Below, piece by piece: positions 1 through 33,130 of a stretch of DNA of 33,130 bases. The position numbers and the translations under genes were made by a program. Each line of letters starts with the position of its first letter. Position 1 is the first letter of the stretch. The DNA is taken from NCBI GenBank assembly GCA_012517325.1, contig JAAYVF010000121.1, positions 1-33,130 on the forward strand, in the 5' to 3' direction. The notes beneath the pieces were generated by a model. It worked only from the letters and a program-made list of their open reading frames with translations, was not told the DNA's origin and searched no databases. The stretch comes from Myxococcales bacterium (GTDB lineage Bacteria; Lernaellota; Lernaellaia; Lernaellales; Lernaellaceae).

Positions 1-85
1 GATTCAATCATGCCTACGGCATGAAGCACCAAGGCAAGCAGACATGTGGTTTCCGGCTGGCGCACGGAAAGACGGCGAGGGTTTT

Positions 86-112
86 TATCGCGGCTGCTAA
101 GCCGCTCCTACA
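86..112 (-). repeat. REP-like palindrome, copy 1
   Basis: A 27-base block is repeated without mismatch at 167-193. On the minus strand it opens with GTAG, followed by GGA and a palindrome with 6-bp arms (90-95 and 100-105) around a four-base loop. A GTAG head followed by a GC-rich palindrome is the hallmark of REP elements mobilised by RAYT (TnpA-REP) transposases in gammaproteobacteria and others. Assignment to that class is by pattern only; no RAYT gene lies in the window. Confidence 0.6.
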
Positions 113-166
113 CCAGTCAGGTCGCTTGCGCTCCTGGTGTGGTTTCCAGCTTACGGTGAAGGTTTA

Positions 167-193
167 TATCGCGGCTGCTAAGCCGCTCCTACA
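167..193 (-). repeat. REP-like palindrome, copy 2
   Basis: This block is identical over 27 bases to the one at 86-112 and lies in the same orientation 81 bases away. Arms are at 171-176 and 181-186, with the GTAG head on the minus strand at the 190 end. The sequence flanking both copies is also related, so the repeated unit is larger than the palindrome. A third partial copy starting at 219 has lost the palindrome and runs into the ftsZ terminator. Confidence 0.6.
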
Positions 194-251
194 GAGGACA
201 TGCGGTCGGCACTCCCGGTGTGGATTCCAGCGGGCGCATTGCCGAACGGTA

Positions 252-291
252 GAAAAAGCAAAACCGCCGGCCCGAAGGCCGACGGTTTTTT
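252..291 (-). terminator. Rho-independent terminator of the ftsZ operon
   Basis: The stem pairs 261-272 with 277-288, with one C-A mismatch, around a CGAA/TTCG tetraloop. On the minus strand it is followed by TTTTGCTTTTTC; on the plus strand by six T. It lies about 110 bases past the ftsZ stop and is the first strong terminator after the whole dcw cluster. It can act in both directions, so it also shields ftsZ from transcription entering from the left. Confidence 0.8.
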
Positions 292-401
292 CGCGCCGCC
301 GACGCGAGTTCGAACCCCCCGTGCAAGGAGCGCTATCGATCACGAGCCAACCGGACCCGCGGCAAGGAGGATCCGGTTCGGCGGATTCCCTAATTACCCG
401 A

Positions 402-1652
402 TCAATCCGGCTTGCGTTTGCGCAGGAAGGCCGGCACGTCGTACGCGTCTTCCTCGGCGACCAGCCGCTGATCGCGCCACGGCTGGAACTCGCTCTTGGG
501 CCGGGTCGCCGTCGCGGCGATCGGCTGCCGCTTGGGCTGCTCCGGCGCGAGTTCCTGCCGCCGGGTGGCGGTCGGTTCCATCGTCCGCACCTTGGTTTCG
601 CTGGCCCAATTCTGGGTCTGGCGGTTGAGGTAGGTCTCTTTTTTGCGTTCGACCACCAGGGTCGCCTGCTCGTTGAGGTGCTCGCGCGCCTCGTCGAAGC
701 CGGTGGCGATGACGGTCACGCGGACCTCTTCCTTCATGTTCATGTCGACGACCTGGCCCCAGAAGATGGCGGCGTCGTCGGCGCAGGATTTCATGATCAA
801 CTCGGCGGCCTCGCTGACCTCGGAGAGGCGCAGGTCGGGCCCGCCGGTGATGTTGATCAGGACGCCGCGGGCGCCGTCGATGCTGACGTTTTCCATCAGC
901 GGGCAACTGATCGCCTCGGCGGCGGCCTCGACGGCCCGCTTCTCGCCCTTGGCCATGCCGGTGCCCATCAGCGCCAGTTCGCCGCTGGCGTCGGTGGTTT
1001 TCATCACCGATTTGACGTCGGCGAAATCGAGGTTGACGTGGCCCTGGCGGACGATCAGGTCGGAGATGGAGCGGACGCCCTTGAGCAGCACGTCGTTGGC
1101 TTTGCGGAACGCGTCCATCAGCGAGGTGTCGGTGCCGGCGACGGCGAGCAGTTTCTGGTTGGGGATGACGATGATGGTGTCGACGGCCTCGCGCAGTTTC
1201 TGGATGCCTTCCTCGGCGATGCGCATCCGGCGGCGGCCTTCGTAGATGAAGGGCTTGGTCACCACGCCGACGGTCAACGCGCCCATTTCGCGGGCCAGGT
1301 TGGCGACGATCGGCGCGGCGCCGGTGCCGGTGCCGCCGCCCATGCCGGCGGTGATGAACACCATGTCGGCGCCCTGCATGGTTTCGCGCAGGCGGTCGAT
1401 GGTTTTTTCCGCTTCGCGCTGACCGACCTCGGGATTACCGCCGGCGCCCAGGCCGGCGCCCAACTGGATCTTGATCGGGGCCAGGTTGTGGTTCAGCACC
1501 TGCTTATCCGTGTTGCAGGCGATGAATTCCACCCCCTGGACGTTGTCCTCGATCATGGTGTTGATGGCGTTGTTGCCGCAACCCCCGACGCCGATCACCT
1601 TGATTTTGGCGGGAACGGCTTCCGGTTCCACGATACTGAACTTCAGCCCCAT
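402..1652 (-). CDS. ftsZ: Cell division protein FtsZ
   Basis: FtsZ is the bacterial tubulin homologue, a GTPase that polymerises into the cytokinetic Z-ring at mid-cell. The nucleotide-binding region is clear: VGGCGNNAIN near the N-terminus, the tubulin signature GGGTGTGAAP around residue 105, and the T7-loop region NLDFADVKSVM around residue 200. After a short variable linker the protein ends in the conserved C-terminal peptide DVPAFLRKRKPD, the docking site for FtsA and other partners. I start at the ATG at 1652 because GGAGG lies five bases ahead of it. An in-frame ATG at 1664 would add four residues and place the ribosome site inside the gene. It is the last gene of the cluster, 46 bases after ftsA, and its 416 residues are normal for the family. 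Confidence 0.97.
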   Translation of the reverse strand: MGLKFSIVEPEAVPAKIKVIGVGGCGNNAINTMIEDNVQGVEFIACNTDKQVLNHNLAPIKIQLGAGLGAGGNPEVGQREAEKTIDRLRETMQGADMVFITAGMGGGTGTGAAPIVANLAREMGALTVGVVTKPFIYEGRRRMRIAEEGIQKLREAVDTIIVIPNQKLLAVAGTDTSLMDAFRKANDVLLKGVRSISDLIVRQGHVNLDFADVKSVMKTTDASGELALMGTGMAKGEKRAVEAAAEAISCPLMENVSIDGARGVLINITGGPDLRLSEVSEAAELIMKSCADDAAIFWGQVVDMNMKEEVRVTVIATGFDEAREHLNEQATLVVERKKETYLNRQTQNWASETKVRTMEPTATRRQELAPEQPKRQPIAATATRPKSEFQPWRDQRLVAEEDAYDVPAFLRKRKPD

Positions 1653-1698
1653 ATTGTCCTCCATTGCACGGAGCCCGAGGCCCCCTTGCCGCGTTAAT

Positions 1699-2928
1699 TT
1701 ATTTAATTAATTTGGTCAACCAATTTTTTACACTGCGACTCACTTTTCCGGTCAGCGGCGCCTCGGCCTTGGCGAGCCGGGACATGCCTTGCTCGCGCGC
1801 CGCCAGCAGCACCAGGCCGACGCCCGCCGCGTACATCGGGCTGGCCACCACGTCGACCAGGCCGCCGACGTGCCGCGGCTGCCCCACCCGGACGTGGCGG
1901 TTGAAAATCGACCCCGCCAGGTCCTCGATGCCGCGCAGGTGGCTGGTGCCCCCGGTCAGCACGACCGACGAGACGTGCCGGTCCAGTTCCTTGCGCAGCA
2001 TTTCGTTGTTGACGAACTGCAAAATCTCGGCGACCCGCGCCTCGATGATCTCGCAGACCTCGCGGTGGTCGACGATGACCGTCTCGCCGTCGTCGGGCGA
2101 CTCGACCTCGATCTCCTCGCCGGCCATCACCTCGCCGGGAATGCAGTGGCCGTAACGCTTTTTTAGCCATTCGGCCTTGGCCGTGGTCAGATGCAGGCAG
2201 CGCGCCAGGTCGTTGTTGACCTGCAAGCCGCCGAAGCTCAGCACGGCGGTGTACTTGACGGCGTCGTTCTTGAACACGACCAGATCGGTGGTGCCGCCGC
2301 CCAGGTCGATCAGCGCCACGCCCAGCTCGCGCTCCTCGGGGTTGAGCACCGCCTCGGCGCTGGCCAGGGGCGAGAGGATGACGTCCTCGATTTCCAGCCC
2401 GCTCTGGTGGCAGCACTGGACGAGGTTGCCAACGCTGGCCGACTGGATGGTGACGATGTAGCAGTTGACCTCGAGCCGCATGCCGCGCATGCCGGACGGG
2501 TCCTTGATGCCGTTGAGGTTGTCCAGGATGTATTCCTGCGGCAGCACATGCAGCACTTCCGAGTCCTGCGGGATGGCGACCGACTCGGCGGCCTCGACGA
2601 CGCGCTCGATTTCCTCGATCCCCACGTTGCGGCCCCGCAGCGGCAGCATGCCCTGGCTGGTGAAGCCTTTGACGTTGGCGTTGGCGACGCTGATGTAGGC
2701 CGAGCGGATATTGACCTGCGCCATTTTTTCGGCTTCCTCGATCGCCTTGGTGATCGCCGCGACGGTCTTTTCGACATCCACCACCACGCCCTTGCTGAGG
2801 CCATCAGACGGATGGGTGCCCAGGCCGATGACCTCCACCCCGTTTTCGCGCTGGGCGGCGACCACGGCGCACACCTTGGACGTGCCGATATCGAGCCCGA
2901 CGATCAGCGAACCCGGTTTCCGTTTCAT
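1699..2928 (-). CDS. ftsA: Cell division protein FtsA
   Basis: FtsA is an actin-fold ATPase that tethers FtsZ filaments to the inner membrane and recruits later division proteins. The phosphate-1 motif GLDIGTSKVCAVV is at residues 11-23, the phosphate-2 motif LIDLGGGTTDLVVF lies near the middle, and the adenosine motif VVLTGGTSHLRGI follows. The last residues (SRSVKNWLTKLIK) form the expected amphipathic membrane-targeting helix. The length of 409 residues is typical. The ATG overlaps the ftsQ stop by four bases (ATGA), suggesting translational coupling. The last codons and the gap to ftsZ form a 20-base stretch of pure A/T, unusual here. Confidence 0.97.
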   Translation of the reverse strand: MKRKPGSLIVGLDIGTSKVCAVVAAQRENGVEVIGLGTHPSDGLSKGVVVDVEKTVAAITKAIEEAEKMAQVNIRSAYISVANANVKGFTSQGMLPLRGRNVGIEEIERVVEAAESVAIPQDSEVLHVLPQEYILDNLNGIKDPSGMRGMRLEVNCYIVTIQSASVGNLVQCCHQSGLEIEDVILSPLASAEAVLNPEERELGVALIDLGGGTTDLVVFKNDAVKYTAVLSFGGLQVNNDLARCLHLTTAKAEWLKKRYGHCIPGEVMAGEEIEVESPDDGETVIVDHREVCEIIEARVAEILQFVNNEMLRKELDRHVSSVVLTGGTSHLRGIEDLAGSIFNRHVRVGQPRHVGGLVDVVASPMYAAGVGLVLLAAREQGMSRLAKAEAPLTGKVSRSVKNWLTKLIK

Positions 2929-3785
2929 GCGTTGTTGCCTTTCCGCAAACCGCGCACCGCGACGCGATCACCGACGCCCAGATCCACGACTCGGGCTTCC
3001 GCCTGCAGCCGCCCGTTCAAGGCCGCCGCCACGGCCGCCAAACGCTTCAACTTGTTCTCGTAATCGCCGTACCCGAAATGCACGAGCATCCCTTTCTCCA
3101 TTGTCACCAAACTGAACCCGCCCACCGGGTCGTAGCGGATTTCGCTGATCTCCGCCTCGGAAAAAACCGCCAGCCGCTCGCTGAGCAACAGTAATTGCAC
3201 GGCCTCGCCGAGCTTGGTCGCCTGCCGCCGCGCCGTCTGGCCGCCGTCCTGAAACGCCTCCTTCGCAAACCCGGTCAGCAAGGGCAGATCGCGCGGATCG
3301 CCCTCGTCGAGCTGCTTGAAGGCGACGCCGTCGGCGTCCACCAAGTACAGCCGCTCCATCTGCAACAGCGCCACGGCCTGACGCTCGGCGATCTCCACCA
3401 CCAGGGTGTCGGGCAATTCGCGCCGCACCACCGCGCCCTTGATCCAGGGATGCGACACCACCTGGTTCGCCACGTCCGTCAGGTTGACCGAGAAGATGTT
3501 CTGCCCCGGCCGCGCGTGGATGAAGGAGAGGAAATCGCTCTTGGACACATGCACGGCGGACGAAACCCGGATGTCCGCGAGGCGGAAGTAGTCGGCGTGA
3601 TGCAGGCGATACCAGATCACCCCGACCAACAGCACGAACAACACGGCCGGCCAACCGCGCCAAACAACGCGCCCGGCCCACCGGCCGGCATTGCGGCAAC
3701 GCGCGAAGGTCATTTTTCCCCAGCCGCGGACATCGCGGCGGCGCGCGTTGCGTTTCACTTGCACGTTGATGGACCGGCTCGCCAA
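2925..3785 (-). CDS. ftsQ: Cell division protein FtsQ/DivIB
   Basis: FtsQ is a bitopic inner-membrane protein that links early and late divisome proteins through FtsB and FtsL. The N-terminus is strongly basic and cytoplasmic, one transmembrane helix spans about residues 45-62 (PAVLFVLLVGVIWY), and a POTRA domain follows (IRVSSAVHVSKSDF, then NIFSVNLTDVANQV). The beta domain after it contains the family-typical LPDTLVVEIAERQAVAL and YLVDADGVAF. The start is a TTG at 3785, preceded by AAGGAG; that ribosome site shares bases with the TAA stop of ddl. No nearby ATG would keep the N-terminal region. It overlaps ftsA by four bases. Confidence 0.92.
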   Translation of the reverse strand: MASRSINVQVKRNARRRDVRGWGKMTFARCRNAGRWAGRVVWRGWPAVLFVLLVGVIWYRLHHADYFRLADIRVSSAVHVSKSDFLSFIHARPGQNIFSVNLTDVANQVVSHPWIKGAVVRRELPDTLVVEIAERQAVALLQMERLYLVDADGVAFKQLDEGDPRDLPLLTGFAKEAFQDGGQTARRQATKLGEAVQLLLLSERLAVFSEAEISEIRYDPVGGFSLVTMEKGMLVHFGYGDYENKLKRLAAVAAALNGRLQAEARVVDLGVGDRVAVRGLRKGNNA

Positions 3786-3798
3786 CTTTTGGCTCTCC

Positions 3799-4749
3799 TT
3801 ACGACCCGACCTTCAGCCGGGCGGTCGCGAGCACCATTTCGACCAGTTCGCCCATGCTCAGACCGCGCCAGTCGCGCGCGATCATCGGCACCAGCGACAG
3901 TTCGGTCATGCCGGGCAGCGTATTGACCTCCAGCAGCCAGGGGCGATTTTGCGCGTCGAGCAGGAAATCCACGCGCACGATGCCCTCGCCGCCGATCGCC
4001 TCGTTGGCGGCCACCGCGATGGTCTGGACGCGGGTGACGACGGTGTCGTCGAGGTTGTCGGGGTGCGTGATGTATTCGGTCATGCCCTTGGTGTATTTGT
4101 GGTGGTAATCGTAAAACGAGATTTTTTCGTCGGGTAGTTTTTTCGGCCGGATTTCGGCGAGGCCCAACGCCTCGGCGCCCAGCACCGCCACCGACAACTC
4201 GCGGCCGGCGATGTATTTTTCCAATATGATCCGGTCGTCCCACTGGAAAGCGGCCGCGAGAGCCGCGGCGAATTCCTCCGGATCGCTGGCGATCGAAACG
4301 CCGACGCTGGAACCCTCCGTCGCCGGCTTGACCACCACCGGGAATCCGTAGGGCGGCGTCTGCGGCGGCGTGCTCTCGTATTCCACGCGGTCGACCAGGC
4401 TGTACGGCGGCACGGGCAGGCCGATCGACTCGAACAGCTTTTTGCTGATCACCTTGTCCATACCGGCCGCCGAGGCGGTGACGCCCGAGCCGGTGTACGG
4501 CAGGCGCAGCAGTTCGAGCAGGCCCTGCACGCAGCCGTCCTCGCCCCACTTGCCGTGCAGCGCGTTGTACACCACCTCGACACCCGCCGCGCGCAGCTTC
4601 GCCGGCGTTTCCGCGTCGAGATCCAACTCGACCACGTCGTAACCGCGGCCGCGCAAGGCGGCGGCGACCGCCTGCCCCGAGCGCAACGAAACCTCGCGTT
4701 CCGAACTCGGCCCGCCCAACAACACCCCGACCCGTTTACCCTTGTACAT
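3799..4749 (-). CDS. ddl: D-alanine--D-alanine ligase
   Basis: Ddl is a cytoplasmic ATP-grasp enzyme that joins two D-alanines into the dipeptide added by MurF. The N-terminal domain opens with VGVLLGGPSSEREVSL. The ATP-grasp core shows GFPVVVKPATEGSSVGV around residue 135 and ends with WLLEVNTLPGMTELSLVP, whose Glu and Asn bind magnesium. The C-terminal SLVPMIARDWRGLS is typical. The length is 316 residues, near the family norm. It overlaps murB by 14 bases upstream and is followed after 13 bases by ftsQ, the common murB-ddl-ftsQ order. The sequence does not separate DdlA from DdlB; position in the dcw cluster suggests DdlB. Confidence 0.95.
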   Translation of the reverse strand: MYKGKRVGVLLGGPSSEREVSLRSGQAVAAALRGRGYDVVELDLDAETPAKLRAAGVEVVYNALHGKWGEDGCVQGLLELLRLPYTGSGVTASAAGMDKVISKKLFESIGLPVPPYSLVDRVEYESTPPQTPPYGFPVVVKPATEGSSVGVSIASDPEEFAAALAAAFQWDDRIILEKYIAGRELSVAVLGAEALGLAEIRPKKLPDEKISFYDYHHKYTKGMTEYITHPDNLDDTVVTRVQTIAVAANEAIGGEGIVRVDFLLDAQNRPWLLEVNTLPGMTELSLVPMIARDWRGLSMGELVEMVLATARLKVGS

Positions 4750-5671
4750 CGCGCTCTCCCAGAATTTTCACCTCGGGATCGAGCCAGATCCCGAACCGGT
4801 CGTAGACGGTTTGGCGCACGTGCTCGATCAGCGCCAGAATGTCGGCCGCCTTGGCCTGTCCCACGTTCACCAGGAAATTGGCGTGCTTTTCGCTGACGCG
4901 CGCGCCGCCGATCTGAAAGCCTTTCAAGCCGGCCGCCTCGATGAGCCGGCCCGCGTGATCGTTTTCCGGATTCTTGAAAGTCGAACCGCCGCTCGGCAGA
5001 TCCCACGGGTGGCGGGAATGGCGGCTGGCGATGATCGCGTCGACCTCGGCCCGGATTTTCGCCGCCTCGCCGCGCCGCAGTTCGAGTTTGGCCTCGGTGA
5101 CGACGAACGAACCGTCGAGCACCAGGCCGCGATAGCGATAGACCAGCTTGTCACGCGGCACCCGGCGGATTTTGCCGTCGGCGTCGACCACGGTGATCTC
5201 CCGCAGCACCTGGCTGAAATCGCCCAGGTAGGTGCCGGCGTTCATGCGGATGCCGCCGCCGATCGTCCCGGGCACGCCGGAAATGAATTGCAGGCCGTCG
5301 ATCCCCGCGGCGGCGCTGCGATCCACGACCGTCTGGGACAGCAGGGCGGCGCCGACCGTCAGCACGACCTCGCCGCCGTCGCGGAATTCCGGCTCGAATT
5401 TTTCGAAGCCCTGCCGCATCAGCAAGGTGACGCCGCGCAGGCCGCCGTCCAGGATGAGCAGATTGGAGCACGCGCCGAAGACGCGGAACGTTTCGTTCTC
5501 GGCGGTGCAAAGCCGGACGACCTCGGCGATTTCCTCGGCCGTGACGGGGCGCAACAGGCAATCCGCCGGTCCGCCCACCTGCCAGGTGGTCAGCGGCGCC
5601 ATCGGCACGCCGAACGCGCAACGCTCACCGAACAATTCCGCCAATCGCGTATGGAGTCTGGATCCGGTCAC
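4736..5671 (-). CDS. murB: UDP-N-acetylenolpyruvoylglucosamine reductase MurB
   Basis: MurB reduces UDP-GlcNAc-enolpyruvate to UDP-MurNAc using FAD and NADPH. The FAD domain is recognisable from WQVGGPADCLLRP, the glycine-rich SGVPGTIGGGIRMNAG, and YRYRG. The segment SGGSTFKNPENDHAGRLIE, with the proton-donating Ser, and HANFLVN mark a type II MurB, lacking the tyrosine loop of the E. coli enzyme. It ends with the usual LDPEVKILGE. The start is a GTG that overlaps the murC stop (GTGA), with 311 residues in total. Confidence 0.95.
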   Translation of the reverse strand: MTGSRLHTRLAELFGERCAFGVPMAPLTTWQVGGPADCLLRPVTAEEIAEVVRLCTAENETFRVFGACSNLLILDGGLRGVTLLMRQGFEKFEPEFRDGGEVVLTVGAALLSQTVVDRSAAAGIDGLQFISGVPGTIGGGIRMNAGTYLGDFSQVLREITVVDADGKIRRVPRDKLVYRYRGLVLDGSFVVTEAKLELRRGEAAKIRAEVDAIIASRHSRHPWDLPSGGSTFKNPENDHAGRLIEAAGLKGFQIGGARVSEKHANFLVNVGQAKAADILALIEHVRQTVYDRFGIWLDPEVKILGERDVQG

Positions 5672-7053
5672 GCAAATTTTTCCTTTAATTTCTCGACCAG
5701 TTTCACCGCCAGATGGTTCAAATCGCCGGCCCCCATGGTGATGACCATGTCGCCGGGCCGCGCGTTCTCGTACAGGGTTCGCAGCAATTCGTTCCGATCG
5801 GCGATGTAAGTCACGTCCGGATGACCGTAGGCGCGGATGCCGTCCACCAGTTTTTGCGCCGTCACGCCTTCGATCGGCGTTTCGGAAGCGGCGTAGATAT
5901 CGGTGACCAGCAGTTTGTCCGCTTCGCCGAAGGTCGAGAGAAATTCGTCGAACATGTCCCGCGTCCGCGTGTAGCGGTGCGGTTGAAAGGCCACCAACAG
6001 CCGCCGGCCGAACCCGGCGCGCGCCGCCGCCAGCGTCGCCCGGATTTCGGTGGGGTGATGGCCGTAGTCGTCGATGACCCAGATGTCGTTCACCTCGCCG
6101 ACGCGCTGAAAGCGCCGCCGCACGCCCGTGAACTCGCCCAGGGCCCGGCGCACCGTCTCCGCCGGCACGTTCAGTTCATGGGTGACGGCGAGCACCGCTA
6201 GGGCGTTTTGCACCATGTGCTTGCCGGGCAGCGGCAGCCGGTAACGGCCCAGTTCGCCCAGTTTGTGATGGTGCGCGGTGAAGCTGGTGGCGAAGCCGTC
6301 GGGCCTGATGTCGGTGGCGCGGAATTCCGCCTCCGGCGACAGGCCGTAGGTGATCAAACGTTTGCGCACCGAGGGCAACAGCGAGCGGACCGCGTCATCG
6401 TCGACGCACAGCACGGCCGCGCCGTAGAACGGCACCTTGTTGATGAACGTCAGAAACGTCCGCTTGAGCTGCTCGAGGCCGGAGTAATAATCGAGGTGTT
6501 CCAGGTCGACGTTGGTCACCACGGCCACGGTCGGGTTGAGCAACAGGAAACTGCCGTCCGATTCGTCGGCCTCGGTGACGAAGGTCTCGCCGGCGCCCAG
6601 CTTGGCGTTGCTGCCGATCGCGTCCACCCGGCCGCCGACGACGACGGTCGGATCGAACCCGGCCGCGCCCAGCACCGTGGCCAGCAGGCTGGTGGTCGTG
6701 GTCTTGCCGTGGCTGCCGGCGACCGCGATGCCGTAGCGCTTCATCCGCATCAGTTCGGCGAGCATCTCGGCGCGCGGGATGACGGGGATTTTGGCCGATT
6801 TGGCGGCGATGATCTCCGGGTTGCTGGGGCGGATGGCGCTCGAGGTCACGACCACGTCGGCGTCGGCGACGAACTGGGCGGCGTGGCCGGTATGGATCGT
6901 CGCGCCCAGTTCGGCGAGGTGCGCGAGGATTTCGTTGTCCTTCAGGTCGGACCCGGAAACCCGAAAGCCCAGGTTCAACAGGATTTCGGCGATGCCGGAC
7001 ATCCCGATGCCGCCGATCCCCACCAAATGGATGTGTTCGGTCGAACCTAACAT
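5668..7053 (-). CDS. murC: UDP-N-acetylmuramate--L-alanine ligase MurC
   Basis: MurC adds L-alanine to UDP-MurNAc, the first step of stem-peptide assembly. The N-terminal Rossmann-like domain begins IHLVGIGGIGMSGIAEIL. The ATP loop is AGSHGKTTTTSLLATVL near residue 110. TNVDLEHLDYYSG contributes the central-domain magnesium site, and DDYGHHPTEI is the MurC-specific C-terminal motif. The length of 461 residues is normal. The ATG lies inside the last codons of ftsW (seven-base overlap). murG usually sits between ftsW and murC, and here it cannot. Confidence 0.97.
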   Translation of the reverse strand: MLGSTEHIHLVGIGGIGMSGIAEILLNLGFRVSGSDLKDNEILAHLAELGATIHTGHAAQFVADADVVVTSSAIRPSNPEIIAAKSAKIPVIPRAEMLAELMRMKRYGIAVAGSHGKTTTTSLLATVLGAAGFDPTVVVGGRVDAIGSNAKLGAGETFVTEADESDGSFLLLNPTVAVVTNVDLEHLDYYSGLEQLKRTFLTFINKVPFYGAAVLCVDDDAVRSLLPSVRKRLITYGLSPEAEFRATDIRPDGFATSFTAHHHKLGELGRYRLPLPGKHMVQNALAVLAVTHELNVPAETVRRALGEFTGVRRRFQRVGEVNDIWVIDDYGHHPTEIRATLAAARAGFGRRLLVAFQPHRYTRTRDMFDEFLSTFGEADKLLVTDIYAASETPIEGVTAQKLVDGIRAYGHPDVTYIADRNELLRTLYENARPGDMVITMGAGDLNHLAVKLVEKLKEKFA

Positions 7054-8231
7054 GTGATTCCCTCTTCCGACTCGGCCGGGAGTTCCCGCCGTTGGAGCAA
7101 GTGCAAAACTTTCGGTTTGCTCGTCGCGTCCACCGGAGCCTGGCGCGCCGCGGCGAGGATCACGCCGATCAAGGCGAAATTGAGCAGGGTGTTCGAGCCG
7201 CCGTAGGAAAAGAACGGCAGCGACAAGCCCTTGTTGGGCAGCAGCGACATCACCACGGCGGCGTTGATGAGGACCTGCATGCCGATCAGCAACGCGGCGC
7301 CCAGGCCGCACAGCCGCACGAACAGGTCGGTGGCGCGCAGACACAGGCGGATCGAGCGCCAGATCAGGAAGAAGAACAGCAGGAAGGCCAGCAGCAGGCC
7401 GAGCAGGCCCATCTCTTCGCCCAGGTTGGCCAGGATGAAGTCGGTGTGCATTTCCGGCACGAAATAGAATTTCTGCCAGCCGTTGCCGATGCCCACACCC
7501 GTCAGGCCGCCGCGGCCGATGGCGATCTGCGCCTGCCAGGTCTGCCAGTTGACGCCGAGCGGATCGCGGGACGGATCCAGAAAGCCCAGCAGCCGCTTGA
7601 CGCGCCACGGGGCCATCACGATCTGCGAGGCGATGAACAGCGCGCCGCCGACAAAGCCCAGCCCGATGACGCGCCACTGGGCGCCGCCGATGAACAGCAT
7701 CAGAATCATCAGCGCCGCGATGACCGCCGCCGCGCCCAGGTCGGGCTCGATGGCGATCAGGCCGATGAACGGCATCGCGATCCCCACCAGCGGCACCACG
7801 CCGCGCCAAAAGCGGCGAATGCCCTCGCCCTGCGCGGCCAGGTAATGCGCGAAGAACAGGATCATCGTCGCCTTCGCCAGTTCCGACGGCTGCAAGTGCA
7901 CCGGGAGGTTGATCCAGCGATGGGCGCCCTTGGCCGGCGCGGCGAAGGGCGGAATGAAGGTGAGGATCAGCAGGACGAAAACGACCGCCATGATCGCGCC
8001 GATTACCTTGCTGTTGTCGAGTCGCCGGAGGTCGGCGCCGCTGAGCAGCAGCATCAGCGCCATGCCGAGCATCAGGTGCATGGCCTGTTTCTTAAAATAC
8101 AGCAGCGGTTGTTCGGTCAACGGCTGGCTGACGCTGTAGACCATCAGCAGCCCGAAGGCCGACAACAACAGCACCAGCAGGACCAAATACCGGTCCAGGC
8201 CGCGCCGCTGGTAAACGATCTCGTTGCTCAC
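7047..8231 (-). CDS. ftsW: Peptidoglycan glycosyltransferase FtsW (SEDS family)
   Basis: FtsW is the septal SEDS-family glycosyltransferase that polymerises lipid II together with FtsI. About ten transmembrane helices can be read. The first follows YQRRGLDRYLVLLVLLLSAFG. SEDS landmarks include KGAHRWINLPVHLQPSELAK, the long extracellular loop near the helix-7 region with GIGNGWQKF and PEMHTDFILANLGEEMG, and the closing GLSLPFFSYGGSN. The length is 394 residues. I place the start at a GTG overlapping the murD stop; upstream extension in this frame is antisense-like, high-GC sequence covered by murD. FtsW rather than RodA is supported by the cluster. Confidence 0.94.
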   Translation of the reverse strand: MSNEIVYQRRGLDRYLVLLVLLLSAFGLLMVYSVSQPLTEQPLLYFKKQAMHLMLGMALMLLLSGADLRRLDNSKVIGAIMAVVFVLLILTFIPPFAAPAKGAHRWINLPVHLQPSELAKATMILFFAHYLAAQGEGIRRFWRGVVPLVGIAMPFIGLIAIEPDLGAAAVIAALMILMLFIGGAQWRVIGLGFVGGALFIASQIVMAPWRVKRLLGFLDPSRDPLGVNWQTWQAQIAIGRGGLTGVGIGNGWQKFYFVPEMHTDFILANLGEEMGLLGLLLAFLLFFFLIWRSIRLCLRATDLFVRLCGLGAALLIGMQVLINAAVVMSLLPNKGLSLPFFSYGGSNTLLNFALIGVILAAARQAPVDATSKPKVLHLLQRRELPAESEEGITC

Positions 8232-9556
8232 AACCGCTCCACCCACTGCCGCATGGCCTCGCCACGCTCCTCGAAATTGGCGAACTGGTCGAAACTGGCG
8301 CAGCCCGGCGAGAGCAGCACCGCCTCGCCCGGCCGCGCCGCCGCGCGCGCCTGCGCCAAGGCCTCGGCGAAGGGGCCGACGATCCGGATCGGGATTTCCG
8401 CCAGGCCGGCTGCGATCCGCGCCGCCGCTTCGCCGTAAGCGAATACCAGCCGCGCCCGCGAGACGACATCGACGCTGATCGTCGACCAGTCGCCGCCCTT
8501 GTCGCGCCCGCCGAGAATCAGGATCACGGGCCGGTTCATCGCCCGCAGGCTTGTGCGCACCGCGCCGGGCGTGGTCGCCTTGGAATCGTTGACGTACAAC
8601 ACGCCGCTGATTTCGGCGAGCGTTTCCAGGCGATGCGCCAGGCCGCGAAACGTTTCGATCGTTTGTTGAATCGCCGCCGGCGAAGCGCCCGCCAGCCGTG
8701 CCATCAGCGCCGCCGCCGCCAGGTTCTCCCGGTTGTGCTTGCCGGGCGGCAGGTACTTCGCCGCGTCGTAGGTCTCCGGCGCGCCGTCCAACCGCAGGTG
8801 CAGAACATCGCCCGCGAACCACGCGTTGGAATCGCGGCCGCCGAAGGTGAACAAGCGGCTGCGTACGGCGAATGACTGTTCCATCACGCCCGCGTCATCC
8901 GCGTTGAGCACCGCCGCGTCGGTGGGCCATTGCCGGGCGAACAGGCGCCGCTTGGCCGCGACGTAGTCGTCGTGCGAGGCGTAACGGTCCTGGTGGTCGG
9001 GCGCCAGATTCAGCAGGGCGGCGACCGAGGGCCGCAGTTCCACGATCGTTTCCAACTGGAAGCTCGACAATTCCACGACGGCGATTTCCGGCGGGACCTC
9101 GGCGAGCAGCGCCTCGGCCAGCGGCGTGCCGAGATTGCCGCCGACGAAAGTCCGCCGGCCGTCGGCGATCAGCATTTCGCCCACCAGCGCGGTGGTCGTG
9201 GACTTACCCTTGGTGCCGGTGATGCCGATCACCGGCGCCGCCAGCAGGCGGAACGCCAGTTCGACCTCGCCGATGATTTCGACGCCGCGCTCGCGTGCCT
9301 GTTGAAAAATCGGCAAGGCCAGCGGCACGCCCGGGCTGCTGACGATGAGATCGGCCCAGGCGAACAGGGTTGCGGAGTGGCCGCCCAACTCACTCGTTTC
9401 CAGCAGCGGCGCCAACTCGCGAACCGCCGCGCGCTGTTTCTCGCCGTCGCGCGCGTCGCTGACCGCCACCTTGGCGCCGTGCCGGCGGGTCAGGCGAGCC
9501 GCCGCCACGCCGCTTTTCCCGAGGCCCGCGATCAACACCTTGCGACCCGCCAGCAT
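8228..9556 (-). CDS. murD: UDP-N-acetylmuramoylalanine--D-glutamate ligase MurD
   Basis: MurD adds D-glutamate to UDP-MurNAc-L-Ala in the cytoplasm. The N-terminal nucleotide-sugar domain opens with KVLIAGLGKSGVAAARL. The ATP loop is GITGTKGKSTTTALVGEML near residue 115. NLAPDHQDRYASHDDYVAAK carries the central-domain His and the carbamylated Lys, and YVNDSKATTPGAVR is the MurD-specific motif. The ATG at 9556 overlaps the murF stop by one base (TGATG); a GTG one codon earlier is the alternative. Its direct junction with murF leaves no room for mraY. Confidence 0.96.
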   Translation of the reverse strand: MLAGRKVLIAGLGKSGVAAARLTRRHGAKVAVSDARDGEKQRAAVRELAPLLETSELGGHSATLFAWADLIVSSPGVPLALPIFQQARERGVEIIGEVELAFRLLAAPVIGITGTKGKSTTTALVGEMLIADGRRTFVGGNLGTPLAEALLAEVPPEIAVVELSSFQLETIVELRPSVAALLNLAPDHQDRYASHDDYVAAKRRLFARQWPTDAAVLNADDAGVMEQSFAVRSRLFTFGGRDSNAWFAGDVLHLRLDGAPETYDAAKYLPPGKHNRENLAAAALMARLAGASPAAIQQTIETFRGLAHRLETLAEISGVLYVNDSKATTPGAVRTSLRAMNRPVILILGGRDKGGDWSTISVDVVSRARLVFAYGEAAARIAAGLAEIPIRIVGPFAEALAQARAAARPGEAVLLSPGCASFDQFANFEERGEAMRQWVERL

Positions 9557-10959
9557 CACAGCGCTTCCCCTTTCAAACCGCGCACCACGCGTTCCATCCG
9601 CATGCCGCGACTACCCTTGACCAGAATGACATCGCCGCGCCGGCCGGTCCGCCGCAGTTCGTCGACGATCGCAGCGTGATCGCCGGCCAGCACGATCCGT
9701 TGCGGATCCATCTTTTCCTCGCGCGCGCCCGCGGCCACGAGCGGCGACATTTCGCCCAGCAAGAACAGCCGGTCCAGCCCGATCTTTGCCGCGTGACGGC
9801 CGAGCCGCCGGTGCGCGGCCTCGGCCTCGGGGCCGAGTTCGAACATGTCGCCGAGCACCGCGATCTTGCGCCCCTCGCCCGCCAGTTCGTCGAGCGCCGC
9901 GAGCGCCGCGTCCATGCTGCGCGGATTGGCGTTGTAGCAGTCGTCGATCACCGTGATGCCGAAAATGTTGAGCACCCGGCTGCGCATGGCGGGTGGCCGG
10001 AACTGTTCCAGCCCGCGGACGATCGCCTCGAGCGGAACGCCGAACGCGTGGCCGGCGGCGGCCGCCGCCAAGGCGTTGCCGACGTTGTGGCGGCCGAACG
10101 TCGCCAGGTAAACGTCGGCCCGGCGGCCGGCGATTTCCATCGTCACCGCGATGCCCTCGAAGCCCTTGGGCTCGACGGCCAGCGCCTTCACCTCGGCCGG
10201 GCCGTCGGCGGCCAGCGAGAAGTAGATCGTGCGGAAGGGCTTGCCCGCGCCCATCGAGGCGACCCGCGGGTCGTCGGCGTTGAGCACCGCGATGTGGCCG
10301 GCGCCGAAATTTTCCAGCAGCTCGCCCTTGGCCTGGGCGACCGCGCCGATCGTCTTGAGGTGTTCGAGGTGCACCGCGCTGACGTTGGTGATCACGCCGA
10401 TCGTCGGCCGGGCGATTTCGGCCAGGCGCCGGATTTCGCCGCGCAGGCTCATGCCCATTTCGAGCAGCACCACCTCGTGTTCGGGCTGGATCTTGAGCAC
10501 CGACAACGGTAGGCCGATCAGGTTGTTGAAGTTGCCTTCGTTGCGCAACACCTTGCCGGGACGGGCCGCCTGCAGCACCTCGAACAACATTTCCTTGGTC
10601 GTGGTCTTACCGGTCGAACCGGTCACCGCCAGCACCGGCAACCGCCGCTCGGCCAGGGTGCCGCGCGCCAGTTCGCCCAGGGCGTACAGCGTGTCCTCCA
10701 CCCGGATCACCGCTACGCCGGGCCGCGCCGGCGGCGCGATTTCCTCATCGACCACCAGGCCGGCGGCGCCCTGGGCGACCGCGGTTTCCAGGAAGCGGTG
10801 GCCGTTGAAATTCGGCCCCTTCAGGGCGATGAAACATTCGCCGGGCCGCAGCGCGCGCGTATCGGTGGTGACGCCGGTGAAGGCGATCTCCGGCGATCCG
10901 GCCGCCAACCGGCCGCCGCTCAGCCGCGCCACGCTTCCCGCCTGTAACAATTCGTTCAT
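9556..10959 (-). CDS. murF: UDP-N-acetylmuramoyl-tripeptide--D-alanyl-D-alanine ligase MurF
   Basis: MurF adds D-Ala-D-Ala to the UDP-MurNAc tripeptide, completing the soluble precursor. The N-terminal domain contains TGVTTDTRALRPGECFIALKG, diagnostic of MurE and MurF. The ATP loop is VTGSTGKTTTKEMLFEVL near residue 112. The MurF-type segments NEGNFNNLIGLPLSVL and VIDDCYNANPRSMDAAL are present. The length of 467 residues is typical. It starts four bases after the murE stop, and its stop overlaps the murD start. Confidence 0.96.
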   Translation of the reverse strand: MNELLQAGSVARLSGGRLAAGSPEIAFTGVTTDTRALRPGECFIALKGPNFNGHRFLETAVAQGAAGLVVDEEIAPPARPGVAVIRVEDTLYALGELARGTLAERRLPVLAVTGSTGKTTTKEMLFEVLQAARPGKVLRNEGNFNNLIGLPLSVLKIQPEHEVVLLEMGMSLRGEIRRLAEIARPTIGVITNVSAVHLEHLKTIGAVAQAKGELLENFGAGHIAVLNADDPRVASMGAGKPFRTIYFSLAADGPAEVKALAVEPKGFEGIAVTMEIAGRRADVYLATFGRHNVGNALAAAAAGHAFGVPLEAIVRGLEQFRPPAMRSRVLNIFGITVIDDCYNANPRSMDAALAALDELAGEGRKIAVLGDMFELGPEAEAAHRRLGRHAAKIGLDRLFLLGEMSPLVAAGAREEKMDPQRIVLAGDHAAIVDELRRTGRRGDVILVKGSRGMRMERVVRGLKGEAL

Positions 10960-10963
10960 CCGG

Positions 10964-12475
10964 CTATGCCTTCAAGCGGGCGGCCAGTGCCGCCGCCGCG
11001 ACCTCGCGGTCGTCGAAGTGAATCCGCGCGGAGCCGATGATCTGGTAATCCTCGTGGCCCTTGCCGGCGATCAGCACCACGTCGCCCGGCCGCGCGGCCC
11101 GCACCACCAATTGAATCGCCTTGGCCCGGTCGGGTTCGACCGCATAAACCGGCCCGTTGTTCCAGCCGGCGACCTCAGAGGGCTCGATCCGCCGCCGCCC
11201 CATTCTTTCCACACCGGGCAGAATCTGCTCGATGATCGCCTGCGGCGTTTCGGTGCGCGGGTTGTCGCTGGTCACCAGGGTCAGATCGGCCTGCTGCGCC
11301 ACCGCCGCGCCCATCAGCGGCCGTTTGCCGCGATCGCGATCGCCGCCGCACCCGAAGACCACCAGCAGCCGGCCGCGCGCCAGCCGCCGCATGGTCGAAC
11401 CGACGTTCGCCAGCGCGTCGGGCGTGTGGGCGTAGTCGACCAACACCAGAAAGTCCTGGTGCCCGACGGGTTCCAGGCGGCCGGGAATGTGCCGGCATTT
11501 GGCCAACCCGGCCCGGACCAGCTCACCGTCGATCCGCAGGCCCAGGCAGACCGCGGCCGCCGCCAGGATGTTCATCGCCTGAAAATCGCCGAGCAGCGGG
11601 CAGCCGATTTCCAGTTCCCGATCGCCGTATTGCAGGCGCCCGCGGATTCCGTCGAAATCGCAAATCACCTCGCGCCAGTAAACCTGCCCTTCGCCGCCGA
11701 AACCGACCGTCGGCACGGGCGTCGCCTTGCGGATGGTCAGGCCGGCGGGATCCTCCAGGTTGACCGCCGCGAACACGCGGGGTTTGACCGAAGCCGACAC
11801 CGGCAAAATCTCGTCGAACAGGCGCTTTTTCGCCGCCAGGTAGGCGTCCAGTTCCCCGTGGAAGTCCAGGTGGTCCCGCGAGAGGTTGGTGAACACGCCC
11901 ACGTCGAATTGACAACCGGTGACCCGGCGAAGTTGCAAGGCATGGCTACTGACTTCCATGACGACCGTATCCACGCCCTTGGCCTTCATTTCGAGCAGGG
12001 TTTGCACCAATTCCGGCGCTTCCGGGGTGGTGAAGCGGTTGGGCGTGACGATGCCGTCGTAGTGGGTGTTGACCGTGCCGATGACGCCGACCTCGCGGCC
12101 CTGTTCGCGCAGGATGGCCTCGAGCAGGTACGTTACCGAGGTTTTGCCGTTGGTGCCGGTCACGCCGATCAGCGTCAGGTCGGCGGTCGGATCGCCGGCC
12201 AGCCGGTGCGCGGCGACGGCGGCGAAACGGCGCGCGTCGGCGACCCGCACCAGGGGGACGCCGCGAGTGTCGATGTCATCCTCGGCGGCGATGGCGACGG
12301 CGCCGGCGGCCAGCGCCTGGGGAACGAATTTGGCGCCGTCGGTCTGCTGGCCGCGAATGGCGACGAACAGATCGCCCGGTTGCACCTGACGGGAATCGAC
12401 GAGCGCCCGCCGCACCTCGACGTCCTGGTTGGCGGCGGCCCACGGCAAATCGGCAATCAGTTGGCTCAGCAGCAT
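10964..12475 (-). CDS. murE: UDP-MurNAc-L-alanyl-D-glutamate--2,6-diaminopimelate ligase MurE
   Basis: MurE adds the third residue of the stem peptide. The ATP loop is GVTGTNGKTSVTYLL (glycine 107 to threonine 112). The substrate loop TTPEAPELVQTL and the central motif EVSSHALQLRRV are present, with the carbamylated Lys in YLAAKKRLF near 216. The motif DNPR at residues 404-407 is the known determinant for meso-diaminopimelate; lysine-adding enzymes lack it. This is the best evidence in the window for the peptidoglycan chemotype. The gene begins 12 bases after ftsI, with GAGAGG ahead of the ATG. Confidence 0.96.
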   Translation of the reverse strand: MLLSQLIADLPWAAANQDVEVRRALVDSRQVQPGDLFVAIRGQQTDGAKFVPQALAAGAVAIAAEDDIDTRGVPLVRVADARRFAAVAAHRLAGDPTADLTLIGVTGTNGKTSVTYLLEAILREQGREVGVIGTVNTHYDGIVTPNRFTTPEAPELVQTLLEMKAKGVDTVVMEVSSHALQLRRVTGCQFDVGVFTNLSRDHLDFHGELDAYLAAKKRLFDEILPVSASVKPRVFAAVNLEDPAGLTIRKATPVPTVGFGGEGQVYWREVICDFDGIRGRLQYGDRELEIGCPLLGDFQAMNILAAAAVCLGLRIDGELVRAGLAKCRHIPGRLEPVGHQDFLVLVDYAHTPDALANVGSTMRRLARGRLLVVFGCGGDRDRGKRPLMGAAVAQQADLTLVTSDNPRTETPQAIIEQILPGVERMGRRRIEPSEVAGWNNGPVYAVEPDRAKAIQLVVRAARPGDVVLIAGKGHEDYQIIGSARIHFDDREVAAAALAARLKA

Positions 12476-12487
12476 CTTGTCCCTCTC

Positions 12488-14563
12488 TCAACCCTGCGGT
12501 GAAAATTCGACCGTGACCTGTCGCGGTTCGGTCAGCCGGGCGCCGGGCGCCGGATCCTGACGCACCGCGACTCCCGAGCCTTGCAGCGACACGTTCAATT
12601 TGAGCTGATCCGCCAATTTGCGGGCCATGCGCATCGACAGGCCCAGAAAATTCGGCATCACGTCCTCTTCCGTCGTCACCAGCACCGGGTCGTCATCCAC
12701 TTCCGCGTCGAGGCGGCGCGTGGCGTGGCTTTCGAGCACGGCGGCCAGCTTGTTCTCTTCCTTCTGTCGCGCGGCGAACACGCCCAAGTAATCGAGCGAG
12801 CGCACCGCGATTTCGCGGAAGGCCGGTGCCGCGACGATGCCACCGTAGCCGGTGCCCGCGGGCTCGTCGACCACCACGATGATCCCCAACCGCGGGTCCT
12901 CGCCGGGCACCAGGCCGACGAAACTGCCGACGCGCTTGGTCGGGTGATATTTACCGGTCCGCGGGTCCACCTTGTAGGCGGTGCCGGTCTTGCCCGCCAC
13001 CAGAAAATCCTTCAGCGCCGCCTGCGTACCTGTGCCGCCTTCCTGCGTGACCAGCGTCATCATCTGCACCACTTCACGGGCGACTTTCTCGCTCAACACC
13101 CGCCGCACAATCTGCGGATTGTTGCGCTGGATCACCGTGCCGTCCGCCGCGATCACTTCCGACACCAGGTAAGGCTTCATCAGGCGGCCGCCGTTGCCGA
13201 GGGTCGCCATGGCGTTGAGCAACTGAATGGAAGTGACGCTGATGCCCTGGCCGTAACCCTGGGTGGCCAGGTCGATCGGATACCAGGTTTCGTAGTTGCG
13301 CATCTGACCCGTGGTTTCCACCGAAAAGTCGACGCCGGTCCGCTGGCCGAAACCGAAATTCCGGAACCCTTGAAACATGCCTTTGTTGCCGACGCGCAGG
13401 GCGAGCTTGGCGGCGCCGATATTCGAGCTGACGCGAATGATTTCCGCCGGGGTCAGCGCGCCGTGCGCATGCGTATCGTGAATGATGTGGCCGCCGAACG
13501 ACCACGACCCGCCCTGGCAGTCGATTTTCTCGTCGAGGCGGACCTTGCCGTCTTCCAACGCGATCGCCACGGTGATCGGTTTCATCGTCGAACCGGGCTC
13601 GTACATGTCCAGCGTCGGGTGATTGCGCCGGTCGAAGGGCTGGGAACGGCCCGCCTGCTCGGGTAGGAACGACGGGCGATTGGCCATGGCCAGGATTTCG
13701 CCGGTGCGCACGTCCATGACCAGCGCCCAGGTCGCCGCCGGGTGGTGCTTTTCCACCACGCCGTCCAGCGCCGTCTCGGCGAACCATTGGATTTTCGAAT
13801 CCAGCGTCAGGCGCAGGGTACGGCCGTCCTGGCGGCCGACGGTGCGCACGCCCTCGGTATAAAAAGTCTGCCCCTTGGCGTCCTTCATGGCCGCGATGTG
13901 GCCCGGCTCGCCGGCCAGGGTCTTATCGAATTTTTGTTCCAGCCCTTCCAGGCCCAGCAGGTCGATGTTGGTGAAGCCGAGCACGGCGGCCGCCATGCCG
14001 GCGAACGGATAGCGGCGCTCGGATTCCTTGATCCGACCGACGCCGAGCAACAGTTTGGGATCGGTCTTGTCGAGCACCGCGATCTGTTCCGGCGGCACCT
14101 TGCGTTTGATCCATTCGTAGCGGCGGCTGCTTTGCAATTTCTGCAGGACGGTGGCTTCGTCCAGTTTCAGGATCGTGGCGAGGAGATGCGCGGTTTCCGG
14201 CGGCGTTTTGACGAATTTCGGATCGACGAAAATCGAGTCGGTATCGATGGTGATGGCCAGGCGTTCGCCGTTGCGGTCGATGATTTCGCCGCGCGGCTTG
14301 GCCAGCTCGATCGCGGTGTTGTGGCGGATTTCCGCTTCCTTGGTCAGATCGTCGTGGCAAAAGACGGTGAGATAGACGGCCCGGGTCGTCAGCGCCAGAA
14401 AGCCGATCACGAAAATCAGGAAAACGAGGGAAACCCGCAGGCGGCGCATTTCCTCGAAATCGGCCGAGGCGCTGGCGACGACCGGCCGGGCCTGCCAGGA
14501 ACGGACAAACGCCGGGTGCCGTTGCCGGTAGCGGTTGCGGATGTCGAGGCTAACGGGTCTCAC
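12488..14563 (-). CDS. ftsI: Septal peptidoglycan transpeptidase FtsI (PBP3) with PASTA domain
   Basis: FtsI is a class B penicillin-binding protein that cross-links septal peptidoglycan with FtsW. One transmembrane helix spans about residues 43-60. The PBP dimerisation domain follows (AKPRGEIIDRNGERLA at 88-103). The three transpeptidase motifs are STMK with catalytic Ser325, SSN at 379-381, and KTGT at 525-528. Residues from about 630 form one PASTA domain (MPNFLGLSMRMARKLADQ and RQDPAPGARL), absent from E. coli FtsI but common in Gram-positive and deltaproteobacterial homologues. The start is a GTG 14 bases inside ftsL. The length is 691 residues. Confidence 0.95.
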   Translation of the reverse strand: MRPVSLDIRNRYRQRHPAFVRSWQARPVVASASADFEEMRRLRVSLVFLIFVIGFLALTTRAVYLTVFCHDDLTKEAEIRHNTAIELAKPRGEIIDRNGERLAITIDTDSIFVDPKFVKTPPETAHLLATILKLDEATVLQKLQSSRRYEWIKRKVPPEQIAVLDKTDPKLLLGVGRIKESERRYPFAGMAAAVLGFTNIDLLGLEGLEQKFDKTLAGEPGHIAAMKDAKGQTFYTEGVRTVGRQDGRTLRLTLDSKIQWFAETALDGVVEKHHPAATWALVMDVRTGEILAMANRPSFLPEQAGRSQPFDRRNHPTLDMYEPGSTMKPITVAIALEDGKVRLDEKIDCQGGSWSFGGHIIHDTHAHGALTPAEIIRVSSNIGAAKLALRVGNKGMFQGFRNFGFGQRTGVDFSVETTGQMRNYETWYPIDLATQGYGQGISVTSIQLLNAMATLGNGGRLMKPYLVSEVIAADGTVIQRNNPQIVRRVLSEKVAREVVQMMTLVTQEGGTGTQAALKDFLVAGKTGTAYKVDPRTGKYHPTKRVGSFVGLVPGEDPRLGIIVVVDEPAGTGYGGIVAAPAFREIAVRSLDYLGVFAARQKEENKLAAVLESHATRRLDAEVDDDPVLVTTEEDVMPNFLGLSMRMARKLADQLKLNVSLQGSGVAVRQDPAPGARLTEPRQVTVEFSPQG

Positions 14564-14924
14564 CGATGACGACCACCTGTTCCGGTTTCGGCGCGGCCAG
14601 GTTCAGGCTCGGCGCCAGTTTCTCCAGCCGTTCGGGGCTGCGCATCACCTGCCATTGCACACTGAGATCCTCGGTCTCCATTTCCAGCGACCGGACGCGT
14701 TCGCTCAAAACCGACATTTCCTTGGCGTAATGGACCGCCTCGCTGCGCACGCGCACCAGCGAAAATACCAGCAGAAACCCGAGCCCCACCGCGCCCACCG
14801 TCAGCAGGACGCCGCTCCACCCGATGCGCTCGTCGAGCAGAGACAACAAAAACCGGCGCCAACCGGCCTTTTTCGCGATCGGCCGCCGTTCGCTCCGGGA
14901 ACGCGAGAAGATCAGTTCCGTCAT
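14550..14924 (-). CDS. ftsL: Cell division protein FtsL
   Basis: FtsL is a small bitopic divisome protein that pairs with FtsB and FtsQ through a coiled coil and activates FtsWI. The 124 residues show a basic cytoplasmic N-terminus, one transmembrane helix at about 38-58 (VLLTVGAVGLGFLLVFSLV), and a heptad-like segment (EAVHYAKEMSVLSERVRSLEME). It ends with MRSPERLEKLAPSLNLAAP, the usual FtsL ending. FtsL sequences diverge widely, so position between rsmH and ftsI carries much of the weight. It overlaps ftsI by 14 bases. Confidence 0.88.
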   Translation of the reverse strand: MTELIFSRSRSERRPIAKKAGWRRFLLSLLDERIGWSGVLLTVGAVGLGFLLVFSLVRVRSEAVHYAKEMSVLSERVRSLEMETEDLSVQWQVMRSPERLEKLAPSLNLAAPKPEQVVVIGETR

Positions 14925-14954
14925 GATCGCATCCTCACCGCCGCTGTTTTTTTT

Positions 14955-15881
14955 TTATTTCTTTTCCGCCACCCGCAGCTTGGCGCTGCGAGCCCGCGGA
15001 TTTCGTTCGATTTCCGCCTCGGTCGGCACGATCGGTTTGCGCGTCAGCACCCGCAACCGCGGCTCTTTACCGCAAACGCAACGCGGCAGGTCGGGCGGAC
15101 AGGTGCAACCTTTGGCCGCCGCGCGCCATTCCTGCTTCACCAGCCGGTCTTCCAGGCTGTGGTAGGTCACCACCGCCAACCGGCCGCCGGAGCGGACGGC
15201 CCGTTCCGCCGCCGCGAGAAACGCGGCCAGCGCGCCCAGTTCGTCGTTCACCGCGATGCGCAGCGCCTGAAAGACCTGCGTCGCCGCGTCGACGTCCCGC
15301 CGCCGGGCGCCGCCCACGGCCCGGTGCACCAGCTCGCGCAGCACCGTGCCCGTGAACGGCAATCCCGCCTCGCGATGGGCCAGCACCGCCCGGACCACCG
15401 CCGACCAGCGCGGCTCCTCGCCGTACTCGCGCAGGATGCGGCCCAATTCGGCCGCCGGCAGCCGCCGCAGCAGTTCCGCCGCGGTGTGCGGCGCCCGCCG
15501 ATCCATTCGCATGTCCACTTCCGCCTCGCTGCGAAACGAGAACCCGCGCTCCGGATCGTCGAGCTGAAAGCTGCCGAGGCCCAAATCCGCGCAGATCGCA
15601 TCGACCGATTCGATTGCGAAAGAACGAAGCACTTCCTCGAGATCACGAAAATTCGCCCGGACAAAGCGAATGTGCCGAAATCGCGCCAGGCGTGTTTGAG
15701 TCAGTTGAAGCGCCGCGTCGTCCTGATCGAGCGCGATCACCGTGCCGCTGTCGCCCACCGCTTCCGCGATGGCTTCGGTGTATCCGCCCGCCCCGCAGGT
15801 CGCGTCGACCACGACGCTTCCCGCCGATATCCCAATGCCCTCGAGAACCTCCGCCAGCAGCACCGGCAGGTGCGCCGGCAT
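14955..15881 (-). CDS. rsmH: 16S rRNA (cytosine(1402)-N(4))-methyltransferase RsmH
   Basis: RsmH (MraW) methylates N4 of C1402 in 16S rRNA, in the ribosomal P site, using S-adenosylmethionine. The protein opens HLPVLLAEVL, then the SAM site VVDATCGAGGYTEAIAEA. ADLGLGSFQLDDPERGFSFR and the C-terminal VVTYHSLEDRLVKQEWR are family signatures; the last segments CTCPPDLPRCVCG and ELARNPRARSAKLRV-like ending are also typical. The ATG at 15881 overlaps the mraZ stop by one base (TGATG). A longer frame exists upstream but lies inside mraZ. A run of ten A follows the stop on the coding strand. Confidence 0.96.
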   Translation of the reverse strand: MPAHLPVLLAEVLEGIGISAGSVVVDATCGAGGYTEAIAEAVGDSGTVIALDQDDAALQLTQTRLARFRHIRFVRANFRDLEEVLRSFAIESVDAICADLGLGSFQLDDPERGFSFRSEAEVDMRMDRRAPHTAAELLRRLPAAELGRILREYGEEPRWSAVVRAVLAHREAGLPFTGTVLRELVHRAVGGARRRDVDAATQVFQALRIAVNDELGALAAFLAAAERAVRSGGRLAVVTYHSLEDRLVKQEWRAAAKGCTCPPDLPRCVCGKEPRLRVLTRKPIVPTEAEIERNPRARSAKLRVAEKK

Positions 15882-16336
15882 CAGCTCAAGTCCGCCGCCA
15901 GGGCGGCTTTCGCCTCCGCGAACTGTTTCGCCGATTCCGCGAAGACCTTGGCCCACGATTCCGCGTCCCAGATCCGGAAGCGGTCCGTGGCGCCCACGAC
16001 GATGATCTCGTGGTCCAGCCCGGCCTGATCGCGCAGGTGCTGCGGGATCAAGAGCCGCCCCGCTGTATCCAGCGCCACCGCGTGGGCCGGCGTGACGTAG
16101 AAGTTGCGAAACACTTCCACCCGCGGGTCCATCTGCGGCCGTTCCTGGAATTTCCGTAAAAACTTATCCCAGACCGGCAGCGGCACGACTTCCAGGCAGG
16201 AAAAACCCTGATCCTGGTAGTTGGTCACCACGAGTTGGTCGATCGCCTGCTTTTCGAGGATCTCCCGGTAGGGTTTGGGTACACTGGCCCGACCTTTGAT
16301 ATCGATCTTTATCGGGTAGGTGCCCATGAACTGCAC
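15881..16336 (-). CDS. mraZ: Transcriptional regulator MraZ
   Basis: MraZ is a DNA-binding protein of the SpoVT/AbrB-like fold that forms a ring-shaped oligomer and controls the dcw promoter. Two tandem AbrB-like repeats are visible: one with KIDIKGRASVPKPYREIL near residue 10, the second with AVALDTAGRLLIPQHLRDQ near 85. I start at the GTG at 16336. GAGG lies six bases ahead, and the resulting QFMGTYPIKID matches the usual MFMGEY opening. A GTG at 16348 is possible but its ribosome site would lie inside the gene. The length of 151 residues agrees with the family. Its presumed operator is in the promoter just upstream. Confidence 0.95.
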   Translation of the reverse strand: MQFMGTYPIKIDIKGRASVPKPYREILEKQAIDQLVVTNYQDQGFSCLEVVPLPVWDKFLRKFQERPQMDPRVEVFRNFYVTPAHAVALDTAGRLLIPQHLRDQAGLDHEIIVVGATDRFRIWDAESWAKVFAESAKQFAEAKAALAADLS

Positions 16337-16380
16337 AGGGTTCCTCACACACTTTTTGGGTTTTCATGACACTGGGCGAC

Positions 16381-16409
16381 ATTTTGCCCCACCATTTCCC
16401 ACATGTCAA
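16381..16409 (-). promoter_or_regulatory. dcw cluster promoter (sigma70-like)
   Basis: On the minus strand TTGACA (16404-16409) matches the consensus -35 exactly. After 17 bases it is followed by CAAAAT (16381-16386), four of six matches to the -10. This places the start point near 16374, about 38 bases before the mraZ GTG. It is the only convincing promoter I see before the 14-gene cluster. Confidence 0.75.
16387..16401 (-). promoter_or_regulatory. MraZ operator (two TGGGN boxes)
   Basis: On the minus strand TGGGA and TGGGG are separated by five bases, a ten-base period. In E. coli and Mycoplasma, MraZ binds direct repeats of this kind (TGGGN with 5-nt spacers) ahead of its own gene. Here both boxes lie between the -35 and the -10, so bound MraZ would block RNA polymerase. 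Only two boxes are seen; E. coli has three or more. Confidence 0.7.
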
Positions 16410-16476
16410 GAAAAAAAGTTTTCCGAAACGCAACAAACTTGCGATTAAATCAGGCGATTTTTAGGTAGCGGGGGAA

Positions 16477-16518
16477 CGATCCTATATATGGATTTTTCGC
16501 ATCTTGGATCGTCCATAT
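16477..16518. repeat. Interleaved inverted repeats between Nudix gene and dcw promoter
   Basis: CGATCC (16477-16482) is complementary to GGATCG (16506-16511), and ATATGGA (16486-16492) to TCCATAT (16512-16518). The pairs cross, which is the topology of an H-type pseudoknot. The surrounding 16410-16543 is AT-richer than the rest and holds no gene. No T-tract follows on the minus strand, so it is not an ordinary terminator. It may be chance. Confidence 0.3.
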
Positions 16519-16543
16519 CTGGGATTTTCGGCAATAAAAGAAA

Positions 16544-16951
16544 CTAGAATTTGCGTTCGAAAAAGTCTTGCAGAATTTCGCGATGATCGAAGGCCAGCGG
16601 CAGCGCGAAAGCCTGTTCGCGGTCGAAAATCCCCACGTTTTTCGCATCGTCGGCCGCTTGTGGAGTGCCGGAAGCCGTGGCGAGGAACACCGTGGAGATC
16701 GTATGGAACCGTTTGTCGCGGCGCGGATCGGAATAGACGTGAAACTGCCGTTCCAGCGTTACGTCCAGGCCGATTTCTTCCTTGGCTTCACGAAGCGCCG
16801 CCTCCTCGGCGGACTCGCCGTAATCGATGAATCCGCCGGGGATGGCCCATCCGTAGGGCGGATTTTTCCGTTCGATCAACACAATTTTCTCGTCGGGAAG
16901 CCGGATGATGATATCGACCGTCGCCAGAGGCGTGCGAGGCAGGGCGTGCAT
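16544..16951 (-). CDS. Nudix hydrolase
   Basis: Nudix enzymes hydrolyse nucleoside diphosphates linked to another group. The Nudix box is complete: G40, five residues, E46, seven residues, then REAKEEIGL at 54-62, with the magnesium-binding glutamates in place. The preceding [15 protein letters not shown] is typical. At 135 residues the protein is a single compact domain, resembling the ADP-ribose pyrophosphatase and MutT-like groups; the substrate cannot be read from the sequence. Its ATG overlaps the kinase stop by one base (TGATG), so the two are co-translated. No terminator separates it from the dcw promoter 135 bases on. Confidence 0.88.
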
Positions 16952-18636
16952 CAGTTTTTATTCCGTTGCGACTCGTAAATCTTGTTGTACGTTTTGACCC
17001 AAGCCGGATTGTTTTCGATTTGGATCGCCCAACCGTAGTATCTCAACGCCAATTCGTTGTTTTCCTGGCGCGCGAAACCGTCCGCCACCCGAACCAGGTG
17101 AATGGCCATTTCGTGCCGTTTGTTTTTCGCGGTCAGATTGGAATCGTCGTAGAAATAGGCCAGTCGCAGGCACGTGCTCGCGTTCAACAGCGGCGGCCGG
17201 ACGTACCAACTGCTCTCGAACAGCCGATCGCCCAGGCGGGTCAAAACGCTGCTGGTCGTTTCGTTGGCGAGAAACGTCAGGCCGACCAGCAACAGCGCGA
17301 AAACGACCGCGCCGCCCAGGATGATCGGCGCGACCCATTTGTTTTTTTTCGCCGGCAATGCGGTGCTTTTTTTGATCCGGCGCGCCTCTTTCGGGGTCAG
17401 CGCCACGGTCGGCGCGAGCGCCGCGCCGTTGCTTTTTCCGGCGGCGACCTGCAGCAGCAGATCGCGGTTTTTACTCGCCGGGTACTCAGCCAGGTGTTTT
17501 TCCAGCAAGACCCGTGCCTCGTCGGGTTGGGCGGCGCCGATCAATTCGTCGGCCTGCACGCGGACGGCCTCGTCCTTCTCGGCCAAGTCGCGCAATTCCT
17601 CGAGTTTTTCGATGAACCCGGCGTGGGTCGAATCGGGCGGCGTGAGGTCGAGCAGCACCTCGTAGGCCTTGCGCGGCTCGCCCGCCGCCACCAGGCGGTC
17701 GGCGCGGGCCAGCGGATCGTGAAACGATTTGCCCTCCGGCCCGTCGGTCATCAGCACGGTTTGTTCCAACCCGATGGCGGGGACGGACGCCGGGGCGGCC
17801 GCGTGTTGCATGGTCCGATCCACGAACGTGAGCGCCGCCACCAGATCGGCCGCCGTGGCGAAGCGGTCTTCCGGCGCCTTGGCAAGGCAACGGTGCACGA
17901 CCGCGGCCAGTTCCTCGGGGATGTTGGGGCGAATCGTGCGCAAGGGGAGCGGCATCTGGCGCAGATGGGCGGCCATGATTTCCGACAGGCTCTGGCCGGC
18001 GAACGGCGGCGAGCCGGTGAGCATTTCGTACATCAGAATGCCCAGGGCGTAGATGTCCGACCGCCGGTCGTTGCGGCCTTCCCACTGTTCGGGCGCCATG
18101 TAGGGGGCGGTGCCGAGCACCTCGCCGTCGGCCGTCAGGTTCGCGCCGCCGGCAATTTTGGCGATGCCGAAGTCCATCAGGGTCGCGTTGTCCTGCTCGT
18201 CGAGCATGATGTTGACCGACTTGATGTCGCGATGAATCGCCCCGTTTTTGTGGATGTAATCGACCGCCCGGCCGATCTGGATCATGATGTCGGCGACCAG
18301 ATCGGGCGGCAGGCTGTCGGTCCGGCGGATGCGCGCCTTGAGGGTTTCACCGCGCAGGTACTTCATGACGTAAAACAGGTAATCCTGTTCCTGGCCGACG
18401 AAATAGACGGGGACGATGTTCGGATGGTCCATGCGGGCGAGGATCTTGATTTCCTCGTGGAAGCGCTTGACCAGTTTTTCGTCGGACACCAGGTGCGGCG
18501 GCAACACTTTGATCGCCACGCTACGGTCGACATCGAAATCGATCTCGCGCGCCCGGTAGACGGCGCCCATGCCGCCCATCCCGATCTTTTCGACGATCTG
18601 GTACTTGCCCGCCAGAATGGTGCCCGCTTCAAACAT
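16951..18636 (-). CDS. Membrane-anchored Ser/Thr protein kinase
   Basis: This is a Hanks-type kinase with its catalytic domain in the cytoplasm. The glycine loop is GMGGMGAVY (19-27), the ATP lysine is K43 in VAIK, the catalytic loop HRDIKSVN has D137, the DFG is at 155-157, and APE lies in PYMAPEQW. After the kinase domain, about residue 270, comes a helical, charged region with short TPR-like repeats. A transmembrane helix follows near residue 435 ([17 protein letters not shown]). The C-terminal part ends in a TPR-like segment ([14 protein letters not shown]). I start at the ATG at 18636; the frame extends further but would cover the predicted promoter and reads as non-coding. The length is 561 residues. 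Confidence 0.9.
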
Positions 18637-18722
18637 GCGTTTTGCCGTGTACCTCGAAAAAAAGCCCGTCGCGCCATCGGCCACGCCGACCGCTGGGATT
18701 TGGAATTGCCGCAATGTCGGGT

Positions 18723-18752
18723 ATTTTAGTGTGGCAACGGCGGGAAAGGCAA
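18723..18752 (-). promoter_or_regulatory. Predicted promoter of the kinase-Nudix operon
   Basis: On the minus strand TTGCCT (18747-18752) and TAAAAT (18723-18728) are 18 bases apart. TAAAAT differs from the consensus -10 at one position. The start point would lie about 80 bases before the kinase ATG, which supports the short form of that gene. Confidence 0.45.
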
Positions 18753-18828
18753 CACGAAATCGCGCTTTTTCCGCGCGGGCGCAAAACGGGCGCCGCGAAA
18801 ATATTCCTGGCCGGCGCGGCCGGATCGG

Positions 18829-18857
18829 TTGACCGCCCGCCGGACGATGAATAGGAT
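18829..18857 (+). promoter_or_regulatory. Predicted promoter of the hydrolase-coaBC operon
   Basis: TTGACC (18829-18834) and TAGGAT (18852-18857) are 17 bases apart, giving five of six and four of six matches. The start point would be about 25 bases before the ATG at 18888, which has AAGGAG ahead of it. Confidence 0.55.
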
Positions 18858-18887
18858 ATTTCACCTCGTTAAGGAGCAACTGCCGGA

Positions 18888-19505
18888 ATGATTATCAGAC
18901 ACCTCGAAGCCGGCCCGCTGGCCGTCAACTGCTTCATCGTCGGCGATGAGGCGACGCGCCGGGCCATGGTCATTGATCCGGGCGGCGACGTGCCGCATAT
19001 CCTGGCCCTGCTGAAAGACGCGGACCTGACGTGCGTCACCATTTTCAACACCCACACGCATTTCGACCACATCGGCGGCAACGCCGAGTTGAAAGCCGCG
19101 ACCGGAGCCGAATTGGTGACCCATCCGGACGAAGCGGCGCGCCTCGGCCACGTCAACGCGGAAGCGATGCTGTTCGGCATGGCCGTGCCCGAAAGCCCGC
19201 CGGCCGACCGCACCGTGGTCGAAGGCGACCGGCTCACCATCGGCGAACTGACGGGAGAAATCGTCGAACTGCCCGGCCACAGCCCGTGCGGGCTGGCGGT
19301 CCTGTATCCGGGCCACGCGTTCGTCGGCGACGCGCTCTTCGCCGGGTCGATCGGCCGCACCGATTTTCCGGGCGGCAGCTTCGCCCGCCTCACCGCGGCC
19401 ATCCGCGAAAAACTGTTCGTGCTGCCCGACGACACCGTCGTCTGGCCGGGGCACGGACCGCGCACGACGATCGGGCGGGAAAAGCGGACCAATCCCTTCT
19501 TTTAA
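18888..19505 (+). CDS. Metallo-beta-lactamase-fold hydrolase (glyoxalase II-like)
   Basis: The protein is a compact metallohydrolase of 205 residues. The metal-binding motif HTHFDH is at residues 56-61, with the further ligands H131 (LPGHSPCG), D148 (FVGDALF) and H189 (WPGHGPRTT). The pattern GDALFAGSIGRTDFPGG is typical of the glyoxalase II-like group that includes YcbL. It lacks the C-terminal domain that binds glutathione in classical glyoxalase II, so the substrate is open. The ATG is preceded by AAGGAG at a slightly long distance. It is followed by coaBC after 16 bases. Confidence 0.9.
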   Translation: MIIRHLEAGPLAVNCFIVGDEATRRAMVIDPGGDVPHILALLKDADLTCVTIFNTHTHFDHIGGNAELKAATGAELVTHPDEAARLGHVNAEAMLFGMAVPESPPADRTVVEGDRLTIGELTGEIVELPGHSPCGLAVLYPGHAFVGDALFAGSIGRTDFPGGSFARLTAAIREKLFVLPDDTVVWPGHGPRTTIGREKRTNPFF

Positions 19506-19521
19506 CGAACGGAGGCGTCTC

Positions 19522-20706
19522 ATGTTGGCGGGAAAGAACGTGTTGTTGGGCGTGACCGGCGGCATCGCCGCCTACAAAACGGCCGAACTGCTGCGCCTGC
19601 TGGTCAAGGCCGGCGCGCACGTCGACGTCGTGATGACGAAAAACGCCGCGCAGTTCGTCGCGCCGCTGACCTTTCAGACCCTTTCCGGCAATCCGGTCCA
19701 CAGCGAGACGTTTCGCCTGCTGGAAACCTCCGACATCTCGCACACCAGCCTTGCCGAAAAGGCCGACCTGGCGATCGTCGCCCCCGCCACCGCCAACCTG
19801 ATCGGCAAATACGCCGGCGGCCTCGCCGACGATCTGCTCTCGACGATCCTGCTCGCCACGCGCGCGCCGGTGCTGCTGGCCCCGGCGATGAATCCCAAGA
19901 TGTGGGACCACCCAGCGGTGCGCGACAACCTGCAAAAGCTGCTGTCGCGCGGCGTGCACTTCGTCGGCCCCGAGGCGGGCGAAGTGGCCTGCAAGGACGT
20001 CGGCTACGGGCGGATGTCGGAACCGGCGCAAATCTTCGCGGCGACGCTGCCGTTGCTCGTCAAACGGGACCTCGCCGGTAAAAAAATCGTCGTCACCGCC
20101 GGGCCGACGCGCGAACCGCTCGACCCGGTGCGCTTCCTGTCCAACCGCTCCAGCGGCCGCATGGGCTACGCCATCGCCCGCGCCGCCGCCGCGCGCGGGG
20201 CGGAGGTCACGCTCGTTTCCGGCCCGACGCACCTGCCCTGCCCGAACGGCGTGCTGCGCTTCGAGGTGGAAACCGCCGACGAAATGCTGGCCGCCACAAA
20301 AAAAGCCTTCGCCAAGGCGGACTCGCTGATCATGGCCGCCGCCGTCGCCGACTTCAAACCGCGGCAATCGCACGACACCAAGCTGCCCAAGGCCACGTTC
20401 GCTTCGCACCTGGAGCTCGAAAAAAATCCCGACATCGTCGCCACGCTGGCGGCGAAAAAAGGCAAGCGGTTCATCGCGGGCTTTGCCGCCGAAACCGGCG
20501 AGGCGGTAGCCAAGGCGCGCGAAAAGCTGAAGCGCAAGGGACTCGACGCGATTCTCGCCAACGACGTGGCCGAACCCGGGATCGGCTTCGAGGCGGCGGA
20601 AAACGAGGTGCGGATTCTGTTCGCCGACGGCCGCGAGGCCGCACTGCCGCGGATGGAAAAAGAAGCGCTGGCCTTCGCGATCCTCGACGCGTTGTTCGCG
20701 AAATAG
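19522..20706 (+). CDS. coaBC: Bifunctional phosphopantothenoylcysteine decarboxylase/phosphopantothenate--cysteine ligase CoaBC
   Basis: CoaBC makes 4'-phosphopantetheine for coenzyme A. The N-terminal flavoprotein half (CoaC, to about residue 185) opens with LLGVTGGIAAYKTAELLR and has the catalytic His in SDISHTSLAEKADL, the PAMNPKMW motif, and the active-site Cys in ACKDVGYGRM. The C-terminal half (CoaB) begins KIVVTAGPTREPLDPVRFLS, then NRSSGRMGYAIA, AAAVADFKP, and KLPK. It ends with the family-typical NDV near AEPGIGF. The ATG has GGAGG six bases ahead. The end faces the M20 gene with six bases between stops. Confidence 0.97.
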   Translation: MLAGKNVLLGVTGGIAAYKTAELLRLLVKAGAHVDVVMTKNAAQFVAPLTFQTLSGNPVHSETFRLLETSDISHTSLAEKADLAIVAPATANLIGKYAGGLADDLLSTILLATRAPVLLAPAMNPKMWDHPAVRDNLQKLLSRGVHFVGPEAGEVACKDVGYGRMSEPAQIFAATLPLLVKRDLAGKKIVVTAGPTREPLDPVRFLSNRSSGRMGYAIARAAAARGAEVTLVSGPTHLPCPNGVLRFEVETADEMLAATKKAFAKADSLIMAAAVADFKPRQSHDTKLPKATFASHLELEKNPDIVATLAAKKGKRFIAGFAAETGEAVAKAREKLKRKGLDAILANDVAEPGIGFEAAENEVRILFADGREAALPRMEKEALAFAILDALFAK

Positions 20707-20712
20707 CGCTTA

Positions 20713-21900
20713 CTACGCGCCCGCTTCGAACCCCAGCCGCAGCCAGAACTCCAGGCCGAGGCGCAACGCCTCCTCGTCGATGTCGAAGCGCGGACTGTGG
20801 TGCCCTTCGGTGATGCCGCGCGCCACGTTGCCGGCGCCGATCAGCACGAACGCGCCCGGCGCTTTTTCCAGGTAAGCCCAGAAATCCTCGGCCGCCAGCG
20901 ACGGCGGGTCCGGCCGCACGTTCGCGGGGCCGACGATCGCCTCGCACAACGGCCGCAGCGCCCGCACGGTTTCCGGATCGTTGATCACCGGCGGATTGTG
21001 GTGGTCGAAAAACGAAACGTTCGCCGCGGCGCCGAAAGCCGCCGCGACGCCCCGCGCGGTATCTTCGATTTTCTTCATCAGGACAGCGCGGCGCGACAAG
21101 GATAAAAAGCGGATCGTGCCCGCCAGGCGGGCGCGGTCGGCGATCGCGGTGCGGGTCGTGCCGGCTTCCAGGATGCCGAGGTGCACAATCTGCGGCTCGA
21201 TCGGATCGACGCCCAGCGCGGCGCCGGCGCGCAGCGACACCGCGAGTTGCGCCGCGACGGCCAGCGCGTCCACCGTGCCTTCCGGCATACCCGCGTGTCC
21301 GCCGCGTCCCTGGATTTCGACATCGAACGATTGCGAGCCGGCCAGCACCGGCCCCGGAATCAGCCGGATCGTCCCCACCTCGAACGTCGAAAACAGGTGC
21401 AGGCCGTACACCGCATCGACGCCGTCCATCGCCCCTTCGACCACCATCGACACCGCGCCGGTCGCCCCGCGCGTCGCCGCGCCGGGCGGCGGCGTTTCCT
21501 CCGCCGGCTGGAACAACAGCCGCGGGCGGCAGGTCAATTGCTCGCGATGGCGCGCGAAGGCGACCGCGGCGCCCAGCAGCATGGCAGCGTGCGCGTCGTG
21601 GCCGCAGGCGTGCATGACGCCCGGATTTTCGGAGGCGAACGGCAGGCCGGTCCGTTCGGCGATCGCCAGCCCGTCAATGTCGGCCCGCAGGGCGATTCGC
21701 TTTCCGCCGGCATTATCGCTCTCGGCGATCAACCCGGTCCCGGCGACCGGTCGCGGCCGCCAGCCCGCCTCGCGCAGCCGCTCGGCCAGCCACGCGCTGG
21801 TCTGCCGCTCGTCCCACGAGGTTTCCGGATGGCGATGCAGATGGCGCCGCCATTCGCGCACCTGGGGAAACAACTCCGCCGCCAATTGCCGGCAATCCAT
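20713..21900 (-). CDS. M20 family amidohydrolase (M20D type)
   Basis: The protein belongs to the M20D metallopeptidase group (hippurate hydrolase, N-acyl-amino acid and IAA-amino acid hydrolases). It opens with WRRHLHRHPETSWDE. The metal site is visible as MHACGHDAHAAML (Cys and His ligands), LLFQPAEE (catalytic and metal Glu), VYGLHLF, and GHHSPRFDIDEEAL near the C-terminus. IALRADIDGLAI is the usual N-terminal segment. The length of 395 residues is typical. The substrate is likely an N-acylated amino acid or small amide, but cannot be fixed from sequence. It lies 73 bases after the aminotransferase, with a terminator between them. Confidence 0.92.
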   Translation of the reverse strand: MDCRQLAAELFPQVREWRRHLHRHPETSWDERQTSAWLAERLREAGWRPRPVAGTGLIAESDNAGGKRIALRADIDGLAIAERTGLPFASENPGVMHACGHDAHAAMLLGAAVAFARHREQLTCRPRLLFQPAEETPPPGAATRGATGAVSMVVEGAMDGVDAVYGLHLFSTFEVGTIRLIPGPVLAGSQSFDVEIQGRGGHAGMPEGTVDALAVAAQLAVSLRAGAALGVDPIEPQIVHLGILEAGTTRTAIADRARLAGTIRFLSLSRRAVLMKKIEDTARGVAAAFGAAANVSFFDHHNPPVINDPETVRALRPLCEAIVGPANVRPDPPSLAAEDFWAYLEKAPGAFVLIGAGNVARGITEGHHSPRFDIDEEALRLGLEFWLRLGFEAGA

Positions 21901-21919
21901 CTGGCGATCCCCCCGAATG

Positions 21920-21952
21920 AAAAAGGGCCCGGCCGCCGCAGCAACCAGGCCC
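21920..21952 (-). terminator. Terminator of the DegT aminotransferase gene
   Basis: On the minus strand an 8-bp stem (21945-21952 with 21925-21932, one G-U pair) around a 12-base loop is followed by TTTTTC. It lies in the gap between the aminotransferase stop and the M20 start, so the two genes are separate transcription units. Confidence 0.7.
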
Positions 21953-21973
21953 GATCATGCTGGAATACTCGAT

Positions 21974-23218
21974 CTACAGCAACTCGCCCACGTTTTCCTG
22001 GATCTTCTTAATCGCCTTGATAATATCGTCGATGTCTTCCTGGCCGCCCATCAAGTAGGGATAATGCACCCACACTGCCTCTTCCCAGGCCGCCTTTTGG
22101 GTAACCGGGCAATCGGCCGCGTGTTCGGCGGTGATCGCCTCGCCGTAGCGCTCGCGGATCGCCGGGTAATAGTCCGCGGTGACCGGGAAGATCGGCCGGC
22201 CGGGAATCGCCACGTAGAACGGGCCGTCGAACTCGATGCCCTCGGCCTCGAGCGCCGCCAGGAACTTGTCGCGGGACAGGCCTTTGAAGCCTTCTTTGTG
22301 GTACTTGAAAATGAACTGATAGTGATGCTGCCGCGTCAGGCGTTGATCGCGCTTGATCGTCTCGAGTCCCTCGATCTTGTCGAGCTCGGCGGTGAGGTAG
22401 TCGGCGTTCTTTTCGCGCCGGGCCGTCCGCTCCTCCAGCTTCTCGAGCTGGGCGATCAGCACCGCCGCCTGGAACTCGGAAATGCGGTAGTTCCAGCCCA
22501 CCAGGTTTTCCGGAAAATCGTTGTAGCCGGTTTCCTTGCGGCCACAATTCACCAGGCTGTGCAACCGTTGCATGTTCAGGTCGTCGTTGGTCAAGACGAT
22601 GCCGCCCTCGCCCGCCGTCATCAGCTTGCTCGACTGGAACGAGAACGAACCGTAATCGCCGATCGACCCCAGGCCCTTGCCGCGCCAGCGGCCGCCGTGC
22701 GCGTGCGCGCAGTCCTCGATCAGGGCCAGCTTATGCTTTTTGGCGATTTCCGTCAGGCGGTCCAGGTCGGACGCCGAACTGCCCAGGTGTACGCAGATGA
22801 CCGCCTTGGTCTTCGGAGTGATCTTCGCCTCGACGATGTCGGGGTCGATCGTGTAATCGCTCGCCTTGATGTCGGCGAACACCGGCACGCCGTTGGTGGT
22901 GACGACCGCCGCGGCGGTGGCGATCCAGGTGTAGGGCGGCACGATGACCTCGTCGCCGTATTTCAGGCCGGCGGCCCGCAGGCACATCTCCAGCGACACC
23001 GTGCCGTTGGCGCAGGCCACGCCGTACTTCGCGTCGTGCGCCTTGGCGAATTTTTCGTTCAACTCGCGCGCCTTGGTGTTTGGCGACGGGTAACCGCCCC
23101 AACTGCCGCTGTCGAGCACCTTCAGCAGCTCTTCCCGCTCCCGTTCGGTGAACGGCGGCCATTGGGGCCAGGGTTTGGCGCGTACCGGGGATCCGCCGTT
23201 GATTGCCAGCTTGCCCAT
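21974..23218 (-). CDS. DegT/DnrJ/EryC1/StrS family PLP-dependent aminotransferase
   Basis: The protein is a type I fold, PLP-dependent transaminase acting on keto-sugars or cyclitols. It opens LAINGGSPVRAK, the beginning seen in the 3-amino-5-hydroxybenzoate synthase and scyllo-inosose aminotransferase (StsC) subgroups. The catalytic lysine is in FSFQSSKLMTAGEGG, preceded by IEDCAHAHGGRWRGK. GWNYRISEFQAAVLIAQLEKL is a further family landmark. The length of 414 residues is normal. It has AAGGAG seven bases ahead of the ATG, its own promoter and its own terminator. No nucleotide-sugar genes lie nearby, so the true substrate is unknown. Confidence 0.92.
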   Translation of the reverse strand: MGKLAINGGSPVRAKPWPQWPPFTEREREELLKVLDSGSWGGYPSPNTKARELNEKFAKAHDAKYGVACANGTVSLEMCLRAAGLKYGDEVIVPPYTWIATAAAVVTTNGVPVFADIKASDYTIDPDIVEAKITPKTKAVICVHLGSSASDLDRLTEIAKKHKLALIEDCAHAHGGRWRGKGLGSIGDYGSFSFQSSKLMTAGEGGIVLTNDDLNMQRLHSLVNCGRKETGYNDFPENLVGWNYRISEFQAAVLIAQLEKLEERTARREKNADYLTAELDKIEGLETIKRDQRLTRQHHYQFIFKYHKEGFKGLSRDKFLAALEAEGIEFDGPFYVAIPGRPIFPVTADYYPAIRERYGEAITAEHAADCPVTQKAAWEEAVWVHYPYLMGGQEDIDDIIKAIKKIQENVGELL

Positions 23219-23256
23219 GATTCCACTCCTTCATTCGCACGGAATATTTTTTCAGC

Positions 23257-23271
23257 GTTCGTAACACGAAC
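23257..23271 (-). promoter_or_regulatory. Short palindrome in the aminotransferase leader
   Basis: GTTCGT and ACGAAC form a perfect 6-bp inverted repeat around AAC. It lies between the predicted start point (near 23280) and the ribosome site, where a repressor could bind or a short hairpin form. No binding protein can be named. Confidence 0.35.
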
Positions 23272-23286
23272 CTTTAATTCGTGCGC

Positions 23287-23316
23287 ATCGTATTTGAAGC
23301 ACCGTTCAAAAGTCAA
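23287..23316 (-). promoter_or_regulatory. Predicted promoter of the aminotransferase gene
   Basis: On the minus strand TTGACT (23311-23316) and TACGAT (23287-23292) are 18 bases apart, with five of six and four of six consensus matches. The stretch is AT-rich for this genome. The leader would be about 60 bases. Confidence 0.55.
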
Positions 23317-23320
23317 TTTG

Positions 23321-23345
23321 AAAAATCGTGCTTGCCGAAGCAAAC
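23321..23345 (-). terminator. Terminator of the DUF2339-DUF3999 operon
   Basis: On the minus strand a 6-bp stem (23340-23345 with 23330-23335, one G-U pair) closes a TTCG tetraloop and is followed by ATTTTTC after a few bases. It lies just past the small membrane protein gene and before the aminotransferase promoter. Confidence 0.55.
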
Positions 23346-23360
23346 CGTACATTAAACGTT

Positions 23361-23819
23361 TCAAAAGGAAAATCCAAGCCGATACACCAGTTGGCCGAAG
23401 CCGAAACTGGCGGCGTTGGCGATGAACGACGCCGCCACCGCGCGCCAGAAGGGGATCGGCCGCGCCACCGTGAAAAACGTCAGGCTTTCGATGACGCCCA
23501 CCAGCAACTCGCCGGTGACCACGTAAAACACGAAAGGCCTGCCCCCCAGGAGAACATGGGGAATCAATGCGAAAAAAAACGCGCTGTTCGCCAACGCCAG
23601 CCGTAGCGACCGCGACACGGGCCGCCAGACGAACCACAGCAGCGGATGGGTGATCGCCGTGCCGGCCATTCCGCCCAGGGCGCCCCGCCCGAGCGACACG
23701 TATCGCCGGGAAAGCAGCACGAAAAACGGCACCTCCACCGCGAAGGTGAACAGGTAGGCGTGGAACCACCGCAGGCAGTAAGCGGGATCGGTCAGCAGCG
23801 TCCAGATACCGGCCGTCAT
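23361..23819 (-). CDS. Small integral membrane protein of unknown function
   Basis: I do not recognise the family. The 152 residues are mostly hydrophobic and suggest four transmembrane helices: about 18-36, 47-65, 73-93 and 95-118, with a further hydrophobic C-terminal stretch. Conserved-looking features are THPLLWFVW in the second helix and VTGELLVGVIES in the fourth. It starts 12 bases after DUF3999 with GGAG ahead of the ATG, so it is the third gene of that operon and probably belongs to the same envelope function. Confidence 0.75.
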   Translation of the reverse strand: MTAGIWTLLTDPAYCLRWFHAYLFTFAVEVPFFVLLSRRYVSLGRGALGGMAGTAITHPLLWFVWRPVSRSLRLALANSAFFFALIPHVLLGGRPFVFYVVTGELLVGVIESLTFFTVARPIPFWRAVAASFIANAASFGFGQLVYRLGFSF

Positions 23820-23831
23820 TCGCGACTCCGC

Positions 23832-25175
23832 TCAAACGGCGCCGGGTTTGCCGGCCTGGCGCACGAGGCGATAGACCAGGAAACCCAGGATGCCCAGGGC
23901 GGCCAGGAGCACGATCCACAAATACGCCGCGTAGCGCTCGCTCCAGGGCTGATCGCCGCCGGCCTCGGCCCGATAAGTCGGGTTGGCTTCCAACGCACCG
24001 ATCGTCGCCTGCCCCACGCCGCCGCGCTTCAATTCGTCGATCAGCCGCGCCAGATCGTAGATCGGCGCCTTGGCGTCCGGATTGCCGGCGTAAAGCGCGT
24101 AGGATTTGCCGGGCCGCGCCTGGAAATAGAACTTGACCGGAATCCGCCCGAGGCGCGCGGCGCGATAGGTGAGCGGCTTGTCGTCCTGGTTGATGATGCG
24201 CACCTGCAGATAGCGGAACGGCGTCGCGGGCAGGTCGATATTCAGGGATTCGGCCGTGGTTTTCTCGCTCCGGTAACGGTAGACGATATCGCTCGCGACG
24301 TTTTCCCAGGGCGTTTCCTCGGTTTTTTCCAGCGCGGCGCCGTCCTCACGCTGGATTTTCCGGGTGCGCGTCGCCGCCGAACGCCCATACACGACGACCC
24401 GCCGCCAGAAATTGTCGTCGGCGAAGTCGAGGCGCAAGTCCGCGAGGTGGAGGTGATTGGCGCCGGCGTCGAAGGTCAGCCAGGTTTCCTTTTCCTTGGG
24501 TTTTTCGACCGTTTCGATCAGTTTGGGTTCAAACGTCACGAGCGGGTCGGCCTTTTGGTCGATCTGCAAAATACGGACGCGTTCGATCTCGAGGCGCGGC
24601 GGATCGTCGGCGTCGCGATAGACCGTCAGCCGCAGATAGCGGAAATCGTTCGGCGGCAGGGCGACGTGCGATTTTTCGAATCGTCCGGTCCCATCGACGC
24701 GGAACAGATAGGCCTGCTCGCGGAGCATCTTCCATTGCTCACCGTCTTCGCTGCCCTCGACCGAAACCCGCCGGCGAAAGGCGACGCCCGCCGTTTCGAT
24801 CACCACCGCGTCGCGAAAAATGTGCTGCCCGACATCCGCCGTCGCCGTCGCGCTCACTCCCGGTTGATAGGCCTGGTTGAAAATGTTCACCGGCATTTCA
24901 ATCCGTACCCGCTCGCCGCGGTTTTCGCGCGCGACGTAAGGGACCTTTTCGTCGTCGCCCGTCTCGACCAACCGCAAATCGGCCAGGTCGGCCCGCGCGG
25001 CGTCGAGCAAGGCCGGCGGCAATTCGGCGCAGGTCAGCGCGGCGTCACCCTCGGCCGTCGTCAGCGCGGCGAGCAACGGCCAGTCGGCCAGCTTTTCCGG
25101 AACTTCGGCGGCCGCCGAGACGAGGCCGATCAACAGCAGAACGAAGAGCGGCGAAAGCCAGGCGCTCCGATTCAT
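23832..25175 (-). CDS. DUF3999 family exported membrane protein
   Basis: The protein begins with a signal peptide (residues 1-22, FVLLLIGLVSAAA) and ends with one transmembrane helix near residue 420 (YLWIVLLAALGILGFLVYRL) and a short basic tail. The large middle part would be periplasmic and contains two beta-rich, discoidin-like segments (RYLRLTVYRDADDPPRLEIERV and RYLQVRIINQDDKPL). This layout and the direct coupling to a DUF2339 gene match DUF3999. The function of the family is not established. The ATG at 25175 overlaps the DUF2339 stop by four bases, with GGAGG six bases ahead. The length is 447 residues. Confidence 0.82.
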   Translation of the reverse strand: MNRSAWLSPLFVLLLIGLVSAAAEVPEKLADWPLLAALTTAEGDAALTCAELPPALLDAARADLADLRLVETGDDEKVPYVARENRGERVRIEMPVNIFNQAYQPGVSATATADVGQHIFRDAVVIETAGVAFRRRVSVEGSEDGEQWKMLREQAYLFRVDGTGRFEKSHVALPPNDFRYLRLTVYRDADDPPRLEIERVRILQIDQKADPLVTFEPKLIETVEKPKEKETWLTFDAGANHLHLADLRLDFADDNFWRRVVVYGRSAATRTRKIQREDGAALEKTEETPWENVASDIVYRYRSEKTTAESLNIDLPATPFRYLQVRIINQDDKPLTYRAARLGRIPVKFYFQARPGKSYALYAGNPDAKAPIYDLARLIDELKRGGVGQATIGALEANPTYRAEAGGDQPWSERYAAYLWIVLLAALGILGFLVYRLVRQAGKPGAV

Positions 25176-27505
25176 CGCGCACCTCCCTGATCCGCGGCTT
25201 GCCGCCGTTTTTCGACCCGATGGTAAAGATAGGATGCGCCGATCATCAGCAACCCGACCGCGAGAAAAGCGAAGATGCGATACAGCGGCGCCAGGTCGGC
25301 CATGTCGAGCAGAATCAACTTGAGCAGCGTGACGCCGATCAGTGCCAGCGCCGCCAAGCGGAGACCGCGCCACTTGTACTGGAAGCCGCCGATCAGCAGG
25401 GCGATCGCGTAAAGCCCCCAGGCGATCGAAAGATAAACCTGCCCCAACCAGCCGCCGGCCTGCCGGTCCGCGTAAGTCTCGACCGGGTAGGAATAGACCT
25501 CCAGACTGACGGCCAGCAGCAACATAAACAGCCCCACGATAAACAACCATTGCCGCAACGTGCCTTCCGCCTGCGAAAGGATTTCACGCTGCCGCCGCCC
25601 GGCGACCAGCGCCCAAGTCAACGCCGCCAGCACCGCGAGGTTGGAGGCGAAACGTCCGTTCAGGAAGATGAGGTAGCCTTCCGGTCCATTGACGTCGTAT
25701 TGCCGCACCGCCAGGATCCAGGCGATCAACAGGAAAAACAGCGCGCCGCCGCGAAGCGCCGCCGCGCGGCTCCGCCAGCCCCACCAGGTGTAAACCGCCG
25801 AACCGATCGCCCAGATCGCCGCCGCGACCGGCCAGACATAAGGACGCCAGGAGACGTTTTGCGCCTGGCGGAGGTAGATGATCCAGGAACCGATTTCCTC
25901 GTGCAGCAGCCCCAGCAGCAACAAACCGCCGGCGAGCGCCGCGGCCAGGCGGAACCCCCGGTCGGTCTTCGTGCCCGCGTCGCGAAAACGCTGGTGGATG
26001 AAAACGAGCGCGAAGGCCGCCAGGGGCACGCTGACCGCGCCCGCGAACGGCCGGTTGAAAAACAAGGTGAAAAAACGCGCGTGCAGCGGCAAATATTCGA
26101 AAAGCAGCCGCAGGGCGGCAATGGCCACAATCACGGCGCCGCCGACGCGCACCGGCAGATAGCGGTAGCGATAGCCCAGGTACAGCAGCACCGGGCCTTC
26201 AATCGCCCAGGCCAGCGTGATGCCGTGGACCCTCAGGTGCAGCGGCACGGCCAGGGTCAGAAAGGCCACGGCCAGCGAAACGAAGCCGAACAGCGCCTTG
26301 GCGTCGGTCGCGACGCGCCGCCGCACGAGGATGCCCAGCGCGAGATAGCAGGCCGCCATGAACAGCGCCACGAAGCCCAGGACGTAACCGTGTTCGTAAT
26401 TCAAAATCGCGTAGGCAAAGCCGAACACTGCCAAGGCGTTGGCCAACGCCATCAGAAATCGTTCCATCACCACCGGAGTTCCCTGCCGCAAGTGGTAGAC
26501 GAACGGCAGCGGCAGGAAGATCAGGTAAAACGCGCCGAGCCAGGCGGTCGCGGGCAGCCAGGCGGGATAATCGAAAAACTTCGCGTACCACCCCCCGAAC
26601 AGCGCCATCGTCCCGACGAACGAAAGGATGTCGAGAACCCGCCAGCGGCGAAAAAAGGCCACGCCGAGCACGGCCAGGTCGAGCAGGGCCAGGTAGCCGA
26701 ACAACGCGTCGCGCGCGTCGACGCCGGTGGAAACGAGCACCGGCGCCAGAAAAGCACCAAGGATCGCCAGCACGGCGATCGGCTGCGCGTTGCGCAACAC
26801 CGCCAGCGTCATCCCGAGCGCGGCGATCAGCACGAGGGCGACAAAAGCCAGCGACTGCGGAATCAATTGGTAAAAGCCGTGCGCCGCGAACGCCGATAAA
26901 AAGAGGATCGCCAGCCCGAGCCCCAGGAGGCCCTGGCCGAGCGCGACCATCTCGCGGCGGAGACGCTGATCGCCGACGACGAGCAACACGATACCCGCGA
27001 CCAGGCCCAGGCCGACACGCGCGGTCGGCCCCAGCCAACCGCTGTCGAAGGCGTACTTGATGAAGAATCCCGCCGCCAGAAACAACACCACCGCGCCGAC
27101 GTAGGTCATCCAGCGCTTGCCGATCATCCCCTCGAGATCGGTCCAGGGTTCCTTCGCGGCCGGTTTTTCCGACGCGGGTTTTTCCGGCGCCGGAGGCGGC
27201 GGCGGGGGCGGCCCGGCCGCCGGTGCGACGGGAATCGCCGGCGGGACGGCAACCGCGACGATTGGCGGCGCTGTGGCGGGCTTGATCTCCGGCGGCGCGA
27301 CCGGGCGCGGTTCCGGAGGCGCGGCTGCCGGCGGTTGCGCCTCTGGCGCCAGGCGTTGATTCAGTAGTTGTAGGTTCTTTTCGAGTTTTTCGATCCGCAG
27401 ATTCAGCCGGCTCGTTTTACTCCAGGCCGCCAGGCCGGCGAACGCGCCAACGATCACCACCAGCCCGAGAAAAAGACCCAGCAAGCCGAGTCCGAGCTCC
27501 ATCAT
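25172..27505 (-). CDS. DUF2339 family polytopic membrane protein
   Basis: A very hydrophobic protein of 777 residues with about twenty transmembrane helices. The N-terminus has one helix (LGLLGLFLGLVVIVGAFAGL), a short coiled coil (LRIEKLEKNLQLLNQRL), and a Pro/Ala-rich linker to about residue 130. Then come EPWTDLEGMIGKRWMTYVGAVV and GWLGPTARVGLGLVAG, typical of DUF2339, a family known only from sequence and often paired with DUF3999. The start could be the ATG at 27505 or the next codon. Function is unknown; it is the first gene of the operon and faces the lipoprotein gene across 170 bases. Confidence 0.87.
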   Translation of the reverse strand: MMELGLGLLGLFLGLVVIVGAFAGLAAWSKTSRLNLRIEKLEKNLQLLNQRLAPEAQPPAAAPPEPRPVAPPEIKPATAPPIVAVAVPPAIPVAPAAGPPPPPPPAPEKPASEKPAAKEPWTDLEGMIGKRWMTYVGAVVLFLAAGFFIKYAFDSGWLGPTARVGLGLVAGIVLLVVGDQRLRREMVALGQGLLGLGLAILFLSAFAAHGFYQLIPQSLAFVALVLIAALGMTLAVLRNAQPIAVLAILGAFLAPVLVSTGVDARDALFGYLALLDLAVLGVAFFRRWRVLDILSFVGTMALFGGWYAKFFDYPAWLPATAWLGAFYLIFLPLPFVYHLRQGTPVVMERFLMALANALAVFGFAYAILNYEHGYVLGFVALFMAACYLALGILVRRRVATDAKALFGFVSLAVAFLTLAVPLHLRVHGITLAWAIEGPVLLYLGYRYRYLPVRVGGAVIVAIAALRLLFEYLPLHARFFTLFFNRPFAGAVSVPLAAFALVFIHQRFRDAGTKTDRGFRLAAALAGGLLLLGLLHEEIGSWIIYLRQAQNVSWRPYVWPVAAAIWAIGSAVYTWWGWRSRAAALRGGALFFLLIAWILAVRQYDVNGPEGYLIFLNGRFASNLAVLAALTWALVAGRRQREILSQAEGTLRQWLFIVGLFMLLLAVSLEVYSYPVETYADRQAGGWLGQVYLSIAWGLYAIALLIGGFQYKWRGLRLAALALIGVTLLKLILLDMADLAPLYRIFAFLAVGLLMIGASYLYHRVEKRRQAADQGGAR

Positions 27506-27675
27506 GGCCTTCGTTTCTCCCGCGAGCCGTCGCCACGGCGGTTTTCCCGCGCCTCAAAAGCCTATTTTTCACTGCGCGAAGGTTTTTGAATCGACAGAAT
27601 CCATAGTATGATATTTATCGCTCGGCTGGCAAACAGTCGCGGCAATGATTCGGCCGTGGAAAAAGGGATGCGCCG

Positions 27676-29886
27676 ATGAACAAGACAATCCGGTTTCTCT
27701 TCATCCTGACGCTGCTGGCCGCCGGGTTATTCGGTTGCGCCGGCGGCGACGACGATGACCCCGGATCAAGTCCGGGGCAGGCTCAAGATGATGACGACGA
27801 CAACCAAGCCGACGACGACAGCCCGACGCCGTCGCCGACCCGAACCGTGTCGATCCTCGTGCCGGCCGACGCGCCGGAAGCCGCGCGGATCGCTGCGAAC
27901 GACGCCGCGGAACTGCTCGACCGGGTGCCGACGCTGCGCGTGCTGGTGGGCGAATCGCTGGCCGCCGACGGGCAAACGATCAACATCGTCGTGGGCGATC
28001 CGGGCATCCTTCATTCGGCCTTCACCGACACCGAACTGGCGGCGATGACCGCCGAGTCGTTCCGGTTGCGTCGCACCGTGCTGGACGGGGCGATTGTCTA
28101 TGCGATCGCGGGCGCCGATCCGCGCGGTCTGCAATACGGGCTGTACGACCTGCTCGAAATCCTCGGCTTCCGCTTCTTCCACCCCGAGCAGACCTACGTG
28201 CCTGACGAAGCGACGCTCGTCTGGCCGGAGGAACTCGACATCTTCGAGGCGCCCGACTGGCCGCGGCGCGGTTTCCACGTGCACACGATGCACCCCATCG
28301 AGGCGTCCGAGTTTCTGCTGGTCGCCTCGCCGCGCAACCTGACCTACGCCAAACACCTGATCGATTGGCTGGTGCGCAACAAGCAGAATTACTGGCAGTT
28401 CGAACTGCTGCGGACGGTCGATTACGACGCGATGGCGCCGTATTTCCAGGCGCTGGTCGACTACAGCCACGCCCGCCAGACCGACGCCGGCCTCGTGGTG
28501 ACCTGGGTCTTTCAGCAACAGAAAGCCTGGAAGCTGCTGCCCAACCCTTACACCGAGCAGCGCGCGCACCTCGAGGAACGGCTCGCGCAGATCATGCAGG
28601 TGAACTGGGACCACCTCAACCTCGAAATGGGCAGCACCGAATTCACCCAGGTCCAGGACACGCTCCAAGTCGCCTGGATGAACGACACCGTGGAGTACCT
28701 GGCAGCCAATTATCCGGCCACCGAAGCCTCGGTGAAGGTTCACTGCTCCAGCGAGCAGACCGCGCCGAACTACGGCGACATCAATTTCAATTACCTCGCC
28801 CAGGTCGCCGACCAGCGCCTGGGCATCTACCCGCACACAGTGATGTATTACGGCTTCCAGGGGCCCGCGCCGGTCTACGGCAACAAGAATTTCGACGAGC
28901 TATACGACTGGATGCTTTCGATGATCGACGGCGTACGCAAAGTCTATTACTACCCGGAATCGGCCTATTGGTGCTCGTTCGACATCGACGTGCCCCTCTT
29001 CCTGCCCGTGTACCTCTACAACCGCTGGCGCGACATCGCGCTGCTCGCCGATAAAAACCTCGACGGCCACGTGACGTTCACCTCGGGGCACGAATGGGGC
29101 TACTGGCTGACCGACTGGGCGATCGGCCGCTTTCTTTGGGATTCCACCCAGGACTGGACCGACGCCCTCGCCGACTTCACCGTCATTTTCGGCGACGCCG
29201 CGCCCCAACTGACCGAGGCCCTGCGCCAATTGACTTTGCTGCAGCAGAAAGCGCTGATCGATCAGAACCTCGCCAGTTATCTGGCGGGCGAGGACACCTG
29301 GGACGAACTGGGATATCTCTTCGGCAGTACGACCCATCCGCAACCGGTGACTTTCGCCGAACTGTATCGCCTGTCCGCCGCCGACCTGAACCGGTTCGAG
29401 ACCAAGGTCGTGGGCAATCTCGAGCAAATGCGCGACCGGCTGACCGACCTGGTGGCCCTGGTCGAAACCGCGCGCGCGGACGTGCCGTCCGCCGCGTTGC
29501 CGTGGTACGAGGAACTGGCCGACGGTTTCGCGGTCGATTTCTACCGCGCCGGGCACGCCTACCATCTGTACGCCGGCGCGGGGGCCCGCCGCTTTCACGA
29601 ACTGGGTCTGGCCGCCGACGGCGAGGCGGTCGCGCAGGATCATTTCGGCAAGGCGCGCGCGATCAAGCAATTTTTTCTGGCGGCCCAGGAACGCCGGGAG
29701 GCCCATTACCGCTATCCGCTCGATTATTCGATCGGCTGGGAGCGCAGCGTCACGTCCTACGACTTCCACTACCTTTACCAGGCCGCGACGGGCTACTGGT
29801 ACGAGCGCTACGAAAAACAGGCCATCGACAAGGATTTCAACCCGCTACTGATGAACCTGATCGACCCGATGTGGTTCTTCTTTTAA
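27676..29886 (+). CDS. Glycoside-hydrolase-like lipoprotein with Asp-rich linker (GH67N/DUF4838-type)
   Basis: A lipoprotein signal peptide ends with LFGC, making Cys21 the lipidation site. An Asp-, Pro- and Ser-rich linker to about residue 55 follows. Residues 56-180 read as the alpha/beta domain found ahead of the barrel in GH20 and GH67 enzymes (ARIAANDAAELL, INIVVGDPG, GLQYGLYDLLEILGFRFFHPEQ). The rest suggests a TIM-barrel (WPRRGFHVHTMHP, LIDWLVRNKQNYWQF, VMYYGFQGPAP, FTSGHEWGYW) and a helical C-terminal part. Domains of this layout include DUF4838 and alpha-glucuronidase relatives. I cannot point to the catalytic residues, so activity is open. The ATG is preceded by a weak ribosome site. 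It is the first gene on the plus strand after the divergent gap. Confidence 0.75.
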   Translation: MNKTIRFLFILTLLAAGLFGCAGGDDDDPGSSPGQAQDDDDDNQADDDSPTPSPTRTVSILVPADAPEAARIAANDAAELLDRVPTLRVLVGESLAADGQTINIVVGDPGILHSAFTDTELAAMTAESFRLRRTVLDGAIVYAIAGADPRGLQYGLYDLLEILGFRFFHPEQTYVPDEATLVWPEELDIFEAPDWPRRGFHVHTMHPIEASEFLLVASPRNLTYAKHLIDWLVRNKQNYWQFELLRTVDYDAMAPYFQALVDYSHARQTDAGLVVTWVFQQQKAWKLLPNPYTEQRAHLEERLAQIMQVNWDHLNLEMGSTEFTQVQDTLQVAWMNDTVEYLAANYPATEASVKVHCSSEQTAPNYGDINFNYLAQVADQRLGIYPHTVMYYGFQGPAPVYGNKNFDELYDWMLSMIDGVRKVYYYPESAYWCSFDIDVPLFLPVYLYNRWRDIALLADKNLDGHVTFTSGHEWGYWLTDWAIGRFLWDSTQDWTDALADFTVIFGDAAPQLTEALRQLTLLQQKALIDQNLASYLAGEDTWDELGYLFGSTTHPQPVTFAELYRLSAADLNRFETKVVGNLEQMRDRLTDLVALVETARADVPSAALPWYEELADGFAVDFYRAGHAYHLYAGAGARRFHELGLAADGEAVAQDHFGKARAIKQFFLAAQERREAHYRYPLDYSIGWERSVTSYDFHYLYQAATGYWYERYEKQAIDKDFNPLLMNLIDPMWFFF

Positions 29887-29907
29887 TCGCGCCCCTTCAT
29901 TTTTTGC

Positions 29908-29936
29908 TTGTTTCGCCGGACCGGGTCGGAAATAAT
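29908..29936 (+). promoter_or_regulatory. Predicted promoter of the citrate synthase operon
   Basis: TTGTTT (29908-29913) and AATAAT (29931-29936) are 17 bases apart; both boxes match the consensus at four or more positions. The start point would be about 80 bases before the citrate synthase ATG. No terminator separates it from the lipoprotein gene, so read-through is possible. Confidence 0.35.
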
Positions 29937-30022
29937 TGGTTCCTTCGGCTCGTGCAACGAAACCAACATCAATTAAACCGGCGCGCCGCGACGAAGGCCG
30001 TCGCCGTGCCTGGAGGTGGCCC

Positions 30023-31195
30023 ATGACCAATCCTCAGGTTCCGCCCCCCGACGGTTCCGAATACCGACCCGGTTTGGAAGGCGTCGTCGCGTCCCGTTCC
30101 AGCATTTCTTACGTGGACGGCGAAAACGGCGTCCTCGAGTATCGCGGCATCGACATCCGCGAGCTCACGGCCCACAGCACCTTCGAGGAAACCACCTTCC
30201 TGCTGTTGTACAACCACCTGCCCGACCACCGGGAACTGGCGCAGTTCACCACGCTGATGGCCCGGCAGCGCGTGCTGCCGCACGCCGTGCGCGAGGCGAT
30301 CCACAACTTCCCGGTGAGCATGCATCCGATGGTGGCGCTGCAGGCCGGCATCGCGATGCTGGCGGGCGACGATTACTTCGCCGACGAAATCGGCACCCAG
30401 CGCAACAACATCAAGCGTTGCTCGTCGGTCGTCGCCAAGGTGCCCTCGCTTGTCGCGGCCTTCGAACGCCACCGCAACGGCGAGGAGCCGATGCCGGCGC
30501 AATCGAAATACAGCCATGCCGAAAACTTCCTGTTCATGATGACCGGCGTCCAACCCCACCCGGAAGCGGCGCGGGTGTTCGACAAACTGCTGATCATGCA
30601 CGCCGACCATTCGACCAACGCCTCGACCTTCACCTGCCGGGTCATCGGGTCGACGCTGGGCAACATCTATTCGTCGATCTCGGGCGCGGTCGGCGCGCTC
30701 AGCGGGCCGTTGCACGGCGGGGCCAACGAGCGCGTGCTGCGCATGCTCTACAGCATCGGTTCGCCGGACAACGTCGAGGCGTTCGTCGATGAGCAGATCG
30801 CCACCGGCAACAAGATCATGGGCATCGGGCACCGGATCTACAAAACCAAGGATCCGCGCGCCGAATTGCTGCAGGAAGTGATCCCCCGGCTGTTGGAAAT
30901 CCAGGGCGGCGAGGAAAAACAAACGTTGTACCAGACCGCGTTGCGCCTCGAGGAAGTCGTCAACCAGCGTCTGGGACAGAAGAAGCTCTATCCGAACGTC
31001 GATTTCTATTCGGGCATCGTGCTGGAAATCCTCGGCGTGCCGTCCGACCTGTTCACCACCGTGTTCGCCTTGTCCCGCGTCGCCGGCTGGTGCGCGCATT
31101 GGGTCGAGCAGGTTTCGGCCAACCGGATTTTCCGGCCGAAGCAGGAATACATCGGCGATCATCACCGGCCCTACGTGCCGATGGAGCGTCGCTGA
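30023..31195 (+). CDS. gltA: Citrate synthase
   Basis: Citrate synthase condenses oxaloacetate and acetyl-CoA, the entry step of the TCA cycle. The protein opens with GLEGVVASRSSISYVDGENGVLEYRGIDI. The catalytic residues are visible: His in MHADHSTNAST, His in GPLHGGANE, and Asp in NVDFYSG. GHRIYKTKDPRA is the CoA-binding loop. At 390 residues it has the size of the short bacterial type rather than the longer, NADH-regulated E. coli type. I start at the ATG at 30023 with GGAGG six bases ahead; a longer frame exists from 29936 but would read through the leader. Isocitrate dehydrogenase follows after one base. Confidence 0.96.
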   Translation: MTNPQVPPPDGSEYRPGLEGVVASRSSISYVDGENGVLEYRGIDIRELTAHSTFEETTFLLLYNHLPDHRELAQFTTLMARQRVLPHAVREAIHNFPVSMHPMVALQAGIAMLAGDDYFADEIGTQRNNIKRCSSVVAKVPSLVAAFERHRNGEEPMPAQSKYSHAENFLFMMTGVQPHPEAARVFDKLLIMHADHSTNASTFTCRVIGSTLGNIYSSISGAVGALSGPLHGGANERVLRMLYSIGSPDNVEAFVDEQIATGNKIMGIGHRIYKTKDPRAELLQEVIPRLLEIQGGEEKQTLYQTALRLEEVVNQRLGQKKLYPNVDFYSGIVLEILGVPSDLFTTVFALSRVAGWCAHWVEQVSANRIFRPKQEYIGDHHRPYVPMERR

Positions 31196-31196
31196 A

Positions 31197-32459
31197 ATGA
31201 CCCCGCGCTTCGCTAAGCTCACGCCGCCCGCCGGTGAGGCGATCGCCTACGGTCCGGCCGGCATTCGGGTGCCGACGCGGCCGATCGTGCCGTTCATCCG
31301 CGGCGACGGCATCGGCCCGGAAATCTGGGAAGCAACCCGGGCGGCGGTCGAGGCCGCCGTCGCGCAAGCATACGGCGACGGACGCGCGCTGGTCTGGTTC
31401 GAGGTCTATGCCGGCGCGGCGGCCGCCGCGGTTTACGGCCCGAACGTCGTTCTGCCCGACGACTCCCTCGCCGCGATCCGGCACTACAAGGCGGCGATCA
31501 AGGGCCCGGTGGAAACGCCGGTCGGCGGCGGCATCCGGTCGGTCAACGTCGCGCTGCGGCAGGCGCTGGATTTGTACGCCAACGTGCGGCCGGTGCGGTA
31601 TCTGCCCGGCTTGCCCTCGCCGCTCAAGGCGCCGGAAAAAGTGGACCTGGTGATCTTTCGCGAAAACACCGAGGACGTGTACGCGGGCATCGAATGGGCC
31701 GCCGGCTCGCCCGAGGCGCAGGCGCTCATCGCCCACCTGAATCAACACTACCTGGCCGGCCGCGAACCGCTGTCGCCGGAGGCCGCGATCGGCCTCAAGC
31801 CGATGACCCGCCGCGCCTGCGAACGCCTCGTCCGCCGCGCCGTGGCCTTCGCCCTGGCCGCCGGGTATCCGTCGGTCACCCTGGTGCACAAGGGCAACAT
31901 CATGAAATTCACCGAGGGCGGGTTCGTGGAATGGGGTTACGAACTGGCCCGCGCGGAATTCGGCGAACGCACCCTCACCCGCGCCGAACTGACCGGCGCT
32001 TTGCCCTCCGGCAAGGTGCTGATCAAGGACCGGATCGCCGACGCGATGTTCCAGGACCTGATCCTGCACCCCGAGGAACACGCGGTCGTCGCCACGACCA
32101 ACCTCAACGGCGATTACCTGTCCGACGCCGCCGCCGCGCTGGTCGGCGGGCTCGGCTTCGCCGCCGGCGCGAACCTCGGCGACGAACTGGCGGTGTTCGA
32201 GGCGGTGCACGGCACGGCGCCCGACCTGGCCTGCCGCGACGTGGCCAATCCCAGCTCGCTCATCCTGACGGCTTACGAATTGCTGCGGCACCTGGGTTGG
32301 ACGGAGGCGGCGGAACTGCTGCTTGGCGCTTTACGGACGGTCATCGGCAAGGGCTGGGTGACGGCGGACGTCGCCTGCTGGTTGCCGAACGTGGTGCCGT
32401 TGTCCTGTTCGGAATTCGCGGCGTCGGTCGTCGAGGAGATTCGCGCCGCGGGCGCCTGA
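31197..32459 (+). CDS. icd: Isocitrate dehydrogenase, predicted NAD-dependent
   Basis: The enzyme oxidises isocitrate to 2-oxoglutarate and CO2. It aligns closely with E. coli Icd: SVNVALRQALDLY with the substrate-binding Ser, RENTEDVYAGIEW, HKGNIMKFTEGGF, LIKDRIADAMFQ, TTNLNGDYLSDA and FEAVHGTAPD. The residues that set coenzyme choice differ: Asp343, Leu344, Ala350, Ala390 and Cys394 replace the E. coli Lys344, Tyr345, Val351, Tyr391 and Arg395 that bind the NADP phosphate. The Asp and Ala are those known for NAD-dependent relatives. The length of 420 residues is normal. It forms an operon with citrate synthase and ends 11 bases before the convergent gene. Confidence 0.94.
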   Translation: MTPRFAKLTPPAGEAIAYGPAGIRVPTRPIVPFIRGDGIGPEIWEATRAAVEAAVAQAYGDGRALVWFEVYAGAAAAAVYGPNVVLPDDSLAAIRHYKAAIKGPVETPVGGGIRSVNVALRQALDLYANVRPVRYLPGLPSPLKAPEKVDLVIFRENTEDVYAGIEWAAGSPEAQALIAHLNQHYLAGREPLSPEAAIGLKPMTRRACERLVRRAVAFALAAGYPSVTLVHKGNIMKFTEGGFVEWGYELARAEFGERTLTRAELTGALPSGKVLIKDRIADAMFQDLILHPEEHAVVATTNLNGDYLSDAAAALVGGLGFAAGANLGDELAVFEAVHGTAPDLACRDVANPSSLILTAYELLRHLGWTEAAELLLGALRTVIGKGWVTADVACWLPNVVPLSCSEFAASVVEEIRAAGA

Positions 32460-32470
32460 ACGCTTTTCGC

Positions 32471-32884
32471 TCAACCGCCTTTTGCGATGAGCGCCTTGGC
32501 CGACGCGCCGGAGAGGTAGAAACCGCGGCGCCGGGTCATCTCTTCCATCCGGGTCTGATCCGGGAAATGCTTGCGAAATTTTTCAAAGATGAAATCGAAC
32601 TCGCTCTCGGGGAAATAACGGGTGACGATGCGGCCCACCTCGCCGATATCGAGGTAGCGGAAGCGGATTTCGATCACCGCCTCGGCCGGTTCCTTGTCGT
32701 GGGTCGGCGCGTAAAATTCCTCGGCCACCCACATCGACAGCCGCGGATCCTTGATGTGCATCTGGTGAACGCGCTCCATCAGGAACCGCCACATCTGAAA
32801 AATCTCCGCCGGAACGTAGCGCGTCTCGCCCGACTTTTTCGGATCTTTCGACAGACTGCACCGGATCATTTCCACCATTTCCAT
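32471..32884 (-). CDS. Hypothetical protein, 137 residues
   Basis: I do not recognise the family. The protein is soluble and mixed-charge, with no signal or transmembrane helix. It contains VPAEIFQMWRFLMERVHQMHI, then an acidic beta-rich segment (AVIEIRFRYLDIGEVGRIV), and ends GFYLSGASAKALIAKGG. The ATG at 32884 is chosen because GGGAG lies seven bases ahead; a longer frame runs to 32950. Codon use resembles the neighbours, with G or C at most third positions. It converges on icd and lies beside the insertion sequence. Confidence 0.7.
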   Translation of the reverse strand: MEMVEMIRCSLSKDPKKSGETRYVPAEIFQMWRFLMERVHQMHIKDPRLSMWVAEEFYAPTHDKEPAEAVIEIRFRYLDIGEVGRIVTRYFPESEFDFIFEKFRKHFPDQTRMEEMTRRRGFYLSGASAKALIAKGG

Positions 32885-33000
32885 TGCGCGTCTCCCTTTT
32901 CCCTTGCCCTGTGCTTTTTTCGCCGCCGCCGGTCTCGCTTCTCGGCGCAAAATAGCAAATTCGTTCCGGTGGCGCTAGATCGGCTTTTTCCGGTGTATTA

Positions 33001-33046
33001 GCTTAGCGACTTTGTCCCCTGTAACTGCTTAGCGATTATGTCCCCC
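33001..33046 (+). repeat. Direct repeats at the insertion-sequence end
   Basis: Two 20-base units at 33001-33020 and 33027-33046 match at 17 of 20 positions and are separated by six bases. Short tandem motifs like these at an element end often bind the transposase. The second unit runs directly into the transposase ATG. Confidence 0.6.
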
Positions 33047-33130
33047 ATGAAGAAGGACATGATTTCGATGACTCCCAAGGAGTTACAGCGGATGAGGTTG
33101 CTGGTCTGCGTCCTGGAGGGGCAGCTGCCC
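33047..33130 (+). CDS. Transposase N-terminus (partial)
   Basis: Only the first 28 codons are in the window. The peptide opens MKKDMISMTPKELQRMRLL and ends at VLEGQLP. This matches the start of ISNCY-family (IS1202 group) transposases, where a KELxRLxVLxxVxxGxLT-like segment leads into a helix-turn-helix that binds the element ends. The gene continues beyond 33130. The short overlap limits certainty; a different helix-turn-helix transposase or integrase is possible. Confidence 0.6.
   Translation, partial: MKKDMISMTPKELQRMRLLVCVLEGQLP

Follow-up and report, generated by a model that had tools for sequence, protein, structure and literature searches.

The window analysed here is a 33,130-nucleotide stretch of DNA, and the gene under study in it is icd (31197..32459, + strand). 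It encodes a type I isocitrate dehydrogenase (Icd) of 420 amino acids, a member of the E. coli-like homodimeric family with an NAD-type coenzyme pocket, identified by a PF00180 match, a PDB match and a structural model. The open reading frame 31197-32459 (+) is complete, with 420 codons. The citrate synthase gene lies before it (29936..31195, +; PF00285, 430.7 bits) and may actually begin at the ATG at 30023. Its stop codon closes at 31195 and icd opens with the ATG at 31197, which leaves a single base between them, and the two genes are presumably co-transcribed.

The window belongs to genome G000, an assembly of 5.25 Mb in 134 contigs that is 96.75% complete. G000-G002 form the window's family (f1), and f2 and f3 are the other families of the phylum. 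The phylum sample comprises seven genomes from one class and three families (f1, three genomes; f2, three; f3, one).

Downstream of icd, a convergent ORF (32471..32950, −) matches no Pfam or NCBIfam family at E 0.001. A relative of this ORF occupies the same place in G002, with 55% identity over 134 amino acids, and none was seen in the G001 stretch. Further away, positions 1702-14563 (−) hold a cell-division and cell-wall cluster recognised by Pfam (FtsA, FtsQ-type, D-Ala-D-Ala ligase, MurB, and Mur ligases), which also encodes an FtsW-type protein and a penicillin-binding protein with a PASTA domain.

Identity and fold of the window Icd

The window Icd matches PF00180 in the profile search with 268.3 bits over residues 31-408, as a full-length type I Icd does. 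It scores 494.6 bits against NF005425, an NCBIfam model named NADP-dependent Icd, which is above the cut-off of 490, and 525.8 bits against the NADP equivalog TIGR00183, which is below the cut-off of 567.3. Among PDB sequences, 2d4v, the NAD-dependent enzyme of A. thiooxidans, matches best (458.5 bits). E. coli Icd reaches 436.3 bits in its engineered NAD-specific form 1iso as against 425.8 as wild-type 1ai2, a gain of 10.5. The first-pass annotation called the backbone E. coli-like, and this is loosely right: identical residues occupy 201 of 405 positions aligned to E. coli (219 of 403 for 2d4v), but the tree described below puts the window Icd outside the proteobacterial group.

The AlphaFold2 model has a mean pLDDT of 88.2 and a TM-score of about 0.9 (about 0.91) to type I Icd structures. 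The matching structures include 2d4v and 1iso, and NADP enzymes too. Since the model resembles NAD and NADP enzymes alike, the coenzyme is undecidable from the fold. Ten positions, S113, N115, R119, R129, R153, Y160, K230, D283, D307, and D311 (E. coli numbering), which we take to be the isocitrate and metal ligands of E. coli Icd, are all identical in the window Icd (10/10).

The coenzyme pocket

All five pocket substitutions reported by the first-pass annotation are present in the translation, with the Asp codon opening at 32223 and the Cys codon closing at 32378. By translation and alignment, Asp343 and Leu344 (32223..32228, +) correspond to E. coli K344 and Y345, Ala350 (32244..32246, +) to V351, Ala390 (32364..32366, +) to Y391, and Cys394 (32376..32378, +) to R395. 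The phmmer and MAFFT alignments to E. coli Icd agree that no gap falls between these sites. Two coenzyme-side changes had been overlooked and are evident from the alignment. The sixth change is His291 (32067..32069, +) in place of R292, and the seventh is Glu106 (31512..31514, +) in place of T104. In E. coli, R292 is presumably the residue that reaches the 2'-phosphate from the other subunit. The NADP-type residues Lys344, Tyr345, Tyr391, Arg395, and Arg292 are thus represented by 0 of 5 in the window Icd.

Asp at the first site and Ala at the third had been likened to E. coli Icd converted to NAD use, and 1iso does carry Asp344 and Ala351. According to PMC5397045, NAD use by the A. thiooxidans, Z. 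mobilis, and P. furiosus enzymes is determined by D-I-A at the sites of K344, Y345, and V351, where the Asp binds the hydroxyls of the ribose and repels the 2'-phosphate. Set against this pattern for NAD-dependent type I Icds, the window Icd has D, L, and A, with Leu replacing Ile, so that the NAD-type reading of the pocket is well supported. Because the site pattern matches the described determinant, the best reading is that the window Icd would prefer NAD. No kinetic measurement for Leu at the second site together with Ala/Cys at 390/394 was found in the literature searched.

The NAD-type enzyme as a kind is already known from A. thiooxidans and Z. mobilis, and the window Icd is a further instance. 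The A. thiooxidans enzyme 2d4v resembles it in fold (type I, TM 0.91), in the Asp and Ala of sites 1 and 3, in having small residues at 391/395, and in Glu at E. coli position 104. In contrast, 2d4v has Ile at site 2 where the window Icd has Leu, Arg at 292, and Gly/Ala instead of Ala/Cys at 391/395. The engineered 1iso is like the window Icd in Asp344, Ala351, and the changed residues at 345/391/395. It has Ile, Lys, and Ser at these last three where the natural enzyme has Leu, Ala, and Cys, and the window Icd is altered at 292 and 104 as well. The NAD-dependent enzymes of Z. mobilis and P. furiosus have an Asp-Ile-Ala determinant like that of the window Icd, as reported in PMC5397045.

Partly changed type I pockets can be dual. 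According to PMC5397045, the dual-specificity Icd of Methylobacillus flagellatus has an altered K-I-A pocket, keeps Lys at site 1, and uses both coenzymes. A window Icd with dual specificity, not NAD specificity, is nevertheless unlikely, since its first site holds Asp and not Lys; in P. furiosus it is the change from Asp to Lys that creates dual use (PMC5397045). All five sites are changed besides, and R292 is lost too. In the survey, Methylotenera L057 has a comparable K-I-A-G-S pocket with Lys kept at site 1, and falls in the proteobacterial group. The pocket of the window Icd is better read as NAD-type.

Pocket types among type I Icds

The survey aligned 94 type I Icds, one per row. Besides the window Icd it takes in 80 loci from named genomes, relatives from the phylum, second copies, and two references from the PDB. 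These 80 loci ranked highest in similarity to the window Icd among at least 590 candidates, so the sample is tilted towards that protein. The pocket is [KR]-Y-x-Y-R in 79 rows, [QH]-Y-V-Y-x in 3, and of another type in 12, including the window Icd. As 79 of 94 rows are canonical, the change of the pocket is not chance variation. All 79 canonical rows have Arg at E. coli position 292, as do 4 of the 12 other-pocket rows. Position 104 is T, S, or A in every canonical row (79/79). Glu at this position is confined to 4 of the 12 other-pocket rows (window, 2d4v, L083, and L130), with 0/79 among the canonical ones. The NAD-type Icds of G001 and G002 have Thr at 104, unlike the window Icd with its Glu106.

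Loci L083 (G056) and L130 (G025) come from MAGs titled Deltaproteobacteria (Myxococcota in the tree taxonomy). Their pocket is D-I-A-[AP]-P, and they belong to the eight-row group of the window Icd in the tree. Both genomes resemble f1 in having an NAD-type icd behind citrate synthase and a second Icd, here with the canonical K-Y-V-Y-R pocket. Unlike f1, they give no two-part isocitrate lyase match.

A same-strand citrate synthase gene is directly upstream of the NAD-type icd in all five members of the group (window, G001, G002, G056, and G025), and in G025 (L130) it is incomplete, as the end of the locus cuts the gene. There are 73 canonical loci among the 80, and 66 of them hold at least 600 bases upstream. 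A citrate synthase lies upstream on the same strand at one of these 66 (Brevibacillus L066). It is absent upstream at six other non-canonical loci (L015, L045, L057, L058, L064, and L072).

A second Icd in the window's family

The window's genome contains a second type I Icd of 434 amino acids (C124, L008:1483-2787, −) with 55% identity to the window Icd. Its pocket is Q-Y-V-Y-G, in which Gln stands for K344 and Gly for R395. An NADP-like second Icd is present in all three f1 genomes (QYVYG, QYVYR, and HYVYR). G002 pairs an NAD-type D-I-A-A-C enzyme with a Q-Y-V-Y-R one, and G001 pairs D-I-A-A-C with H-Y-V-Y-R, the latter in pieces. This Gln/His-type pocket is not among the 80 scanned loci, themselves the best of at least 590. 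Each of the f2 and f3 genomes has a single type I Icd, with K-Y-V-Y-R in 4 of 4; the G005 copy is split over two frames. Judged by its pocket, the second Icd of f1 probably prefers NADP, with the caveat that Gln/His replaces Lys/Arg and that G000 has Gly for R395 as well.

Two further G000 regions, C124 L008:2921-4180 close to the second Icd and C107 L135:2-3255 close to the shunt genes treated below, contain ORFs with long Asp/Asn runs, which appear lipoprotein-like by eye.

Glyoxylate shunt genes and acetate

The first-pass annotation took the NAD-type pocket to go with a lack of growth on acetate through the glyoxylate shunt, and suggested looking for isocitrate lyase, malate synthase, and aceK. 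Divergent relatives of the first two are present in the window's genome. AceK (PF06315) has no match in any of the seven phylum genomes, and a control search finds E. coli AceK.

The isocitrate lyase relative of G000 is a PF00463 profile match at C107:43410-44549. The lyase query has a match in 3/3 f1 genomes and 0/4 of f2 and f3. When aligned to solved lyases, the f1 lyase keeps KRCGH, NYSSS, and FITLGGQHA; we take the K-[KR]-C-G-H loop, N-x-S-x-S, and Thr to be catalytic or site motifs of isocitrate lyase. It remains below the isocitrate lyase equivalog cut-offs, with 151-157 of 562 bits for PRK15063 (G000, 156.8) and 137.5 of 275.9 bits, and against methylisocitrate lyase models its score is lower (134 of 354.4 bits). 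The f1 lyase would be a divergent isocitrate lyase relative, ICL-like by its residues and of uncertain activity. The NAD-type Icd, the second Icd, and the lyase co-occur in 3/3 f1 genomes, and the NAD-type Icd is found in the same three phylum genomes as the lyase.

A malate synthase A relative is present in two of the three f1 genomes (G000 and G002), directly upstream of the lyase. The order malate synthase, lyase, and aldo/keto reductase is common to these two genomes, which represent two genera. It extends over G000:C107:42279-44549 (L003, L135) and lies on C21 of G002 (L132:3850-7678), with short lyases of 380-387 amino acids. In G001 the contig ends beside the lyase (C290:15500-16534 of 16535), so the gene upstream of it would fall outside the assembled sequence. 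The malate synthase relative of G002, aligned to 3cux, keeps an Arg, a Glu, and two Asp, presumably the catalytic residues of malate synthase, and scores 313.2 of 594.5 bits (TIGR01344). It appears divergent, and its activity is not certain; this relative and the lyase are both called divergent because their scores are far below curated equivalog cut-offs.

Partial matches to PF01274, the malate synthase barrel, are flagged over the Pfam cut-off of 26.4 in 3 of the 4 f2 and f3 genomes: G006 with 41.6 bits, G003 with 33.6, and G004 with 21.8, or 41.6 with its neighbours. G005 has none. The G006 and G003 matches, scanned against all of Pfam, fit HpcH/HpaI aldolase or DUF6986 better and were rejected as malate synthases.

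Acetyl-CoA synthetase (TIGR02188) is above the cut-off in 5 of 7 phylum genomes, including G000 and G002, and acetate activation therefore does not separate the families. The 2-oxoglutarate dehydrogenase E1 component (PF16870) gives no match in f1 (0/3) or f3 (0/1), and is matched in f2 (3/3). Another enzyme may take the step after 2-oxoglutarate in f1.

The notion that an NAD-type Icd marks an organism with neither a glyoxylate shunt nor growth on acetate follows a published correlation (PMC5909895, PMC4360740, and PMC10574006). The wider sample leans the same way. Of the 80 loci, 50 had their genomes searched for a lyase: all 7 non-canonical ones and 43 others. A two-part ICL match occurs in 0/8 genomes with a non-canonical type I Icd as against 7/42 canonical-only genomes, numbers too small for a claim. 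Partial ICL-family matches (6/50 genomes, about 138-254 positions of the 526-position profile) were excluded as lyases, four of the six having been compared with the f1 lyase, and the pocket classes leave out second Icd-like matches of about 80-220 bits. For the window's family, however, the corollary fails against the gene content. The lyase relative is present in 3/3 f1 genomes, the malate synthase A relative in 2/3, acetyl-CoA synthetase over the cut-off in G000 and G002, and an NADP-like second Icd in 3/3. An f1 organism that lacks both the shunt and growth on acetate is accordingly a quite improbable reading. Every lyase genome, whether by two-part match (7/50) or in the phylum sample (3/7), has one or more Icds in which 345 and 391 are both Tyr. 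An NAD-type Icd that stands beside shunt genes agrees better with these genomes.

Leucine pathway

LeuB (3-isopropylmalate dehydrogenase) is an NAD enzyme of the same fold. A LeuB-like match is found in 0/3 f1 genomes versus one in each of the four f2 and f3 genomes. For the latter genes the best NCBIfam model is 3-isopropylmalate dehydrogenase. Three of the four score above its cut-off, and the other was scanned as a fragment. This NCBIfam scan took in 4 LeuB-like and 6 aconitase-family loci, and its f1 loci were those of G000 and G002. That the window gene stands in for the missing LeuB in f1 is extremely improbable and was rejected: the checked isocitrate-binding residues are all kept, with SVNVALR fitting the isocitrate motif S-x-N-x-x-x-R, the gene sits behind citrate synthase, and there is one aconitase-family gene per f1 genome (AcnA in G000 and G002), so that LeuC looks missing too. 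With LeuB and LeuC both apparently absent, the pathway would be gone and not patched, and leucine synthesis looks lost in f1.

Phylogeny and origin of the pair

A phylogeny of type I Icds had likewise been suggested by the first-pass annotation. The first tree has 94 rows, was made with a quick method, and includes the pocket columns. It places the f1 NAD-type Icds, L083+L130, the f1 second Icds, and a Bipolaricaulota row with the pocket D-I-A-G-R together, with a weak support of 82. The second tree, which is preferred, has 53 rows chosen by hand from the 94, was made with a careful method, and excludes the pocket columns. In it the f1 NAD-type Icds, L083+L130, and the f1 second Icds form a group of eight rows with support 95/87, and the Bipolaricaulota row is outside that group. 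The pockets of A. thiooxidans, Ignatzschineria (D-I-V-A-R), Methylophilaceae, and BMS3Bbin13 are among proteobacterial Icds, and the window Icd is outside the proteobacterial group. Since 2d4v lies within that group on the tree, its pocket looks separately derived.

The second tree requires at least six changes between NADP-like pockets, Gln/His types included, and other pockets. The AU tests reject none of the groupings f1 NAD-type with L083+L130 (p 0.449), f1 NAD-type with f1 second Icds (p 0.488), and f1 second Icds with the f2 and f3 Icds (p 0.305), so that several orders of gain are compatible with the data. Tentatively, the NAD-type Icd lineage may have been duplicated or acquired with the gain of the shunt in f1, after which one copy could have re-evolved NADP use via Gln/His at 344 with Tyr345 and Tyr391, to give a split between NADH and NADPH at isocitrate without AceK. 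We regard this history as rather unlikely. If true, the NAD-to-NADP 'ancient adaptation' tied to isocitrate lyase would have been replayed in nature a second time, independently.

Proposed role of the window Icd

From residues, profile scores, and gene order, we put at about 75% the probability that the window gene encodes a catalytically intact, NAD-using type I Icd, expressed with citrate synthase, in a genome that also has an NADP-like second Icd and a pair of lyase and malate synthase. Asp343 would form hydrogen bonds with both hydroxyls (2' and 3') on the adenosine ribose and repel NADP through its 2'-phosphate, and Leu344, Ala350, Ala390, Cys394, and His291 would occupy the places of the residues that hold the 2'-phosphate. 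Together with citrate synthase, the window Icd would run the oxidative branch as far as 2-oxoglutarate and yield NADH.

Isocitrate would have three possible consumers: the NAD-type Icd, yielding NADH; the second Icd, probably yielding NADPH; and the lyase, giving net C4 from C2 units. The second Icd may supply NADPH while the lyase and malate synthase assimilate C2 units. Without AceK, the split of isocitrate would be set by expression and affinities. We infer the NAD specificity, the NADPH from the second Icd, the activities of lyase and malate synthase, and the division of labour.

Significance

The link between the coenzyme choice of Icd and the glyoxylate shunt is a classic example of molecular adaptation, and the f1 setting would be a natural pair of NAD-type and NADP-like isozymes beside the shunt. 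For Pseudomonas W6, PMC5397045 cites a pairing of NAD and NADP isozymes. A pair of type I NAD and NADP Icds beside a glyoxylate shunt was not found in the open-licence literature, which is no claim of absence.

The acceptance of the window Icd by NF005425 (494.6 vs 490) means that automatic annotation probably gives it the wrong coenzyme, which would mislead metabolic models. In f1, one genome combines both pocket types of a single subfamily and the shunt genes, with no detectable AceK, whereas the sister families have one canonical Icd and no lyase match. The genomic setting of the window Icd runs against the metabolic inference that an NAD-type enzyme means no growth on acetate, and the comparison of f1 with its sister families offers a natural contrast in which the rule that links coenzyme and shunt may be tested enzyme by enzyme.
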